Assembly: GCF_000800015.1 (NCBI RefSeq)
Contig: NZ_JUGR01000002.1
Location: forward strand, 62,001-126,000
Source of the DNA: Terriglobus sp. TAA 43
GTDB taxonomy: Bacteria > Acidobacteriota > Terriglobia > Terriglobales > Acidobacteriaceae
Length of the DNA: 64,000 nucleotides
Reading direction: 5' to 3'
Of this stretch, positions 1 to 64,000 are shown in pieces (the stretch's first letter is position 1; every line of letters starts with the position of its first letter). The notes beneath the pieces are model-generated. The model ran no database searches, had not been told where the DNA came from, and saw only the letters and a program-made list of their open reading frames with translations. Position numbers and translations under genes: made by a program.

Positions 1-15
1 AAGTTGTTGATTGAA

Positions 16-91
16 TGGTGGACGCGGTAGGAATCGAACCTACAACCTGTCGATTAAGAGTCGAATGCTCTGCCAGTTGAGCTACGCGTCC
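16..91 (-). tRNA. tRNA-Lys (anticodon CTT)
   Basis: Read on the minus strand this folds as a complete 76-nt tRNA. The acceptor stem GGACGCG (85-91) pairs with CGCGTCC, the D arm has GCTC/GAGC, the anticodon loop is CTCTTAA (anticodon CTT, lysine AAG codons), and the T arm is GTAGG-TTCGATT-CCTAC. The discriminator A is at 19 and the CCA end appears to be genome-encoded at 16-18. The first pair of the anticodon stem is a mismatch. Confidence in the isotype is high because the anticodon loop has the canonical U33 and A37. Confidence 0.95.
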
Positions 92-122
92 AGGTTGGGA
101 ACACGCTGAGAACGTACCGAAG

Positions 123-150
123 AAAAAACCGGCAGGGAGCGGAGAGCTCC
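123..150 (-). terminator. Weak terminator-like hairpin upstream of the tRNA
   Basis: Minus strand: GGAGC-TCTCC-GCTCC (136-150) followed, nine bases later, by six T (123-128). It could end transcripts arriving from the outer-membrane gene that stops at 227, but it lies downstream of the tRNA promoter, so full strength termination here would also block the tRNA. Low confidence. Confidence 0.25.
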
Positions 151-172
151 GTCACAGCTGCGTTACTTCGTA

Positions 173-201
173 ACTATAGCACACACTGGGGCATGCCTCA
201 A
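173..201 (-). promoter_or_regulatory. Sigma-70-type promoter for tRNA-Lys
   Basis: On the minus strand TTGAGG (196-201) and TATAGT (173-178) are separated by exactly 17 bp and point at the tRNA 80 bp downstream. The arrangement is seen directly; promoter activity is inferred. Confidence 0.6.
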
Positions 202-226
202 AGCGTTCACAAATGAGGAAAACATC

Positions 227-1990
227 TTAGAAGGTGAACGTCAGCCCGGCCTGCAAAGCACGCGGTGTCTGCGCTAAATAAAGCGTCTGTCCGTCCGTGG
301 AGAGGTACGGTTGATAGCCTTCCGCTAACAAATTCTGTAGATCGACGACTGCTTCCAATCCCTGCGGCAATCCCGGCAAACGTCCCAGTGATTGGCGCAC
401 GGAGCACGAGAGATAGGCTCCATCATCACTGACGCGATAAGCATCTACAGCCGTCAATGTCCGCGCTGGCTGCCAGCGATAAGACGCGCGCAGTGTTGTT
501 CCCGTGCGCAGAATCTTTCCATCTGCAAAAGCTGTTCCGGCATACATGCGATCCGGCGAAAGCCCTGCGAGGACGTCGTTCAAACTTCCCTGCTGTTGCA
601 CAAAGGCTGCGCGCAAAGCACGTCCTGTAGCGACTTCTGCTCCAAGGCTCAAGCTGTGTGTCACAGGCTGGCGGAACGAAACACGCACTCCGTTGCTGGA
701 ATAATCTCTACCTGCCGCACGATAGGTTCCGGTCGTTGGGTCTGCAATAAAACCTTCTGCAGGAATCTCAGCAACAGCCAGTGTTCCCGTGCCACTGATC
801 AATGGATTCTGCAGTGAATCCTGATACAGCGCCACCTCAATCACACCTTCGCCGCGAATCTTCTTTGCAGCGGATATCGCGTGATGGCTTCCCGTCTCCA
901 TGCGGAGATGCCCTTTGCGTATCACGGCAACCGGAAGCGGAGCCTGGACACGATCCAGATCTTCAATCGATTCTGTACCGCGCGACCGCGTCATTCCGTA
1001 GGCAAGTATGAGGCCACCGGGACCATGCGCCTGCACTCGCAGGAACGGCTCCATAGCCACCGCATTCCCGCTAAGATTCACTTCGCGTAGAACGGATCCT
1101 ACGTCCACGCGGATCATGTCGCCCAGCTCCATCCGTTCCGCGGAACGAAGCACTGCTCCCTGCAAGCCGGTCTGTCCCACACCGGAAGTCAATTCCGGAT
1201 GGCCGCTATAGCTCAGAACCGTGCGTGCATATCCGTTCAGGATGGTGCGGCGTTGAAACCCAACGCTCACATCAGCGGATGGAGAGACGGGATAGGGCGT
1301 CCTTGGTCCGGACAGATCAGCACGCATAACAGAGCCGCTGCCGTGTTCATCGACACGTGTCAGAACCAGCACTTGGTGGCTGCCGCCGCGTCCAAATCCA
1401 CCATCGCTGGCCTTCAACGAAACGCTGCCGCCCGTTGCTCCACGGCGGCTTTCCTGCTGGCTCGAGGAGACGCTTAACTGGCCGCCGTCCTCTGTATCGA
1501 CTGTGTAGGTCTTCTCATCCGCATATCGCAGCATGGGGCGGCTGGCCGAGGAACGCAACGTCCACATCCAGTCATCGCTCGGTTCATTCACGGTGCGACG
1601 CGACGCAGGAATCCAGCCGCTGGGAGCCAGCAACGTAGACAATGTCATGTCAACAACAGTGCGCCCACCGCGTGCCAACACCAGATGGTGACGAACCGCA
1701 GGCATCAGCAATGCCGCGGTTGCTTTGATGTTGTATTGTCCCGGGCGCAGATTCAACCGGTAGCGTCCGCGTGTATCGGTCACGGCAGAGGCCACCAAAC
1801 CGGTGTCCGGCAGGATCACCTCCACGAGCGCACCCATCTGTGGAACGCCTTCCGCGTCGCGGATCACGCCGGTTAGCAGTCCGCTTCCTGCCGCATCCAC
1901 CACGCGCCGCGACTGCGCATCCGCCAAGGGCGAACACGCCAGCGCTGCCAGCGTAAGGAGCATTCCGGATTGCAACGTCGACTGCTTCAC
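227..1990 (-). CDS. Carboxypeptidase-regulatory-domain outer-membrane beta-barrel protein
   Basis: A 587-aa secreted protein. The start is placed at GTG 1988-1990, where a short basic N-terminus is followed by a hydrophobic signal peptide (MLLTLAALACSPLADAQ) and an AGAAGG sequence lies upstream; the frame remains open back to 2149 but that part does not look like protein. Residues about 35-115 resemble a CarboxypepD_reg-like beta-sandwich (G-L-L-T-G-V-I-R-D-A-E-G-V-P then D-T-R-G-R-Y-R-L). The rest is rich in alternating beta-strand segments and ends in LTFTF, with a terminal Phe as in outer-membrane barrels. No clear TonB plug is visible, so TonB-dependent receptor is not claimed. It follows the GWxTD gene on the same strand after 204 bp, which suggests co-expression. 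The ligand is unknown. Confidence 0.75.
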   Translation of the reverse strand: MKQSTLQSGMLLTLAALACSPLADAQSRRVVDAAGSGLLTGVIRDAEGVPQMGALVEVILPDTGLVASAVTDTRGRYRLNLRPGQYNIKATAALLMPAVRHHLVLARGGRTVVDMTLSTLLAPSGWIPASRRTVNEPSDDWMWTLRSSASRPMLRYADEKTYTVDTEDGGQLSVSSSQQESRRGATGGSVSLKASDGGFGRGGSHQVLVLTRVDEHGSGSVMRADLSGPRTPYPVSPSADVSVGFQRRTILNGYARTVLSYSGHPELTSGVGQTGLQGAVLRSAERMELGDMIRVDVGSVLREVNLSGNAVAMEPFLRVQAHGPGGLILAYGMTRSRGTESIEDLDRVQAPLPVAVIRKGHLRMETGSHHAISAAKKIRGEGVIEVALYQDSLQNPLISGTGTLAVAEIPAEGFIADPTTGTYRAAGRDYSSNGVRVSFRQPVTHSLSLGAEVATGRALRAAFVQQQGSLNDVLAGLSPDRMYAGTAFADGKILRTGTTLRASYRWQPARTLTAVDAYRVSDDGAYLSCSVRQSLGRLPGLPQGLEAVVDLQNLLAEGYQPYLSTDGQTLYLAQTPRALQAGLTFTF

Positions 1991-2194
1991 TGCGTAGGTG
2001 TGCCTTCTCTGCGTATCAGCCTCACCCGGAAAATTCTCATCGTGCGAACCCGGGAAAACGAAATACCTGCGGGTGAGCGGCCATGTCTTGTCTTGCCGAA
2101 TCTCGTCCCCAAGAACGGGATTCCCATTTACGGAATCCGTCCGATGCACTTACCAGCCGAAGCCGTATCCTGGCGAACCAGTCTGCCCAGCAGT

Positions 2195-3961
2195 TTACTC
2201 CACAACAAAGTTCGCTGTCTGCGAAATCTGCTGTTTCGAAATGCCATCATTCACTTTGATGGCGAGTTGGTACTTTCCGGGTGCCAGGCTTCCCAGCGGG
2301 AGGCTCTTTTCCAGAGTTACCTGGTCGGCGTTCGGATTGGTCTTCACGGTGGACTCTGTGGTGTCCAAAACCTGCTTGTTCGTGTCCAGGTTGGTCACCT
2401 GGTACTGGATTTCCGCGTTGTTCTGCTTGCTCTTATCGTCAATACCCAGGTTGTACACCTGCATCCAGAAGTTCAGGTTGCTGGCTTTCTTGAACGTAGC
2501 CGGAACGCCAGGTCCCGTGGTCACGCTCGGCATCACCTTGGTATTGCCGATTACGAACGAGCCAGCGCCGATTTCCTTCGACGGCACGCGCGTCATGCTG
2601 GAAGCCAGAATCAGAGAAGATGCCGACAGATGGTCGTCGTCATACTTCGGAACGTTCACAGACCGCTTCCACGTACCTACATGGTCGGGGTTGTTCACGT
2701 CCTTAATGACGATGTCGACCTTGTACATGCCCGGACGCAGCGGCAAAGCCTTCCAGTAGAGCTGGCGCTGCTCCTGCGTCTTCGTCAGGAATTCACTGGG
2801 CACCTGCACATTTACCGTGTCTTCAAACGTCTGCACCACACGGTGGTTGATGTTCGACACCTGGCCCAGAATGTTCACGGTCGCGGTGGATACGCCTTCC
2901 TTGGTGTTGAACGTCATGTCCTTATTGCGGATCTGGAGAGTCACCGGCACCAGAACGGTGTCGTTCGTGACCTTCACATAGTCCGTGCGGACGTCGAACA
3001 GGAACGGCGGTCCCTTCAGAATTTCAGACGTGGTCAGGTAGTGCTCCATGTCCTTGAACTTGATAGGCGGCGCAGCCATGATCTTGGCGTACAGGTTAAT
3101 GCGGTCAAACTGCTTCGACTGCTGCGAGGTCGCCATCGGGCCGTTGCCAAGCTGTTCCAGGCCGTTGTTCATACGGTCTTCGCGCTTGGCAATACCCATC
3201 TGCTCATACAGCGTGGAACCCGCACCGGACACATACTTCAACGCGTCCTTTTCAGAACGGTCAATGGTCAAGTGGTAATCGTTGCATTGGCAGGTATCGA
3301 CAAATTCCAGATCAATGTTGTCGCCGATGCCCTCGATGTAGCGGTAGTGCCACGTCTCAAATGGGAAGGTCGATGTGGTACCGCCACCTTCTTCAATCGG
3401 ACGCTGGTATGTGCCACCCGAAGGGTGTGTATCCGTGGAATCCGGCTTGCCGAAAGCAATGTAGATATGGCCGCGATCGGTCTTCCAGCCTGGCTTACCC
3501 GCTGCGAAATGCTCGTTCGCGTAGGCAATGCGGCGATAGTGCTCGTCCTTGTACTCGTTCTCTGGCGAATCCGGGTTTGGATTGCGACGTAGCCAGAAAT
3601 TTTCGACGAAATTTTCGCGCTCTTCGTCGTTCTTCAACTGCTTGAACGCCTGCATTTCCTGGTCCGTGATGATCCACACCACGTCCTGGTCCAGCCACTT
3701 CTTCCAGGTGCCGTCCGGCTTCAATTCGTTCTTAAGATATTTCTGCTGCTGCACGCGTTCGCGGTCAGAAAGACGGCGCTTCATCGGGTCCGGTCGCTCT
3801 TCCGGCGGCGTGCTCTTGTTCACGGAGGGGACAGCTTCCTGCTGCTGTTGTTGCGAATCAGGCGGGGTCGAGGTCTGCGCGTGAGCGCTTCCGGTCATTA
3901 CCATCCATCCACAGATCAGCGCCACTGCACCGATCTTTCCCTGCCAGACTGCCTTGCTCAT
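2195..3961 (-). CDS. GWxTD domain-containing secreted protein
   Basis: 588 aa with a signal peptide (hydrophobic 10-25, ending A-H-A-Q). A Gln-rich linker (about 36-42) precedes an alpha-helical conserved region (about 70-190) that contains the family signature GWKTD at 158-162 followed by RGHIYIAFGKPD. The C-terminal half (about 300-588) is beta-rich and looks like two or more Ig-like/bacterial surface domains (for example the segment before VDIVIKDV and the C-terminal LAPGKYQLAIKV). GWxTD proteins are frequent in Acidobacteriota and Bacteroidota and have no established function that I know of. A good promoter (4006-4034) and a 5'UTR hairpin precede it. It is probably cotranscribed with the downstream barrel protein. 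Confidence 0.88.
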   Translation of the reverse strand: MSKAVWQGKIGAVALICGWMVMTGSAHAQTSTPPDSQQQQQEAVPSVNKSTPPEERPDPMKRRLSDRERVQQQKYLKNELKPDGTWKKWLDQDVVWIITDQEMQAFKQLKNDEERENFVENFWLRRNPNPDSPENEYKDEHYRRIAYANEHFAAGKPGWKTDRGHIYIAFGKPDSTDTHPSGGTYQRPIEEGGGTTSTFPFETWHYRYIEGIGDNIDLEFVDTCQCNDYHLTIDRSEKDALKYVSGAGSTLYEQMGIAKREDRMNNGLEQLGNGPMATSQQSKQFDRINLYAKIMAAPPIKFKDMEHYLTTSEILKGPPFLFDVRTDYVKVTNDTVLVPVTLQIRNKDMTFNTKEGVSTATVNILGQVSNINHRVVQTFEDTVNVQVPSEFLTKTQEQRQLYWKALPLRPGMYKVDIVIKDVNNPDHVGTWKRSVNVPKYDDDHLSASSLILASSMTRVPSKEIGAGSFVIGNTKVMPSVTTGPGVPATFKKASNLNFWMQVYNLGIDDKSKQNNAEIQYQVTNLDTNKQVLDTTESTVKTNPNADQVTLEKSLPLGSLAPGKYQLAIKVNDGISKQQISQTANFVVE

Positions 3962-3979
3962 GCTGTTGCTGCTCCGCCA

Positions 3980-4034
3980 ACCCGAACGATATTTCGGGTA
4001 ACTGTATTGTAAAGACCTAGCACCAGCGGGGCAA
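3980..4034 (-). promoter_or_regulatory. Promoter and 5'UTR hairpin of the GWxTD gene
   Basis: Minus strand: TTGCCC (4029-4034), 17-bp spacer, TACAAT (4006-4011). The predicted leader of about 40 nt contains the hairpin CCCGAA-ATATCG-TTCGGG (3980-3997) just before GCGGAG, the likely ribosome binding site, ten bases from ATG 3961. The hairpin could modulate access to that site (inference). Confidence 0.6.
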
Positions 4035-4224
4035 GCGACGCATTGGATGCTCTCAAAGCCGTCCCCGAATCGGTGCTACCGCGTCAATTTACGACTGCTA
4101 TGATGGTTCCGCGACCGGTCCGAACCACTACCCAGCGCAATTCCAGGGTGTAATTCAGGGAACCTTCCCGCGAATCCATCCGTATCCGTGCTGAAACCGT
4201 TTGCTGACGGATAGACGAATCTCT

Positions 4225-5628
4225 ATGAAAAAAGTCCTGTTGATTGTTCTTGGCGTCATCCTCCTCGCTGCCATCATCGGAGGAACCATTTACCACAGCC
4301 GGTCCGGCGTTACCGCCGTCACCACAGCCAAAGTCACTCGGCAGGACCTGACTTCCGTAGTCACCGGCACAGGTCAGATCAAGCCGAAGAACTACGTAAA
4401 TATCGGCGCCACTGCCTTCGGTCGTATCACCCGCCTCTACGTGCAGGAGGGCGATCACATCAAGAAGGGCCAGACGCTCGCCACCATTGAAAGCGTTCAG
4501 CCAGCGGCCACAGTCGCCGCCCAGGCGGCGAACATCGCCTCCATGAAGACTGATGTCAACAGTTACACCGCCGCGGAGAAGACTGCCGAAGCCAACCTCG
4601 TCCAGGCGAAGGCCGATCTCGTGCAGAAAAAGTTCGACATGGATCGTGCGCAGCAGCTTTACGACGCGAAGCTGATCGCAAAACAGGACTACGACGCGAA
4701 AAAGGCAGCTTACGATGTCAGCTCTGCCACGGTGCAACAGCGTGAGGCTTCGCTCGCGCAGTCGAAGGCGCAAACGACTTCGGCCGTCAGCCATGTGAAC
4801 CAGCAGGTAGCCTCGCAGCGCGTGAACTACGACCAGCTCGACCGCACCATCTCACGCGCGCCATTTGACGGCCTGGTCACCAACGTCCCCGTCCGCGAAG
4901 GCGAGACGATGGTCACCGGCATCCAAAACGCCCTTGGTTCCACGCTGATGACCGTCGCCGACATGTCTGTCGTCACAGCCGAAGTCAAGGTTGACGAAAC
5001 GGATGTTGTCTTCGTGAAAAACGGTCAGGCCGTAGACGTCACAGTCGATGCCCTGCCCGGCAAGGTCTTCAAGGGTCACGTCACCGAAGTGGGCGACCAG
5101 GCGTTGTTGCGCACCACCGGCATTGCCACCTCGCAGTCCACGACCGGTACGGAAGAAGCCAAGGACTTCAAGATCGTCGTTACCCTCGACAATATCGACG
5201 GCCAGAACAACGAGGAGCTTCGTCCCGGTCTTTCTGCCACCGCGAAGATCAGCACTGCCACCGTCACGCAGGCCACCGTTCTACCGCTGCAAGCCCTCGT
5301 TTCTCGCGATACGGCTGCAGAGGCTGCGCTGGCCAAGAACCATGGGAAACCAGCGGAGACTTCCGGCGAGGCAGCGTCAACGGAAGCATCTAAGGCCGCG
5401 CCCAAGGTCCAGGGCGTCTACGTTCTGCGTAATCAGGACGGCAAGCTCCGCGCTTACTTCACGCCCATCAAGACCGGCATCACCGCTCTGACAGACATTG
5501 AAGTACTCAGTGGCCTCAAGCCGGGCGACGAAGTCATCACTGGCCGTTACAAGGTTCTAAGAGAGCTCACCAGCGGCACAGCCATCAAGCGCGACAACAG
5601 CTCCGGCAACGAAGCCAAGAGCTCCTGA
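4225..5628 (+). CDS. Efflux periplasmic adaptor (MacA/HlyD family)
   Basis: 467 aa. The start is ATG 4225 ([20 protein letters not shown]), giving an N-terminal membrane anchor; an in-frame TTG at 4201 is rejected because it only adds charged residues before the anchor. A barrel-sandwich/lipoyl half motif around 45-80 ([21 protein letters not shown]) is followed by a long alpha-hairpin (about 90-190, rich in Ala, Gln, Lys), a second lipoyl half ([17 protein letters not shown]), a beta-barrel domain (about 235-330) and a membrane-proximal domain. An Ala/Glu-rich linker (about 355-395) is unusual. It would connect an inner-membrane ABC exporter to an outer-membrane channel. The next gene, 20 bp downstream, is the matching ATPase, but no permease follows. 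Confidence 0.85.
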
Positions 5629-5648
5629 GCATTACACTGAAGGACACT

Positions 5649-6398
5649 ATGGGTTCAGTAGCAAATTCCGGCGTAACGTGCGATCCGAATGATGTGATCG
5701 TCACCAACGACCTCTGGAAAACCTACATCATGGGCGAGCAGGAGGTACACGCATTGCGTGGCGTCAACCTGCGAATCCAGCGAAACGAATACACCGCCAT
5801 CATGGGTCCGTCCGGCTCCGGCAAGAGCACGCTGATGAATCTCATCGGCTGTCTTGATTCACCGTCGCAAGGCTCCTATTGCCTGAACGGTCATGACGTT
5901 TCGCGTCTCACAGATGACGAACTGGCCCGCATTCGCAATAAGGAAATCGGCTTCGTCTTCCAGACATTCAACCTGCTGGCACGCGCATCCGCCCTGCACA
6001 ACGTGGAACTGCCGTTGATCTACAACGGCACGCCCGCCGCAGAGCGCATTGAACGCGCGAAGTTTGTGCTGGAATCCGTTGGCCTTGGTACCCGCATGGA
6101 TCACAAGCCCAATGAGATGTCCGGCGGTCAGCGCCAGCGCGTGGCCATTGCACGAGCCCTGGTCAACAGCCCTTCCATCATCCTTGCCGACGAACCCACC
6201 GGCAACCTTGATTCGAAGACCTCCATCGAGATCATGAATCTCTTCGAGGAACTACATCGCCAGGGCAACACCATTGTGCTTGTGACGCATGAGCCGGATA
6301 TCGCAGAACACGCGAACCGCGTTGTCACCATCCGCGACGGTGTCATCGCTAGCGACAAGCCGTCACACAAACTTGTTCCCGTAGCCGCGAATCACTAG
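5649..6398 (+). CDS. ABC transporter ATP-binding protein (MacB/LolD type)
   Basis: 249 aa and complete as a nucleotide-binding subunit: Walker [10 protein letters not shown] (about 54-62), Q-loop in VFQTFNLL, signature [15 protein letters not shown], Walker [14 protein letters not shown] and the H-loop LVTHEP. The motif set and the family-typical [19 protein letters not shown] place it in the MacB/LolD/FtsE group that drives mechanotransmission-type exporters. It has no fused permease and no permease gene adjoins it. It lies 20 bp after the adaptor, so the two are probably one operon. Its stop overlaps the stop of the convergent glycosyltransferase in the shared tetranucleotide CTAG (6395-6398). 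Confidence 0.9.
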
Positions 6399-7198
6399 CG
6401 ACTGGGAAAGTTCTGACGGATACGTAGTAGGTCGGTGAAGGAACGGATAAAGTCGTTCAATTTCACTTTCGAACCCGGTACGTCGATCCACGTCTGCAAT
6501 GGCAGTTCGTAGATGCGTCCATCCGGGTTCAGCCCCTCTGCTCGCCACGAGTTCAGGAACCGAGCCAGTATCTCCACGTCGAAGATCCATCGCGACACAA
6601 AGGGTTGCCGCAGCACCTGCTCCAATCGCGGTGTAGCGCGGAACACCTTCGCGCCGCACTGCGAATCGTAGATAGCCAGTTTCAGCATGATCGACACCGT
6701 CGTTGCGAAGACGCGTCCTGCATAGTGCCGCATGGGATTGCGGGCAACATGCCGCCCCAGCAGTCGAATGCGGGCTCCAAATACCATCTCGACTTCGGGC
6801 CGCGTTTCCAGCACTTCGCGAAACTCTGGATAGGCATCCAGCGGCGTTGCCAGATCTGCATCCCAGAAGCCCACGGTGTTTCCGGGCACCGTCTCCATGG
6901 CGTGCAACATGCCTTTGCGAACGGCTTCGGCCTTACCGCCATTCGGCTGAATATCCAGCAAGGAAGTTTGTCCCGGATGCTCTGCGCAGAAAGCCTGCAA
7001 ACGCGCCAGCGTGCCATCGCTGCTGCCGTCGTTGACAAACAAAAAATGCACATCGGGCTGCGTCGCAAGAAATGCAGCAAACGCGTCCGCGTAAAAACGA
7101 AGCTCTTCGTTATAGCAGGGCACGACCAGAGTGCAGCATGGAATCGGCGTCAGATCCATAGTTGGGCCAGCCGCCTCCTCATGCAGCACAAGCATCAT
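6395..7198 (-). CDS. Family 2 glycosyltransferase, dolichyl-phosphate glucosyltransferase-like
   Basis: 267 aa, GT-A fold. The N-terminal [10 protein letters not shown] and [11 protein letters not shown] are the nucleotide-sugar binding strands, [11 protein letters not shown] carries the DxD metal site, and CGAKVFRAT plus RWIFDVEIL are typical of the DPG-synthase/ALG5-like subgroup that transfers sugar to polyprenyl phosphate. No membrane helices are obvious. It begins 12 bp after the histidine kinase stop and so is likely translated from the same transcript. An internal ATG (7159) preceded by GAGGAGG at a long spacing is an alternative start. The acceptor lipid is not deducible. Confidence 0.85.
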
Positions 7199-7210
7199 GC
7201 TAACGCAGCA

Positions 7211-9103
7211 CTAGGCCTGAAGTTCAGGCGATTCACAAGGAAGGAACAACGCGAATACCGTACCGTGCAACATCGTTCCCTGCGCCGATCGAAGCGTCAA
7301 TCGACCATGATGCCGATCCACAATCTGCTTTGAGATCCAAAGCCCAAGCCCGTTGCCGTTCAAATCCTTGGTGGTGAAGAACGGCTCAAACAACCGCCGC
7401 TGTGTGCTGGAAGACATGCCTGTACCGGTATCAGCCACGGAGATTCTCACGCCCGCTGCACCCGTCTGCGGGTTCACTGCATCGTGAGCTCGTACGAACA
7501 GCCGCCCTCCGGTTCGCATCGCATCCATCGCGTTCGAAATCAGGTTATTCAACACCTGCCGAATATCGTTTTCAAAGCATAGGATCGGAGCCACCGTACT
7601 GTATCCGGCCTCCACATGAATGCCACTGTTCAGTAGCCTGCCGGCAAACAGGTTCAGCACAGCATCCACCAGCTGCGCCGATGTCACGCGCGTTGGCTTA
7701 TTTGCCTGACGATGAAAACGCAGTGTCTGCGTGGCAATCTGCGAGACCCGCACAAGTTCATCCTGCGCCAGGGACAGGTAGGAACGAGCCTCTTCCGGCA
7801 GTCCGTCCACTCCCTGCACCAGGTACAGCAAATTTGTTACGGCTTCCAGCGGGTTATTAATTTCATGAGAGATCGACGAAGCCAGTCGTCCTACCGCTGC
7901 CAGCTTCTCACTCTGCACCAGCGCCTTCTCCGCCTTGCGTAACTGCGTCACTTCCAGGACAGCCGCGCTGATCGCACGCACCTCACCCGCCTCATCCATG
8001 ATCGGCGAGTAGTTCACGTTGAAAGATCGAAATTCGCCAGGCCGGGTTCGCAACTCCGTCTCGTAGAGCATGTCGCGAATCGACTCGCCCTTTGACACGC
8101 GCTCCCGAAACAGATTGGGGACAGCAGGGTCTACCACGACATCTTCAATCCGCTTGCCAATCAATTGTTCCGGTGGAATGCCTACCACTTCGCTCTGACG
8201 GTCATTCACCCGCAGATAACGAAACTCCTTCGGCTCAAAGAGGGACAGCCCAACGGGAGCTGTTCGATAGACCGCTTCTAGTTCCGCCTTCTGTCGCTCT
8301 GTCTCCGCCTTCTCCGCCAACAGCGCGGCTTCAGCCTGCTTCGAACGCGTAATGTCGCGAAAAAACAATACGACGCCATCCGGCGCCGGCTGCGACTCCA
8401 GGCGAAACCATCCATTGAGCGGCTCGGGATAATATGCCTCGAACGTCGTGGCGATCCTGTCGTTCATCGTGATGTAGAGGTTCTCAACGTAGGGCGACTT
8501 CTCGTAGATCGTTTCAGGAAACATGTTCCAAACGTTCTGCCCTAACAATTCCCTGCCATCGCGCTGCAGAATCTCCTTCGCCCGGCGATTCAAATACGTG
8601 TAACGCCACTCCTGGTTCAGCACGGCAACGCCGTCGGATGTCGCTTCAAACACCTGCTGCAATTGCACAGTGAGCTTGGCTGCCTCATCCTGTGCCTGAT
8701 GCAGCTCAGTCACATCGCTGAAGATCACAGCAATGCCACTGAAAATAGGCACGGCTCGCAGATGAATCCAGACCTGGAACGGCGGATAGAAGAACTCCAG
8801 CTCCTCCATCACGCGCTGCTCCATCACGCGACGGTATTTTTGTTCCTGGTCGGTTCCTACCGATGCCGGAAACAGCTCCCAGTGCGTTGGGCCATTCAGG
8901 TCTTCCGGATGCAGTCGGCTGATCTTCTTTCCCAGTTCATTGGCATAGGTAATGCGCCAGTCCCGATCCATGAACAGAACGCCGTCGGGCAGATTGTCCA
9001 GTACCTCGCGAAGGTCTGTGGTGACATCCGCAGCCATCACCGCCTGCTCCCACGCAGACGGTCTCGCCTCAGACTTCTGATTGTCCTCAACGCCATCTTT
9101 CAT
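7211..9103 (-). CDS. PAS-domain sensor histidine kinase
   Basis: About 630 aa with no transmembrane segment, so probably a cytosolic sensor. Three PAS modules can be seen: LDNLPDGVLFMDRDWRITYAN, FEATSDGVAVLNQEWRYTYLN and YRTAPVGLSLFEPKEFRYLRV, followed by a PAC-like segment. The kinase core has the H-box SISHEINNPLEA, an N-box NNLISNAMDAM, the G1 DTGTGMSS and the G2 GNGLGLWISKQIVDRHHG. I start at ATG 9103 with GGAAA seven bases upstream; an in-frame GTG at 9130 would add nine residues. No response regulator gene adjoins it, so this is an orphan kinase; it is followed at 12 bp by a glycosyltransferase. The ligand is unknown. Confidence 0.88.
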   Translation of the reverse strand: MKDGVEDNQKSEARPSAWEQAVMAADVTTDLREVLDNLPDGVLFMDRDWRITYANELGKKISRLHPEDLNGPTHWELFPASVGTDQEQKYRRVMEQRVMEELEFFYPPFQVWIHLRAVPIFSGIAVIFSDVTELHQAQDEAAKLTVQLQQVFEATSDGVAVLNQEWRYTYLNRRAKEILQRDGRELLGQNVWNMFPETIYEKSPYVENLYITMNDRIATTFEAYYPEPLNGWFRLESQPAPDGVVLFFRDITRSKQAEAALLAEKAETERQKAELEAVYRTAPVGLSLFEPKEFRYLRVNDRQSEVVGIPPEQLIGKRIEDVVVDPAVPNLFRERVSKGESIRDMLYETELRTRPGEFRSFNVNYSPIMDEAGEVRAISAAVLEVTQLRKAEKALVQSEKLAAVGRLASSISHEINNPLEAVTNLLYLVQGVDGLPEEARSYLSLAQDELVRVSQIATQTLRFHRQANKPTRVTSAQLVDAVLNLFAGRLLNSGIHVEAGYSTVAPILCFENDIRQVLNNLISNAMDAMRTGGRLFVRAHDAVNPQTGAAGVRISVADTGTGMSSSTQRRLFEPFFTTKDLNGNGLGLWISKQIVDRHHGRLTLRSAQGTMLHGTVFALFLPCESPELQA

Positions 9104-9210
9104 GAACGGTTTCCGGGGATAACTGGACACAGTCTATGTCACACCTGTTGCAGAACGAAGTCACCTGTCAAAAACAGAATCGACAAGCTATCGACATACA
9201 ATAAATCGCG

Positions 9211-9846
9211 GTGGCGGACTTCACCCAAAAACAACGAATTCTTCTGGCCATCGTTCCACGCGTGGCTAGCGGCCTCTTGCATCTTGTGGGCGCTACCTTG
9301 CGGTGGCAGACCACCTACACGCCACTTGCACGCCCCGCCGATGTCTATCCCACCGAACCCGACGTCTACGTCTTCTGGCACCGCTGTCTTCTACTGGCAG
9401 CATGGCGGTATCGGCACCTCGGCATCCGCATCCTGATCTCGGACTCCTTTGATGGAGAGTTGATCGCGAGGCTGGTTCAGCGCCTTGGGTTCGTTCCCAT
9501 CCGCGGCTCATCCTCGCGTGGAGGCGCAGCAGCGCTCCTGGCAGCGACACGTGCCCGCACGGAAGGCTACAAGGTCGCCATCACGGCCGATGGCCCACGC
9601 GGCCCTAACTACATCGCCAAGGAAGGCGCAGCCGCCATCGCCAACCGGAGCGAAAGCACCGCGTCCTGCTTTTACCTTCACCCCGAAAGCGCATGGACGC
9701 TGAAAAGCTGGGACCGCTTCCTCATCCCCAAGCCCTTCAGCTGCGTCCGCATCGTCTGGCAAGACCCGGTTTCCTTAACCACAACGCAGCAACTCCAGCA
9801 ACTGCTGAACGAAGCAGTAAACCAGGCAGAAACGCCCTCTCAATGA
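9211..9846 (+). CDS. DUF374 lysophospholipid acyltransferase-family protein
   Basis: 211 aa from GTG 9211. The segment WHRCLLLAAW followed by SDSFDGELIARLVQRLGF and RGSSSRGGAAAL and ITADGPRGP is characteristic of DUF374, a relative of the LpxL-type acyltransferases. The family has WH rather than the full HX4D arrangement and is thought to act in lipid A or membrane-lipid acylation; its exact substrate is unresolved. It is divergent from the histidine kinase and convergent with the TPR gene, with only 18 bp between the stops. Confidence 0.8.
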   Translation: MADFTQKQRILLAIVPRVASGLLHLVGATLRWQTTYTPLARPADVYPTEPDVYVFWHRCLLLAAWRYRHLGIRILISDSFDGELIARLVQRLGFVPIRGSSSRGGAAALLAATRARTEGYKVAITADGPRGPNYIAKEGAAAIANRSESTASCFYLHPESAWTLKSWDRFLIPKPFSCVRIVWQDPVSLTTTQQLQQLLNEAVNQAETPSQ

Positions 9847-9864
9847 CCTGAACGCCTGTAATAG

Positions 9865-11085
9865 CTATGGGCCATGAACGATGTATTTAGCCACGTAACC
9901 GTGCATCAATTCACGATGAGCATCACGATAGGCTCGGAAATCATGAGAAATGCCCTCATCCACGTGATTGAGCAATACCCAACTTTCCAGCATCCCGTCT
10001 TTATCTAAGGCCGCAAGCGTTTTAAGAGATGGGTCTTTGTCGACAACCTTTGCTTCTTTCGCACTTTGCAACACCGCTCTCAAGGCGGTCGTCTCAATCT
10101 CTAGCGAGTGCCTTACCGGTTTTCCATCCTTCGAGATCATGGAACCTGCGAGGACAAGTTGATAGGTCATCCATGCCCCCGCAGCGGGATTTTTGTCTGT
10201 TCCTGGATCGACAGTGATCGTAATACTGCCAGGTTTCTTGTTGTCTGTTGACGGGGCGGCCGGTGTCTTGATCTGTGGAGAGCCCAGTGTATGACCGGAA
10301 GCACGCGCCCATCCGTCCAGGTAAGCCCAGGTCGCGCGTGTATAAGGCTCACACAATATCCCCTCGATGATCTTGTCTTCCGCTTCGGGAAACTTTTGTT
10401 CCGATATCAAGACATCGCCCCAAAAGCGATACGCGGTATCGCGGTTCGGGTCAATGGCAACAGCCTTGGCATACATACGTTTAGCCGCGTCGAGCTGCTT
10501 CATCTTGAAGAACGCATCACCCTCGAAAAGCGCCGCTTCGTAGTCGTTTGGGTTGAGTTCCAAAGCCTTGTCGTACAAAGCGATCGCACCCTGCATATCG
10601 CCTTGGTTGAAATGCTTCTCAGCCTCGTTAAGAACAGTCTTGGCTGGTGTTTCAGAGGCCGAATTAGGCTTTGCCGCAAGCGCGTTTCTCATCGCTTCCT
10701 GCATGACCTGCACATGTGGAGAGTTGTTTCCGTTCTTCGCTGCCAGGTCAAAGAGTGTCTGCGCTCGTTCCAGATGCCTCTGCTTCTCTTCTCCGGATGC
10801 TTGCGCCGCCAATCGAACTTCTAGACCACCAAACTCTTCCGCAATCACCCCATTCTCTGGGCGCTGTCGCAACGCGTCCTCAAACAACGGAAAAGCATCC
10901 TTGAGCTTGTTTTGTTCTCGCAACGCTTTTGCGCGTTGGAACTCATCCTGAACCTCAGCATCACTTTTCGGGCCTTTGCCCACAGGAAGCTGAATGGTTC
11001 CCGGTGGAACGATCGCTTGTGCGAGAAAGGAAGCAGGCTCAACGCTGACCAAGGCCAGAAAAAGGAAAGAAGCGAACCGAAGCAT
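9865..11085 (-). CDS. Secreted tetratricopeptide-repeat protein
   Basis: 406 aa with an N-terminal signal peptide (FASFLFLALVSVEPASFLAQ). Two recognisable helical-repeat regions are present: one about 45-95 (AKALREQNKLKDAFPLFEDALRQRPEN) and one about 155-230 with canonical TPR spacing (AEKHFNQGDMQGAIALYDKA, then ALFEGDAFFKMKQLDAAKRM). The C-terminal 130 residues after a Pro/Lys-rich linker form a separate beta-containing domain that I do not recognise. It sits alone between a convergent acyltransferase and a divergent protease gene, so neighbours give no functional clue. Most likely a periplasmic scaffold. Confidence 0.8.
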   Translation of the reverse strand: MLRFASFLFLALVSVEPASFLAQAIVPPGTIQLPVGKGPKSDAEVQDEFQRAKALREQNKLKDAFPLFEDALRQRPENGVIAEEFGGLEVRLAAQASGEEKQRHLERAQTLFDLAAKNGNNSPHVQVMQEAMRNALAAKPNSASETPAKTVLNEAEKHFNQGDMQGAIALYDKALELNPNDYEAALFEGDAFFKMKQLDAAKRMYAKAVAIDPNRDTAYRFWGDVLISEQKFPEAEDKIIEGILCEPYTRATWAYLDGWARASGHTLGSPQIKTPAAPSTDNKKPGSITITVDPGTDKNPAAGAWMTYQLVLAGSMISKDGKPVRHSLEIETTALRAVLQSAKEAKVVDKDPSLKTLAALDKDGMLESWVLLNHVDEGISHDFRAYRDAHRELMHGYVAKYIVHGP

Positions 11086-11159
11086 GTTCCTTTAGACACC
11101 AGCCCGTCCACTTTGGCAAAGAATATTTTGCCGGCCGGGAATGCTAACATCGGCATGGA

Positions 11160-11864
11160 ATGAGCCAGGAAACCGCACTCGTCCTCTTTGAATTTGTGGC
11201 GTTGATCTTCGCCTTTACCTTCCACGAATTTGCACACGCGTGGACGGCCTCCTACTTTGGCGACCAGACAGCGCGCATGATGGGTCGCGTCACGCTCAAC
11301 CCCATCAAGCATCTCGATCCAATTGGTTCCGTGGTGCTGCCGTTGCTCTCTGCTTTCACCCACATGCCGCTTCTCGGCTGGGCCAAGCCGACGCCTGTCA
11401 CCACGCGCAATCTCCGTAACATCAAGCGCGACGACATGCTGGTCACCCTTGCCGGTCCCGCATCGAACCTGCTGCTGGCCATCGTTTCGCTCATCCTGCT
11501 GCTGGCCATCAAGCACATCTTCAAAAACGGAACGGACGCCGTGTTCAATGCGGTTGACTTCCGCCATGGACTGGTCGACGCCTCTCTCTCGGGCACTTCG
11601 GTGATCTATCCACTGGCGCTTCTGTTTTACTGCTCGGTCGTCATCAATATCGTGCTGGCCATCTTCAACCTGGTTCCCATTCCACCGCTGGATGGCTCGC
11701 ATATTCTGCGTAATTTCCTGCCATACAACATCCAGCAGCGCTACGACAGCATGACCGGCATTATCAGCATTGTCGTATTTCTGGTACTCATCCGTACACC
11801 CATCCTCGGCTGGTTCTACATGCCGGTACTCTCCATCTTCGATCATCTGATCGTGCTGGCCTGA
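11160..11864 (+). CDS. Site-2 protease family membrane metalloprotease (M50)
   Basis: 234 aa, about six membrane segments. The zinc site HEFAH (22-26, HExxH) lies in the second half of the first helix and the distal motif NLVPIPPLDGSHIL supplies the third ligand Asp. This short single-domain form without PDZ domains is like the YwhC/SREBP-site-2-protease subgroup; the substrate is unknown. The ATG at 11160 overlaps another ATG frame at 11155, which runs into a stop at once. The gene is followed by trpS after 43 bp on the same strand, so the two may be cotranscribed. Confidence 0.88.
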   Translation: MSQETALVLFEFVALIFAFTFHEFAHAWTASYFGDQTARMMGRVTLNPIKHLDPIGSVVLPLLSAFTHMPLLGWAKPTPVTTRNLRNIKRDDMLVTLAGPASNLLLAIVSLILLLAIKHIFKNGTDAVFNAVDFRHGLVDASLSGTSVIYPLALLFYCSVVINIVLAIFNLVPIPPLDGSHILRNFLPYNIQQRYDSMTGIISIVVFLVLIRTPILGWFYMPVLSIFDHLIVLA

Positions 11865-11907
11865 TGCATCTCTGAAACGACGCAGTTTCAGCTATCCTCA
11901 AAGAGGA

Positions 11908-12987
11908 ATGACCGAACAACTGAGCAAGCGTCGCGTCCTGAGCGGCATGCGCCCCACCGGGCGTCTTCACCTGGGCAACTACATGGGTGCCCTGTACAAC
12001 TGGGTGCGTCTGCAGGAGCAGTACGACTGCTACTTCTTCATTGCAGATATTCACGCTCTGACCACCGACTATGCCAACCCCGGCAACGTCGGCGCCAAGT
12101 CGCGTGAAGTCGCACTCGACTTTCTGGGTGCGGGCCTTGATCCCGAACGCTGCACCATCTTCAAACAGAGCGACGTGCCGCAGCATAGCGAACTGAACAC
12201 GCTCTTCGGCATGTTCACTCCGCTCGGCTGGCTGGAACGCGTGCCCACATACAAGGATCAGCAGGAACAGCTTCGCGAGAAGGACCTGGCCACCTTCGGT
12301 TTCCTCGGCTATCCCCTTCTGCAATCGGCAGACATTCTGCTGTACAAGCCGGATTTTGTTCCCGTTGGACAGGATCAGGTTTCGCACGTGGAACTCACGC
12401 GCGAAGTAGCGCGTCGATTCAATCAACTCTACGGCTCAGCCACCACGCCCGAAGTGGCAGCGGCAGAATCCGACAAGGAGTTGATGAAGGCTGAGATCAG
12501 CGAAAACGTTCTCGAACGCCAGATTCTTCCTGAACCGAAAGTTCTCCTCACGCCTTCGCCTAAGCTCCCCGGTCTCGACGGCCGCAAGATGAGCAAGAGC
12601 TATGGCAACACGCTGGGTCTAACCGAACCTGCAGACGACGTACGCAAGAAGCTGAAGGGCATGGTCACCGATCCCGCACGCGTTCGCCGTACAGATCCCG
12701 GAAATCCTGACGTGTGCCCCGTTGGCGATCTGCACAAAGTCTTCTCGACACCCGAGACAATGGCGAAGGTCTACGAAGGTTGCCGCAGCGCGTCCATCGG
12801 TTGCATTGAGTGCAAAGGATGGGCTGCCGATAGCATCCTGCGCGAGATTGAACCCATCCGCGAACGCCGCGCTCACTACGAAGCGCAACCGCAACTGGTG
12901 ACGGAGATCCTCGCATCGGGCGCACAGCGAGCCCGCCACTTCGCGGAAGCCACCATGGTGGAAGTCCGCGCTGCTATCGGCCTGTAG
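11908..12987 (+). CDS. trpS: Tryptophanyl-tRNA synthetase
   Basis: 359 aa class I aminoacyl-tRNA synthetase that charges tRNA-Trp. The HIGH-like signature GRLHLGNYMGA is at about 17-27 and the KMSKS loop DGRKMSKSYGNT near 230. TADIHAL-like and VGQDQVSHVELTRE segments belong to the tryptophan pocket region. Slightly longer than the usual 330 aa because of a segment around residues 185-215. It ends immediately at the stop of the convergent GntR gene with no intergenic base, so no independent terminator exists on either side. Confidence 0.97.
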   Translation: MTEQLSKRRVLSGMRPTGRLHLGNYMGALYNWVRLQEQYDCYFFIADIHALTTDYANPGNVGAKSREVALDFLGAGLDPERCTIFKQSDVPQHSELNTLFGMFTPLGWLERVPTYKDQQEQLREKDLATFGFLGYPLLQSADILLYKPDFVPVGQDQVSHVELTREVARRFNQLYGSATTPEVAAAESDKELMKAEISENVLERQILPEPKVLLTPSPKLPGLDGRKMSKSYGNTLGLTEPADDVRKKLKGMVTDPARVRRTDPGNPDVCPVGDLHKVFSTPETMAKVYEGCRSASIGCIECKGWAADSILREIEPIRERRAHYEAQPQLVTEILASGAQRARHFAEATMVEVRAAIGL

Positions 12988-13638
12988 TTACGACGCTAAC
13001 TGCGCTCGCTGCAGCGCCTTCGACACAAACTGTATGTGACCGCGCACGGCCTCCACGGCTCCTGCGCGGTCACCTGTAGCAAAACGTTCTGCAATCTCTC
13101 CGTGCGCTTTGGGTGTGTCCGTCGAAGTGATCTGATACGTGTGGCAGCGGCATAGCCACAACTTTTCCTGAATGTTGGCATGAACGCGGGTCAATTCTGG
13201 ATTCCCCGCCGCCTCCACAATCCGGGCATGAAACGCAATGTCTTCTTCAATGTGCGCAGCCTTGTCATCGCGCTGCAGAATTTCCTTTGTCCGCTTCACG
13301 CTGGCACGCAGCCCGTCAACAAACTCTTCCGTCAGGTCTGCATGTGTCGCCGCATACACTTCCAGAATCTCGCGCACGGTATACAAGTCCGCAATCTCCC
13401 GTTCAGAAAACGTTCTGACAAACGCACCCCGCCTCGGCTCAATCCTTAGCAAGCCCTCGCGTTCGAGAGAATTCATGGCTTCACGCACAGGGCTTTTGCT
13501 GATGCCCAACTCGCGCGCGAAAAACTCCTCTGTAAGCCGTTCTCCTCGTGTCATATCACTGCTCAGGATGTGACGCTTAATGCTCTGATGTGCGTGTTCT
13601 GTAAGACTGGAGGCAGTCTTTGGCTTGGGGGCTGTCAT
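12988..13638 (-). CDS. GntR-family (FadR/FCD) transcriptional regulator
   Basis: 216 aa. Winged helix-turn-helix at about 15-80 (RGERLTEEFFARELGISKSPVREAMNSLEREGLL) and an FCD-type all-helical effector domain from about 85, with acidic and His residues (EDIAFHARIVEAAGN) fitting the metal-dependent FCD pocket that usually binds a sugar acid or other carboxylate. It lies downstream of a GH43 gene on the same strand and next to xylonate dehydratase and FAH-family genes, so a sugar acid such as xylonate or its keto derivative is a reasonable ligand (inference). Confidence 0.88.
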   Translation of the reverse strand: MTAPKPKTASSLTEHAHQSIKRHILSSDMTRGERLTEEFFARELGISKSPVREAMNSLEREGLLRIEPRRGAFVRTFSEREIADLYTVREILEVYAATHADLTEEFVDGLRASVKRTKEILQRDDKAAHIEEDIAFHARIVEAAGNPELTRVHANIQEKLWLCRCHTYQITSTDTPKAHGEIAERFATGDRAGAVEAVRGHIQFVSKALQRAQLAS

Positions 13639-13777
13639 AGAGCCTTGTCTCCATCCCTTCCTGTTCGGGTAGTGCCACTCAGATTACACGGCGTTTCCCA
13701 GTTTTCTCTGGGTCAGCGGGCGAATCCTCACCTGATTCCCAATTTGGGCCAAAATTTACTAAGTCGCCAACCGGGGA

Positions 13778-14917
13778 TTATGGTTCGGTCTTCAGTGGAA
13801 TCCGAACGTTATAGGTGGTCTTTGAATCCTCATAAATTGCCACGAGCAATACCTGCGCCCTGCCGCGTTCATCGAAGAGGATCTGCGGTCGTTCCATCCG
13901 TGCAACCGTTTGCGGAGCTCGATCTTTCCAGTGCAGAACCAGGTCAGACACCAACAGATGCTTCGCTGCTTTCCAGTCCTTGGCATCCACTGATTCATAT
14001 AGAACCAGCGACGAGCGGCCTGTTCCCGAAACTGCTCCCTTGTTGTCCTTCATGATCACGAAGTAACGATTGCGCTGGCGATCAAACCAGAAGTAGGGAT
14101 CCTCAAACGGAAAGTTATTTCCAGCAATGGTGAACATCGGCGTCAGGTCTTTCTGAAAGGGACCTGTAGGAGACTTCGAAGTTGCCATCAGATGAACGAC
14201 CGGTCCGCCAAACGGCAACGGTTTCTGTTGCCCCACTGCCTTGTACAACAGATAGAACGTGCCATCCTTCCCCTGCGTCAGGCTCGGATTCGAAATGGAA
14301 AGCGAGTCGGGTGCAGACGCATCCGCGCTCACATCAATCAGCGGATGATCCAAACGCTGCCACGGCCCATTCGGATTGTCAGCAGCAGCCACTCCTACAC
14401 GATTGTGATTGCGATGTGTCCAGTTCAACGTGGGCAGAATCACGCCATCACCTGTATTTCCTGTGTAGTACAGGTAGTACTTCTTCCCAAATTTCTGCAC
14501 CGTCGGATTGTGCGTAACCATGCCGTCCCACAGATGCGGATCGCGTGGTGGCAACGCAACATCATGAAACGCAAACGGTCCCGTCGGCGAAGTTCCAACC
14601 GCATGTGCGACCTCAGAAGCTGTCACCCAACTCTCAAATCCAGTCGCAATCTTCCAGCGCGAGTAATAGAGGTGATACTGCCCATCTTCACCGCGCACCA
14701 TTGTCCCGCACCACACAAAATATCCCGGGTCACGAAACGCAGCCGTAGCGGGGATGGGCTGCATCGCCGACGCCAAATCAAGCTCATCCATCCGCGATGA
14801 GGCCCGCTGTCCCGCAAGCGGCACAGACCACAGCACAAGCAGAAGTAACCCAAAACCAACTGGCATTCGAAATGGGCAGAACATGCGCTGAACACGCGAA
14901 GTTGAACGATTAACCAT
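13778..14917 (-). CDS. Glycoside hydrolase family 43-like secreted protein
   Basis: About 379 aa. The frame is open further upstream but that part reads as the antisense of the dehydratase gene; ATG 14917 gives a basic N-terminus and a signal peptide ([16 protein letters not shown]), with ATG 14884 as an alternative. Strand motifs typical of five-bladed beta-propellers are spread along it: [67 protein letters not shown] and FEDPYFWFD. The catalytic Asp near the N-terminus and the EDP segment fit GH43/62-type furanosidases or xylosidases. Divergent from xylonate dehydratase and followed by the GntR regulator, so likely release of pentoses from plant polysaccharide. Confidence 0.8.
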
Positions 14918-15046
14918 CGCCCCGCAGTCTCTGCGGACATGCAGTCGCGTGTCAACGACTTCCTGAGTCCGGTCGCCTGCCTTTCGCCATCGGCGCATCC
15001 TGGCAGGTACGATAATCCCGTCGCAATCCGCACACAGGGAGACGTA

Positions 15047-17014
15047 ATGACACTGCAGCAGTTGTTGGACGGCGGAAACGATTGGCAAACACTCCGCACC
15101 CACGACGCCGGGCCGCAGGGGGCGCTTCCCATCACGCCGGAGATGTTGCTTCAGCAACCTTCCGGCAACCTGTTCGGGCTTTCGCAGAACGCCGGCATGG
15201 GATGGGACCCCGCACGTCTGCGCGACCCGGAATACCTCATCCTGAGCACCCACGGTGGTCTCCGCGCAGCGGATGGAACGCCCATCGCGCTGGGCTTCCA
15301 CACGGGCCACTGGGAAGTGGGATTGCTGGTGGCGGAAGCCGCACGCACTCTCCGAGATCGTCACGCGATCCCGTTTGCCGGAGCATGCACTGATCCATGT
15401 GACGGCCGTACGCAAGGCACCGCGGGAATGCTCGACTCGCTACCCTACCGCAACGACGCAGCGATGGTGCTGCGCAGGCTGATGCGATCACTGCCTACGC
15501 GGCGCGGTGTCATCGGCGTTGCGACCTGCGACAAGGGGCTGCCCGCCATGATGATGGCGTTAGCCTCGTCCGGCGAGTATCCCAGCGTCCTCGTTCCCGG
15601 CGGCGTCACGCTACTGCCGGAGAGCGGCGAGGATGCGGGCAAAGTACAAACGATCGGCGCCCGCTATTCGCAAGGACAGATAAGTCTGGAGATGGCCGCA
15701 GAGATGGGCTGCCGTGCGTGCGCGTCACCCGGCGGTGGGTGCCAGTTCCTGGGCACCGCAGCGACATCGCAAGTGGTGGGTGAGGCCTTGGGACTCTCGC
15801 TGCCACACAGTGCACTTGCCCCGTCAGGTCAGCAGGTATGGCTGCGTGCAGCAGCGCAGTCAGCAGAAGCCATACTGCGCATGACGCAGTTGAGCATCGG
15901 CACGCGCGACGTTCTTACGGACGCTGCCATCCGCAACGCGATGGTGGTACATGCGGCCTTCGGCGGCTCGACAAACCTGCTTCTGCACATCCCTGCGATC
16001 GCACACGCTGCGGGTCTAAGCCGCCCCACGACGGAGGATTGGATCGCCGTGAACCGCGCGATCCCCCGCCTCGTAGATGCTCTGCCCAACGGACCCGTGG
16101 GGTATGCAACCGTGCAGGTCTTCCTGGCAGGTGGTGTTCCTGAAGTCATGCTGCATCTGCGTCGTGCAGGTCTACTCGATACCTCCGTCCACACCGTCAC
16201 AGGCGAAACGCTGGATGCCAACCTGGATTGGTGGGAGCAGAGTGAGCGTCGTCGCGGCATGCGACAACGCCTGCAAGACGTGGACGGCATCGATCCAGAC
16301 AACGTCATCTTCTCTCCGGATGGCGCGCGTGCTCGCGGCCTGACCTCCACTGTAAGTTTCCCTGTCGGCAACCTTGCACCGGAAGGATCGGTGATCAAGA
16401 GCACGTCGATCGATCCCAGCCTCATCGATGCCGATGGCGTCTATCGCCACACTGGCCCAGCGCGCGTCTTCCTCACCGAAGAGGATGCGATCCACGCCAT
16501 CAAGGCAGGCGAAGTTTCACATGGCGACGTGATGGTGATGATCTGCGGCGGCCCGATGGGCGCGGGCATGCAGGAGGTGTATCAGGTAACGTCTGCACTC
16601 AAGAACCTGCCCTTCTGCAAACATGTCGCGGTGCTCACCGACGCGCGCTTCTCCGGTGTATCGACGGGAGCCTGCATCGGCCACATCTCACCCGAGGCGC
16701 TTGCTGGTGGACCCATCGGAAAAGTGCGTGAGGGCGATACCATTCACATCACCGTGAACCGCACAACGCTTCACGCAGAGGTCGACCTGGTGGGCGAGAA
16801 CGGTGACACATTCTCCGCAGAGGAAGGTGCGCGTCGACTGGCGATACGAAGCCTGCGCGACGACCTGCATCCACATCCCGCAATGACCAACGACACACGA
16901 CTATGGGCCGCGCTGGTGCAGGCCAGTGGCGGAGTGTGGGGTGGTTGCGTCTATGATGCGGATGCCGTCATAACCCAGCTTGCACGCGGCGCGAAAGCCG
17001 CACTGAAGGAGTAA
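15047..17014 (+). CDS. yjhG: Xylonate dehydratase (YjhG/YagF, IlvD/Edd family)
   Basis: 655 aa, the usual length for YjhG/YagF. The start is ATG 15047, preceded by AGGGAG at good spacing; an upstream in-frame ATG at 14939 is not needed. Iron-sulfur-cluster cysteines typical of the IlvD/Edd superfamily are in [17 protein letters not shown] and in the [21 protein letters not shown] region. The C-terminal swivelling domain has [16 protein letters not shown] and [21 protein letters not shown]. The reaction is dehydration of D-xylonate to 2-keto-3-deoxy-xylonate. The downstream gene, four bases away, is a FAH-family protein that can take the next step, which supports the assignment over dihydroxy-acid dehydratase. 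Confidence 0.9.
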
Positions 17015-17018
17015 CACC

Positions 17019-17840
17019 GTGAAGCTCTACCGAACCACCACAGGCATCTTCGTGGACGACAATGGCGCCACCCACCGCGTGAACGCAACCGATTGGGATG
17101 CCCTGGTCAACAGCGAAGACGTGATTGCCGCAGTCAACGCCGCCAAAGGCAACGCCGAAACCATCACAAGCGACGTGCTGACACCCGTAACATCGCAGGA
17201 AGTTTGGGCCTCCGGTGTAACGTACTATCGCAGCCGCAATGCGCGCATGGAAGAGAGCCAGGCCGCGGGCGGTGGTGATTTCTACGACCGTGTCTACATT
17301 GCAGAACGGCCAGAGCTGTTCTTCAAGGCATCGCCCTGGCGCGTGGTGCATCCGGGCGGCGAAGTCCGTATCCGCCGCGATGCCACGTGGTCGATCCCCG
17401 AACCCGAGTTGACGCTGGTGGCAAATAACAAGGGCAAACTCATCGGCCTGACCATCGGCAACGATATGAGCTCGCGTGACATTGAAGGCGAGAATCCGCT
17501 CTATCTACCGCAGGCAAAGGTCTACAACGGCAGTTGCGCCATTGGACCCTGCATTTTGTTGTGGGATGGCCCGATTGATCGCTCCACGACGATCGCATTG
17601 CAGATTCTGCGCGGCAATGACACCGTTGTCACTGGCAGCACAACGCTTGCCGAGTTAAAGCGCGATCCGGTGGAACTGCTTCAATACCTTTACCGTGAAC
17701 TCGATTTTCCGACCGGAGCATTTCTGCTCACAGGCACCGGCATTGTGCCACCTGGCGAATTCACACTGTCCCACGGAGATGTGATCCGAGTAACCATCGA
17801 CGGCATTGGAACTTTGGAAAACCGGGTAGCCACGCGATAA
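17019..17840 (+). CDS. FAH-family protein, probable 2-keto-3-deoxy-xylonate dehydratase
   Basis: 273 aa from GTG 17019 with AAGGAG in the tail of the preceding gene, so translational coupling is likely. The fold signature of the fumarylacetoacetate hydrolase superfamily is seen in the Glu ligands of WSIPEPELTLV, the segment TIGNDMSSRDIEGENPLYLPQAK and the FPTGAFLLTGTGIVPPGEFTL loop. In the Weimberg pathway a FAH-family enzyme removes water from 2-keto-3-deoxy-xylonate to give alpha-ketoglutarate semialdehyde. That step is inferred from the operon with xylonate dehydratase; family membership itself is firm. Confidence 0.85.
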   Translation: MKLYRTTTGIFVDDNGATHRVNATDWDALVNSEDVIAAVNAAKGNAETITSDVLTPVTSQEVWASGVTYYRSRNARMEESQAAGGGDFYDRVYIAERPELFFKASPWRVVHPGGEVRIRRDATWSIPEPELTLVANNKGKLIGLTIGNDMSSRDIEGENPLYLPQAKVYNGSCAIGPCILLWDGPIDRSTTIALQILRGNDTVVTGSTTLAELKRDPVELLQYLYRELDFPTGAFLLTGTGIVPPGEFTLSHGDVIRVTIDGIGTLENRVATR

Positions 17841-17845
17841 GCAAG

Positions 17846-17878
17846 ACTGGATTGCCATGCTCATCGTGGCAATCCAGT
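17846..17878 (+). terminator. 12-bp hairpin between FAH-family and H1-like genes
   Basis: ACTGGATTGCCA and TGGCAATCCAGT form a perfect 12-bp stem with a 9-nt loop six bases after the stop of the FAH-family gene. The T tract is poor (TCTGTGCTTC), so it may act as a shared, weak terminator for the two convergent genes. Confidence 0.5.
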
Positions 17879-17915
17879 TCTGTGCTTCGAAGAAAACAGG
17901 ATTCCCGAGATTCCG

Positions 17916-18407
17916 TTACGTTGACACCTTTCGCGCGGCGGTCTTTGCGACGGCCTTCTTCGCGGTGGCCTTCTTCGAAGCAGATTTCTTTACGGCGGAT
18001 TTCTTCGCAGGTGCTTTCTTCACTGCAGACTTCTTGGCCACCTGATACTGCGCCAGCAAACGCCTACCCTCCGCCGCAAGCATGTGTGCCTCATGCATCG
18101 TCTTCGGCAACTTCTCGCCCCAGGCCTGCGCACTCAACGCCAACCGAGTCGGCCTTCCCTTCGCATCCTGCATTGGCCCACGCGGATTGGTAAACATTCG
18201 CGCCAGAAACGAACCCTTGCGGCGCATCTTCTCCGGCGTATCCGGCGGCCCCTTCACGCCCGGTTTCAGATTTGCGCCAGTCTTCGCGGCATACCAGGCG
18301 CGCCCCGCCTCGGTCAGTCCGCCCTTGGGATCGCGTCCCTCCTTGGGCATGGAACGCCGCACAGACTTCTTAGTTGCACTCGCTTTCTTCGCAACAGCTT
18401 TCGCCAT
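17916..18407 (-). CDS. Histone H1-like lysine/alanine-rich DNA-binding protein
   Basis: 163 aa, very basic. The start ATG 18407 is favoured by GGAG a few bases upstream. The C-terminal third is repeats of KKSAVKKAPAKK type (AKKSA, AKKAT), as in bacterial H1-like proteins; the N-terminus (MAKAVAKKASATKKS) is similar. The middle (about 25-110) is a compact conserved segment containing GGLTEAGRAWYAAKTGANLKPGVK and MRRKGSFLARMF, which resembles the DUF6321 type found beside such tails. It probably binds DNA non-specifically; its exact role in the nucleoid is not known. Confidence 0.75.
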   Translation of the reverse strand: MAKAVAKKASATKKSVRRSMPKEGRDPKGGLTEAGRAWYAAKTGANLKPGVKGPPDTPEKMRRKGSFLARMFTNPRGPMQDAKGRPTRLALSAQAWGEKLPKTMHEAHMLAAEGRRLLAQYQVAKKSAVKKAPAKKSAVKKSASKKATAKKAVAKTAARKVST

Positions 18408-18485
18408 AGACACTCCGTTCTCAACCATAAGAGCGTCTCCAGCGCATTTGAGTTGATTCGCCACGATAAAACTCATGCCATCCTG

Positions 18486-18521
18486 CAAAAGAAAAACGCG
18501 CGACCTTTTCAGATCGCGCGT
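18486..18521 (-). terminator. Rho-independent terminator of lon
   Basis: Minus strand: ACGCGCGA (18514-18521) pairs with TCGCGCGT (18496-18503), followed by TTTTCTTTT (18486-18495). It begins 20 bp after the lon stop. Confidence 0.85.
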
Positions 18522-18541
18522 CTTGCTGTTGCAATTCAGTT

Positions 18542-21142
18542 TTACGCTGCCTGGTGCACCAGTTCTTCGCGCACCTCAGTGTCCTTCTTCAGTTCGGTCA
18601 TGGTGTGCGGCAAAGCAACTGCCAACACATCCTCAATGCGCGATGCATAGTGAATGGTGATGCCTTCAGTCTGATCAGCCGTGAGATCTTCCTCGACGTT
18701 CGGCTTCACATCAATCGGCAGAATCACGTCCTTCACACCAGCACGCTTTGCAGCCAGGAACTTCTCCTTGATACCGCCCACCGGCAACACATTGCCACTG
18801 AGCGTGATTTCACCCGTCATCGCCAGCAACGGACGCACCGGCATATCGGTAAGCAAGCTAACGATCGCCGAGGCCATCGTCACACCCGCACTTGGGCCAT
18901 CCTTCGGGATCGCTCCTGCAGGTACATGCAGATGAAGATCAATGTCCTTCAACACATCTTCATCCAGCCCCAGCTTGGTCGCGTTCGAACGCACCCATGT
19001 CAGTGCTGCCTGCATGCTCTCCTTCATCACATCGCCAATCTGGCCCGTGATCTGGAAACTGCCCTTGCCCTTCATCTTGTTGGCTTCGATGAACAACACA
19101 TCGCCGCCCACAGGAGTCCACGCAAGCCCAACCGCTACACCCGCACGCTTCGTACGCTCCGCAATCTCCGTATCCACGCGCACCTTGTAACCACCAAGGA
19201 ACTCGCGAATCACCTCCGGCGTCACGGTCAACGTCTCCGTCTTGCCTTCAGCGATGCGGCGTGCCTGCTTGCGGCAGACCGTGCCAATCAACTGCTCCAA
19301 CCGGCGCACGCCAGCCTCACGCGTGTAGTGCCGCGCAATGATGCCCAACGACTCACGCGGGAAGATGATCTTTGGCTCATCCGTCTGCTTCGGCAACTGC
19401 GACTCCGGAACCTCCGGGCTGCTTTCCGCAGTGGAATGCGCAACCGCCGCATCGCTACTCAGCAGATCACCTCGATCGTCGGACACAGCAGCCACCGGAA
19501 CGCCGTTGCCTGCTTTGTGTTCCTTCTCTGCGCCCTCGTTGCCGTCGATACCGTTTTCCTTGATCTGACGCGGAGCGAGATACCGTTCCGCAATGCTGAT
19601 CTTTTCCTCCTCGGTATAACCAGTGAGTTCAATGATCTCCATGCGGTCCAGCAACGGCGCCGGAATCGGATCAAGCTGATTCGCCGTGCAGATAAACAAC
19701 ACCTTGCTCAGATCGAACGGCTGATCCAGGTAGTTATCGCGGAACGTGCCATTCTGAGCAGGGTCCAGCGTTTCCAAAAGCGCACTCGCAGGATCGCCAC
19801 GGAAGTCGCGGCCCAGCTTGTCGATTTCGTCCAGCATGAACACCGGATCGTTCGTCTCCACGCGCTTCAGGTTCTGGATGATCTGCCCCGGCATCGCGCC
19901 GATGTACGTACGACGATGTCCGCGGATCTCCGCCTCATCATGCATACCGCCCAGCGAAATACGTGCAAACTTACGTCCCAGCGCACGTGCAATGCTCTTG
20001 CCCAGTGAGGTCTTACCCACGCCCGGAGGTCCAACAAAGCACAGGATCGGTCCCTTCATGTCCGGCTTCAAGCGCCGCACCGAGAGGTAATCCAAAATGC
20101 GATCCTTCACCTTCTGCAGACCGTAATGATCCTCATCGAGGAACGCAGCGGCCTGCGGAATATCCACTTGCTTGCCGCTAGACTTGGCCCACGGCAGCAC
20201 CGCCAGCCACTCGATGTAGCTGCGCGTCATGCCGTAATCCGGCTGCGCCGGGTTCATCCGCTGAAGACGGTTCAGCTCCTTCAGAGCCTCCTTCTTCGTG
20301 TCTTCTGGCATGCCGGCGGCTTCAATCTTGGCGCGCAGCTCTTCGATGGCCTTGTTGGTCTCGTCCGTCTCGCCCAATTCCTTGCTGATAGCCTTCTGCT
20401 GCTCGCGCAAATAGTACTCGCGCTGCGATTGCTGCACGGCATCCTGCACTTCGTTCTGAATCTTCGAACGAAGCTGCTGCACCTCAAGCTCCTTCACCAG
20501 GTGCTTGTTCAGGCGATCCATGCGGGCTTCCACATCTGTGGTTTCCAGCAATTCCTGCTTGTCCGCGGTGGTCAAAAACGGCAACGACGAACCAATGAAG
20601 TCCGCCAGACGGCCCGGCTCCTCGATATTCAGCGCAATCGTCTGCAAATCGTCGGAAAGCGTCGGCGACGCCGCCACGATCTGCTGGAACTGCGAAACCA
20701 CATTGCGCTGCAATGCCTCCAGTTCGGGCGTCTTGTCCGAATCGTTGTCCGGAATCGTCTCGTAGCTGGCCGTCAGAAACGGCGTACGTTGCTCAAATTC
20801 TCCCAGCCGGATGCGCTCCGTGCCTTCCGTGAACACAAAAAGGCTCTGGTTCGGCATCTTCACCACTTTGTGGATCGTAGCGAGCGTGCCGGTCTGGTGC
20901 AGTTCGCTGGCGTCCGGCGTATCCTGGCGCGCATCGCGCTGCGCCACCACCAGGATGGTCTTTTCGTCACCCAGGGACTGGATGAGCTGAATCGAACTGT
21001 CACGCCCCACGGTCAAAGGCAGCACCGCATGCGGAAACAGCACGGTATCGCGGACGGGAAGGACGGGGAGGGCGCGCGCGCTGCGCTTGCGGTCCGGGTC
21101 CGACGCCGTCGGCTGGATCACACTTACAAAATCGTTTGACAT
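18542..21142 (-). CDS. lon: ATP-dependent protease Lon
   Basis: 866 aa; start ATG 21142 with GGAAGG upstream. Order: N-terminal LON substrate domain (about 20-220), coiled-coil region (about 225-300), AAA+ module with Walker A GPPGVGKT (371-378) and Walker B FMLDEID (435-441), and S16 protease domain with catalytic Ser751 in PKDGPSAG and Lys794 in GGIKEK. It degrades misfolded and regulatory proteins in the cytoplasm. Unusual is a hydrophilic insert of about 60 residues (about 531-590) in the small alpha-helical AAA+ subdomain, between RQIKENG and IIFPRESLG, where ordinary Lon has only a few residues. A hairpin directly upstream (21158-21181) may matter for control. Confidence 0.97.
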   Translation of the reverse strand: MSNDFVSVIQPTASDPDRKRSARALPVLPVRDTVLFPHAVLPLTVGRDSSIQLIQSLGDEKTILVVAQRDARQDTPDASELHQTGTLATIHKVVKMPNQSLFVFTEGTERIRLGEFEQRTPFLTASYETIPDNDSDKTPELEALQRNVVSQFQQIVAASPTLSDDLQTIALNIEEPGRLADFIGSSLPFLTTADKQELLETTDVEARMDRLNKHLVKELEVQQLRSKIQNEVQDAVQQSQREYYLREQQKAISKELGETDETNKAIEELRAKIEAAGMPEDTKKEALKELNRLQRMNPAQPDYGMTRSYIEWLAVLPWAKSSGKQVDIPQAAAFLDEDHYGLQKVKDRILDYLSVRRLKPDMKGPILCFVGPPGVGKTSLGKSIARALGRKFARISLGGMHDEAEIRGHRRTYIGAMPGQIIQNLKRVETNDPVFMLDEIDKLGRDFRGDPASALLETLDPAQNGTFRDNYLDQPFDLSKVLFICTANQLDPIPAPLLDRMEIIELTGYTEEEKISIAERYLAPRQIKENGIDGNEGAEKEHKAGNGVPVAAVSDDRGDLLSSDAAVAHSTAESSPEVPESQLPKQTDEPKIIFPRESLGIIARHYTREAGVRRLEQLIGTVCRKQARRIAEGKTETLTVTPEVIREFLGGYKVRVDTEIAERTKRAGVAVGLAWTPVGGDVLFIEANKMKGKGSFQITGQIGDVMKESMQAALTWVRSNATKLGLDEDVLKDIDLHLHVPAGAIPKDGPSAGVTMASAIVSLLTDMPVRPLLAMTGEITLSGNVLPVGGIKEKFLAAKRAGVKDVILPIDVKPNVEEDLTADQTEGITIHYASRIEDVLAVALPHTMTELKKDTEVREELVHQAA

Positions 21143-21157
21143 AGTTGAGTGTCCTTC

Positions 21158-21181
21158 CATCAGATATTCACACATCTGATG
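21158..21181 (-). promoter_or_regulatory. Inverted repeat in front of the lon ribosome binding site
   Basis: CATCAGAT and ATCTGATG form a perfect 8-bp inverted repeat with an 8-bp spacer, ending next to the GGAAGG site of lon. It is not CIRCE. It could be an operator or a structured 5'UTR element. Confidence 0.45.
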
Positions 21182-21328
21182 CATCAAGTCACGCACGGAT
21201 TCATTCCGGTGTCAAAAACTGCAAACCAGCCGGAAACCTGTAAGGACTTACGCTGCCTATCGGCAGAATTGCCGTCTTCAGAATGGATGCCGCAACCCAA
21301 ATTCTTGCCGCTTGTGCTGACGCGCGTT

Positions 21329-21367
21329 TTCCGCTGCAGATTACAGCCCGCGTCAGGCGCAGCGGAA
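21329..21367 (-). terminator. Terminator-like hairpin after pheA
   Basis: TTCCGCTGC (21329-21337) and GCAGCGGAA (21359-21367) form a perfect 9-bp stem with a 21-nt loop, starting three bases after the pheA stop. No T run follows, so this may be a weak or Rho-assisted terminator. Confidence 0.35.
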
Positions 21368-21369
21368 GT

Positions 21370-22215
21370 CTACTCCTCAGGAAGCACCGCTGCCTCGTAG
21401 CGACCCAATTCCACCACTTCCCGGCACGATTGGCGTAATCCGGCCACAACCGCATCCGCGGCATCCGGAGACGGAATCCGCAGGTCGACGAAAAACGTGT
21501 ACTCCCACGGCCGCCCCGGCACCGGCCGCGAATCGATCCGGGTCAGGTCTGCCCCCGCCGCTACCAGCTTCTTAAGGGCCTCCAGCAGTGACCCCGGTCG
21601 GTGAGGCAGGTCAAACGCTAATGAAATCTTATTGATAGCCGCACCCGCCGGTCGAAAACTCTCCGCATTCTCCTTCCTCGTCAGCAGAAAGAAGCGTGTG
21701 AAGTTTTTCGGATCGTCTTCCAGATCACCGCGCAGAATCGTCGCCCCATACACTTCGGCGGCAAACGGAGCGGCAATCGCCGCTTCATCGGTTATGTGGT
21801 CTGCTATCAAGTGCTTAATCGCCCCGGCGGTGTCATAAAACGGCACCGCTTCCAATCCCGGATGTTCCATGAAGAACTTGCGACACTGCGATAGCGCCAC
21901 GGGATGGGACAACACATGCTTCACTTGTTCTTCTGCCACGCCGGGTACAGCCATCAATGCATGACGGATGCGGAGGGAGCACTCCGCCACAATCTCCACG
22001 CCGTAGCGCAGCAACAGATCGGAATGGTCCGCGACAGCGCCATGCAGACTGTTCTCCACCGGCAACACAGCAGCATCGGCTTGTTTGGAGCGCGTGAGTT
22101 TTTCCAGCACTTCCACGGACAGCGCACACGGCACTAGTTCCACTTCTCCCAACAGTTGGCGCGTTGCCAGGTGACTGTTCGAACCCGGCTCTCCCTGGAT
22201 GGCAATCTTCTTCAA
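21370..22215 (-). CDS. pheA: Prephenate dehydratase
   Basis: 281 aa if started at TTG 22213-22215, which has AGGAG nine bases upstream and gives a natural N-terminus (KKIAIQGEPGSNSHLA). The frame is open to an ATG at 22296, but the extra 27 residues do not look like this family. The PDT domain (about 1-180) includes the triad region FYDTAGAIK and the nearby DEAAIAA, and the C-terminal ACT domain (about 195-281) has LPHRPGSLLEALK and the ESRP-like variant DSRPVPGRPWEYTFFVDL. It converts prephenate to phenylpyruvate and is probably feedback-regulated by phenylalanine through the ACT domain. No chorismate mutase domain is fused. Confidence 0.92.
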   Translation of the reverse strand: MKKIAIQGEPGSNSHLATRQLLGEVELVPCALSVEVLEKLTRSKQADAAVLPVENSLHGAVADHSDLLLRYGVEIVAECSLRIRHALMAVPGVAEEQVKHVLSHPVALSQCRKFFMEHPGLEAVPFYDTAGAIKHLIADHITDEAAIAAPFAAEVYGATILRGDLEDDPKNFTRFFLLTRKENAESFRPAGAAINKISLAFDLPHRPGSLLEALKKLVAAGADLTRIDSRPVPGRPWEYTFFVDLRIPSPDAADAVVAGLRQSCREVVELGRYEAAVLPEE

Positions 22216-22395
22216 CTCACTCTTCTCCTGCGCGTGTCTTCTGTGAAAACCAACATTGTTTTCATGCAAAGACAACTCGCCAAGTTTACCCGGCAACTAT
22301 GTTGATGTGGCTGCAAACGTCATGTCATGCATGGCGTTGGTACACACTAATTCCCCGCCCCGGCCCGGCTGGCCAGGGCATCTGGAGAGTCGACG

Positions 22396-22545
22396 ATGCT
22401 TTGGACAATTACCGTAATTCTGCTTGTATTGTGGCTGCTTGGCCTTGTCAGCGGCTATACCGTCGGTGGCTGGATTCACATTCTGATTGTGCTTGCAATC
22501 ATCTCGCTGATCTTCAATCTACTGGCGGGACGCAGATCGCTTTAG
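22396..22545 (+). CDS. Small lmo0937-type membrane protein
   Basis: 49 aa, preceded by CTGGAGAG. It has two hydrophobic helices (about 3-19 and 27-45), separated by SGYTVGGWIHI, and a short basic end (GRRSL). The pattern with the GGWIHILIVLAIISL core matches the lmo0937 family of tiny membrane proteins widespread in stress-related loci. Function unknown. It precedes the CsbD gene by 134 bp with a terminator-like hairpin between them. Confidence 0.8.
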   Translation: MLWTITVILLVLWLLGLVSGYTVGGWIHILIVLAIISLIFNLLAGRRSL

Positions 22546-22580
22546 AACTTACAAAAAGAACGCGACATTTTAAAACTCAT

Positions 22581-22612
22581 GAAAGGTCATCGCATTTGCG
22601 CGGTGACCTTTC
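22581..22612 (+). terminator. Hairpin after the small membrane protein gene
   Basis: GAAAGGTCA (22581-22589) pairs with TGACCTTTC (22604-22612), with CGC/GCG extending the stem across a bulge. The tail is TCATT. Probably a terminator or attenuator before the CsbD gene. Confidence 0.55.
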
Positions 22613-22678
22613 TCATTGCGTGCTGCATCATACCCATCGTTCGCGTAAGAACGCAGCATAACTGCGAAGGAGAAAACG

Positions 22679-23017
22679 ATGAACAGCGATCAAATCAAGG
22701 GCAAGATGCAGAATGCATTCGGCAAGGCAGAACAAGCAGTGGGCGAAGCTGTAAATAGCCGAGACCTGGCCAATGCGGGAGCGGAAGATCGTGTGAAGGG
22801 CGCCGCGAAGGAGACTTGGGGAAATGCCAAGGACACGGTGCACGAAATGCACAAAACCGCCAAGACACATGCGGACATAGTCACCGGAGAACCCGTAACA
22901 GCGCGCGACAAGTTTGCAGCCGGCGTGGAGCACATTAAGGATTCCGTAAACACCAAGATGGATGAAATGAAGACACGCGAGCAGATCAAGCGTGACGAGC
23001 TTCGTCGCAGCGCGTAA
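22679..23017 (+). CDS. CsbD-family stress protein
   Basis: 112 aa with a strong site GAAGGAG upstream. The N-terminus MNSDQIKGKMQNAFGKAEQA is the classic CsbD repeat, with a second helical copy around 35-50 (AEDRVKGAAKETWGNAKD). The C-terminal 50 residues are charged and helical. Highly hydrophilic and LEA-like, probably cytoplasmic and stress-induced; molecular function is not established for the family. Confidence 0.88.
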   Translation: MNSDQIKGKMQNAFGKAEQAVGEAVNSRDLANAGAEDRVKGAAKETWGNAKDTVHEMHKTAKTHADIVTGEPVTARDKFAAGVEHIKDSVNTKMDEMKTREQIKRDELRRSA

Positions 23018-23034
23018 TAACTTGCGCTAATGAC

Positions 23035-23062
23035 AACGGCGGGAAGATATCTTCCCGCCGTT
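23035..23062. terminator. Bidirectional terminator, perfect 28-bp palindrome
   Basis: AACGGCGGGAAGAT and its exact complement ATCTTCCCGCCGTT form a 28-bp palindrome with CTCTTTTC on the plus side. It lies between the convergent CsbD and GDSL genes and can serve both. Confidence 0.8.
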
Positions 23063-23081
23063 CTCTTTTCATCGCTACAAA

Positions 23082-23777
23082 CTACTTCGTATAACGAACC
23101 AACGCACGCTCCACAACAGGAGCTAACAACTCATATCCACGATCGTTCGGATGCACGCCGTCCACAGTCAACTCAGCACGCATCTTCCCTTCAGCATCTT
23201 CCAGCGGCGAGTTGAAATCCAGAACATCCCAGTGTTTCTTCTGCGCCATCGCTACGAGCAGTTCATTCAGATGATGGATGTGTTCCACCGTGCGCAATCC
23301 GGTCAACGGACGCACACAATCGCACACTGGCGTCATCTGCACAACGTACACTTTCAATCCATTCGCCTGCGCAAGCTCGCCCATGGAGAGAATGTTGTCG
23401 CGAATCTCCTCCGGCGAAAATCCCAGCCGCATGTCATTGCTGCCACCTTCCAACACCACTGCCTGCGGGTGTAAGTCGAGCACGTCATGCCGCTCGCGCA
23501 ACAGAAGTTGCTGGGTGGTCTGTCCGCCAATGCCGCGGTTGATCCATCCCGTATATGAGAACCACTTGCCGTTGTGGCTGCCCCAGTAATCCATGATCGA
23601 ATCGCCGAGAAACACCACGCGCGCTTTCGCATGCAGGTCGTCATCACGATAGCGACGGCTTTGCGAGAAGTCTGCGTCAGCAGAGTTCGCAGGGAGCGTT
23701 GTCTGCGCCATTCCAACCCCAGACAACACCAACATCACAACGCACACAACAACACGCATCGCTCTCCTCGCAGCCAT
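23082..23777 (-). CDS. SGNH/GDSL-type esterase, secreted
   Basis: 231 aa from ATG 23777 with GGAAG upstream. A signal peptide (VVVCVVMLVLSGVGMAQ) precedes the SGNH core: block I FLGDSIMDYW (nucleophile Ser), block II glycine in NRGIGGQTT, block III GGSNDMR (Asn), and block V DGVHPND with the Asp/His pair. Likely an extracytoplasmic esterase or lipase of low-molecular-weight or cell-envelope substrates, resembling platelet-activating-factor acetylhydrolase-like members. It is the last gene of a long minus-strand run after ubiA (59-bp gap). Confidence 0.88.
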   Translation of the reverse strand: MAARRAMRVVVCVVMLVLSGVGMAQTTLPANSADADFSQSRRYRDDDLHAKARVVFLGDSIMDYWGSHNGKWFSYTGWINRGIGGQTTQQLLLRERHDVLDLHPQAVVLEGGSNDMRLGFSPEEIRDNILSMGELAQANGLKVYVVQMTPVCDCVRPLTGLRTVEHIHHLNELLVAMAQKKHWDVLDFNSPLEDAEGKMRAELTVDGVHPNDRGYELLAPVVERALVRYTK

Positions 23778-23836
23778 AACCGCTTCCAACGGCCACCGAA
23801 AGGTTAAACGATACACTTCCCCAAAAGCGATATCAA

Positions 23837-24727
23837 TTATCGCGCCTGTAGATTCCGCACAGCGATATCCGCAGCGACAGAAATAAAGAACACGACGGAG
23901 ATGATTCCATTCAGCGTGAAGAAAGCGGCATTCATACGACTGATGTCTTTCGGCGAAATCAAGCTGTGCTCATACAGCAGCAATCCTGCCACCAGTACAA
24001 CGCCGATCATCGCAATTGGGCCAAGGTGAAACAGCACCACCAGCCACGCCAGCAATCCGAGCATCAGCACATGCATCACCCGAGCTAATAAAAATGCGCC
24101 CTGCATACCGAATGCCTGCGGCACACTGTTCAAGCCATGCGCACGATCGTGCTCAAAGTCTTGGCACGCATACAGCACATCAAAACCAGCAACCCACAGC
24201 AATACCGCACCAGTAAGCACAATGATGCGCGGATCAAGAGTGCCTCGTACAGCAATCCAAGCAGCTGAAGGTGCAATGCCCAACGCCAGTCCAAGCACCA
24301 GGTGCGACCAGCGCGTAAGCCGCTTCATGTAGCTATAGGAAAGCACCACCACAATTGCAATCGGACTCAGCAGCAGCGTCAGATGATTCAGCATCGCCGC
24401 AGCGAACAGAAAGATCGCCAGCGAAACGAGGGTGAACATCCCGACGAAGCCCTTGGACAAGAGCCCTGCGGGAATGGCACGCATCTTGGTGCGCGGATTC
24501 AGGCTATCAATCTCTGCATCGGCCCAGCGATTAAACGCCATCGCTGCAGTACGCAGAGACACCATGCACACCACGATCCAAAGCAGCGTCACCGCATGTG
24601 GCCAACCACCTGCGGCAAGCACCGCTCCGGTCAAGGCAAAAGGAAGCGCAAAGATCGAGTGTTCCCACTTGATCATTTCCAGCGTAATGCGCGTGCTGCG
24701 CCATGTGTGTGCAAGCGAAACGGCCAT
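23837..24727 (-). CDS. UbiA-family prenyltransferase, probable menaquinone pathway enzyme
   Basis: 296 aa, about eight membrane helices; start ATG 24727 with AGAGGTG upstream. The first Asp-rich motif is NRWADAEIDSLNPRTKMR and the second DVLYACQDFEHDR, which together bind magnesium and prenyl diphosphate. In 4-hydroxybenzoate polyprenyltransferase (UbiA) and in MqnP, the prenylating enzyme of the futalosine pathway, these motifs are alike. The presence of mqnC at 45875-46921 and the fact that Acidobacteriota use menaquinone favour the MqnP role over ubiquinone synthesis. That last step is inference. Confidence 0.9.
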   Translation of the reverse strand: MAVSLAHTWRSTRITLEMIKWEHSIFALPFALTGAVLAAGGWPHAVTLLWIVVCMVSLRTAAMAFNRWADAEIDSLNPRTKMRAIPAGLLSKGFVGMFTLVSLAIFLFAAAMLNHLTLLLSPIAIVVVLSYSYMKRLTRWSHLVLGLALGIAPSAAWIAVRGTLDPRIIVLTGAVLLWVAGFDVLYACQDFEHDRAHGLNSVPQAFGMQGAFLLARVMHVLMLGLLAWLVVLFHLGPIAMIGVVLVAGLLLYEHSLISPKDISRMNAAFFTLNGIISVVFFISVAADIAVRNLQAR

Positions 24728-24771
24728 ACACCTCTTAGTGTATGGCCGCACGCCTCCTGCAATCTACTTTG

Positions 24772-25539
24772 TCACTTTTCGCCGACGGGTTCCCCGGCCA
24801 CCTGCAGGTTATTCGTCACCTTGAAAGCTCCGGCAACACCATTCGCCCGAATGCCGGCAGCATCTTTATCCGCCTGCCGATCCACCACGCCAGTCAGCGT
24901 AATGTCGCCATTCACCACCGTAATGCGAATCGGCTTTGCCGGGTCCATGGCGTACCGCTGGAGCGACGGAAATCCGTAGATCGCCCGCGCGGCAGCCAAA
25001 CGGATACGATCATCATTCGGCGAAAGCGGCGCCACTTCAATGTCGTCCACCACATCTCTCACGCCGGGATAGTGCGACACCAGCGAAATGGCGGAGTCCT
25101 TATCGGTAGGGCCATACGCCACGCCACCGAGCGTCACCACGCCACCCTGCACACCAATGGTGAAGCTGTTAAATGCCGTTGTGCCATAACCAACGCGGTC
25201 ATACGCCAGCTTTTCCGCAAGCTTGTCACGCAACTGCGTATCTGAAACTTCGCCGCCTTGCACCTTGATCAGGTTCTGCACGGCTACAACGCCTTTTTTG
25301 TGATGAATCTTGTGTTCCGCGTCTTCCTTGGTGGCGTACAGATCCACATTGCCAGTCAAAGTCACCATGCCGTTCTTCACGGTGCTATGCACATCGTGGA
25401 ACTGTTTGTTATCCAGCGACTTCTGCACGTCTGTCTGAATCTGCGCGTCCGGCACCTTCGACTGGGCACGCATCGCAAGCGTCGGCATCATCACAGCTGC
25501 CAACGCCAAGACCATTCCCGCATTTGTTCTGACCTTCAT
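24772..25539 (-). CDS. Periplasmic protein with three BON domains
   Basis: 255 aa. ATG 25539 is chosen because GGAG lies eight bases upstream; other in-frame starts (25545 and TTG 25551) differ by two to four residues. A signal peptide (AGMVLALAAVMMPTLAMRAQ) is followed by three BON units at about 33-100, 105-170 and 180-245; each has the V..GVVTLTG.V strand signature (TVKNGMVTLTGNVD, GVQGGVVTLGGVAY, TVVNGDITLTGVVD) and alpha-helices between. BON domains are thought to bind membranes or lipids and act in envelope stability (as in OsmY). It follows TamB by 45 bp. Confidence 0.87.
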   Translation of the reverse strand: MKVRTNAGMVLALAAVMMPTLAMRAQSKVPDAQIQTDVQKSLDNKQFHDVHSTVKNGMVTLTGNVDLYATKEDAEHKIHHKKGVVAVQNLIKVQGGEVSDTQLRDKLAEKLAYDRVGYGTTAFNSFTIGVQGGVVTLGGVAYGPTDKDSAISLVSHYPGVRDVVDDIEVAPLSPNDDRIRLAAARAIYGFPSLQRYAMDPAKPIRITVVNGDITLTGVVDRQADKDAAGIRANGVAGAFKVTNNLQVAGEPVGEK

Positions 25540-25584
25540 TTCCATCTCCAAAGAAACAAACCCGGCTTGACTCGCAAAGTTGCC

Positions 25585-28500
25585 CTAGCGATACCGCTTG
25601 CGAATCTTGTACACCATCGAGAACACGCCATTTTCGTCTCGAGTTACCACAATGGATTTGTTATCGCTCAACTGGTATTGCAACTGAATCAATTGCTGTG
25701 CCGACGTGTTGATGCTGGTCGCAAAGGTCACCGTAATCTGGCGCGTCACCTGCTGCTCAACGGTGATGCGCGCGGACGAGGCGCCGATCGTTCCCACGTA
25801 TGCAGGATCAATCTTCACCTTGCCGCTACCGCCAAACAGCTTATTCACGCGGTTGGAAACCGTCGCGTTCAACGCGCCACCCAGCAGCGCATTCGTTGTC
25901 GGGTCCTGCCCCTGCTGCTGCAGTTGCTGCGTATTAATCGCCGCTTCTTCCTGCGTGCGTCCCAGCGCCAGCAGGTTGAAAATATCAGCCTGCGATAGCG
26001 GTGGTTCCGAACGATACGTCAGTTTGAAGTTCTTCGACGTGCCATGAACACCGATGGTCACGTCGTAATTCTCCACGCGTGCCGTGGCATCCAGATCAAT
26101 CAGAGGATCAATGCGAATCGGGTTGTTGAAGTAAATCTGACCACGCTGCAATTGATACTTCGTTCCAGAGAAGGTCGCAGAACCATCATTAATGGTCACC
26201 TTGCCCAGTACTGCCGGGACTGCGGCCGTTCCGCGCAACGACAGGTCGACCGTACCCGCAATGCGCGCATAGCTGTTCTGGAAATCCAGCGCAGGCGACG
26301 ACTGAACATGAACATTCAGAACGATCTTGTTCAACAACGAATCCGGGTCTGGAGGTGCAGACACATCGCCGCTACCACCTGCAACAGAAGCAAAGTCAAA
26401 TGTCTCCGCAAGTCCGAATCGCGTGATGAGAATGTTGCCCGAAAGCGAAGCACCATCACCCGATCCCTGGAGTCGAAGCGACGCATTCATCGTTGCGGAC
26501 ACGCCGTAGTAACGCACACGCACCGCGGTCGCCGTCGCTGTCATGTCTGCAAACAAGCCGCCGCGGAACTGGACAAATCCTGTCAACTTGATGCGACCAC
26601 CACCGCTCGTCGCTGTGACGTTGTCCATCACCAGGCGGTCATCTGTAAACGTTGCAGTTCCGGTAATGTTCGACAACCCATTCGGAATCGTGTCGTACGC
26701 AATGTTCGTGTTGCTGAACGTCATCTTGCCACCGAGAATCGGTTTCGATGTCGTTCCGCTGGCCGTCACGTTAAAGTTCACCATGCCAGACGCAATGACC
26801 TGCGGCTTCAAACGATGCGCCAGCGCGACATTCAAGCTGCCATTTGCCTGCGCATTAATCGCGCCTCCCTGTGCGGGCAGCGGCTTACCATCCGGAGAGA
26901 AGATCTGAACAGAGCCGGAAGCATGCAGATCTGTCTCAGGGCCGGTAACGTGTAGCTCATCCAGCCGCACTGTGCCATTCGTCAACGAAGCATGCACTGG
27001 CGCCGCAGAAACAAACGTCAGTCCTTGCGTAGTCACCTGCAGCGGATTCACCGTCAGCGTTCCGCTCAACGCCTCCGGCTTCTTCGCCGGTCCACTTACA
27101 TTCAGTTCACCGGCAATCACAGAAGTCGCTTCGAACGACGATCCCGTTAGCTTCAGAACCGGCGCCACATCCAGATTGCTGAAGGTCGCATGCGCCTGCA
27201 TGGGATAGTCGCCCACCAGTTGCAACTGACCATTCGCATCCAGCTTTGCAGTCAATAGATCGCTGTGCGCCTTCAGGTAGATCATGTTGCCGCTGCTGTT
27301 CACATCGGCAGTTAACTGCCCCAACGCCTGCTTCTGGTACGTCGCATTTGCCAGCTGCAGATGTGCGTTCAGTCCCGGTGCGTCCAGCGTTCCATCCGCA
27401 TCTGCGCGGAAGGTCAAGACACCATCCACCGGCGTGCCCGCCTTGCGCACAGCCAGTAGATTCGACAGGCGAACATCATTCGCCTGCAGATGCGCCTTCA
27501 CGTGTTTCGACGTCAGGTTGTAGCTGCCGTTACCTGTGACCTCCGCGCCCTGCGCCTTCACATCCAGCGTCGATGCAGAGATCTCCTGGCCGCGTACCGA
27601 AACATTCGCCGTCACCGCATCGTAGGGCTGGTCGTATGCCACACCATTGCGCAACGACAATGTTCCATCGCCCGTAAGATTGCCAAACGTACCGTCAACA
27701 CTGCCATTCACAGCAACGACGCCGGTAACGGGAAGCGCACCTTGGCCTGCAATCTCCAGCACATCGTGAATCTGTGCATCGGCAAGTTGCAGCTTTGCCT
27801 GCACCTGCGTTTCATCGTCGAACTCATACGACACCACACCGCGCTTCACCACACGATGTGGTTTCACCAAGCCGGATGCATTCAATACAGCAGTGCCGCG
27901 GTGAATCGTGGAACTCGCCACTGTCACACCGGAAGGCGCATACTCAGCATCGGCCACAAGCGAATCAATAGCGACGTCGCCCATGCTACCCAGGTGCGCC
28001 GTGAGTTCGTTCGCTTGAAGATGTCCCTTGATATCCAGCCCGGCAATCGGGCCGGATGCGACACCCTGGAAATGCGCGTCACCATGCAATGCAACAGGCA
28101 GTGCGGCGCTTCCCTTCTTGCCATTGCTCTCGTAGCCAATGATGTTCAGGATCGAATCGAACTCAGACAGGTCGCGGAAGTCTGCAATAAGATTCAGGCT
28201 CGTCAGCGGATCGCCATTCGCCACACCCAGTGTTCCCGTAGCCTGGACGGTGGACGCAGGCGTATGCGCATCCAACTGCTGAATCGCAACAGTCTCATTC
28301 GATCCGCGATAGGTCGCCTTCACCACACCAGTCAGTGGAATATTCTGTATCGCACCGCGGCGGTGAAGGTTCTGTGGTGCCAGTTTTAGATCAGCGCTGA
28401 CAATCACCGAACTCGGCAGATCCTTCGCCGGTCCGCCCCACTCCACATGAACAGGACCATTCACGGCAGTATCAATGCCAAGGTCTGAATAGTGACGTGG

Positions 28501-29958
28501 TTCGGTAACTTCATTAATCGTTCGCAGCGAGATTCCAGCCAGCTTCACGTCAACGTAAGCGTGGGCGCGCTCCACCGGCGTAATTGCAAGAGAGCCTGTC
28601 GCGGGCGGCTTGGCATTTGCAATCTTCGCGGTTGCATTCGCCGTCTTCTGCCCTGCAACAATCGTGGGAGATTGCGCAGGAGCTTCGGGCGGCACTTCTC
28701 CTAGCCAGTTGTTAATACGCATGTCACCGGCAATCGTGCCGCCACCGGGAAGGTCTAGCGCAATAGCGTTAAACAGAAGCTCAGTCGGCGTTACTTTCAA
28801 AGACGCGCCGCCATTCACCCCGTTCACGACCACATATTCATCGTGATATCCAACGGAGTGCAGCTTCGCACTGCCCACCATCAGGTATCCCTTTTCGCAT
28901 TCGGGAGCAGGCGGCAATGTCTTGGTGCTGGCAGGATTCGCATTGGGATTGCGACGCTGCCAGAAGCGAGGCTTCTTCTGTGCCTCCTGCGGTGCAACGG
29001 CGCAGGAATGGCCCGCCAGATCCAGATCGACGACGCCTGCTGTAAGTCCCGGGAAACCGCTTAGGACGGAGATTTGCGGAACCTCCACATTGCCCTTCAC
29101 AGTAACGTTCCATACGGGATTATCAAAGTTCTCCACGTGCGCCGTCGCATCCAGATGGGAGCTCTTGCCCGTATCAAAGCTGAGTTGCTGAATGCTAATA
29201 AGCTTGCGCCCGATTTCAGCCTTTACCTTCAGCCGCGACTGCGCCTCCGGCATCTGATCCATCCGCGTACGGATGTCGCTCACGCCAATGTCAATGCCGT
29301 AATGATCGGTGCTTGTGATGTAACGAACGTCCACGCCAAGATCGCGCGCTGCCAGATCGAATGGAATCGCACGATCATTCAGCAGCGCCACACCGTTCGC
29401 CAGTTCCACCTTCGACGCCTGCAAATCCAGCAGCGTATCCATCACTGGTTCATTGCTGGTGCTCTTCGTCTTGGGAACAGGTTGGTTCGTGGAGCCGTCC
29501 TTATTCACGATCAGGTGAATCTGCGGCTTATCCACATGCAGCAGCGACAGCGTGATGTATTTCATCGCGCCCTTGGAATTCGTCGCATGCGCGAACAGGC
29601 TCTTCAACGTGATGCGCACCAGAATGCGATCTGCCGAAAGGTATGGGGCTTGGTCCGGCCCCTCGAGCCCATGAATCACCAGTCCATCTGCTTCCACCGC
29701 CAGGTGCATCAGGCTGAACTGCACCTTCGCCAAATCCACCTTGCCGCCTGTGGCATCTTCCAGCGTGGCAATCAACTGCGTGCGAACGCGATTCTGAAAG
29801 TCATCCGTCGTGGTGTAGACGCCGAGTCCCACAACCAGCAGCACCACCAACAGCAGCACGGAACCCGTAATCCATGCGGTGATGCGCCATGCACGCGACT
29901 TTTTCGGTGTGGGTACGTTCTCGTTCGGAGGAGGAGCGTTTGCGTCCAGCAATGTCAT
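25585..29958 (-). CDS. tamB: Translocation and assembly module protein TamB (DUF490)
   Basis: 1457 aa. One N-terminal membrane anchor (about 25-50, WITGSVLLLVVLLVVGLGVY), then a very long beta-rich region of AsmA/DUF490-like repeats, with the conserved C-terminal block FDLTYRSEPPLS-type: here NFKLTYRSEPPLSQADIFNLLALG, followed by a C-terminus YKIRKRYR. TamB-like proteins are hydrophobic-groove bridges across the periplasm and carry phospholipids or assist outer-membrane protein insertion. Its start overlaps the stop of the SurA-like gene in TGATG (29956-29960). Coupling to a BamA/TamA-like barrel and a SurA-like chaperone supports an envelope-assembly role. Confidence 0.9.
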   Translation of the reverse strand: MTLLDANAPPPNENVPTPKKSRAWRITAWITGSVLLLVVLLVVGLGVYTTTDDFQNRVRTQLIATLEDATGGKVDLAKVQFSLMHLAVEADGLVIHGLEGPDQAPYLSADRILVRITLKSLFAHATNSKGAMKYITLSLLHVDKPQIHLIVNKDGSTNQPVPKTKSTSNEPVMDTLLDLQASKVELANGVALLNDRAIPFDLAARDLGVDVRYITSTDHYGIDIGVSDIRTRMDQMPEAQSRLKVKAEIGRKLISIQQLSFDTGKSSHLDATAHVENFDNPVWNVTVKGNVEVPQISVLSGFPGLTAGVVDLDLAGHSCAVAPQEAQKKPRFWQRRNPNANPASTKTLPPAPECEKGYLMVGSAKLHSVGYHDEYVVVNGVNGGASLKVTPTELLFNAIALDLPGGGTIAGDMRINNWLGEVPPEAPAQSPTIVAGQKTANATAKIANAKPPATGSLAITPVERAHAYVDVKLAGISLRTINEVTEPRHYSDLGIDTAVNGPVHVEWGGPAKDLPSSVIVSADLKLAPQNLHRRGAIQNIPLTGVVKATYRGSNETVAIQQLDAHTPASTVQATGTLGVANGDPLTSLNLIADFRDLSEFDSILNIIGYESNGKKGSAALPVALHGDAHFQGVASGPIAGLDIKGHLQANELTAHLGSMGDVAIDSLVADAEYAPSGVTVASSTIHRGTAVLNASGLVKPHRVVKRGVVSYEFDDETQVQAKLQLADAQIHDVLEIAGQGALPVTGVVAVNGSVDGTFGNLTGDGTLSLRNGVAYDQPYDAVTANVSVRGQEISASTLDVKAQGAEVTGNGSYNLTSKHVKAHLQANDVRLSNLLAVRKAGTPVDGVLTFRADADGTLDAPGLNAHLQLANATYQKQALGQLTADVNSSGNMIYLKAHSDLLTAKLDANGQLQLVGDYPMQAHATFSNLDVAPVLKLTGSSFEATSVIAGELNVSGPAKKPEALSGTLTVNPLQVTTQGLTFVSAAPVHASLTNGTVRLDELHVTGPETDLHASGSVQIFSPDGKPLPAQGGAINAQANGSLNVALAHRLKPQVIASGMVNFNVTASGTTSKPILGGKMTFSNTNIAYDTIPNGLSNITGTATFTDDRLVMDNVTATSGGGRIKLTGFVQFRGGLFADMTATATAVRVRYYGVSATMNASLRLQGSGDGASLSGNILITRFGLAETFDFASVAGGSGDVSAPPDPDSLLNKIVLNVHVQSSPALDFQNSYARIAGTVDLSLRGTAAVPAVLGKVTINDGSATFSGTKYQLQRGQIYFNNPIRIDPLIDLDATARVENYDVTIGVHGTSKNFKLTYRSEPPLSQADIFNLLALGRTQEEAAINTQQLQQQGQDPTTNALLGGALNATVSNRVNKLFGGSGKVKIDPAYVGTIGASSARITVEQQVTRQITVTFATSINTSAQQLIQLQYQLSDNKSIVVTRDENGVFSMVYKIRKRYR

Positions 29959-30752
29959 CAGGGCGCCTCCTCATTCGGTTGCATCATGCGAACGTGCCCG
30001 GAGTCACGCAACGTCTTTAGCCACGCATCCAGCAGCGTGCTTACCTGCTCCTGCAAAAGGATCTCTCCAATACGGTCGCGAATCGAATCGAGCGGAGGCG
30101 CAGTCGCCTTCTGCTTCGCATACTGCGGCAACAGCGTGTTGTTGTAATAGTCCTCAATTTGCTGATCGCCAATGCGGATGCCGCTGCGGAAACGTTGCTC
30201 AATGAAGTGCACAACCTGCGCACGTTGCTTTAAGCGACTGCGCAATTCCTCGGAAGTGAATCCTGACTTTTCAAGAAACTTCTTCCATCCGGCATCGCTG
30301 GTGCAATCCGCATGGGCACATGCAGGCAGATCCTTGCGCAAATCCGCCTCTTGCTTGTTCACTTCGTCATCAGAAATAGGAACCGCAGGAAAGCCACCGA
30401 GCTGCTGCAAGACAAGCGTGCGATCGACGAGACGCGTGATGGCCTGCTCGCGCATCGGCTTCGAATCATCCTCACCGTACGGATACAGCTTTGAGAAGCG
30501 CTCCTCTTCCTCCACATCGCTTTCAAGTACAAGATCACCATTCACAATGACAACAATGCGATCAATCACATCGCCTCGTTCTGCAGGAAGCTTGTGCGCA
30601 TCCGCGCGCGCCTGCTCCTTCGTCTGCGGTTTGCCTTCCTCCACCGATTTCGGCGCAGGCTTTTGAGATAGCAACGGCGCAGCCGCAAGTGCTAATCCCA
30701 GCATCAGCAGGCAATTCGCGATATCGAAACGGAATGGATAGAAGCGCGTCAT
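29958..30752 (-). CDS. SurA-like N-terminal chaperone domain protein
   Basis: 264 aa. ATG 30750-30752 shares its A with the TGA of the upstream barrel gene (TGATG). A signal peptide or anchor (FDIANCLLMLGLALAAAPLLSQ) is followed by the SurA_N hallmark VIDRIVVIVNGDLVLESDVE and helices with EQAITRLVDRTLVLQQLG. The C-terminal helix is also of SurA type. A parvulin peptidyl-prolyl isomerase domain is absent, so this is a chaperone-only version. Its place between a BamA/TamA-like gene and tamB suggests delivery of outer-membrane proteins to the barrel (inference). Confidence 0.82.
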   Translation of the reverse strand: MTRFYPFRFDIANCLLMLGLALAAAPLLSQKPAPKSVEEGKPQTKEQARADAHKLPAERGDVIDRIVVIVNGDLVLESDVEEEERFSKLYPYGEDDSKPMREQAITRLVDRTLVLQQLGGFPAVPISDDEVNKQEADLRKDLPACAHADCTSDAGWKKFLEKSGFTSEELRSRLKQRAQVVHFIEQRFRSGIRIGDQQIEDYYNNTLLPQYAKQKATAPPLDSIRDRIGEILLQEQVSTLLDAWLKTLRDSGHVRMMQPNEEAP

Positions 30753-33700
30753 CAGAAGCTCTGGCCGATCGAGAAGAAGAACTGGAAGTGGCTTGACTGA
30801 CCCACATGATGCGTGGGCACGGACTGTGTGTAGTCGTCGATGATGGGATAGATCGGCGGATTCAGGTTGTACGAGGCATCCAGACGGATAGGACCGACCG
30901 GAGTGTTGTAGCGCGCGCCAAGACCCACAGCGTGAGAGAAGTAGGCGAAGTCGCACGTGCCAACTGTGACAAAGCCCGAGACCTGGCGGCAGGTATCGCG
31001 GTTTGGTTGATGGAAACGAGCAATCGACGGGAAAACATCTCCCACGTGCAGAAATGCATTGCCCATGTCATGGAACAACACAAACGAAACACTGTCGCCC
31101 ACAAGCGGTAGCACGGGTGCTGGCATACGCAGTTCCAACGTATTGATCAGTACAGCCGATCCGCCAACCGGATATCCCGTCGTCAAATCGCGCGGTCCAG
31201 CTTGATTAATGCCGAAACCACGATGCGAGTTAGCACCGCCTGCATACAAACGTTCCGGCAGCGGAACCGAATTGCACGACGCATTGGTATTCAGCAACTC
31301 GCCCTGGCAACCTTCAATGCCTGCATTCGGATTTGCACCTGAAGTCGTCTCCACACCAAAGCGGGTGTTACGTGCGAACGTATACTTCCGCTTCTTACCC
31401 CACGTGTAGTAGCTGGAGTAAGTCACATCGACCTTGTTGAAGTCCGTCTGCGAACCAAAGACACCGCTCGCCAGAAAATCCGTGAACGATAGATACATGC
31501 CCTTCTGCGCATCAAGCTGAATAGGCGCACGCGTGTCGTGATACCACGTGAATGCAGGTCCACCAACTCGCACCGGCTGCGACAGCAAAGGAATCAGGTT
31601 TGCCGTAACCTGCAAACTGTTTTGGTCCACCGACACGCGCCGATAGGTGAAGTCGTAGATGAACGTATCTGCCTTCGGAACCTTTTGCGTTAAACGGAAC
31701 AACCCCTGCAGTGTGCTGGCCTTAAACGTGGAGATGTTCTGCACGTTGGAATAACCGCCGCTCACCTGCGTAGAGAAATTAGGACGGCCCAGAAACTTCG
31801 GCGTATTCCACGTTGCTGTAGCAATGCGTTCCAACAGGCCATACGTTACATGGAACGCAAGCGACTGATCGGTGCCGAACAGGTTGATGCGTGACACATC
31901 TGCGGATACGCGGAAGGAAGCGCCAGCTTTGCCTTCTGGCGAGCATGTCGTATTACCAATCGATTGCTGCGCACGGCAATTGGGTTGCGGCGTGGAGAGC
32001 TGCGCCTCAAAACCCGCACCATACGTCACATCCCAGCGCTTCGCCTCAGTCAACTGCACCAGTACATTCTTACGGTCGGCCAGGCCTTCCGGATTCTGCA
32101 CTGCAACGTTCGCCTCATTGAACAACGCAAGGTCGTAGTAGCGGCGCTGCATCTCCACGATAGCGCTTTCATCCAGTGGATCCCCGGGCTTCAGCAGCAA
32201 CCGGTCAGTCACCAGTTTCTGGCGCACATGCTGCACGCCCGAAATCAGCACGCGATCCACATTCACCTGTTCGCCTTCAGTGACGAGGTAGGTCACGTCA
32301 GTGCGCGTCGCGTCGTCCTTGCGCACTGCCTGCCGCACTTCCACCTTGGCCTGATCGAAGCCCTTTGAAAGATAAGCTTGCAGAATATTGTCGCGGTCAT
32401 TGGAAACATTGGCCAGCGCGAAAGGCTGATTCGTCTCCGCCGTGATCAGAGCCTTCATCTGTTCGGCTCGCGCAGTATCCACGCCGGTCAACGTAATATT
32501 GCCGAACTTTTGCTGCGAACCTTCATCAATATGAAGATTCACAGTAATCGTGCCTAGCTTCTTATCGTCCTCACCCTTCTTCTCATCCGTCGTGATCTTC
32601 ACTTTCGTGAAGCCATTGGCCATGTAGAGCGAGGTGATGGAATCAATATCGTTGGACAGCAGCACAGGCGAGAAACGTCCGGAACGGACATAAGCATCTG
32701 CCTTTACCACCTGCATCCGTTCCTTGATGTTGTCGGTCTCGAAATACTTGTTGCCGGTCACATTCACGGCAATCACTTTGTATTTCTTTCCGGGGACGGC
32801 GTGAAACGCAACTGTCTCTGTCAGGTTGCTGGGCGGAGGCAGCGGAGTGCCATCCTCTGCATACGTCGGAGTATCCGGAACTCCGCGTACATCCGGCGTA
32901 ACCTCAGCATCGAAGTAGCCCTGCCGCTGCAAAAATTCGCGGATGTTATGCGCGCCTTCGTTGAGCAGGTCGTTATCTACCGCGCTCTCTTCGTAGATCG
33001 GCAACAGCTTCTTCTGTCGCGACTTCGATACCTTCGCCCCGTCAATGCTCACCTTGACCTGCGGCCCCTGGAAGGCGCGGAAGGTGTAGTCCAGTTGCTG
33101 ACGATCTGCAGCATACTGGCTCTTTTCCAATGCAATCGCGGCTTCCAGGCGATCGTTCTTCTGGTAATACTTGCGCAGACGAGTCAGGCCATTGCCAACC
33201 GTATCGCGCGTAACTTTGTTCTTCGTTTTGAAGACAAACAGCGTCTTATTCTTTTCCTGCAACTTGCTTCGTTTGCGGAACTCGTCCACCGTCAGGCCGG
33301 GATCACCCTTCACGATCACGTTCCCCACCAACGCCTGCTTGCCGATGTCAATCAGGTAGAAGACATCCACCTGTTTACCGTCAGGAAGGTGTTCGGTTGC
33401 AGAGTGCACCACCGGAGCGTAATAGCCGTTCTGCGCCAGTGTCTGACGAAGTCCCTCTTCGCCCGCACGAACCTGCGAATTTGTGAACGGCAAGCCGGGC
33501 TGCAACTCAGACGCGGCTTCCAGCAGCGAAGTCACTCGCTCCGAGCGCACCCCTTGGATATGAACGCGCCCAACAAAGTACCGCGGCGTGCCCACATACA
33601 GAAGCGTGACGCTGCCATCACTGTTCACAATGCTGCGCACCTGGATATCGCGATACAAGCCCGTGAGAAACAATCTGCGTGTCGCGGTGCGCACCTTGTC

Positions 33701-34216
33701 TGGAGCGATGGTGTCGCCCGGATTCAATCCCAATTCTTTCTGCGGCAACGGATCGTTCTCACCGAACTCAACGCCTTCAAACTCGACGGAACGTAGTTTC
33801 CTGCCGCGAAGCGCCCACACTCCCGCGACGGCGTTGTCCGCAGCCTTTCCCGCCTTCTCGCTTTGATCCTGGGCGGCATCCTGCGCCGCGGCACCTGCGG
33901 TCGTGGCCGCCGTGCTGGTGCCACTCGTTACATCACCAGCCGCATTCGTTTTTCCGGGGACTACCTGGACGGTCTTGCCGCCGCCAGGAACGGGCTGTTG
34001 CGCACCTGTCGCTGGCTGTTGCTGACCATTGCCAGAGGTGGCCGGGCTGGACGGCTGGCCATTTGGCTCCTGCGCGTACATCGTCAGGGCAGCGCCCGAC
34101 AGGATCATGACGGCCGCCGAACACAATGCCTTTCGTCGCAATGCAACCCCACCTGTCCACAGCTTCACCAGCACCAGCGTTCCTGCTCCCCAAAAGTCTC
34201 TCAGTCTTATTGCCAT
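30752..34216 (-). CDS. BamA/TamA-family outer-membrane protein with POTRA domains
   Basis: About 1154 aa, starting at ATG 34216 (a TTG at 34231 would add five residues). After a signal sequence (ALCSAAVMILSGAALTMYAQ) there is a low-complexity Gln/Pro/Gly linker (about 50-135), then several POTRA domains (about 140-720; strands such as LRSVEFEGVEF, ALVGNVIVKGDPGLT, KYKVIAVNVTGNKYFETDNIKERM, NVDRVLISGVQHVRQKLV), and a 16-strand type barrel (about 730-1154) with the L6 segment VGGSAVLINTLELR. It ends FFFSIGQSF with a terminal Phe. Much longer than E. coli BamA (810 aa) or TamA (577 aa). Operon with SurA-like and TamB suggests the Tam role, but a BamA function cannot be excluded. Confidence 0.87.
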   Translation of the reverse strand: MAIRLRDFWGAGTLVLVKLWTGGVALRRKALCSAAVMILSGAALTMYAQEPNGQPSSPATSGNGQQQPATGAQQPVPGGGKTVQVVPGKTNAAGDVTSGTSTAATTAGAAAQDAAQDQSEKAGKAADNAVAGVWALRGRKLRSVEFEGVEFGENDPLPQKELGLNPGDTIAPDKVRTATRRLFLTGLYRDIQVRSIVNSDGSVTLLYVGTPRYFVGRVHIQGVRSERVTSLLEAASELQPGLPFTNSQVRAGEEGLRQTLAQNGYYAPVVHSATEHLPDGKQVDVFYLIDIGKQALVGNVIVKGDPGLTVDEFRKRSKLQEKNKTLFVFKTKNKVTRDTVGNGLTRLRKYYQKNDRLEAAIALEKSQYAADRQQLDYTFRAFQGPQVKVSIDGAKVSKSRQKKLLPIYEESAVDNDLLNEGAHNIREFLQRQGYFDAEVTPDVRGVPDTPTYAEDGTPLPPPSNLTETVAFHAVPGKKYKVIAVNVTGNKYFETDNIKERMQVVKADAYVRSGRFSPVLLSNDIDSITSLYMANGFTKVKITTDEKKGEDDKKLGTITVNLHIDEGSQQKFGNITLTGVDTARAEQMKALITAETNQPFALANVSNDRDNILQAYLSKGFDQAKVEVRQAVRKDDATRTDVTYLVTEGEQVNVDRVLISGVQHVRQKLVTDRLLLKPGDPLDESAIVEMQRRYYDLALFNEANVAVQNPEGLADRKNVLVQLTEAKRWDVTYGAGFEAQLSTPQPNCRAQQSIGNTTCSPEGKAGASFRVSADVSRINLFGTDQSLAFHVTYGLLERIATATWNTPKFLGRPNFSTQVSGGYSNVQNISTFKASTLQGLFRLTQKVPKADTFIYDFTYRRVSVDQNSLQVTANLIPLLSQPVRVGGPAFTWYHDTRAPIQLDAQKGMYLSFTDFLASGVFGSQTDFNKVDVTYSSYYTWGKKRKYTFARNTRFGVETTSGANPNAGIEGCQGELLNTNASCNSVPLPERLYAGGANSHRGFGINQAGPRDLTTGYPVGGSAVLINTLELRMPAPVLPLVGDSVSFVLFHDMGNAFLHVGDVFPSIARFHQPNRDTCRQVSGFVTVGTCDFAYFSHAVGLGARYNTPVGPIRLDASYNLNPPIYPIIDDYTQSVPTHHVGQSSHFQFFFSIGQSF

Positions 34217-34378
34217 GATGCCTGTTTTCAAGCAGTAACGCTCGGCATCGAGACGTAAACAAATGCTTTACACCCAAAACCACAGATATGGAGCGGTTGG
34301 ATGCAGGTTCCCTGCATCGGGTTCGCTGCACCCTCGCTTCATACCTCGTACACTCAAATAGCAAGGAGTTGCTTCAGC

Positions 34379-35428
34379 GTGACCGTAGTTTCCAGTGAAG
34401 AATTTTCATCAGACGATCGCTATTCACGCCAGCGCCTCTTCCCTGCCATCGGCGTCGAAGGGCAGAAAAAGCTCGCAGCATCCCATGTCGTTCTGGTCGG
34501 TTGCGGAGCCACCGGGGCAGCCTCTGCGGGATTGCTTGCCCGCGCCGGCGTCGGCACACTCACCATCATCGATCGCGACTTCGTGGAACCCTCGAACTTG
34601 CAGCGGCAGATGCTGTTCACGGAAGCCGACGCAGCCGAGGCTCTTCCAAAAGCCGAAGCAGCCCGACGCCGCATCGCTGACATTAATGCTGATGTAACGG
34701 TCCACGCCCACATCGCGGACCTGACACCTGCCAACGCCGCCACGTTATTGGCAGACGCGGATGTCATCCTCGATGCCACGGACAACTTCGAAACGCGTTA
34801 TCTGATCAACGACTTCGCCGTGCAAACCGGAACACCGTGGATCTACGCAGCCGCGATCGGCTCCTATGCAGCGACGATGAACATCGTCCCCACTGGCGAT
34901 TTCCGCACAGCCTGCCTCGCCTGCATCTTCCCTGAGCCACCGGGAGGCACCGTGGAAACCTGCGACACCGCAGGCATCCTCAATACCGCAGTAAACTTCA
35001 CAGCATCGCTGCAGGTAACGGAGACGCTCAAGCTCCTCACGGATCAACCCTCTGCCTTGCGACGCACACTCCTGTCATTCGATCTCTGGACTGGGGAACG
35101 CTCTGAGGTCCAGGCAGGCAAGCCACGTTCCACGTGCGAGGTCTGCGGCCAACACAATTTCCGTCATCTCGCAGGCGAAGGTCGTCCACACATCACACTC
35201 TGCGGCCGCAACTCCGTACAGATTCACGAACACCATCGTCCCGTGGACTTCGCATCACTGGCCCAGCGTCTTGGCCCGCTCGGCAACGTGCGATTCAACA
35301 GCATGATGCTGCGCTTTCAACACGGCGAATACACCCTCAGCGTCTTCGCCGATGGCCGCACCGTGATCCAGGGAACCAGCGAAGTCCCGAGAGCGCGCGC
35401 TCTCTACGCCCGCTTCATCGGCAGTTAA
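34379..35428 (+). CDS. ThiF/MoeB-family adenylyltransferase (HesA/MoeB/ThiF)
   Basis: 349 aa from GTG 34379, with AAGGAG ten bases upstream. The E1-like ATP-binding fold is clear: VVLVGCGATGAASAGLLARAG (GxGxxG), IIDRDFVEPSNLQRQ (Arg finger and Asp) and DATDNFETRYLINDF. Zinc cysteines are CLAC and CEVC, giving two CxxC pairs as in MoeB/ThiF; the catalytic Cys of the family is in VETCDTAGIL. The C-terminal domain (about 255-349) is not rhodanese but a ThiS/MoaD-like small beta domain (ITLCGRNSVQIHEH). It probably adenylates the C-terminus of a sulfur carrier for molybdopterin or thiamin synthesis; no partner gene is adjacent. Confidence 0.85.
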   Translation: MTVVSSEEFSSDDRYSRQRLFPAIGVEGQKKLAASHVVLVGCGATGAASAGLLARAGVGTLTIIDRDFVEPSNLQRQMLFTEADAAEALPKAEAARRRIADINADVTVHAHIADLTPANAATLLADADVILDATDNFETRYLINDFAVQTGTPWIYAAAIGSYAATMNIVPTGDFRTACLACIFPEPPGGTVETCDTAGILNTAVNFTASLQVTETLKLLTDQPSALRRTLLSFDLWTGERSEVQAGKPRSTCEVCGQHNFRHLAGEGRPHITLCGRNSVQIHEHHRPVDFASLAQRLGPLGNVRFNSMMLRFQHGEYTLSVFADGRTVIQGTSEVPRARALYARFIGS

Positions 35429-35430
35429 AC

Positions 35431-35826
35431 CTACTTCGTCCCCAACAGGATCGGATCCGTCTCAATCAGCGTCAGCGACTTCACCATGTTCGCCGTCGCG
35501 CTCTTGTATTTCTTGAAATGCGGTGTCAGCAGGTGCGCCTGATACGCCCCTTCATCCCGGTAAATCTCCAGAATCCGGATCTGGTTGGGATGCCCTTTCA
35601 CTGCCACTGCCAACAAAGAAAGCACTCCCGGCTCGACGCGCAGCGACGTGCTGATCTCCTCCGTCAGCGCAGTCCGATACCCGTCCAAATGGTCCGCATC
35701 AATCGTGAGTTCCGCAATGCGAACCAGGCGTTCTTCCGGCACAGGAGACGCACCCGATCGCTGCGCCAGCAGAACGCAAGCTGCCACCATCGTCGCGCAA
35801 ACAAGAAAACGATTCCGTAGCGTCAT
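35431..35826 (-). CDS. Antibiotic biosynthesis monooxygenase-domain protein, secreted
   Basis: 131 aa preceded by GGGAGGATGAGGT. A signal peptide (FLVCATMVAACVLLAQRSGA) leads into one ABM ferredoxin-like domain (about 35-125): VRIAELTIDADHLDGYRTALTE, ILEIYRDEGAYQAHLLTPHFKKYK and MVKSLTLIET are family-typical. ABM proteins are heme degraders, quinol monooxygenases or small-molecule detoxifiers; the substrate here is unknown. An exported form is unusual because most ABM proteins are cytoplasmic. Two bases separate its stop from the ThiF-family stop. Confidence 0.8.
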   Translation of the reverse strand: MTLRNRFLVCATMVAACVLLAQRSGASPVPEERLVRIAELTIDADHLDGYRTALTEEISTSLRVEPGVLSLLAVAVKGHPNQIRILEIYRDEGAYQAHLLTPHFKKYKSATANMVKSLTLIETDPILLGTK

Positions 35827-36091
35827 ACCTCATCCTCCCGCGCCTTCACAGCGTGTCAAATATGGCATCCCAATTCTTCGGCATTTCGTCTGCCCTGCTT
35901 TTCCTCAGGTCAGTAATCGATAGTTCTGTTCGCCGTACAACCTTCATCCCACGAAAGTAATCCACTAATCTTGCGCATCGTAATCAGTGCAAATCTTTGG
36001 CAGTGATGCCGTCCTGTATGGTGGAGTACAGCCTGCAGGTCTTTCCAGGAACGACGGCTCACCATACTGGTGGTGCCAGACCGGGGTTGCA

Positions 36092-36748
36092 ATGGAAGTT
36101 CAGGGCTACGGAATGACACAAAACAATACGACCCCGGTCGCCGGGCACTTCAAGCGGAATCCCCCCATCGCTGGTGAGGCAGACGCTCTGGAGCGCGCAA
36201 AAAACGGCGACCCGGATGCTTTCTCAAAGTTGTATGCGCTGCACAAGCGGCGTGTGTACACCTTATGCCTGCGAATGCTGGGCAATGTTTCTGAGGCAGA
36301 GGACATGACGCAGGAGGCTTTCCTGCACCTCTACCGTAAACTCGGCTCTTTCCGCGGCGAAAGCGCATTCTCCACCTGGCTGCACCGTCTTACGGTGAAC
36401 CTGGTGCTGATGCATCTCCGCAAGAAAGGTCTTCAACTCGTCTCCCTGGAAGAGACCATCAACCCCTCAGAAGAGGACGCGCCCAAGCGTGACTTCGGTT
36501 CGCGCGATCCGCGGCTGTCCGGGTCCGTTGATCGTGTCGCCCTGGAACGCGCCGTGGCCACGCTGCCGCCGGGATACCGCCTGGTCTTCGTGCTCCATGA
36601 CGTTGAGGGATACGAACACAACGAGATTGCCGAGATGCTCGAATGCTCAACCGGCAACAGCAAGTCGCAGCTTCACAAAGCGCGGCTAAAACTGCGGGAA
36701 ATTCTGCGGCAGAATGAACATGCCGCCTTGGTGCAGGAGTCGAAATAA
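36092..36748 (+). CDS. ECF-type RNA polymerase sigma factor (RpoE family)
   Basis: About 218 aa. ATG 36092 or 36113 are both possible starts; 36092 is used. Region 2 is ALHKRRVYTLCLRMLGNVSEAEDMTQEAFLHLYRK with the FSTWLHRLTVNLVLMHLRKK promoter-melting part, and region 4 is ATLPPGYRLVFVLHDVEGYEHNEIAEMLECSTGNSKSQLHKARLKLRE. The two are joined by an acidic linker (SEEDAPKRD). It overlaps the next small gene in TAATG (36746-36750), suggesting coupled translation with a regulatory partner. The regulon is unknown. Confidence 0.92.
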   Translation: MEVQGYGMTQNNTTPVAGHFKRNPPIAGEADALERAKNGDPDAFSKLYALHKRRVYTLCLRMLGNVSEAEDMTQEAFLHLYRKLGSFRGESAFSTWLHRLTVNLVLMHLRKKGLQLVSLEETINPSEEDAPKRDFGSRDPRLSGSVDRVALERAVATLPPGYRLVFVLHDVEGYEHNEIAEMLECSTGNSKSQLHKARLKLREILRQNEHAALVQESK

Positions 36749-37020
36749 TGCCGGAGCATGATGAAAAGCGCTGGACCTGCGAGGAGTTCGAAAAAGCTCT
36801 CCCCGAACTCTTTGAACGCGCAGAAGGCGGTAAGCTGAGCGCCGACCCGCGTTTCGCGGCAATCCTGCGGGACTGTCCGCAGGCCGCTGAACTGGTCCGC
36901 GATCTTGAGTACATCGCTGAAACCGCACGTATGCTGCTGGAACCAGAAGGCGAAGGCCCATCTTCTGATCTCTGGGGCAAAATTGAGCGAGAGATCTCGT
37001 CGAAAGACAGCATCCAGTAA
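36748..37020 (+). CDS. Small soluble partner of the sigma factor, putative anti-sigma factor
   Basis: 90 aa, coupled to the sigma gene by a one-base overlap. It is acidic and helical, with W-T-C-E-E-F-E-K near the N-terminus and CPQAAELVRDLEYIAETARML in the middle. A zinc-type HxxxCxxC motif and a transmembrane segment are both missing, so it is not a standard membrane anti-sigma factor. Position and size suggest a soluble anti-sigma or sigma-modulating protein; the function is inferred from context only. Confidence 0.6.
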   Translation: MPEHDEKRWTCEEFEKALPELFERAEGGKLSADPRFAAILRDCPQAAELVRDLEYIAETARMLLEPEGEGPSSDLWGKIEREISSKDSIQ

Positions 37021-37043
37021 ACCCATTTCAGATACGACAACAG

Positions 37044-37073
37044 CGGCGTCCCAACCGGGGACGCCGTTTTCTT
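37044..37073 (+). terminator. Rho-independent terminator of the sigma operon
   Basis: CGGCGTCCC (37044-37052) pairs with GGGACGCCG (37058-37066), loop AACCG, followed by TTTTCTT. It is 24 bases after the stop of the small partner gene. Confidence 0.85.
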
Positions 37074-37100
37074 TGCCACAAGCGAAATTCCACAAATCGC

Positions 37101-37129
37101 TTGCCCGTCATCTGCCCCGGGTGTATGCT
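37101..37129 (+). promoter_or_regulatory. Promoter of the aroK leader
   Basis: TTGCCC (37101-37106), a 17-bp spacer and TATGCT (37124-37129). A start of transcription near 37136 would leave only about five bases before the leader ATG at 37141, so the leader peptide would be made from an almost leaderless mRNA. Confidence 0.6.
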
Positions 37130-37140
37130 CCTCACCAGAG

Positions 37141-37230
37141 ATGACGCAGTTTACCCAGCCCGCTTCCTTTTGGTACCGCTACTGCTTTACAGGCGCGGCC
37201 CTGGCGGATTCTGCGGTCTTGAAACACTAA
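37141..37230 (+). CDS. Putative aromatic-amino-acid leader peptide upstream of aroK
   Basis: A 29-codon reading frame, ATG to TAA, between the promoter at 37101 and a strong terminator at 37262. Codons 10-16 encode Phe-Trp-Tyr-Arg-Tyr-Cys-Phe, so five of seven residues are aromatic, which is far above background. Shikimate kinase (aroK) begins 100 bp after its stop. This is the layout of a ribosome-mediated attenuator in which starvation for charged aromatic tRNAs stalls the ribosome. No ribosome binding site is visible; a near-leaderless start would explain that. Function inferred, peptide itself seen in sequence. Confidence 0.65.
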   Translation: MTQFTQPASFWYRYCFTGAALADSAVLKH

Positions 37231-37261
37231 GAAACACCTAAGACCAATCTCGATCCTCCTG

Positions 37262-37296
37262 AGCCGCGACCCACAAAGGTCGCGGCTTTCGCTTTT
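37262..37296 (+). terminator. Attenuator terminator between the leader peptide and aroK
   Basis: AGCCGCGACC (37262-37271), loop CACAAA, GGTCGCGGCT (37278-37287), followed by TTCGCTTTT. A competing pairing is possible: TGCGGT (37212-37217) or CGCGGC (37194-37199) with GCCGCG (37263-37268). ACCGC in the aromatic codon run (37175-37179) can in turn pair with GCGGT (37213-37217). That gives the three mutually exclusive stems of a classical attenuator. Confidence 0.75.
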
Positions 37297-37330
37297 CCGA
37301 AACACAACCAGACACAAACCTGAGACCATC

Positions 37331-37894
37331 ATGACAACGCTCGTAGCCGAATCCGCCGTGATCCCACCCCCCGCCACCCTGCTTACCGAACGTGTCGTCC
37401 TTACCGGCTTCATGGGCGCAGGTAAGAGCACCGTAGGTCGCCTCCTCGCCGCTGATCTCGGCTGGGACTTCCTCGATGTCGACGCAGTGATCGAACGCCA
37501 CGCCGGAAACACCATCGAGGAAATCTTCGCCACACACGGCGAGGCCGAATTCCGACGCCGGGAATCCGCCGCCATCGCCCGCAGCCTGGGTGCTCGCAAC
37601 ACTGTCATCGCCCTTGGCGGAGGCGCCCCCGAAGAGGTTACGAACCGCCTTCTGCTGGAGCAGACACCCAACACCACCGTTGTCTTCCTCGACGCCCCTT
37701 TCGCCGTCCTCTTCGACCGTTGCGTGCTCCAGGAAGGTGCCGCCGTCCGTCCGAATCTTCAGGACCCCGACGCTGCCGCAAAACGCTTCCAGCGCCGCAT
37801 CCCGCATTACATCCGCTGCTCGTCGCACCGCATCGTCACAGAAAACCTGTCAATCGAACAAACGGTAGCCGCTATCCGCGCGCAGTTGCTGTAA
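37331..37894 (+). CDS. aroK: Shikimate kinase
   Basis: 187 aa. The P-loop GFMGAGKSTVGRLLA (about 26-40), the DVDAVIERHAG shikimate-binding segment with its Asp pair, the EAEFRRRESAAI region and the glycine-rich GGGAP are all present. It phosphorylates shikimate at position 3 in the aromatic pathway. The first 20 residues are a non-conserved extension. Expression is probably controlled by the leader peptide and terminator upstream. aroDE lies 5.3 kb downstream on the same strand, but not in the same operon. Confidence 0.94.
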   Translation: MTTLVAESAVIPPPATLLTERVVLTGFMGAGKSTVGRLLAADLGWDFLDVDAVIERHAGNTIEEIFATHGEAEFRRRESAAIARSLGARNTVIALGGGAPEEVTNRLLLEQTPNTTVVFLDAPFAVLFDRCVLQEGAAVRPNLQDPDAAAKRFQRRIPHYIRCSSHRIVTENLSIEQTVAAIRAQLL

Positions 37895-37967
37895 ACGTCA
37901 ATCAACGCCAGAGGGATACCCTGCATCAGACGGGAAGCAGTGCATTTATAAACTCCGGAGACCACCT

Positions 37968-39080
37968 CTGACCGATCAGCTTCAGCCCGCGCCACAGTCC
38001 GCCGACATCCAGCGGGCCGATGCAGATACCGGCTTCCCCTCCCGCGACTTCCGCGAGACGCGCCGACATATCGTCTTCACCATCTGTCTGCTGGTGATGC
38101 TTGGACTGTTCTGGAAGATCCGCCACGTCCTGGGCATTGTCTATGTCTCGGGCCTGTTGGCCGTCGTTCTGAACCCGGTGGTGATGAAGATCAGCCATCT
38201 CCAGTTTCGCGGGCGCACCATGCCCAAACCACTCGCCGTAGCCACTCTCGTAGTCGGAATTGGGTTAGGCCTGTTTCTTCTCTTCTGGTTTGGCCTGCCG
38301 CCGGTTCTGAATGATTTCCGCAACTTCCTGACGGACGCTCCCGGACGTCTCCCAGCGCTGATGGCTCGCTTGCAGCGGATTCCCATGGCCGACAAGATCG
38401 GCCTCACCCACTTGAATGACCGCCTTGCCTCCACCATGGAGGCGTTTGCGGGCTACGTATTCAGTTCCCTGCCACAGTGGGCCGAACATCTCCTCGACAT
38501 CCTCACCACCACCATCCTCTGCGTCTATTTCATCCTCGAAGGCTCTGAGGTCTACGAATACTTCCTCTCCCTCGTCGTGCCCAAATCGCGTATTCGATTG
38601 GCGAACACCCTTCAAGTTGCTGAGGAACGGGTTTCACGCTGGCTCATCGGCCAGTTGCTGCTGATGCTGCTGGTGGCCATCTATAGCGTTGTCGTCTTCC
38701 GCGTTCTGAACGTCCGTTATTTCCTTCTGCTGGCCGTCTTGATGGGCCTCACCAACATCATTCCCGTCGCTGGCAACCTCGTAACCATCCTTCTGGTCGC
38801 TCTGATTGCCGCCGCGGACTCGTTCACCAAGGCCGGTCTCGTAATCCTTGCCTACGGCATTTACACCCAACTTGAAAACGCCTTCCTGACACCCAGGATC
38901 ATGAAGTCCAGCGTCGACCTGATGGGCGTCACCGTACTCATTGCCTTGCTCATCGGCACCGCCATCAGCGGCATCCCTGGAGCACTTGTCGCAGTACCCA
39001 GCGCGGCAGTGGTCGTCGTCTTCGCAAACGAATATCTCGTCCAACACGAAGACCCCAACCGCCTCTCCGTACTGGATTAG
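37968..39080 (+). CDS. AI-2E/PerM-family permease with a probable CTG start
   Basis: 370 aa if started at CTG 37968. That codon has CGGAG seven bases upstream, and the reading frame after it has strong coding-type third-position GC. No in-frame ATG, GTG or TTG occurs before GTG 38094, which would remove the first half of membrane helix 1 (HIVFTICLLVMLGLFW). The protein has about eight helices in the pattern of AI-2E transporters/PerM: two paired helices N-terminal, a long soluble segment (about 110-195), and the conserved C-terminal stretch AYGIYTQLENAFLTPRIM. Family members export quorum signal, ions or other solutes; the substrate is not predictable. Confidence 0.85.
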   Translation: MTDQLQPAPQSADIQRADADTGFPSRDFRETRRHIVFTICLLVMLGLFWKIRHVLGIVYVSGLLAVVLNPVVMKISHLQFRGRTMPKPLAVATLVVGIGLGLFLLFWFGLPPVLNDFRNFLTDAPGRLPALMARLQRIPMADKIGLTHLNDRLASTMEAFAGYVFSSLPQWAEHLLDILTTTILCVYFILEGSEVYEYFLSLVVPKSRIRLANTLQVAEERVSRWLIGQLLLMLLVAIYSVVVFRVLNVRYFLLLAVLMGLTNIIPVAGNLVTILLVALIAAADSFTKAGLVILAYGIYTQLENAFLTPRIMKSSVDLMGVTVLIALLIGTAISGIPGALVAVPSAAVVVVFANEYLVQHEDPNRLSVLD

Positions 39081-39147
39081 CCACAAAGAGCGTCCCGGAT
39101 TCGCGCAACGCGCGACCACGCGAAGCGTCGAGAACCGTACGAAGTAC
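39081..39147. repeat. Composite hairpin repeat, copy 1
   Basis: Starts right at the permease stop: CCACAAAG, hairpin TCGCGC-AAC-GCGCGA (39101-39115), then CCACGCGAAGCGTCGAGAAC and the short hairpin GTACGAAGTAC (39137-39147). Same order as copies 2 to 4. Confidence 0.75.
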
Positions 39148-39201
39148 CGATTAGCGGCAGTCGCTGGCCACCACTGCGATATCCTTATCAGTGGAACCCA
39201 A

Positions 39202-40146
39202 ATGGTCACCGCAGCATCCATATCGGCCACGCAGAGTGCTCGTCGCAGCACCCTCTTCGCCGACTACAAGGAATTGGTGAAGCCGCGCGTCACCCTCATG
39301 GTGATGATCACCGCCGCGGCTGGTTTCTACCTCGGCTGCCTGCGTTCCGGCATTAGCCCTTTCAATCCGCAATTTCTCGAAGCGATGATCGGCATGGCCG
39401 TGGTCACCGCCGGTTCCGGCACGCTCAACCAGGTCATTGAACGTCGCACCGATGCCATGATGCCGCGGACCGCCAGCCGCCCCATGGCGGCACAGCGCAT
39501 CTCGTACGCGCACGGCCTCATCCTGGGCTTGCTGTGCATCGTGCTGGGCTCAGCATTTCTTGCGGTCACCACCAACCTCATCACCAGCATGCTCACGCTG
39601 CTCACGGCCATCAGCTACGTCGCCATCTACACGCCGTTGAAGCGCATCAGCATGATCGCCACCTTCGTCGGCGCATTCCCCGGCGCGCTGCCTCCGCTCA
39701 TCGGCTGGACCGCCGCTCGTGGATTCATCGAGTGGCCCGCCGTCGCACTCTTCGCCATCCTGTTCGTGTGGCAGTTCCCCCACTTTGAAGCCATCGGCTG
39801 GCTCTATCGCGTCGATTACGCCAAGGCGGGCATTCAAGTCACCGCCGTCGCAAAGCCCAGTGGCGTAGCCACCGCCGCACAGGCGCTGTTTTACGCGGTC
39901 GTCATGATCCCGGTTAGCCTGTGGCCTGTTTACCTTGGCACCGCTGGCTGGATCTACGGCATCATCGCCATCGTGCTCGGTATTGTCTACCTCTGGTACA
40001 CGCTGAAGTTCGTTCGCATCACGCGCGATCTGCCAGCCGCAGAATCCCGCAAGATCGCTCGTGACCTGCTCAAAATCAGCGTCATCTACCTTCCTCTTCT
40101 GCTGGCCGCCATGATGCTCGACGCGCAGGGCCGCATCTTCTTCTAA
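39202..40146 (+). CDS. ctaB: Protoheme IX farnesyltransferase
   Basis: 314 aa; ATG 39202 is chosen because the conserved N-terminus (ADYKELVKPRVTLMVMITAAAG) begins soon after it, whereas the frame is open from 38941. It is a UbiA-superfamily membrane enzyme with LNQVIERRTDAMMPRTASRP (first Asp motif variant) and FLWQFPHFEAI-like VWQFPHFEAIGWLYRVDYAKAG. It makes heme O from heme B for cytochrome oxidase. Ten bp before the DUF420 gene, which belongs to the same oxidase assembly context. Confidence 0.93.
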   Translation: MVTAASISATQSARRSTLFADYKELVKPRVTLMVMITAAAGFYLGCLRSGISPFNPQFLEAMIGMAVVTAGSGTLNQVIERRTDAMMPRTASRPMAAQRISYAHGLILGLLCIVLGSAFLAVTTNLITSMLTLLTAISYVAIYTPLKRISMIATFVGAFPGALPPLIGWTAARGFIEWPAVALFAILFVWQFPHFEAIGWLYRVDYAKAGIQVTAVAKPSGVATAAQALFYAVVMIPVSLWPVYLGTAGWIYGIIAIVLGIVYLWYTLKFVRITRDLPAAESRKIARDLLKISVIYLPLLLAAMMLDAQGRIFF

Positions 40147-40156
40147 CCGAGGCTCC

Positions 40157-40729
40157 ATGACTGCCAACACTCAAACCATTCCCGAGCAGGAACGCATCAA
40201 GACGCCGCCGTCCATCATTGCGGCCATCCTTGGCGTCTCCGCCGTGGCAAGCCTCTTCCTCTTCTGGCTGGTCTACTATCACGCCCCCGCCGACACCAAC
40301 CACACGAAGCTGCTCTTCCTGCCATCACTGAACGCAGTCTTCAATGGCCTCAGCGCCATCGCTCTGGTCATCGGCTTTGCGTATGTGAAGCAGCGCAAAA
40401 TCAAGCAGCACCGCGCCGCCATGTTTACTGCGTTTATCTTCTCCACGCTGTTCCTGGTCAGCTACATCCTGAACCACGCGCTGCACGGTGAATATCGCCT
40501 TCCAATCGCGCACACCGGCCTGCTCTGGAACACCTACTGGCCCATGCTGCTTTCGCACATCGTGCTCAGCGTCGTCGCACTGCCCATGATCCTGATCACG
40601 TTCTTCCTGTCACTCACGCAGCGCTTCCCGCAGCATAAGAAACTTGCGCGCTGGACCTTCCCCATCTGGCTCTACGTTTCGGTCACCGGCGTTCTGGTCG
40701 CTGTCATTCAGGCGGTCGTTCACGGATGA
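40157..40729 (+). CDS. DUF420 membrane protein (CtaM-like)
   Basis: 190 aa with GAGG five bases before ATG. It has five membrane helices. Conserved His residues on the helices (about NHALHGEYRLP and YHAPADTNHTK) and ISFFYVK-like segments fit DUF420, the CtaM family needed for some heme A-type cytochrome oxidases. Next to ctaB, with 10 bp between them, which supports an oxidase assembly role. Confidence 0.85.
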   Translation: MTANTQTIPEQERIKTPPSIIAAILGVSAVASLFLFWLVYYHAPADTNHTKLLFLPSLNAVFNGLSAIALVIGFAYVKQRKIKQHRAAMFTAFIFSTLFLVSYILNHALHGEYRLPIAHTGLLWNTYWPMLLSHIVLSVVALPMILITFFLSLTQRFPQHKKLARWTFPIWLYVSVTGVLVAVIQAVVHG

Positions 40730-40980
40730 GTACTCCTGCAACCAAAGGCCGCACCCGCCCAGACACCCGCGCCATTCTCCGCGTCTCCACCATCATTGAA
40801 AGCGTCGGCATTCTCTGCGCGCTCGGAGTATGGATCAGCGGCGGCATGACCGTCCACGGGCCCAAAAACAACTTCGGCTGGCTCGTCCTCATCATTGCCC
40901 TCGGCTGCATCCCAACAGGCACTTTCTTCCTGCTGCTCGGCGTCGCCAAATGGTTCGGCGACCGCAGCCGCACTGACTAG
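40726..40980 (+). CDS. Small two-helix membrane protein
   Basis: 84 aa, overlapping the DUF420 gene in ATGA (40726-40729), so likely translated by coupling. It has a basic N-terminus (STPATKGRTRPDTRAIL), two hydrophobic helices (about 20-38 and 48-70), and the end FGDRSRTD. I do not recognise a family. Its place at the end of ctaB-DUF420 suggests a minor part in oxidase assembly, but nothing else shows this. Confidence 0.7.
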   Translation: MSTPATKGRTRPDTRAILRVSTIIESVGILCALGVWISGGMTVHGPKNNFGWLVLIIALGCIPTGTFFLLLGVAKWFGDRSRTD

Positions 40981-40992
40981 TAAAATCAAGCA

Positions 40993-42096
40993 GTGACCGC
41001 AGCACGTAAGAAACCCGCAGCAACGAAGAAGCCTACCGCCGAGTACCTGGAATCCCCCGAAGCCATCGCCGTCGTCGATGACATTCTGGGAGCCATCGGC
41101 CTCACCCACGGCACCCGCGCCACACGCCGCAACACATGGAACGAAGGCGCACGCCGTCTCGTGGGTAAAAAGGCAGACCTCGCCCAAAAAGCCGCCGTCA
41201 CTCCCAAGGAAAACCCCAAGCCACTCTTCGCAGAAAACCTCAGTGCCGCTGAATCGCTCGTACACGGCTTCTCAACGCGCACCGGCGGCGTCACCCGCGT
41301 CTATCGCCCACATCTGCCCAAGATCCTCGGCGACCTGAACCTCGGCTTTACCGCGCATGACGAGCCGGAAGACGTCCGCACCAACCGCACGCGCTACCTC
41401 AAGAGCATCAAGGCCAGTCGCTTCCACAGCTTCGGCATGCTCCACCAGATTCACTCGCCCATCGTGCGCACCATCGCGTCGTCAACGGAAGCGACCGGCG
41501 ACTTCCTCGCACCCGCGCAGCACAAGGCCGACGCCATGCTCACAGACGTCCCCGGCGTGCTGCTCACGGTGCAAATCGCAGACTGCGTTCCCGTCCTTGT
41601 CTTCGACCCCAAGCGTCGCGCCATCGGCGCATTCCACGCGGGCTGGCGAGGCACCCTCGCACGCATCGTCGAACGCGGCATCGGCACCATGCGCCGCCAG
41701 TACGGCAGCGACCCCGCAGACCTCATCGCCGCCATCGGCCCATCCATCGGCCCCAGCAGCTACTCCGTCAGCGAAGACATCCGCTACGAGTTCTCCTCGC
41801 AATTCGCCTACGTCGACACGCTCTTCAAAGACGTCTACGACCTCGGCCCCATCCGCGAGAAGTACCCGAACCTCTTCCTCACCGCGCGCGCACCAGGCCA
41901 CTCACCCCTCGGCCCCCTGCTTCACCTCAATTTGTGGGAAGCCAACCGCCGCCAGCTCATGGACGCAGGCCTGCAGGAAAAGAACATCAGCGTACTCGAA
42001 GAAGACACCGCAGCCGACACCGGCCGCTTCTTCTCGCATCGCGCGGAAGACGGCTTCACCGGCCGCATGATGGCCTCCATCGGCATGTCAAAGTAG
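40993..42096 (+). CDS. pgeF: Peptidoglycan editing factor PgeF (laccase-domain, DUF152 family)
   Basis: 367 aa from GTG 40993. The laccase-domain core (about 85-365) has LGFTAHDEPEDV, HQIHSPIV, TVQIADCVPVLVFD and FHAGWRGTLA, which hold the metal-binding His and Cys residues. PgeF removes wrongly built UDP-MurNAc-L-Ser or similar muropeptide precursors. Two differences from the family: an extra basic N-terminal region of about 80 residues (KKPAATKKPTAEYLESPE onwards), and no cysteine in the C-terminal stretch where CxxC-like residues normally precede FFSHR; here it reads EEDTAADTGRFFSHR. Alternatively annotated as polyphenol oxidase. Confidence 0.85.
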   Translation: MTAARKKPAATKKPTAEYLESPEAIAVVDDILGAIGLTHGTRATRRNTWNEGARRLVGKKADLAQKAAVTPKENPKPLFAENLSAAESLVHGFSTRTGGVTRVYRPHLPKILGDLNLGFTAHDEPEDVRTNRTRYLKSIKASRFHSFGMLHQIHSPIVRTIASSTEATGDFLAPAQHKADAMLTDVPGVLLTVQIADCVPVLVFDPKRRAIGAFHAGWRGTLARIVERGIGTMRRQYGSDPADLIAAIGPSIGPSSYSVSEDIRYEFSSQFAYVDTLFKDVYDLGPIREKYPNLFLTARAPGHSPLGPLLHLNLWEANRRQLMDAGLQEKNISVLEEDTAADTGRFFSHRAEDGFTGRMMASIGMSK

Positions 42097-42113
42097 CTTC
42101 TCAAAACACACGG

Positions 42114-42160
42114 GCGCGGAGTTCCATGGCTCAAAAGGAACTTCGCGCATTTTGCGTTCT
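42114..42160 (+). terminator. Terminator of pgeF
   Basis: GCGCGGAGTTCC (42114-42125) pairs with GGAACTTCGCGC (42137-42148), one G-T wobble, loop of 11, tail ATTTTGCGTTCT. It lies between two convergent genes. Confidence 0.8.
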
Positions 42161-42168
42161 AAGAAGAA

Positions 42169-42495
42169 TTACAGCTCGAACGTGTCGTCGTCCGTGTGCT
42201 CTTTGATCAGGCGCTCCGTCAGCGTATCCAGATCCTCGCCGGTCTTCGGCAACACAAACTTTCCGTCCGCCCAATCCAGCTTGAAGCTGGTCGAGAGCGC
42301 GGAAATCCAGATCTGCCGCACCGGCGTGTTCGGCGTGAAGACAAACTTCGCCTTCGGTGCGTCGAACACCACGTTCAGCACACCGTTGTTCTCTTCCGTC
42401 TCGTAGCCACCCAGGTCCTCGCCATCAATCAGGCGTTGCTTGAGCTGTTCGAGAGCCGCATCGGAATCATGTCGAAAGGTCTGTTCGTCCACCAT
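42169..42495 (-). CDS. cyaY: Frataxin/CyaY-like iron-binding protein
   Basis: 108 aa. An acidic N-terminal helix (FRHDSDAALEQLKQRLIDGEDLG) and a beta-sheet with VRQIWISALSTSFKLDWADGK match the frataxin fold, whose central strand typically reads R-Q-I-W..A. Frataxin family proteins bind iron and modulate the iron-sulfur assembly machinery. Similarity is moderate and no isc/suf gene adjoins, so the role is less certain than the fold. Confidence 0.7.
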   Translation of the reverse strand: MVDEQTFRHDSDAALEQLKQRLIDGEDLGGYETEENNGVLNVVFDAPKAKFVFTPNTPVRQIWISALSTSFKLDWADGKFVLPKTGEDLDTLTERLIKEHTDDDTFEL

Positions 42496-42526
42496 GGTGA
42501 AAACAGTCTACGACGATTCATTTCCA

Positions 42527-42558
42527 CAAAGCAGAAAGCGGAGCCCGAAGGCCCCGCT
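42527..42558 (-). terminator. Terminator of ssb
   Basis: Minus strand: AGCGGGGCC (42550-42558), tetraloop TTCG, GGCTCCGCT (42537-42545) with one G-T pair, followed by TTTCTGCTTT. It lies between ssb and cyaY. Confidence 0.8.
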
Positions 42559-42582
42559 ATCTCGCAAACTGACGCACCGCAC

Positions 42583-43086
42583 TTAGAACGGGATATCGTC
42601 GTCCGTAATGCCTTCGTTGGCAAAGTCATTCTGGGGCGTGCGCTGATCGAAGCTGGCGGTATTGCCATAGTTCCCGCCACCAGCCTGGCTATAGCCACCG
42701 CTGCTGCGGCCACCGGAATACTGGCCACCGCCGCCGCCTTCACCACCGCTGCGTCCACCCAGCAGCGACATGTCATTCACAATGATCTCGGTGCGGTACT
42801 TCTTCTGACCGCTTTCCTTGTCGTCCCACGAACGCGTCTGGATCTTGCCCTCAATGTAGAGCTGCGACCCCTTTTTCACGTAGTCGCGAACAATCTCTGC
42901 CGTGCGGCCAAACGCAATCAGGTTGTGCCACTCGGTTTTATCCACCCAGTTGCCGGTCTGGTCCTTCTGACGATCGGCCGTAGCCAGCGTGAAGTTTGCC
43001 ACAACGGTGCCGCCCTGGGTCGCCCGCATCTCCGGGTCTTTGCCTACATTTCCCAGCAGAATTACCTTATTTACGCCCTTAGCCAT
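42583..43086 (-). CDS. ssb: Single-stranded DNA-binding protein
   Basis: 167 aa from ATG 43086 with GGAG upstream; the frame is open to 43158 but the OB fold starts with AKGVNKVILLGNVGKDPEMR. The fold includes WHNLIAFGRTAEIVRDYVKKGSQLYIEGKIQ. A glycine/serine-rich linker (GGGGQYSGGRSSGGYSQAGG) follows, and the acidic tip DDDIPF, the usual docking motif for partner proteins, ends the protein. It protects single-stranded DNA in replication and repair. Divergent from aroDE with 81 bp between them. Confidence 0.96.
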   Translation of the reverse strand: MAKGVNKVILLGNVGKDPEMRATQGGTVVANFTLATADRQKDQTGNWVDKTEWHNLIAFGRTAEIVRDYVKKGSQLYIEGKIQTRSWDDKESGQKKYRTEIIVNDMSLLGGRSGGEGGGGGQYSGGRSSGGYSQAGGGNYGNTASFDQRTPQNDFANEGITDDDIPF

Positions 43087-43167
43087 TACACCGCTCCGAT
43101 CAACTTTGCTATCGACCGAGTATAAAGGAAACCCGCGCCCCGCCGCTCCCGGTACCATGGCTTAGAA

Positions 43168-44685
43168 ATGCCTGCGCACGTCATCACACCGGAATCCCTG
43201 CACCAACGCGCCGGACGCATCTGCGTCGCTGTCTCCAGCCCGGAAATGTTCTCGCTCGCCGAACAAACGCTTCCGGACTGCCGTTTCCTCGAGTTCCGTC
43301 TCGATTCCGTGCCCGACCCCGCAGCGCAACTGCCACAACTCCGCCAGTTCCTCGCTGAACATCCTGAAGTGACGGCTGTCGCCACCTGCCGCCGCCAGCC
43401 CTACGGCGGAGGCTTCCAGGGCACCGCGCAGCAGCAAACCGAAATCCTCGCAGAAGCCGCAGCAGCAGGCTGCCAGCTCGTCGACATCGAGACCGAAACC
43501 GCCGAAGAACTCGGCACCGCCGCGCTCGACACACTCCGCTCCAAAGGCGCCGCCGTCATCCTCTCCTGGCACGACTTCCAGGGCACTCCCGCGCTCGCAC
43601 CGGAACTCGGTCGCATGGCGCCCTTCGCGCCAGACTTCCGCAAGATCGTCCCCACCGCGACCACGATCTCCGAAGCTCTGCAACTCATCGACCTGCTCGA
43701 AACCCATGGCTCCGATGGCCGACTCATCGCCATGAGCATGGGCTTCCGCGGCACACTCACACGCGTCCTGGGCCCACGCTTCGGCTCACTCTTCACCTTC
43801 GCATCACCAGAAGGCAACGCAGGCACCGCGCCTGGCCAGGTCAGCATCTCCACGCTGCAGGACCTCTACCGCGTAGAGTCCATCACAGCCCAGACCGCAA
43901 TCTACGCAGTAGCAGGTCTGCCCATCACCGGCTCGCTCTCGCCGCGCATGCACAACACCGCATTCCGTACGGCAAAGCGCGACGCGGTGTACATCCCGCT
44001 CGAAACCGACATCCCTGCAGAACTCCTCGCAGTGGTCGATCGCCTCAACATCCGCGGCCTCAGCATCACCATGCCATTGAAAGAAACCATCCTGCCGCAC
44101 CTCGCCGTCAGCGATAGCGCAGTGCAGCAGATGCAGACCAGCAACACTCTCGTGAAGACCGCCGAAGGCTTCGCTGGATACAACACCGACGTCCCCGGCA
44201 TTGTTGGTCCATTGCAACGTGTACTGCCCCTCGAAGGCGCAAAAGTCCTCATCCTCGGCGCAGGTGGAGCAGCACGCGCGGCTGTCTTCGGTCTCCGCGA
44301 TGCAGGCGCACACGTCTACCTGCTGAACCGCACACACGCCCGCGCAGAAGCACTCGCAGCCGAGGCTGGCGTCCACGCCATCCGTCGCGAAGACCTCACC
44401 GCACACACCTTCGACGCCATCATCAACAGCACGCCCTACGGCATGAAGAATCAGGCCATGGAAGCGCCCATATCCTCAGATGAGATGCGCGGCAAAGTCT
44501 TCTTCGACCTCGTCTACAACCCGATCGAAACACCGCTGCTGCAACTCGCGCAGCACAACGGTTTGTATGTCATCCCCGGCGTAGAGATGTTCGTGGAACA
44601 GGGCGTCCGCCAGTTCACCTTATGGACCGGCGAAACGGCCCCACGCGAAGCCATGCAATGGGCCGTTGTCGAAGCCCTTTCATAG
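43168..44685 (+). CDS. aroDE: Bifunctional 3-dehydroquinate dehydratase/shikimate dehydrogenase
   Basis: 505 aa fusion. The N-terminal half (about 1-225) is a type I dehydroquinase: ICVAVSSPEMFSLAE, EFRLDSVPD, WHDFQGTP, and a KIVPTATTISEAL segment with the Schiff-base Lys. The C-terminal half (about 240-505) is AroE: GLPITGSLSPRMHNTAF with the SxS motif, ITMPLKETILPH with the Lys, LGAGGAARAAVFGL (NADP site), NRTHARAEAL and INSTPYGM. It carries out steps 3 and 4 of the shikimate pathway. Fusions like this occur in plants and several bacterial groups. aroK is upstream in the same window. Confidence 0.95.
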   Translation: MPAHVITPESLHQRAGRICVAVSSPEMFSLAEQTLPDCRFLEFRLDSVPDPAAQLPQLRQFLAEHPEVTAVATCRRQPYGGGFQGTAQQQTEILAEAAAAGCQLVDIETETAEELGTAALDTLRSKGAAVILSWHDFQGTPALAPELGRMAPFAPDFRKIVPTATTISEALQLIDLLETHGSDGRLIAMSMGFRGTLTRVLGPRFGSLFTFASPEGNAGTAPGQVSISTLQDLYRVESITAQTAIYAVAGLPITGSLSPRMHNTAFRTAKRDAVYIPLETDIPAELLAVVDRLNIRGLSITMPLKETILPHLAVSDSAVQQMQTSNTLVKTAEGFAGYNTDVPGIVGPLQRVLPLEGAKVLILGAGGAARAAVFGLRDAGAHVYLLNRTHARAEALAAEAGVHAIRREDLTAHTFDAIINSTPYGMKNQAMEAPISSDEMRGKVFFDLVYNPIETPLLQLAQHNGLYVIPGVEMFVEQGVRQFTLWTGETAPREAMQWAVVEALS

Positions 44686-44749
44686 CCACAAAGCCGCTCC
44701 ATTCGAGCGACGCTCGACCACGCGAAGCCTCCAGAACAGTACGAAGCAC
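44686..44749. repeat. Composite hairpin repeat, copy 2
   Basis: Begins right at the aroDE stop with CCACAAAG, has hairpin TCGAGC-GAC-GCTCGA (44703-44717), then CCACGCGAAGCCTCCAGAAC and GTACGAAGCAC (44739-44749). The stem differs from copy 1 at both arms, keeping base pairing. Confidence 0.75.
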
Positions 44750-44789
44750 CTTGCCCGCACCGTATTGCTCCGAATAGAGTCAAACGCGT

Positions 44790-45269
44790 ATGCGTCTTCT
44801 TCGCGTGTTGATTGCCCTGCTTGCCGTTGCCGGAACGGTCGTCTCCATCCTTGCCCTGCGCGTCCACAATATGGACCCCAACGCCGCGCCACCGTGCGCC
44901 GTCACAGAGCAGTGGGACTGCGGCACCGTCAACCACTCGCGCTTCGCCGTCTTCCCCGCACGCGGCTTCGATGAAGACCCCAACAGCAAGGGCCATATCC
45001 CCGTCGCCACCATCGGCATCATCGGCTACGTTCTGATCGCCATCCTCGCGCTCCTTGGCCGCGACTTCCTCACCTTTGAAGCCGCGCAGATCGGCTGCTT
45101 CTGCGCGCTGATCCTCACCTATCTCGAAAAATTCGTCATTGAGAAGTGGTGCATCTACTGCGTCTGGTCACAGAGCATCATCGCCGCCATCGTCATTCTC
45201 TCTGCAATCAATTTCTGGATAGCCAATCGCGACAAAGCGCGTACCGGACTCCACATTCGCGCCATCTAA
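44790..45269 (+). CDS. Vitamin K epoxide reductase (VKOR) family protein
   Basis: 159 aa with four membrane helices. Loop cysteines Cys36 (APPCAVTEQWDC) and Cys43, and the active-site CxxC in EKWCIYCVWSQS, are the four VKOR cysteines; the loop Ser after WDCGTVNHS is the usual quinone-side residue. It oxidises quinols while generating disulfides for periplasmic folding via a thioredoxin-like partner. No thioredoxin domain is fused, as it is in some bacteria. Probably replaces DsbB here. It is followed after seven bp by an unknown membrane gene. Confidence 0.88.
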   Translation: MRLLRVLIALLAVAGTVVSILALRVHNMDPNAAPPCAVTEQWDCGTVNHSRFAVFPARGFDEDPNSKGHIPVATIGIIGYVLIAILALLGRDFLTFEAAQIGCFCALILTYLEKFVIEKWCIYCVWSQSIIAAIVILSAINFWIANRDKARTGLHIRAI

Positions 45270-45276
45270 GGCAAAC

Positions 45277-45675
45277 ATGGGCTGGCTCGACATCATTCCG
45301 CTGCTGCAGAAGGCGCTGCCATTGTTGGTGCGCGGCGTTCCCATGCTCGAAGTCTTCGTCAACTCACGCGGCAACGCACGCGAAGAGATGCGAGCCTCCT
45401 TCGATCAATTCACCACGCAGGTGCGCGGCGACATCACATCGCATAACGCCGAGCTATCCGACGCCCTAGCCGCCAACGCCGAACGCCTCGGCCATCTCTC
45501 ATCCGACGTAGCGCGCCTGCGCACCATCACGGAAGAGCAATCCACACGCATCGCCGCCTCGGAGCAGAAGATCGCCTCAATGGCTGGTTCACTGCGCACG
45601 CTGCTCATCCTCACAGGCGTGCTTCTTCTCATCTGCATCGTGCTTCTGGTTCTGCTCGTAACCCATCACGCATGA
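45277..45675 (+). CDS. Coiled-coil protein with one C-terminal membrane helix
   Basis: 132 aa with AAGGC upstream. An N-terminal amphipathic segment (LLQKALPLLVRGVPMLEVFV) precedes a long coiled-coil region (about 40-105, with NAERLGHLSSDVARLRTITEE), then a C-terminal hydrophobic helix (LRTLLILTGVLLLICIVLLVLLV) with HHA after it. The topology looks tail-anchored. No family recognised. It is joined to the VKOR gene (7 bp) and overlaps the next gene by four bases. Confidence 0.7.
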   Translation: MGWLDIIPLLQKALPLLVRGVPMLEVFVNSRGNAREEMRASFDQFTTQVRGDITSHNAELSDALAANAERLGHLSSDVARLRTITEEQSTRIAASEQKIASMAGSLRTLLILTGVLLLICIVLLVLLVTHHA

Positions 45676-45869
45676 TCCAACAGCCCATCAACGGCTTCCA
45701 TCAGGATGAAGAAGGCCACTGGATCGCCGACCTCGCCTGCGGCCACACGCAACACGTCCGCCACGACCCTCCCTGGCAATCCCGACCCTGGACACAAACC
45801 GAAGAAGGCCGCCAGTCCATGCTGGGCCACACTCTTCCCTGCAAGCTCTGTGAGCAAGCGGTAAACTAA
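45672..45869 (+). CDS. DUF3565 zinc-ribbon-like small protein
   Basis: 65 aa, overlapping the preceding stop in ATGA. It contains INGFHQDEEGHWIADLACGHTQHVRHDPPW and CKLC, giving Cys-x-His, several His and a C-terminal CxxC, the set of ligands that marks DUF3565. Function unknown; zinc or iron binding is likely. Six bp before mqnC, so it may be translated with it. Confidence 0.8.
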   Translation: MIQQPINGFHQDEEGHWIADLACGHTQHVRHDPPWQSRPWTQTEEGRQSMLGHTLPCKLCEQAVN

Positions 45870-45874
45870 AAAGC

Positions 45875-46921
45875 ATGGGAATCACGCGGCAACAGGCCCT
45901 TGACTGCTTCGCTTCAGACGACCTTATCGGCATCGGCATGGAAGCCGACGCAGTGCGCCGCCGCCTGCATCCCGAAGGTGTGGTCAGCTACATCATCGAC
46001 CGCAACATAAACTACACCAATTTCTGCACGGAATACTGCACCTTCTGCGCGTTCTACCGCCCGTTGAAGGGCAAACTCGCCAGCGAAGGTTACATCCTCG
46101 ACTTCGACACGATCTACGACAAGATTCGCGAAACCGAAGAGATGGGCGGCACCGGCGTGCTGATGCAGGGCGGCATTCACCCCGACCTGAAGATCGACTG
46201 GTTTGAGAAGCTTTTCACCGGCATCAAGACGCGCTTCCCCAACATCTGGCTGCACTGCCTCTCCGCCAGCGAAATCCTCGCCATTGCGGAGTACAGCGAA
46301 ATCAGCCTGCGCGACACCATCATGCGTCTGCGCGATGCTGGCCTGCAGTCCATCCCCGGCGGTGGCGCTGAAATTCTCGACGACGACGTCCGCAAGCGCA
46401 TCGCGCGCCTCAAGTGCCGCACGGAAGATTGGGTTAGCGTCCATCGCACCGCACATGAACTTGGCATGCGCACCACCGCCACCATGATGTTCGGTGTGGG
46501 TGAAACCATGGAGCAGCGCGTGAACCACTTCGAAGTGGTACGCCAGCTTCAGGAAGAAACCGGCGGCTTCACCGCATTTATCCCGTGGAGCTTCCAGCCG
46601 CACAACACCGCTCTCGGCGGTCGCGGATGGGACGAAGCTACGAGCGTCGAATATCTGAAGACCCTCGCCATTAGCCGCATGTACCTGGACAACATCCACA
46701 ATGTGCAAAGCTCGTGGGTCACGCAGGGTCTGAAGGTGCTGCAGATGGGCCTCCGCTTCGGCGGCAACGACGTTGGTTCCGTGATGCTGGAAGAAAACGT
46801 GGTCAAGGCAGCAGGCACCGCCAACTGCACCACGGAAGAAGAACTCCGCCGCATCATCCGCGGAGCAGGCTTCAAACCAGTTCAGCGCGACACCCTCTAC
46901 ACCACCTACTTCCTCAATTAA
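45875..46921 (+). CDS. mqnC: Cyclic dehypoxanthinyl futalosine synthase (radical SAM)
   Basis: 348 aa. The radical-SAM cluster motif CTEYCTFC (CxxxCxxC) follows DRNINYTNF at about 55. Conserved MqnC segments are GGTGVLMQGGIHPDLKIDWFE, LSASEI and SIPGGGAEIL and, C-terminal, TAFIPWSFQPHNTAL. It cyclises dehypoxanthine futalosine in the menaquinone route that starts from chorismate. It is the second futalosine-pathway clue in the window, with the UbiA-family gene at 23837. Other mqn genes are not seen here. Confidence 0.94.
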   Translation: MGITRQQALDCFASDDLIGIGMEADAVRRRLHPEGVVSYIIDRNINYTNFCTEYCTFCAFYRPLKGKLASEGYILDFDTIYDKIRETEEMGGTGVLMQGGIHPDLKIDWFEKLFTGIKTRFPNIWLHCLSASEILAIAEYSEISLRDTIMRLRDAGLQSIPGGGAEILDDDVRKRIARLKCRTEDWVSVHRTAHELGMRTTATMMFGVGETMEQRVNHFEVVRQLQEETGGFTAFIPWSFQPHNTALGGRGWDEATSVEYLKTLAISRMYLDNIHNVQSSWVTQGLKVLQMGLRFGGNDVGSVMLEENVVKAAGTANCTTEEELRRIIRGAGFKPVQRDTLYTTYFLN

Positions 46922-46934
46922 GCGACTCCCCTAC

Positions 46935-46968
46935 GCCCAGGTGCAAATCACCTGGGCATCGCTCATTT
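46935..46968 (+). terminator. Terminator of the mqnC operon
   Basis: GCCCAGGTG (46935-46943) pairs with CACCTGGGC (46949-46957), loop CAAAT, tail ATCGCTCATTTT. Confidence 0.65.
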
Positions 46969-47133
46969 TGAGCGAAGAATGCGCAAAGCAAATCCAGGCC
47001 TAAAAGACCGTGGGATTCTCTCTTCCCCAAACGTCTAATTCGCAGCAAGCCAAAATGGCGCACAGAGCATCCCACAACTAAATCGAAACAAGCGTGTTTC
47101 TGCCATACGCACGGCTTTACTTACAGGAGTTCA

Positions 47134-48123
47134 GTGATCCCTATGAGACGATCTTTTTACATTCATGGCCTCTGTGCTGCGGCGGTGGCTTTTTCAGCGA
47201 TTTCGCTTGCTCCAACCGCCTTGGCCGCAAGCCCATCCACGCCGGATTCCCCCAAGCCTCTGGCGGCAGTACCACTCTTCAATCCCAGCGCGGTCAGCGT
47301 CTCTTCCGACGACTTTCACTACCAGCCTTCCGGCATCAGCAGCAGTTCTGACGACGCCATTGCTGCCGCAGATCCCGCCGGTTCGCTGCATTTCGACACC
47401 GGGACGCAGCCGCCTCCGGGACGCCGTTCGTACGGTCGCTCGCGCTATCAGGACCACCTGCACAACTCTGACGGTTCCACCAAGATCGCCTTCATGGCGG
47501 GCGCAGGCATGACAGTCCCCACCGGCAACACGGCAAAGTACTACACCCCCAGCTGGACAGTTGCTTTTGGTGGCGGCTGGAACTTCAACCGCATGTTCGG
47601 TGTCCTCGGTGAGTTCCACTATGACCGCATGGGCGTCACCGGCGGAGCCATCAATTACGAGTACAACAACGTACTTAACTACATCGCGCAGTACGGCTAC
47701 GGCCCGAATGATCTCGCCGGTTTCGATGCCAATGCGCACGTACTTTCGTTGACCGTGAACCCCATCGTCAACTTCTCGGACCCACGCAGCAAGGTGGGCG
47801 CTTACGTCACAGGTGGCGGCGGCTGGTATCGCAAGAGCACCAACTTCACGCTGCCCACCGCGCAAACGGGTTGCAATTACTACTACTGCCAGACCTTCTA
47901 CACCACGTACAACTTCGACTCGTACAGCGCCAACGCCTTCGGCTGGAACGTCGGCTTCGGTCTCACTTACAAGCTCAGCGAGTTCTCCAGCGAACGCCTC
48001 TTCGTAGACGCACGCTACCACTGGGTTCCCATCAAGGATGAAGGCGCAGCACAGGATCCGTTCTTCCCCTTCAACCGTCGTCACACCGGCTACATCCCGG
48101 TCACCGTCGGTCTCCGCTTCTAA
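47134..48123 (+). CDS. Outer-membrane beta-barrel protein
   Basis: 329 aa from GTG 47134 (AGGAG four bases before it) or ATG 47143. Signal peptide (HGLCAAAVAFSAISLAPTALA), then a disordered Ser/Asp/Pro segment to about 105, then an eight-stranded-type barrel (about 110-329) with GAGMTVPTGNTAKYYTP, FGGGWNFNRMFGVLGEFHYDR, VGAYVTGGGGWYRK and the C-terminal GYIPVTVGLRF, ending in Phe. Similar to the OmpA-like/lineage-specific barrel proteins of Acidobacteriota. Two cysteines near 245 (GCNYYYCQTF) may form a loop disulfide. A terminator follows. Confidence 0.82.
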   Translation: MIPMRRSFYIHGLCAAAVAFSAISLAPTALAASPSTPDSPKPLAAVPLFNPSAVSVSSDDFHYQPSGISSSSDDAIAAADPAGSLHFDTGTQPPPGRRSYGRSRYQDHLHNSDGSTKIAFMAGAGMTVPTGNTAKYYTPSWTVAFGGGWNFNRMFGVLGEFHYDRMGVTGGAINYEYNNVLNYIAQYGYGPNDLAGFDANAHVLSLTVNPIVNFSDPRSKVGAYVTGGGGWYRKSTNFTLPTAQTGCNYYYCQTFYTTYNFDSYSANAFGWNVGFGLTYKLSEFSSERLFVDARYHWVPIKDEGAAQDPFFPFNRRHTGYIPVTVGLRF

Positions 48124-48143
48124 CTTGTTCTTCTAACTTTGCG

Positions 48144-48180
48144 AGCCCCGTCTGAGTCCAACAGACGGGGCTTCGTCTTT
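48144..48180 (+). terminator. Terminator of the outer-membrane barrel gene
   Basis: AGCCCCGTCTG (48144-48154) pairs with CAGACGGGGCT (48162-48172), loop AGTCCAA, tail TCGTCTTT. Confidence 0.88.
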
Positions 48181-48290
48181 ATGCAATCAACAAGGTGTTC
48201 CCCACCAGATTCCCCACATCCTCCAACGCCCCGTTTCCCACCGCATCCCATCCGTTAGCCTGAAATCAGTCCAATCTTTCTGGAGTTCTG

Positions 48291-49763
48291 TTGTCGCGTC
48301 GCCGTTCTGCCTCCCTCTGCCTTGCCCTTGTCGCCGTCACCAGCTCACTTCAGGGCTGCAAATACTTTCGCCATCAGGAAGAGAAGCAGAAGAAAGCGCA
48401 GGCCGCAGCCGTAGCCAAGGCGCAGAAGAAGCCCAAGCCGGAACCACTCGGCCCTCCCATCGACATCGCGAACGACTACGCCTATCGCATCTTTCAGCGC
48501 ACTGCATCCACCGGCATGATCGCCGTTGTCGTCCGTGGCGATGAAACATGGATGGCAGGCTACGGCCATGTCTCCCCCGCAAATCACGACACGCCGCAGG
48601 CCGACACGCTCTTCCGCCTCTGCTCCATCTCCAAGATTCTTGCGACGGACCTGCTCTCGAAGCTCGTCGCCATGAAGAAGGTCTCCCTCGACGACCCGCT
48701 GCAAAAATACGCACCGCAGAACGTGACTGTACCCACCATGACAGCGCGCGGACCCGCCGATCGACCGGTGGAACTGGTCGATCTCGCCACACACACTGCA
48801 GGCATGCCGCGCGAAATTGCATACCCACCGCAGGGCGCGGCCCACTTCACCTTCCCCGACTACGACTACCGCTGGCAGTGGCTGCCGCAGTACCGCATGC
48901 GTTCGCAGCCCGGCACCGCTGCGCATTACTCCAACATCGGCTTTGACCTTCTGGGTGATGCTGTCGCCTCCGCCAGCGGCATGAGCTACCTCCAGTTCTT
49001 CCAGCAGCAGACAGCGCAGCCGCTGGGCCTGAAAGACACCACCCTCACCCCCACGCCGGACGAATGCGCCCGCCTGATGGGAGGCATGCACGAACCCATT
49101 GAATGCACCGACACGCAGGCCGCAGCAGGCTCCGGAGGCATGTACTCCACCGCCAACGACATGGCGAAGGTGCTGCGCTACTTCCTCAACCTGCCCGGCG
49201 TCCCCATCCACGCCAACGAACTCGCCACGCAAACCGTCATTGACCCCGCCAATCTCCACAGCATCCAGGGCCTTGGCCACGCTGGCCTGCCCGACGGCCT
49301 CGGTCTCGGCTGGATCGAAATCAACAAGGACTACGGTCCCTCGCGCATCGTTCAGAAGACCGGCGGCGGCGCTGGCTTCCAGACCTACATCGCACTCAAC
49401 CCCGCGCGCCACACAGGCATCTTCTTCGCCCGCACCGAGGGACGACGCCCCGCCGGCAACATGTTCCGCGAAGCAAACGACATGCTCCTCGCCATGGTCG
49501 GCCTGCCGCCAGTCCCAGAGGACACGAACGATCCCGAGCGTGAACTCTCCGCCGAAGAACTCCGCGCCGCCAACGCGAAACTCCGCGGCATCCGCCACGG
49601 CAAAGCCCCGGCCAAAACCGCAAAGTCCGCGAAACCAACACACGCCGCCGCAGCAGCAAAGCCCGCAGCAAAACCGGCAAAGTCGACAACGGCCAAGCGA
49701 ACCACCGCCAGCACTCGAACCGCAAAACCAAAGCCGCACACCGTCCATCACAAACAGCGATAG
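48291..49763 (+). CDS. Lipoprotein serine hydrolase (beta-lactamase class C-like)
   Basis: 490 aa from TTG 48291 with GGAG five bases upstream. A lipoprotein signal ends in LVAVTSSLQGC (Cys lipobox). The serine beta-lactamase/PBP fold shows SISK (nucleophile Ser in SxxK) and YSN (YxN) in HYSNIGFDLLG, plus a KTGGGAGFQTYI third motif. The C-terminal 60 residues are a Lys/Ala/Pro-rich tail (AKPAAKPAKSTTAK), unusual for this family and perhaps a cell-wall or membrane-surface binding tail. Substrate is likely a D-Ala peptide or other ester, not necessarily a beta-lactam. Confidence 0.87.
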   Translation: MSRRRSASLCLALVAVTSSLQGCKYFRHQEEKQKKAQAAAVAKAQKKPKPEPLGPPIDIANDYAYRIFQRTASTGMIAVVVRGDETWMAGYGHVSPANHDTPQADTLFRLCSISKILATDLLSKLVAMKKVSLDDPLQKYAPQNVTVPTMTARGPADRPVELVDLATHTAGMPREIAYPPQGAAHFTFPDYDYRWQWLPQYRMRSQPGTAAHYSNIGFDLLGDAVASASGMSYLQFFQQQTAQPLGLKDTTLTPTPDECARLMGGMHEPIECTDTQAAAGSGGMYSTANDMAKVLRYFLNLPGVPIHANELATQTVIDPANLHSIQGLGHAGLPDGLGLGWIEINKDYGPSRIVQKTGGGAGFQTYIALNPARHTGIFFARTEGRRPAGNMFREANDMLLAMVGLPPVPEDTNDPERELSAEELRAANAKLRGIRHGKAPAKTAKSAKPTHAAAAAKPAAKPAKSTTAKRTTASTRTAKPKPHTVHHKQR

Positions 49764-49810
49764 ACGAACAAAGCAGTGTCAGACCGAAGCATGGTGAAAA
49801 CCTCATGGAG

Positions 49811-49932
49811 GGTGCCCAAGTCTCGCTTCTGAGACGTGGGGCCAGCTTCGCAACGCGAAGCTCATACGAACGAAGTTCGTCCACGCGCAGCGTCGAGAGC
49901 AGTACGAAGTACTCGAGAACGGTACGAAGTAC
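49811..49932. repeat. Composite hairpin repeat, copy 3
   Basis: Hairpin A CCCAAGTCTC-GCTTCT-GAGACGTGGG (49815-49840), hairpin B GCTTCGC-AAC-GCGAAGC (49845-49861), hairpin C ACGAAC-GAA-GTTCGT (49866-49880), then module D (CCACGCGCAGCGTCGAGAGC plus GTACGAAGTAC) and a shorter second D with GTACGAAGTAC. It ends 11 bp before the CDF gene start. Confidence 0.8.
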
Positions 49933-49943
49933 ACTGATACTCC

Positions 49944-51398
49944 ATGCGTCCCGGCCAGACCAATCCCGAAGTGGAGCCAAGCCTGGCCGAGACCTCAGAG
50001 CTGAAGCGCAACACGGCTCTGCGCAGCGTCCTCGCCGCCAGCGGCATCACGCTGCTCAAGATCATCACCGGCCTATCCACCGGCTCACTCGGCATGCTCA
50101 GCGAGGCAGCCCACTCCGCCATCGACCTCGTCGCCTCCTGCCTCACACTCTTCAGCCTTCGCCTCTCCGACCGCCCCGCCGACGAGGACCACACCTACGG
50201 CCACGGCCGCGTGGAAAGCCTCTCCGCCTTCATCGAAACCGGCTTCATGCTCGCCTCGTCCATCTGGATCATCTACGAGGCAGTCCACCGCATCCTGCGC
50301 TACGCCCACGGCCAAAGCCTCGACCTGCAGACCTCCATCTGGCCCGTCGTCGTCCTCCTGCTCTCCATCGCGGTCGACTACACGCGCTCTCGCGCCCTCG
50401 CCAAAGTCGCGAAAGAAGCCCACTCCCAGGCACTCGAAGCGGAAGCCCTGCACTTCGGCACCGACATTTGGTCAAGCACCGCGGTCCTCATCGGCCTGCT
50501 TGCCGCATTCCTCGGCAAACGTCTCGGCATCCCCGCGCTGGAACTCGCTGACCCCATCGCCGCCCTGATCGTCTCGCTCATCATCCTCAAAGTCACGTAT
50601 ACACTCGCGCGCGAAACGGTCGATGCCCTGCTCGACGCCACCACCCCGGAGATGCGCAAGCAACTCGTCGACGCCATCCGTCACGTCGAAGGCGTCGCCT
50701 CCGTCAACGACCTCCGCATGCGCCGCGCCGGCACGCGTTACTTCGCCGACGTCGCCATCGGCATCCGTCGCAATACCACACTCCAGCGCTCGCAACAGAT
50801 CGTCGCAGCCGCCACCGAAGCCGTGCAACAAACCATGCCCGGCACCGACGTCGTGATCCGCACCATCCCCTACGCGGGCCGCAGCGAAAGCGTCTTCGAC
50901 CGCGTCCGCGCTGTCGCCCTGCGCAACAACCTCTCCATCCACGACGTCTCCGTGCAGGATGTCGAAGGCGGCCTCGCCGTCGAACTCCACCTCGAACTTC
51001 CCGAGCACATGCCACTACGCGACGCACACGACACCGTCACCCGAGTCGAGTCGGAAATGAAGCAGGAAGTTCCCGAAATCCGTTCCGTCATCACGCACAT
51101 CGAGTCCGAAGAAAGCACCATCGAACCCGCGGTCCGCCTGCAGCACGACCGCGATCTGGAAGACGCCGTACGCCGCGCCGCCGAAGGCTTCCCTGAGGTC
51201 CTCGATGTCCACAACATCGTCACCCTCCGCAGCGGCGACCACCTCCAGATGAGCTGCCACTGCTCCATGGACGACGACCTGCCCATGGGCATCGTCCACC
51301 GCGTCATCACGCAGATGGAAGCCGCCTTCCTCCGCGAGCGCCCTGAGGTCGACCGCCTCCTCATCCACCCCGAACCAGCCACGGACAACGACCGATAG
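49944..51398 (+). CDS. Cation diffusion facilitator (CDF) transporter with extended C-terminus
   Basis: 484 aa. The transmembrane part (about 25-225) has six helices and the metal site HSAID in SEAAHSAIDLVASC and HFGTDIWSS, i.e. two HxxxD motifs, which fits zinc or a related divalent ion. The C-terminus is much longer than the usual 90 residues: after the first ferredoxin-like domain (about 220-305) come two further segments of similar pattern (about 310-395 with IHDVSVQDVEGGLAVELHLELPEH and 400-480 with VLDVHNIVTLRSGDHLQMSCHC). It exports cytoplasmic metal in exchange for protons. The start is 12 bp after the repeat element and has no obvious ribosome binding site. Confidence 0.9.
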   Translation: MRPGQTNPEVEPSLAETSELKRNTALRSVLAASGITLLKIITGLSTGSLGMLSEAAHSAIDLVASCLTLFSLRLSDRPADEDHTYGHGRVESLSAFIETGFMLASSIWIIYEAVHRILRYAHGQSLDLQTSIWPVVVLLLSIAVDYTRSRALAKVAKEAHSQALEAEALHFGTDIWSSTAVLIGLLAAFLGKRLGIPALELADPIAALIVSLIILKVTYTLARETVDALLDATTPEMRKQLVDAIRHVEGVASVNDLRMRRAGTRYFADVAIGIRRNTTLQRSQQIVAAATEAVQQTMPGTDVVIRTIPYAGRSESVFDRVRAVALRNNLSIHDVSVQDVEGGLAVELHLELPEHMPLRDAHDTVTRVESEMKQEVPEIRSVITHIESEESTIEPAVRLQHDRDLEDAVRRAAEGFPEVLDVHNIVTLRSGDHLQMSCHCSMDDDLPMGIVHRVITQMEAAFLRERPEVDRLLIHPEPATDNDR

Positions 51399-51404
51399 CT
51401 CGCG

Positions 51405-51540
51405 TTTGAGACGCAGGACCAGGCTTCGCAACGCGAAGCTCATACGAACGCAGTTCGTCCACGCGTAGCGTCGAGAACAGTACGAAGTACCGCGTAGCGT
51501 CGAGAACGGTTACGAAGTACTCGAGAACGGTACGAAGTAC
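51405..51540. repeat. Composite hairpin repeat, copy 4 (with three D modules)
   Basis: The right arm of hairpin A only (TTTGAGACGCAGGACC), hairpin B GCTTCGC-AAC-GCGAAGC (51423-51439), hairpin C ACGAAC-GCA-GTTCGT (51444-51458), then three tandem D modules at 51459-51490, 51491-51520 and 51521-51540. It ends 13 bp before the next start codon. Confidence 0.8.
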
Positions 51541-51553
51541 TAAGATACCCACA

Positions 51554-52444
51554 GTGAAGATTCGCATCCGCTACCACGACAACTCAGGCGAACTCTCCGC
51601 TGGTGCCGCCCGCGCCTTCCGCATCGGCACCACCGTCCTCGCCATGTCCACCGTGGCCCTGTTCTCCGCGCTCATCACCATGCGCCTCGCCATCCACACC
51701 GGCGAAGTAGAAACGCCCAGTCTCACCGGCATGACGCTCGAAGAAGCTGCAAACGCCTCCAACAATCGCAAACTCAATCTCACCGTGGAGAACCGCTTCT
51801 ACTCCACCACCGTCCCCGCTGGACGCGTCCTCTCACAATCCCCCGCCGCAGGCGCCAACGTACGTAAGGGCTGGCACATGCGGATCACCGAGAGCCTCGG
51901 CCCCCAACGCGCCACCATCCCTGACACCGTCGGCATGAACGAGCACGACGCAGGCATGGCCATCCGCCGCGCCTCGCTCGACCCCGGAGCGATGGCCCAC
52001 ATTCCCTCACCCGGCCTGTCCGACACCGTTCTCGCGCAAACCCCGCCGGCCAACGCTGAAGGCGTCGACAAACCCGAAGTCAGCCTCCTGCTCACCGAGC
52101 CCTACACCGCGCAACCCAAGGCATGGGTCATGCCCAACCTCGTCGGCATGAGCTACTCCGCTGCCTCCGCAAAAATGCGCGAGATCGAACTCCGCGTCTA
52201 CGCCATCGTCCCAATCCCCGCGCCCCCCGCTTCGACCGACCCCAGCATCCCCGCGCCACCGCCAGTCCCAATGGCCCCGGCAGGTTACGTCCTCTCGCAA
52301 ACACCAACCGCAGGCGCCCGAGTCACCGCAGCAGACATAGCCAAGGTCAAGATGAGCGCAGCAGCCGCCATCTCCGACCCCACGACGCTCATCACACCAA
52401 CGCCCGCAGCTAACGCGACTCCACCCGCAGTGAAGCCGCGCTAA
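51554..52444 (+). CDS. PASTA-domain membrane protein
   Basis: 296 aa from GTG 51554. One N-terminal membrane helix (about 22-46) precedes three extracytoplasmic PASTA units of about 65-70 aa: VETPSLTGMTLEEAANASNN to about 115, ATIPDTVGMNEHDAGMAI to about 180, and WVMPNLVGMSYSAASAKMRE to the end, each with the typical V.S..P..G..V strand (RVLSQSPAAGANV, VLAQTPPANAEGV, VLSQTPTAGARV). PASTA domains bind uncrosslinked peptidoglycan; here they are not joined to a kinase or PBP. A stand-alone form, role in cell-wall sensing inferred. Confidence 0.85.
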   Translation: MKIRIRYHDNSGELSAGAARAFRIGTTVLAMSTVALFSALITMRLAIHTGEVETPSLTGMTLEEAANASNNRKLNLTVENRFYSTTVPAGRVLSQSPAAGANVRKGWHMRITESLGPQRATIPDTVGMNEHDAGMAIRRASLDPGAMAHIPSPGLSDTVLAQTPPANAEGVDKPEVSLLLTEPYTAQPKAWVMPNLVGMSYSAASAKMREIELRVYAIVPIPAPPASTDPSIPAPPPVPMAPAGYVLSQTPTAGARVTAADIAKVKMSAAAAISDPTTLITPTPAANATPPAVKPR

Positions 52445-52463
52445 TCCACAAGGCACCCGGTCT

Positions 52464-52613
52464 GTCATTCTGAGCGAAGCGAAGAATCCCGACGAACCAT
52501 CGCAGCAGCACAACTGCAAACACACTTCAGCCGTAGAAACGGGTGCCCCACATCTCGATTCTGAGATGTGGGACCAGCTTCACAACGCGAAGCTCAGGCG
52601 GTCGAAGACCGCC
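52464..52613. repeat. Composite hairpin repeat, copy 5
   Basis: Begins with GTCATTCTGAGCGAAGCGAA(GAATC), then a spacer with GAACCATCGCA, GCCGTAGAAACGGGTG, hairpin A CCCACATCTC-GATTCT-GAGATGTGGG (52547-52572), hairpin B with one mismatch (52577-52593), and hairpin C GGCGGTC-GAA-GACCGCC (52597-52613). It abuts the stop of the NmrA-type gene. Confidence 0.8.
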
Positions 52614-52615
52614 CA

Positions 52616-53482
52616 CTACTTAATCCCGTACGCAAACGCCTCAATCGTAGTCGGCCCATAGAACTTCTCAGTGTCAGGATTTCCAAAGTGAATCCAGCCT
52701 GAGTTAAAACTCTTCACCATCTCGATATAAAGTCCCGTCCGATCCGCAGGCGTACCCATCGCCACCAGCACACCCTGCCATGCGGCCTCAGGCAATTGCA
52801 CAGCCTTCACATCGCGCCCCAGCGCCTTGCCGAACGCAGCGGCCACCTCGTACAGATCCGTTCCACCCTTCGGTCCATCCACCTCCAGCACGCGCTCTCC
52901 ACTCCAGCTCTCCTGCAACACCTGCGCACCGGCCAGCCCAATGTCACGCGTCGCCACCAACGGATACTTGCGATCCAGAGGCGCATAAAAGAACGGCATC
53001 TCGCCCGTCGCACGAATGTGATCCAGTGCACCCATCCAGTTCTCCATGAAGCTGCCCGCGCGCAGAAACGCCACTGGGATCGATAGCGTCCGCGTCGCCT
53101 CTTCCATCAGGTACGTCGACGTAATCAATCCCAAACCACTCGGCTGTTCTGAACCAATCGAAGAAAGAAACACAGCCTTACCAGGCTTCGCTATCTCCAG
53201 CCCCGCACGAATCGCAGCAATCGTGCGCTTCTGATCTGGCAACGCAGGATCAGGCGCAAAGTCCGGCGGAATCATCGCAAACACGCCCTCGGCACCTGCA
53301 AATGCCTTCGCTAATCCCTGCGCGTCGTCATACGCAGACTCCACCAACTCCACACCCTTCTCAGCCCACGCCTTCGCCTTTTCCACGTTGCGAACAACAC
53401 CGCGCACCTTCTTACCCGCTGCCAACAGGTTCTCCGCAACCGCTCCGCCAACCCTGCCCGTAATTCCCATCACCGTGAACAT
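52616..53482 (-). CDS. NmrA-like NAD(P)-binding protein (atypical SDR)
   Basis: 288 aa, with AGGAGG seven bases before ATG. The Rossmann signature GITGRVGGAVAENLLAAGKKVRGVVRN is at the N-terminus; the next SSIGSEQPSGLG and TYLMEEATRTLSIPVAFLRAGSFMENW resemble NmrA/QOR2 proteins, in which the active-site Tyr is not always functional. It could be a redox-sensing regulator or a quinone or NAD(P)H-dependent reductase. Divergent from a TetR gene whose operators lie in its promoter (53500-53546), so TetR most likely controls it. Confidence 0.85.
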   Translation of the reverse strand: MFTVMGITGRVGGAVAENLLAAGKKVRGVVRNVEKAKAWAEKGVELVESAYDDAQGLAKAFAGAEGVFAMIPPDFAPDPALPDQKRTIAAIRAGLEIAKPGKAVFLSSIGSEQPSGLGLITSTYLMEEATRTLSIPVAFLRAGSFMENWMGALDHIRATGEMPFFYAPLDRKYPLVATRDIGLAGAQVLQESWSGERVLEVDGPKGGTDLYEVAAAFGKALGRDVKAVQLPEAAWQGVLVAMGTPADRTGLYIEMVKSFNSGWIHFGNPDTEKFYGPTTIEAFAYGIK

Positions 53483-53499
53483 ATCCGCTCACCTCCTAT

Positions 53500-53546
53500 G
53501 CAAGTAGATACTTGTATTCTGGAAATGGATGCAAGTTTTTACTTAT
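53500..53546. promoter_or_regulatory. Operators of the TetR/NmrA pair and the NmrA promoter
   Basis: A perfect inverted repeat CAAGTA-GA-TACTTG (53501-53514) and a near copy CAAGTT-TT-TACTTA (53532-53545) lie between the divergent genes. On the minus strand TTGCAT (53529-53534) and TATCTA (53505-53510) are 18 bp apart; the first operator covers the -10 box. This is a typical place for TetR repression of both genes. Confidence 0.65.
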
Positions 53547-53573
53547 GTTTGTAAATTCTGCGAAAATCACAAC

Positions 53574-54200
53574 GTGGCAGTCTTTGACCCCAACCGGAAA
53601 CGAAACGCACGCGGCGAACAACGTCAGCAGGAACTGCTACATGCAGCCGCCACCGTCTTCGCACGCCTTGGTTATCACGAGACCACCACCAACGCCATCG
53701 CTGCGGAAGCAGGCGTGTCCCCCGCCACGCTCTATCAGTTCTTTCCCAATAAAGACGCCATCGCCAGCGCGCTCACTGCGTCATACGCGCGCGAAATGGC
53801 CGACGCAGAACGCGCACTCGACCCGGAATTTTCCTTAGACTTCCACGAAGCCATCCACGCCCTGCTCGACCTCTGCATGCGCTACAACCGCGAGAAGCCG
53901 GAGTTCCACACGCTGGTCCTCAACGCACCACTCTCCGATGACGCACGCCACGAAAAACACCAGCTAGGCCAGGTCTTCGTAGACTTCATCGCAGAGCGCC
54001 TGCACCGCGCACAACCCAACCTCTCACGCGCCGAACGCACCCACCACGGTCAGGTCGCGCTACTCATCTTCCGCGGCATCCTCGATGAACTCACCACAGC
54101 CACACGCGCCACACGGCCACGCCTTCAACAGGCAATGCACGACGCAGTTCTCCGCTACCTCGAACCACTACTCCCCGCAAGTAAACGCAGCAAAGCCTAA
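53574..54200 (+). CDS. TetR/AcrR-family transcriptional regulator
   Basis: 208 aa from GTG 53574, chosen because the upstream ATG at 53529 would place coding sequence over the operator repeats. The DNA-binding domain (about 12-60) reads QELLHAAATVFARLGYHETTTNAIAAEAGVSPATLYQFFPNKDAIASAL, a clear TetR_N HTH. The helical C-terminal part (about 70-200) has no recognised ligand signature, only conserved helices (EAIHALLDLCMRYNREKPEFHTLVL). Likely represses the divergent NmrA-type gene and itself. Confidence 0.9.
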   Translation: MAVFDPNRKRNARGEQRQQELLHAAATVFARLGYHETTTNAIAAEAGVSPATLYQFFPNKDAIASALTASYAREMADAERALDPEFSLDFHEAIHALLDLCMRYNREKPEFHTLVLNAPLSDDARHEKHQLGQVFVDFIAERLHRAQPNLSRAERTHHGQVALLIFRGILDELTTATRATRPRLQQAMHDAVLRYLEPLLPASKRSKA

Positions 54201-54221
54201 AAGCCACAAACATCGAAGCTG

Positions 54222-54371
54222 GTCATTCTGAGCGAAGCGAAGAATCCCGAATGAACCATCGCATCTCCTACACAGCCCGCCCCTTCGGCCACAGAAACGG
54301 GTCCCACATCTCGACTTTGAGATGTGGGACCAGCTTCGCAAAGCGAAGCTCATACGATTCGTAAGAATCGT
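54222..54371. repeat. Composite hairpin repeat, copy 6
   Basis: Same order as copy 5: GTCATTCTGAGCGAAGCGAA(GAATC), GAACCATCGCA, CAGAAACGGGT, hairpin A CCCACATCTC-GACTTT-GAGATGTGGG (54303-54328), hairpin B GCTTCGC-AAA-GCGAAGC (54333-54349), and hairpin C ACGATTC-GTAA-GAATCGT (54354-54371). It lies between the convergent TetR and TIGR03435 genes. Confidence 0.8.
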
Positions 54372-54392
54372 CATCCTGTACAAAGGAAACCC

Positions 54393-55238
54393 CTAGTTCG
54401 GGCTCGGTCGCTCAATACTATCGACAACCCAAATCATCGACGACACTTCTTCCTTATCAGCCTTCAGACCCAACGCGCGCAAATCGTAAGGTACAGGCGG
54501 AGCGGAGTCCTCATCGGCTGGCAAACGGCGCAATACAAACTTGTATCTGCCTTTTAAACCGGTCTGGTCTTCCACCGTATGTTGCGACGTGAAGGTGAGA
54601 TAGCTCGCCAGAGAAGACATGGAAGTGTTGTAAAAGGTGTAAGTTCGCTCGCCATTCTGCATCGCAAAAACAAACATGGCGCCATCCGAGAAGGGCTGTC
54701 CCGCCCCTCCCTCAGGCAAGCTTGAATCCTCCACCAACGCGGTCGCCTTGGCCCCAATGCGCAAGGCGTAGCCGGTAGTCTTCGTTGGCTCACTGTGGAT
54801 GCGTAACTTACAGCGCTCTTCCAAAACCTGTCGAAGCATCTGCTGCAACACCGGAGATGTTTGAGCGAAGTTCTGTTTCAGGCTGCTCCAATGGGCAACA
54901 TCCGCTGGAGCCACCTTCGCCTGTAGGTCATAGTTCTCACTGCCGAGCCACGAAGGGGCGCTCTTCAAATCGTCAAAATGATTAAAAAGGGGTGCCGGAA
55001 AATAGGCGACTAAAAGCGTGTCTACTAATGGGAGTCCAATCGCCTCATAGCCATCCGGCGGTACCTTCATACCTCTTCCCGACGAACTGCCACTCGGTCG
55101 AATCGAGACCACATCAAACTTCAGAGATTTGGCGTCATCGACTCCACTATTCACTTGGGACACAGCAGTGGTCCCCATGGAAAAACAAAGAACTCCCGCA
55201 AGTAAGGGAACAAGAGCTGCGCGTGACGCTATTCTCAT
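54393..55238 (-). CDS. TIGR03435-family secreted protein
   Basis: 281 aa with a signal peptide (AALVPLLAGVLCFSMGTTAVSQ). KFDVVSIRPSG at about 40 and the sequence of helices (LRQVLEERCKLRIHSEPTKTTGYALRIG) and GAMFVFAMQNGERTYTFYN, VEDQTGLKGRYKF, are characteristic of TIGR03435, a family greatly expanded in Acidobacteriota. Function unknown; members are often close to sigma factors or M56 peptidase regulators, but none adjoins this copy. It is AT-richer than neighbours. Confidence 0.82.
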   Translation of the reverse strand: MRIASRAALVPLLAGVLCFSMGTTAVSQVNSGVDDAKSLKFDVVSIRPSGSSSGRGMKVPPDGYEAIGLPLVDTLLVAYFPAPLFNHFDDLKSAPSWLGSENYDLQAKVAPADVAHWSSLKQNFAQTSPVLQQMLRQVLEERCKLRIHSEPTKTTGYALRIGAKATALVEDSSLPEGGAGQPFSDGAMFVFAMQNGERTYTFYNTSMSSLASYLTFTSQHTVEDQTGLKGRYKFVLRRLPADEDSAPPVPYDLRALGLKADKEEVSSMIWVVDSIERPSPN

Positions 55239-55355
55239 CGAACTTCACCTGCATGAAGATGGCGAATCATTAGCTGGCGAAAAAATAGCATACGCAAAGA
55301 GGACATGGCTATGTAGTATTCGTTAGAGTCAACTTTTTAATACCAATTTGACAAC

Positions 55356-56243
55356 TCACTTCGCCGACTTCGCAGTGTCACGCACCAACTTGGCGAACGG
55401 CTCAACAATGCGCTCTCGATCGCGTCTCCAGGCCATCGCAATATCCCAACGAGCCTCCGTCTTACGAACGGAATGAAAGGCCACACCCGGAACCCGCATA
55501 CGTCGAGCAGTCGAAGGAACAAGACTCACACCAAGTCCCGCACGCACCAGGCTCAGCACTGTGAATAGTTCTTTCGCCTCCTGGACCACATTCGGCTGAA
55601 AGCCAGCCAGCGCACACAGGCTCAACGCATGACTGTGATATGTTGCTGAAGTTGATCTGCCAATCAACACAAACGGCTCATCACGTAGGTCACGTAACGA
55701 GGCTGTGGCGGCATGCTTGCCAGAAGCAGCGACTGCAATAAGCAATTCTTCTCGAAGCACTACAAGCGTCTTCAGCTTGCTGTGTCGGACTGGCATCCGA
55801 ACAAACCCCAAGTCAATTGAGCCTTCCAGCAGAGCATCCATCTGCGCACGGCTACTCATGTCCTGCATCTCCAAACGCATCTTCGGGAACGCAGCGCGAT
55901 ACGCAATCACCGACTGCGGCAACAGATCACTCAACGTCGCAATCCCAAACCCAATGCGAAGCGTGCCAACCTCACCCGTACTTGCCTCACGCGCAAAGCT
56001 TTCAAAACTCGCCCCTGCACGAACAAGCTCTGCTGCCCTTTCCAGCAAAACCGTTCCCGCAGAAGTAAGGCTCACCTGCCCGGTAGTCCTCGTAAACAGC
56101 GAGGCAGCAAGCTCACTCTCAAGTCGCTGTATCTGTTTCGTCAGAGTTGGTTGCGCAACATAGAGACGCTTTGCTGCCCTGCCAAAATGCAGCTCCTCTG
56201 CCAAAACAACGAACGATCGCAGTGCATCCAGATTCACGCTCAT
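55356..56243 (-). CDS. LysR-family transcriptional regulator
   Basis: 295 aa; start ATG 56243 (a TTG two codons upstream is possible). The winged HTH (about 1-60) reads LDALRSFVVLAEELHFGRAAKRLYVAQPTLTKQIQRLESELAASLF, and the substrate-binding domain (about 90-295) follows with EVGTLRIGFG. Divergent from the MFS gene with 71 bp between, containing an inverted repeat. It probably senses the transported compound or a related metabolite. Confidence 0.92.
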   Translation of the reverse strand: MSVNLDALRSFVVLAEELHFGRAAKRLYVAQPTLTKQIQRLESELAASLFTRTTGQVSLTSAGTVLLERAAELVRAGASFESFAREASTGEVGTLRIGFGIATLSDLLPQSVIAYRAAFPKMRLEMQDMSSRAQMDALLEGSIDLGFVRMPVRHSKLKTLVVLREELLIAVAASGKHAATASLRDLRDEPFVLIGRSTSATYHSHALSLCALAGFQPNVVQEAKELFTVLSLVRAGLGVSLVPSTARRMRVPGVAFHSVRKTEARWDIAMAWRRDRERIVEPFAKLVRDTAKSAK

Positions 56244-56263
56244 TCCCAAAAGCTATCAAGATG

Positions 56264-56280
56264 TGACGAATAATTCATCA
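56264..56280. promoter_or_regulatory. Inverted repeat in the LysR/MFS intergenic region
   Basis: TGACGAAT-A-ATTCATCA, one mismatch, in the 71-bp divergent gap. It contains a T-N11-A type spacing and is a plausible LysR-type binding site. Confidence 0.4.
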
Positions 56281-56314
56281 TCAGAACGAGCCCTGTTGCC
56301 CCTCTAATAAAAGC

Positions 56315-57511
56315 ATGAGCCGTACCGCAAAATGGGCAATCGCTTCCCTCTTCCTTGCCGATGGCATTGGATTCGGCGTTTGGGCAGCACATGTTCCAGT
56401 GATTCAGACGAACCTGCACCTGGATACCGCAGGACTATCGTTCATCCTGCTGAGCCTTGTCGCCGGGTCCATCCTGTCCATGCCGCTCGCCGGATTCTTC
56501 ATCACAAAGTTCAGCAGCCGCTCCACCGTGCGAGTCGCAGCCGCCTGCTACATCCTCGCCATCGCACTACTGGCAGCCTTTAAATCGCATTGGACTTTCA
56601 TGCTGGGAGCGGGTTTGTTTGGCGCATCCAAAGGCGCGCTCGACGTTTCCGTAAACGCACAGGCACTTGCAGTGGAAGCGCACGAACAACGCTCATGCAT
56701 CAACTTTTGCCAGGGCTGCTGGAGCGTCGGCGGCCTCTTCGGTTCCGGAATCTCCAGCGTCCTGCTGCATCATCACTTCACAGCCAGCACCGACCTCTTC
56801 CTGTGCGCCGGTGTCCTCTTCCTCGTATGCCTCCCATCCTTCAAAGGAGGCCTCGTCGCGGATCCCTTCGCTCAAAAGCAGGAATCCGGCGGCTCACACT
56901 TTGATCCCTATCTCATCAAACTCGCCATACTCGCCTTCTTCGGCCTCTTTGCCGAGGGCTCCGTGGGCGACTGGGCCGCGGTTTATCTCCACCTGAACGT
57001 CGGCACAACACTCTCGTGGGCCGCCGCGGGCTACGCCGGATATGCCATCTGCATGGCCGCCTCGCGCTTCACCGGCGGATGGCTCCTCGCGCGCTTTTCT
57101 GAGGCCAACGTGCTCTTCGGCAGCGGCGTTCTCGTCGCGATCGGCTTCAGCACCTTCCTGCTCGCCCCAACGTGGCCACTCGGCTTTGCCGGTCTGGGAC
57201 TCACAGGCGTGGGCATGGCCAACATCGTCCCCATCGTCATTAAGGCGTCGGAACGATCCACCCGCATGAGCGCAGGCGCAGCCATCTCCATGGTCTCAAC
57301 CGTCGGCTATTTCGGACTGCTAGCCGGCCCACCGCTCATCGGCTGGGTAGCGCACGCAACCACCCTGCGGTTCGCTCTCGTACTCATCATCACCGCCGGC
57401 CTCATCGTCGCCGCCGGCCCACGCTTCACAAAATTCTCGACGGAAGAGCCATCGGAGCCCGCAGCAAACCCCGTCACCTCCAACCTCGGCGAGCCAAACC
57501 CCGTATCCTGA
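56315..57511 (+). CDS. MFS transporter (YbjJ-like)
   Basis: 398 aa, 12 membrane helices. The N-terminal segment (ASLFLADGIGFGVWAAHVPVIQTNLHLD) and the loop FGASKGALDVSVNAQALAVE are typical of the YbjJ/YfmO-type drug or sugar transporter branch that I recall as MFS without defined substrate. It is controlled in all probability by the divergent LysR gene. Followed by rsmB after seven bp. Confidence 0.88.
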   Translation: MSRTAKWAIASLFLADGIGFGVWAAHVPVIQTNLHLDTAGLSFILLSLVAGSILSMPLAGFFITKFSSRSTVRVAAACYILAIALLAAFKSHWTFMLGAGLFGASKGALDVSVNAQALAVEAHEQRSCINFCQGCWSVGGLFGSGISSVLLHHHFTASTDLFLCAGVLFLVCLPSFKGGLVADPFAQKQESGGSHFDPYLIKLAILAFFGLFAEGSVGDWAAVYLHLNVGTTLSWAAAGYAGYAICMAASRFTGGWLLARFSEANVLFGSGVLVAIGFSTFLLAPTWPLGFAGLGLTGVGMANIVPIVIKASERSTRMSAGAAISMVSTVGYFGLLAGPPLIGWVAHATTLRFALVLIITAGLIVAAGPRFTKFSTEEPSEPAANPVTSNLGEPNPVS

Positions 57512-57518
57512 AACCAGC

Positions 57519-58757
57519 GTGAAATCGAACAACCAACCCGCCATCTCCCCCGCGCGCGAAGCCGCCATCCAGATCCTCTATCGCGTCATGTCCAGCGCCG
57601 CCCACTCTGACGACCTGGTGCACTCCCCCGCCGTCAGCCGCCTCTCCCCGGAAGACCGCAACCTGACCACCGCCCTCGTTCTCGGCGTCCTCCGCTGGCA
57701 GTTGCAGCTCGACGCCGTGATGCGCCCCATGCTGCAGCGACCCGACGCCGAACTCCACGACGCCGCCCTGCTAGCCCTGCGCCTCGGCATCTTCCAATTG
57801 CTCCACATGGACCGCATCCCGCCGCACGCCGCCATCAACGAAAGCGTTGAAATGGCCCGCGCCAACGGAGCCGCCCACGCCGCTGGCATGGTCAACGCCA
57901 TCCTTCGCCGCGTCCAGCGCGAAAAGGAAACACCCCAGCGGACCCCGCTGGTCGTCGCCATGACGCCCGAAGAACAGGCCCACCCCGAGTGGCTGATCAC
58001 CCGCTGGCGCAAGAACTTCGGCAACGCTACCACCCGCCGCATCGCCGCCTACGACCAGCAGGAACCGCCCTCCGGCCAGCTCTACACCCCGGAAGAGGGT
58101 CTGCCCCAGATCGACGACGGCTCACGCCTCATCGCCGAAGTCACCGCCGCCGCCGTCCCCAATCCCAAGCGGATCCTCGACTGCTGCGCCGCTCCCGGCG
58201 GCAAAACAGCCATCCTCGCCATACGTCATCCGCAGGCAGAAATCATTGCATGCGACGTCAGCCCCAAACGCCTGGAAGCCATGCGGAAACGAATGGATCG
58301 CTCCGAATCCACCAAGCATGTGAAGACGCTCCTGGCCGACATGACCGCCCCTCCCGCCGACTTGCAAGCCGAAAAATTCGACCTCATCCTCTGCGACGCA
58401 CCTTGTAGTGGAACTGGAACTCTTTCCCGCAACCCAGAGATTCGTCATCGCTTACGACCAAGCGATCTACCCCGACAAGTCGATCGTCAAAAAGCGCTTC
58501 TGAGACAAGCGCTCCAACTACTCGCACCCGGGGGACGCTTGATCTACTCCACGTGCTCGCTCGAACCCGAGGAAAATCTGGAAGTCGTAACCGCGGCAAC
58601 CGTCGCCGGAACCTACCGCTCCATCGACCTCTCATCCCTACTCCCAGAGTCCGTCTCATCCGCAGCCATCGGCGGCACACTCCGAACCCTGCCCGGCACC
58701 CAACCCTGTGACGGCTTCTTCGCCGCCCTGCTGGAAGCCACCCCTAGCTCACCGTAA
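57519..58757 (+). CDS. rsmB: 16S rRNA (cytosine-967-C5)-methyltransferase
   Basis: 412 aa from GTG 57519. The N-terminal NusB-like helical domain (about 10-140) is followed by the SAM-binding methyltransferase domain: LDCCAAPGGKTAIL (motif I), CDVSPKRLEAM, DAPCSGTGTLSRNPEIR (motif IV, with PC nucleophile region) and YSTCSLEPEENLEVV (motif VI, with the catalytic Cys of TCS). It methylates C967 of 16S rRNA. It overlaps the convergent DUF1398 gene by 14 bp. Confidence 0.92.
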   Translation: MKSNNQPAISPAREAAIQILYRVMSSAAHSDDLVHSPAVSRLSPEDRNLTTALVLGVLRWQLQLDAVMRPMLQRPDAELHDAALLALRLGIFQLLHMDRIPPHAAINESVEMARANGAAHAAGMVNAILRRVQREKETPQRTPLVVAMTPEEQAHPEWLITRWRKNFGNATTRRIAAYDQQEPPSGQLYTPEEGLPQIDDGSRLIAEVTAAAVPNPKRILDCCAAPGGKTAILAIRHPQAEIIACDVSPKRLEAMRKRMDRSESTKHVKTLLADMTAPPADLQAEKFDLILCDAPCSGTGTLSRNPEIRHRLRPSDLPRQVDRQKALLRQALQLLAPGGRLIYSTCSLEPEENLEVVTAATVAGTYRSIDLSSLLPESVSSAAIGGTLRTLPGTQPCDGFFAALLEATPSSP

Positions 58758-59160
58758 CCGCAGGGTACGCCTCCACATATTCCTGGTCGTCGCTGCCGGT
58801 GTAGGTCACCGTTCGCCCCTCCAGGTCCACCTCATAACGAACAACTCCGGCTCGCCACGTAGCCTCCAGAAACTCGGGGAAGGTACTCTCGCCAGCCTGA
58901 TCGGTCCGCAGCGCTCTGATCAGTGCCTCCCGATCAAAGTCCGGAACATCCACCGCCCCCGACACCAGCGGCGAACCCTGCATCACCACCGGACCATCGT
59001 CCGTGAGATACAAGCTCTGCGACGACGGAAGAGACCACACATTCCGTTTCACTCCGGCCTGCCGCAAGACCTCGGCCAAGTAGGGAAAGCCACCCACGCG
59101 CGGACGATTCGCCTGCGCCCGCCCCATCGCACCCATCAAATTGTCGATCGCCTTGCTCAT
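58744..59160 (-). CDS. DUF1398-family protein
   Basis: 138 aa with GGGGTG before ATG. The stretch TWRAGVVRYEVDLEGRTVTYTGSDDQEYVEAYPAV at the end and the central FDREALIRALRTDQAGESTFPEFLEA fit DUF1398, a small, soluble family of uncharacterised function (sometimes labelled phage envelope protein). It begins 10 bp after the MarR stop, so it is in the MarR operon and probably under its control. Confidence 0.7.
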   Translation of the reverse strand: MSKAIDNLMGAMGRAQANRPRVGGFPYLAEVLRQAGVKRNVWSLPSSQSLYLTDDGPVVMQGSPLVSGAVDVPDFDREALIRALRTDQAGESTFPEFLEATWRAGVVRYEVDLEGRTVTYTGSDDQEYVEAYPAVTVS

Positions 59161-59170
59161 AGCTCACCCC

Positions 59171-59653
59171 TCACTCGGTTGGAACATCACGGATCTGGTT
59201 CTGCTGCGCCAGTTTGACCAGGACCTGAAGCAGAACTTCGCGCTCGTTTTCAGTGAGACAATCAAAGAACTGCGCTTCATTCTGATCGGCCAATTCAGCC
59301 AGAACAGGCAGGTTCCGCTTCCCGGCTTGCGTAACGGAAAGCAGCCGGAACCGGCCGTCCGCACGATTCGCTTCCACCCGGATCCACTTTTTCGCTTCAA
59401 GCTTGTCGACGATCTTGGATACCGCCCCGCGAGTCAGCCCGAGAGCATCCGCCAGCTCGGCCGGCGCCGCTTCACCGCGCGAGTAAAGCTCACGTAGTAC
59501 CACCCACTCGGCCACGGAAGTCTGTTGTTCCCCTAAAGCTCGGCTAAAACCGGCCGAAACAGCGTTCGACACGCGCCGAAGCCAAAACCCGAGATGGCTT
59601 TCAAGGCCCGGAACGCTGTCGATTTGGCTCGCTTCACTTTCCATGGAAACCAT
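59171..59653 (-). CDS. MarR-family transcriptional regulator
   Basis: 160 aa, start ATG 59653 (others at 59665 GTG and 59644 ATG). Helices and winged HTH are clear: TSVAEWVVLRELYSRGEAAPAELADALGLTRGAVSKIVDKLEAKKWIRVEANRADGRF, followed by the wing (FRLLSVTQAGKRNL) and the dimerisation helix. It probably represses its own operon with DUF1398, since paired palindromes overlap its start. Confidence 0.9.
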   Translation of the reverse strand: MVSMESEASQIDSVPGLESHLGFWLRRVSNAVSAGFSRALGEQQTSVAEWVVLRELYSRGEAAPAELADALGLTRGAVSKIVDKLEAKKWIRVEANRADGRFRLLSVTQAGKRNLPVLAELADQNEAQFFDCLTENEREVLLQVLVKLAQQNQIRDVPTE

Positions 59654-59670
59654 TATGATTTCCACGGAAA
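59638..59670. promoter_or_regulatory. Paired operator of the MarR operon
   Basis: Two near-identical palindromes, TTTCCATGGAAA (59638-59649) and TTTCCACGGAAA (59659-59670), with centres 21 bp apart, so two turns of the helix and the same face. They cover the start codon region of the regulator gene. No gene divergent to it uses them within 240 bp. Confidence 0.6.
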
Positions 59671-59874
59671 CTGTCTGTCAAGAAGAGACCTTCGATTGGG
59701 TGCGTCTATACCCAAGAAAGTGAACGGCCACTCACACCCATAAGTTCCCTTATGGACATAAGTGGCCGCATAACATTTTCCGTACTTTACTTACTAACTA
59801 TCGTTAATCCTGAAACTCGCATGCGTGAGATAAGTAACTACCCAATTACAGGCTAGCCTCACGCTCAATGTAAA

Positions 59875-59904
59875 TTGGGCCGCCACATTTCTATGGCGGC
59901 CCAA
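59875..59904 (-). terminator. Terminator of the Ig/beta-helix gene
   Basis: TTGGGCCGCCA and TGGCGGCCCAA form a perfect 11-bp stem, 8-nt loop, eight bases after the stop of the surface protein. Minus-strand tail ATTTACATT. The 59654-59911 gap also holds an AT-rich stretch (59740-59870) without a recognisable gene. Confidence 0.7.
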
Positions 59905-59911
59905 CCTGGGT

Positions 59912-62257
59912 TTATTGGTAAGCTCCCATCGACGGAGTCGTACCACGCTGATTTCCAATAATGTCAACTGGAGACATCTTGGAGGAAGTTCCTGCCGACT
60001 TACCAGCAGAGCTCGACTGCAGTGCGAAGTTAGTGCTCGAGGTAAAGCTGGGTGCCGTTGTAACCGGACGTGAGTCGAATGACGGAGCTGCTCCGGCACC
60101 GGACCACAGGTTATTCGTACCCGTTACACCCGCGCTCTTCGGCTGAATGTAAGGCTGCGCCGCTGATGGCTGAACGCAGATGTTGTTGGTTAGGTTGATG
60201 CCTGCTCCAGCGTAGACCACACCGAAGCATCCATTCTGGTTTCCAGTCGTGTAGGCGCCTGCATCCACGACGGTGTTGTTGTAGATCTGCACCGTGCCGC
60301 TGGTTGAAGCCGGAGGATCAGAGTTGATAGCAATGCCAGCTTCGTTTGCAACACCGTAAGGATTCGCGGCGGTCGCAACGTGAGCTACAACGTTGTTGTA
60401 GATCTCGACCGTTCCCAGTGAAGGATCAACCGATGCAAGCTGAATACCATCGCAGTATCCACCCGTGATGTTGTTGTCGTGCACGTGCAGGTCATACTGG
60501 TTGCCGCCTGTCGTCGCGTGGAACATGATGCTGCGGCAGTAGCCCTTAAAGTTCTGACCGATCGTGTTCCAGCCCACATCTGCGTGGTTCGCGTTCGAAG
60601 AGAAGTAGACAGCATGGTAGGTCTTGTCTACGTTTCCGCCGGTGTCGTGAACATTGTTTCCCTGGAATGCCCAGGTATCAGAAGTGGTGGTGGTTTCAGC
60701 AAGAACACATGCAGTTCCGCCAAGACCCGAAGGAGGAGCGGGGCAGGAAAGGCTGTTGTTGATGATGCGGATGTTGCCAGCCTCTGCATCGATAGCAGAG
60801 CTCTGACCAACAATGTTGAGGTTAGCGATGGTGATGTTCTTGCCCCATCCCTTTACGCCATTCGAAATGCTGGTGCTGCCAACATTCACGGTACCGCCGG
60901 GGTAGCCGACGATTGAGAGCTGGCTGGTTGCAGACTTACCGCCAAGATCCGTTGAAATGGCAGCGTTGTATCCGCGACCATCATCCATGCTGACGTTCGC
61001 TCCCGGCATCAGATAGATCACGGTGTTCTGCGAAGGTGAAGCCGAGTCCTTCGATGTTACGGAGTTGAAGGCTGCGCGCCACGTCTTAAACGGAGCTGCG
61101 AAGGTTCCATTGTTTGTATCAACGCCGTTAGGCGATACGAAGACGATCGTCGTCGGCGTGACAGTAAATGGAGAGCCGTTGGAAGCAAGTCCATTGGCGT
61201 TCACAACAATATTGCCCGTGGTTGCTGCCGATCCAAGCTGAGCAATAATCATGGTGTCAGACCAGGAGCAGAGGCTGCAGTTGGTTACAAGGTAGCCACC
61301 CAGCGTGAGGGTGCTTGATCCCTGCGATGCTCCGAAATGGCTACCGAAGATGCGAACGTAAACGCCGTTTCCGTTGTCGCCGCCCGTACCGGAACCAACA
61401 TTAAGATCCGTGTAATTGATGTGGGGTGCGCCAGTTGTGGAGCTACCGCCAGATGGCGGCGTGGCAGTCACTGCAACAGAGGTCGATGCAGTCTTGCTCG
61501 TGCTGCCGTTGCTTGCAACCAACGAGTACGAAGTCGTCGCTGTTGGCGAAACACTCATCGAGCCTGAAGTAGCAACAGCCGCACCGTTAAGCGTTACAGA
61601 TGTTGCCGAAGTCGAGCTCCAGGTAAGCGTTGTGCTCTGACCTGCAGTGATCGAAGTTGGCGAAGCGGTAATCGTTGCCGTCGGAGTTGCTGCTGAAGTC
61701 ACTGCAACAGATGTTGTCGCGGTCTTGCTTGTGCTTGCGTTCTTTGCAACCAGCGAATACGAAGTCGTCGCTGTTGGCGAAACACTCATCGAACCAGAAG
61801 TAGCTACTGCCGTACCGTTAAGCGTTACGGAGGTCGCCGATGTCGTGCTCCAGGTAAGAGTTGATTTCTGACCTGAAGTGATCGAAGTTGGCGAAGCTGT
61901 AATAGTTGCCGTCGGAGTTGTTGCGGCCGCCGTGACTGCCACAGAAGTTGTAGCCGTCTTGCTCGTGCTTCCGTTCTTGGCAACGAGCGAATATGTCGTA
62001 GTCGATGTAGGGGAAACTGTTTTCGAACCTGACGAAGCGACCGTAGCACCATTAAGTGTCACAGACGTAGCCGATGTCGTACTCCAGGTAAGAGTTGAGC
62101 TTTTGCCCGACGTAATAGAGGTAGGTGAGGCACTAATACTCGCCGATACATAGGACCCATGTCCTGAATGGCGCTGTGCAGATATACCCTGGCCGCCGCC
62201 AACGAGTATAGACGCACCGATGCATAAAGCTGCGAGACGACTTCTGTGAACTATCAA
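59912..62257 (-). CDS. Surface protein with Ig-like repeats, IPT/TIG domain and beta-helix
   Basis: 781 aa from TTG 62257 with GGAG ten bases upstream. Signal peptide (AALCIGASILVGGGQGISAQ), then three Ser/Thr-rich Ig-like repeats of 77-78 aa (about 39-116, 117-193, 194-263), nearly the same, each with ASPTSITSG...STLTWS, LNG, SPT.TT.YSLVA.N and SVAVT. After a Gly/Ser linker an IPT/TIG-like domain (about 275-365; DNGNGVYVRIFGSHFG, NIVVNANGLASNGSPFTVTP), then a right-handed beta-helix (about 368-740) with repeated NI..NNI, IYNN, and a C-terminal 'MGAYQ' tail of the choice-of-anchor Q type. Likely secreted or cell-surface adhesin or polysaccharide-binding protein. Confidence 0.85.
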   Translation of the reverse strand: MIVHRSRLAALCIGASILVGGGQGISAQRHSGHGSYVSASISASPTSITSGKSSTLTWSTTSATSVTLNGATVASSGSKTVSPTSTTTYSLVAKNGSTSKTATTSVAVTAAATTPTATITASPTSITSGQKSTLTWSTTSATSVTLNGTAVATSGSMSVSPTATTSYSLVAKNASTSKTATTSVAVTSAATPTATITASPTSITAGQSTTLTWSSTSATSVTLNGAAVATSGSMSVSPTATTSYSLVASNGSTSKTASTSVAVTATPPSGGSSTTGAPHINYTDLNVGSGTGGDNGNGVYVRIFGSHFGASQGSSTLTLGGYLVTNCSLCSWSDTMIIAQLGSAATTGNIVVNANGLASNGSPFTVTPTTIVFVSPNGVDTNNGTFAAPFKTWRAAFNSVTSKDSASPSQNTVIYLMPGANVSMDDGRGYNAAISTDLGGKSATSQLSIVGYPGGTVNVGSTSISNGVKGWGKNITIANLNIVGQSSAIDAEAGNIRIINNSLSCPAPPSGLGGTACVLAETTTTSDTWAFQGNNVHDTGGNVDKTYHAVYFSSNANHADVGWNTIGQNFKGYCRSIMFHATTGGNQYDLHVHDNNITGGYCDGIQLASVDPSLGTVEIYNNVVAHVATAANPYGVANEAGIAINSDPPASTSGTVQIYNNTVVDAGAYTTGNQNGCFGVVYAGAGINLTNNICVQPSAAQPYIQPKSAGVTGTNNLWSGAGAAPSFDSRPVTTAPSFTSSTNFALQSSSAGKSAGTSSKMSPVDIIGNQRGTTPSMGAYQ
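61469..62143 (-). repeat. Three tandem Ig-like coding repeats
   Basis: Units at 61910-62143, 61679-61909 and 61469-61678, each about 230 bp, highly similar in protein and clearly related in DNA. They code for one Ig-like domain each. Repeat number is likely to vary between strains (inference). Confidence 0.85.
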
Positions 62258-62394
62258 ACTGAATTACTCCAGGGGGAGATACATTACTTGCCCGGGTAAT
62301 TGCATTTCGGTGGCCGCAAATGACCTGAATATTTTGTGTGTGGTATGAGCAACTTAGAAGCATCAAAGAGAAGGCACAGAAAAATTCTGCTCAG

Positions 62395-62447
62395 TTATCG
62401 GTAACTTCTTCCGGAGAATCCTGCCTAATTAAGGTTTTTACCGATAA
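62395..62447. promoter_or_regulatory. Long-range inverted repeat upstream of the surface-protein gene
   Basis: TTATCGGTAA (62395-62404) and its exact complement TTACCGATAA (62438-62447), 33 bp apart. Each half is itself almost palindromic (TTANCGNTAA), with centres 43 bp or about four helical turns apart. Inside are TTCTTCCGGAGAA and CCTAATTAAGG, both self-complementary in part. Could be two operators or a branched RNA. Confidence 0.45.
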
Positions 62448-62927
62448 GTCAACTTGCCGCGCGGGGGATAAAACATCAAAATCTGACCCCGAAAACTCAA
62501 TAATTAAGTGTGAACAAAATTTGTCGCAAAAAATGCGATCTTATCCATTAGCGAGTATGTCGATCACGTGAACACATAACCGCTCGTCCCGAAGCAACCC
62601 TTGGGATTAATTAACCGCACAATAACCTCATCTTTTTTCACCAGATGATAGCGAGATAAAAACGAACTTCTGCCACGAGGGAGTCGACCCGATCAGAAGC
62701 AGGTTCTCGGCTCAAAGAGACGCGAAATGGGGAGACGCTCGCCAGAAGCGTCGAAGGATCTGACTCTCTCCATATCGGACAGAAACCAGCAGCTAACCTG
62801 GCCGGGGACATGGTGGGACCGAACCCGATCCAAATGCTGTCAAGCCCTGAATCGCACAACCGCCACAAAACAGGATGGTTACAGCTGGCATGGTATTTAG
62901 CTCAAACAGCTACAATAAGAAATAGAC

Positions 62928-62963
62928 AGTTAGGGCCGCGTTATGCGCGGCCCTAACTCTTTT
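62928..62963. terminator. Strong 13-bp terminator-like hairpin
   Basis: AGTTAGGGCCGCG (62928-62940), loop TTATG, CGCGGCCCTAACT (62946-62958), with CTTTT on the plus side. On the minus side it could end fmt transcripts, 130 bp after the stop. On the plus side no gene precedes it, but TACAAT lies at 62911-62916. Confidence 0.6.
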
Positions 62964-63087
62964 AGAAAGACGATTTTGCCTCTAACCCCAATGGGCAGAC
63001 GATTTTACAGCCACCCACGACGTAAACCCAATAGAAAGAAGATTTTAGAGAAACGGGGGGGGGGAGGGGGTGGGACGGCCTGCCTGG

Positions 63088-64000
63088 CTAACCGAAGACT
63101 TCGCCGCTCTTCAACTGAAATCCGCGCAGAAATTCCGCAGCGGCCATCCGCTTCTTCCCTTCAAGCTGCACTTCGTCGAAGACAACTGCCGATCCAGAAC
63201 CGCAAGCCACTTCCATCGCTCCATCGCGAATCGTGAGCGTTCCAACAGCAGCGGCACTTTGCTGGGAAGCAACATGCAATCCATGAACGATCAGCTTCTT
63301 CCCGCGGAGAGCGGTAAACGCTCCTGGCCAGGGCTGAAAGCCACGGAAGCGCTGGTCGATCTCGCGCGCGGTGAGTCCGAAGTCGATGCGAGCATCATCC
63401 CGCGTCAGGATAGGAGCAAGCGTCATCAGCGACTCATCCTGCTCTTCCGGCGTAATGGTGCCCGCTTCCAGCTTGGCAAGCGTCTCCGCCATCAACTCCG
63501 CACCAATCTGGGCGAGCGACACAAACAGCTCCGGCGAAGTGGTCGTATCAGTAATGGGAACAGACCGCTTCAGCAGCATCGGTCCGGTATCGAGCCCCGC
63601 ATTCAGCCGCATCGTAGTCACGCCAGTCTCCGCGTCACCCGCCGCAATCGCCCACTGAATGGGTGCGGCGCCACGCCAACGCGGCAACAACGAACCATGC
63701 CCGTTCAGGCAGCCATGCTTTGGCAGGTCCAGCATCCACTGTGGAATGATGCGGCCGTAGGCAACCACGATGATGGCATCGGGCGCACTGGCTTCCAGCG
63801 TGGAGCGAAGCTCCTGGTTAGTCTTGAGCTTCTCCGGCTGCAGCACAGGAATACCGTGCGCCGTCGCCGCCACCTTAACCGGCGTAGGATTCACCTCGCC
63901 ACTGCGACCCACCGGCTTATCCGGCTGCGACAGCACCAGAGCCACCTCGTGCCCGGCGGCAATGAGCGCCTCCAGCGTAGGCACGGCGAAGTGCGGTGTC
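63088..64000 (-). CDS. fmt: Methionyl-tRNA formyltransferase, 5' end cut by window edge
   Basis: About 304 codons are present; the reading frame runs off the right edge (codons read T-P-H-F-A-V-P-T-L-E-A at 63966-63999), so only the first few residues are missing. Formyltransferase motifs: VALVLSQPDKPVGR, VVAYGRIIPQWMLDLPKHGCLNGHGSLLPRWRGAAPIQWA with the catalytic Asn/His (N in CLNGHGSLLP; the usual form is NxHxSLLP), and AGLDTGPML with the Asp. The C-terminal OB-like domain (about 205-300) follows with FRGFQPWPGAFTAL. It formylates initiator Met-tRNA. Confidence 0.95.
   Translation of the reverse strand, partial: TPHFAVPTLEALIAAGHEVALVLSQPDKPVGRSGEVNPTPVKVAATAHGIPVLQPEKLKTNQELRSTLEASAPDAIIVVAYGRIIPQWMLDLPKHGCLNGHGSLLPRWRGAAPIQWAIAAGDAETGVTTMRLNAGLDTGPMLLKRSVPITDTTTSPELFVSLAQIGAELMAETLAKLEAGTITPEEQDESLMTLAPILTRDDARIDFGLTAREIDQRFRGFQPWPGAFTALRGKKLIVHGLHVASQQSAAAVGTLTIRDGAMEVACGSGSAVVFDEVQLEGKKRMAAAEFLRGFQLKSGEVFG

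Follow-up and report, generated by a model that had tools for sequence, protein, structure and literature searches.

Amino acid attenuators combine a leader peptide that holds codons for the product of the operon, a set of mutually exclusive RNA pairings, and an intrinsic terminator. The leader described here, which precedes aroK in Terriglobus sp. TAA 43, resembles the E. coli trpL/pheL type in all three respects: product codons, exclusive pairings, and an intrinsic terminator. It differs in several others: leaders of the E. coli type sense one amino acid each (Trp or Phe), whereas the Terriglobus leader would respond to Phe, Tyr and Trp together; arm 1 of its first hairpin is made of the sensor codons themselves; it is predicted to be near-leaderless; it stands before other genes, in another phylum; and it has no Rfam match. 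Excerpts of PMC11802643 name trpL, pheL and pheST as attenuators.

Three other described systems resemble it in single features. The aroR leader of C. glutamicum holds Phe-Tyr-Phe before aroF, and its operon answers to the availability of Phe, not Tyr (PMC4046766, PMC11802643; both in excerpt). The likeness is functional (a DAHP synthase preceded by aromatic codons, as in 47 members of the family described below and in the second copy of the same genome), but aroR is actinobacterial, and the excerpts mention neither a Trp codon nor a companion copy before aroK or trpB. The uORFC-13-1 motif of Acholeplasma, also located before aroF, has been suggested to be a Phe attenuator (PMC8632094, in excerpt); it shares with our leader a predicted Phe-containing frame before a terminator and aroF, but is given there for Acholeplasma and environmental sequences only, with at least one Phe codon and a ribosome binding site, and the excerpt mentions no run of Tyr and Trp codons. 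The trpL RNA of Sinorhizobium meliloti has the leader ATG at its 5' end (PMC7298713, in excerpt), close to the near-leaderless arrangement predicted here, but the system senses Trp only and controls trpE(G). As a class, the mechanism has precedents in trpL, C. glutamicum aroR and the Acholeplasma aroF motif. Among the matches listed for open-access titles and the beginnings of abstracts, which are weak evidence of novelty, there was no description of an aroK leader peptide, of a mixed sensor serving several operons, or of such leaders in Acidobacteria; the excerpts of PMC4833913 and PMC1262725 hold nothing on aroK. Rfam returned four matches up to E 10 for positions 36500-38000 of the window (the whole stretch of 64,000 nt analysed here), all below the gathering score and none to a leader family, and nothing at the gathering score for five relatives; on this basis, the leader families of Rfam (among them Trp, Phe and His) and the T-box were rejected.

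The aroK leader in the window and in its genus

We consider it very likely that the element in front of aroK is a ribosome-mediated transcription attenuator that senses several aromatic amino acids. The evidence comes from its anatomy, conservation, covariation, folding, target genes, and operon-matched codon content, from which we infer the functional steps. The layout that a preliminary description had given for 37101-37296 was confirmed as to sequence, 29-codon frame, five aromatic codons within seven, terminator, and shikimate kinase (Table 1). The promoter likewise lies where it had been placed, and its arrangement is kept in many family leaders, although with 8 of 12 consensus bases it does not reach the cut-off of the promoter scanner (0 sites). 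The best family matches of the aroK product are shikimate kinases, every score lying below the curated cut-offs.

Table 1. Features of the aroK leader region (window positions) and the second leader copy of the same genome
Feature	Position	Strand	Details
Promoter, TTGCCC - 17 nt - TATGCT	37101-37129	+	-35 at 37101-37106, -10 at 37124-37129; ATG 11 nt after the -10 element
Predicted leader peptide frame MTQFTQPASFWYRYCFTGAALADSAVLKH, near-leaderless	37141-37230	+	29 codons, ATG at 37141, stop codon at 37228; stop included in the span
Putative sensor codons, Phe-Trp-Tyr-Arg-Tyr-Cys-Phe	37168-37188	+	five aromatic codons of seven; aromatic positions kept in relatives
Arm 1 of the conserved hairpin 1:2, built of sensor codons	37176-37184	+	kept in relatives; weak in the window
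Predicted alternative partner of arm 2, CCGC	37160-37163	+	directly before the aromatic codons; window fold, probability ~0.8
Arm 2	37190-37199	+	pairs with arm 1 or 37160-37163; CGCGGC at 37194-37199 pairs with arm 3
Arm 3, the 5' arm of the terminator	37261-37271	+	can pair with arm 2 instead, through GCCGCG at 37263-37268
Intrinsic terminator, arms 3:4, T-rich tail	37261-37296	+	stem 37261-37288
aroK, shikimate kinase, proposed regulated gene	37331-37894	+	shikimate kinase models; one match in the genome
Second leader copy	G000:C1:3341486-3341630		peptide MVRSVYFWRFTFRYGATPAAPMEHAL; before trpB

Taken alone, the window terminator is not above chance (2 found vs. 1.8 expected in 2 kb). The combination of an aromatic-run frame and a terminator is, as a scan for it succeeded in 61 of 107 leader regions of the family and in none of the control stretches (107 on the reverse strand, 102 downstream).

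Upstream of the leader lie an ECF sigma factor gene (approximately 36083-36748), a gene for 90 residues (36748-37020) whose product has no NCBIfam or Pfam match, and a terminator-like site (37042-37068). Since the upstream genes end in this site, the leader probably has its own promoter. By eye, a similar gene end stands upstream of aroK in many, but not all, of the relatives in the genus.

The preliminary description had proposed to look for its aromatic run and alternative stems upstream of aroK in relatives, and this comparison found both of them conserved. An aroK match is present in 19 of 19 genomes of the genus group; at two of these loci a contig end limits the upstream sequence to 76 and 178 nt, which leaves 17 usable, and all 17 have a leader peptide, a hairpin whose 5' arm consists of aromatic codons, and a terminator (read from the alignment in L006, L008 and L010, where the script had chosen another stem). 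The frames encode approximately 28-32 residues, and all 17 contain the core F-T-Y-R-Y-W-(W/Y)-P-V-A-A, exactly or in variant form; in most of these leaders TAC CGC TAC TGG forms the 5' arm of the hairpin and is paired with CCAGTAGCGG, and one leader (L020) carries a compensatory double change in the hairpin. The window and two close relatives have Trp at codon 11 and Cys at codon 15, the latter being TGG in most other members of the genus.

Frame, target genes and codon content across the family

Of the 200 genomes of the bacterial family, 94 gave a match to covariance model R1 (E <= 0.01); they represent 41 of 79 genera. We fetched 107 of the 121 matches; the 14 left out are weak (E 8.7e-4 to 0.0092), and three trpB leaders that were fetched, from the window genome and two close relatives, lie in or next to the same range. 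A downstream gene was recognised within 1.5 kb by tblastn in 104 of the 107 leaders, the other three running into contig ends. All 104 readable leaders precede genes of the aromatic pathway: DAHP synthase (47), trpB (26), aroK (22), and chorismate mutase, either alone or together with prephenate dehydratase (9); chorismate mutase or prephenate dehydratase lies ahead of DAHP synthase in 8 of the 47, and the assignments to these two enzymes were checked with Pfam. The preliminary description had dealt with the shikimate kinase step: what it observed is real and most of its reading is supported, but the system extends beyond aroK.

The reading frame is conserved along with the targets. Frame 0 is open with an ATG in 98 of the 107 leaders vs. 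11 and 12 in the other two frames, and contains 5.9 aromatic residues per 14 codons vs. 0.7 and 2.3. One leader among the 107 has no frame by the criteria used; this match before a DAHP synthase gene (G128:C247:8263-8392, L105) lacks an uninterrupted frame and is perhaps a decayed copy. In 64 of 105 leaders the start is preceded, at a distance of 7-12 nt, by the end of a TAnnnT motif (vs. 12 at a control offset), which is accompanied by TTG 16-18 nt further upstream in 53 of 105 (vs. 0 of 105). Shine-Dalgarno-like motifs occur in 10 of 106. The scarcity of such motifs, together with a promoter directly before the start, suggests that many leaders of the family are probably leaderless or nearly so, and the conserved distance from promoter to ATG speaks against a transcription start downstream of 37141. 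The leaders encode Phe by TTT in 261 of 396 cases, the downstream genes by TTT in 221 and by TTC in 467 of 688; this choice of codon may tune stalling.

Within the family, the core Trp codon largely follows the operon. It is present in 48 of 48 trpB/aroK leaders, in 3 of 3 leaders of a DAHP synthase followed by a branch gene, in 24 of 35 leaders of a DAHP synthase without a recognised adjacent branch gene, and in 0 of 17 leaders of operons that start with chorismate mutase or prephenate dehydratase (one of these 17 has a Trp at its far end, outside the core); these counts are not independent by descent, and represent few independent events, as the trpB/aroK leaders come from 9 genera and the branch-first leaders from 5, and the core codons were partly selected by the search itself, whose models were trained on aroK leaders. 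Family f22 departs from this pattern, as three of its five chorismate mutase-first leaders contain Trp. Outside the genus, the core Trp position is not Trp in 41 of 83 frame-0 leaders and is Phe or Tyr in 26 of these 41, by codons that differ from TGG in at least two bases; the residues encoded by arm 2 vary more, with the pairing kept. Codon identity is thus probably the input of the attenuator, as judged from these substitution patterns.

It is possible, though rather unlikely, that the leader responds to one or two aromatic amino acids only (e.g. Tyr or Phe), its other aromatic codons being fortuitous or dictated by the hairpin. A parallel exists in C. glutamicum, where the aroF operon answers to Phe and not to Tyr despite a leader with Phe-Tyr-Phe (PMC11802643, in excerpt), and pairing in the hairpin does constrain the Tyr-Arg-Tyr-Trp codons in many relatives. 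Such a narrow sensor would, however, leave three observations to be accounted for: all three aromatics are found in the core of 48 of 48 trpB/aroK leaders; cores without Trp have Phe or Tyr in its place in the 26 of 41 cases given above; and Trp stands at codon 11, with Cys at codon 15, in the window and two close relatives.

Alternative pairings and a proposed mechanism

Two helices recur in the family leaders, the first hairpin (1:2) and the terminator stem (3:4). In window coordinates, the conserved first hairpin pairs 37176-37184 with 37190-37198, and the core of the conserved antiterminator pairs CGCGGC (37194-37199) with GCCGCG (37263-37268). Of the three mutually exclusive pairings that had been proposed from the window sequence, the latter, listed there as one of two options, and the terminator stem hold, but ACCGC (37175-37179) had been given the wrong partner: its pairing with GCGGT (37213-37217) is possible, but is neither the conserved pairing of the relatives nor the one predicted for the window, and we rejected it.

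In an alignment of 100 leaders to R1, which is fitted to the structure and so favours pairing figures, 93.8% of the cells are standard pairs and 14 of 21 pairs show double changes; 0 of 500 shuffles reach these values, and partners slid out of register pair in 32-49%. An unfitted MAFFT alignment of the 17 genus leaders gave the same two helices. The 2:3 pairing is not part of R1 and was therefore tested separately: arm 2 is the best upstream partner of the terminator 5' arm in 95 of 100 leaders vs. 49 with shuffled arms, a baseline that is high because arm 2 is G-rich, so that only the excess counts. Eight of these 100 leaders come from other families, and arm 2 was picked in 7 of them.

Folding of the window leader agrees with this scheme in part. 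With everything upstream of 37192 covered, the 2:3 antiterminator forms within a structure of -31.1 kcal/mol; downstream of a ribosome at the stop codon, the terminator forms (-21.8). The 1:2 hairpin of the window has two mismatches, reaches -9.8 kcal/mol alone, and has a probability of 0.05 in the leader fold, where arm 2 prefers the alternative partner (Table 1); the basal four pairs of 1:2 are likely in 13 of the 17 genus leaders and unlikely in four, namely L002 (the window), L003, L006 and L016. The minor share of 1:2 in the modelled window fold speaks against the simple picture of an attenuator. The usual footprint of a ribosome extends far enough that one stalled at codons 10-14 is expected to cover 37160-37163 too, and the outcome may be the same; in the lineage of the window the protecting hairpin may, according to the folds, have shifted toward 37160-37163. 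Before arm 4 is made, 2:3 has a probability of 1.00 even without a ribosome, so the untranslated state of the window leader is not clearly predicted; with arm 4 complete, the folds favour 3:4 rather than 2:3, which means that antitermination must be kinetic.

We found the following features of an attenuator: codons for the products of the pathway in a short frame, a terminator between this frame and the gene, and mutually exclusive 2:3 and 3:4 pairings. The 1:2 pairing within the coding run covaries across the family and is the dominant fold in 13 of the 17 leaders of the genus, whereas in the window leader another upstream partner is predicted. By the three features named first, the leader would work like a classical attenuator, and the most likely role of the upstream frame, rich in Phe, Tyr and Trp, would be to switch aromatic genes on when these amino acids are scarce.

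We propose the following sequence of events. As the spacing of the promoter suggests, RNA polymerase would start just ahead of the ATG, and translation of the leader peptide would begin at once. When tRNAs charged with Phe, Trp or Tyr are scarce, the ribosome would halt on codons 10-14 and cover the stretch that pairs with arm 2 from upstream, namely arm 1 or, in the window, 37160-37163. Arm 2, left free, would pair with arm 3 and so prevent the terminator, and aroK would be transcribed, as anatomy, covariation and folding indicate. When the charged tRNAs are plentiful, the ribosome would read on to the stop codon (37228), and transcription would end at the 3:4 terminator before aroK.

The terminated leader RNA or its peptide might also act in trans, besides or instead of this attenuation in cis. 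A near-leaderless frame that ends in a terminator would release a small mRNA, rnTrpL/peTrpL of S. meliloti provides a precedent (PMC7298713, in excerpt), and the arm sequences shared by aroK and trpB leaders make cross-pairing conceivable; we nevertheless regard a trans function as improbable, as residues outside the aromatic core are less conserved and those encoded by arm 2 vary while the pairing is kept. A switch operated by an RNA-binding protein or, in the manner of a T-box, by uncharged tRNA, with a frame that is not the sensor, would suit the stable, conserved hairpins before the terminator, but becomes very improbable in view of the frame (open in 98 of 107), the conserved promoter spacing and codon identity, and the lack of any Rfam family at the gathering score in positions 36500-38000 of the window and in five relatives. 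That the palindrome CCGCTACTGG-N3-CCAGTAGCGG, perfect in several relatives, is the DNA operator of a transcription factor and the frame a product of chance has next to no probability: the palindrome lies within the predicted transcript and varies by compensatory changes, on which we rejected an operator, and by G-U pairs, and aromatic codons occur outside it as well. Chance as the origin of the element was rejected on conservation, on the frame and reverse-strand controls, and on the specificity for target genes.

Spread of the leader over genomes and operons

Searches of the window's own genome with models R1 and R2 gave two clear copies of the leader, the next match having E 0.024. Behind the second copy, trpB and trpA are followed in the same direction by a chorismate mutase gene (35% identity, E 5e-11) and DAHP synthase and then, after a further gene, by prephenate dehydrogenase. 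The genome has no other close DAHP synthase; a second match shows 33% identity. As the second copy stands before trpB, trpA, chorismate mutase and DAHP synthase, the leaders of this genome would define a regulon of at least two operons, whose extent is predicted from gene order. In other genera, related leaders are placed in front of DAHP synthase or chorismate mutase/prephenate dehydratase. The idea of a general aromatic sensor, put forward in the preliminary description for aroK, gains support from this copy before trpBA and DAHP synthase and from the fact that 104 of 104 readable targets are aromatic.

Copies in the family precede the genes of the entry enzyme and of shikimate kinase, trpBA together with DAHP synthase, and genes of the Phe/Tyr branch. 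We think it reasonably probable that the Acidobacteriota possess one family of near-leaderless attenuators that serves as a pathway-wide sensor, its codon mix tuned to each operon and the ribosome integrating three amino acids. If so, many members of a common soil phylum would regulate the aromatic pathway, several operons at once, by one type of leader, and the different codon sets at different branch points would provide a natural experiment on the way in which the specificity of attenuation depends on codon content.

The distribution of the leader is patchy. Among the 200 family genomes with a completeness of at least 90%, the broader model R2 hit 122, a count that is slightly too high because four weak matches that we examined (G037, G176, G100 and G194:C81; E between 1e-5 and 1e-3) resemble gene ends with terminators; 78 of the 200 have no hit. 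A pattern scan of genome contigs yielded 57 stretches, of which 37 hold an R1 leader and 20 were taken as chance. The aromatic-run scanner recognised a leader at 0 of 30 DAHP synthase loci in 20 hit-free genomes of the family and at 2 of 30 in 30 genomes of other families (in each set, 30 of 40 DAHP synthase protein matches had loci and were examined); both figures are lower bounds, as this scanner is insensitive and finds 32 of 47 DAHP synthase, 14 of 22 aroK, 5 of 26 trpB and 10 of 12 other leader regions. Of the 20 leader-free genomes (loci L243-L272), 18 have at least two DAHP synthase matches, in most cases one of approximately 66-78% and one of approximately 46-51% identity to the DAHP synthase of the window genome. 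In other genera, leaders stand mostly before DAHP synthase of the type with approximately 50% identity.

Weak matches of the models proved unreliable. The search of the phylum matched 14 genomes outside the family. Eight of these matches precede operons of DAHP synthase or of chorismate mutase/prephenate dehydratase (Phe/Tyr branch), one of the eight (G238) being cut at a contig end with the start of its peptide beyond the sequence; one (G566) is leader-like without an identified gene, and five consist of a gene end or another kind of stretch with a terminator behind it. The leader peptides outside the family include MRKSFNNFSFYFYFSGKAAEV and MKTDMNTGRQYFYFYYFYLK. By eye, the leader of the latter (family f15, L231 401-534) seems to carry two tandem terminator-like hairpins before DAHP synthase. 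A contig from a bog metagenome titled Verrucomicrobia (L162 4181-4314) contains a strong leader match (94.7 bits), and may be mislabelled or the result of transfer.
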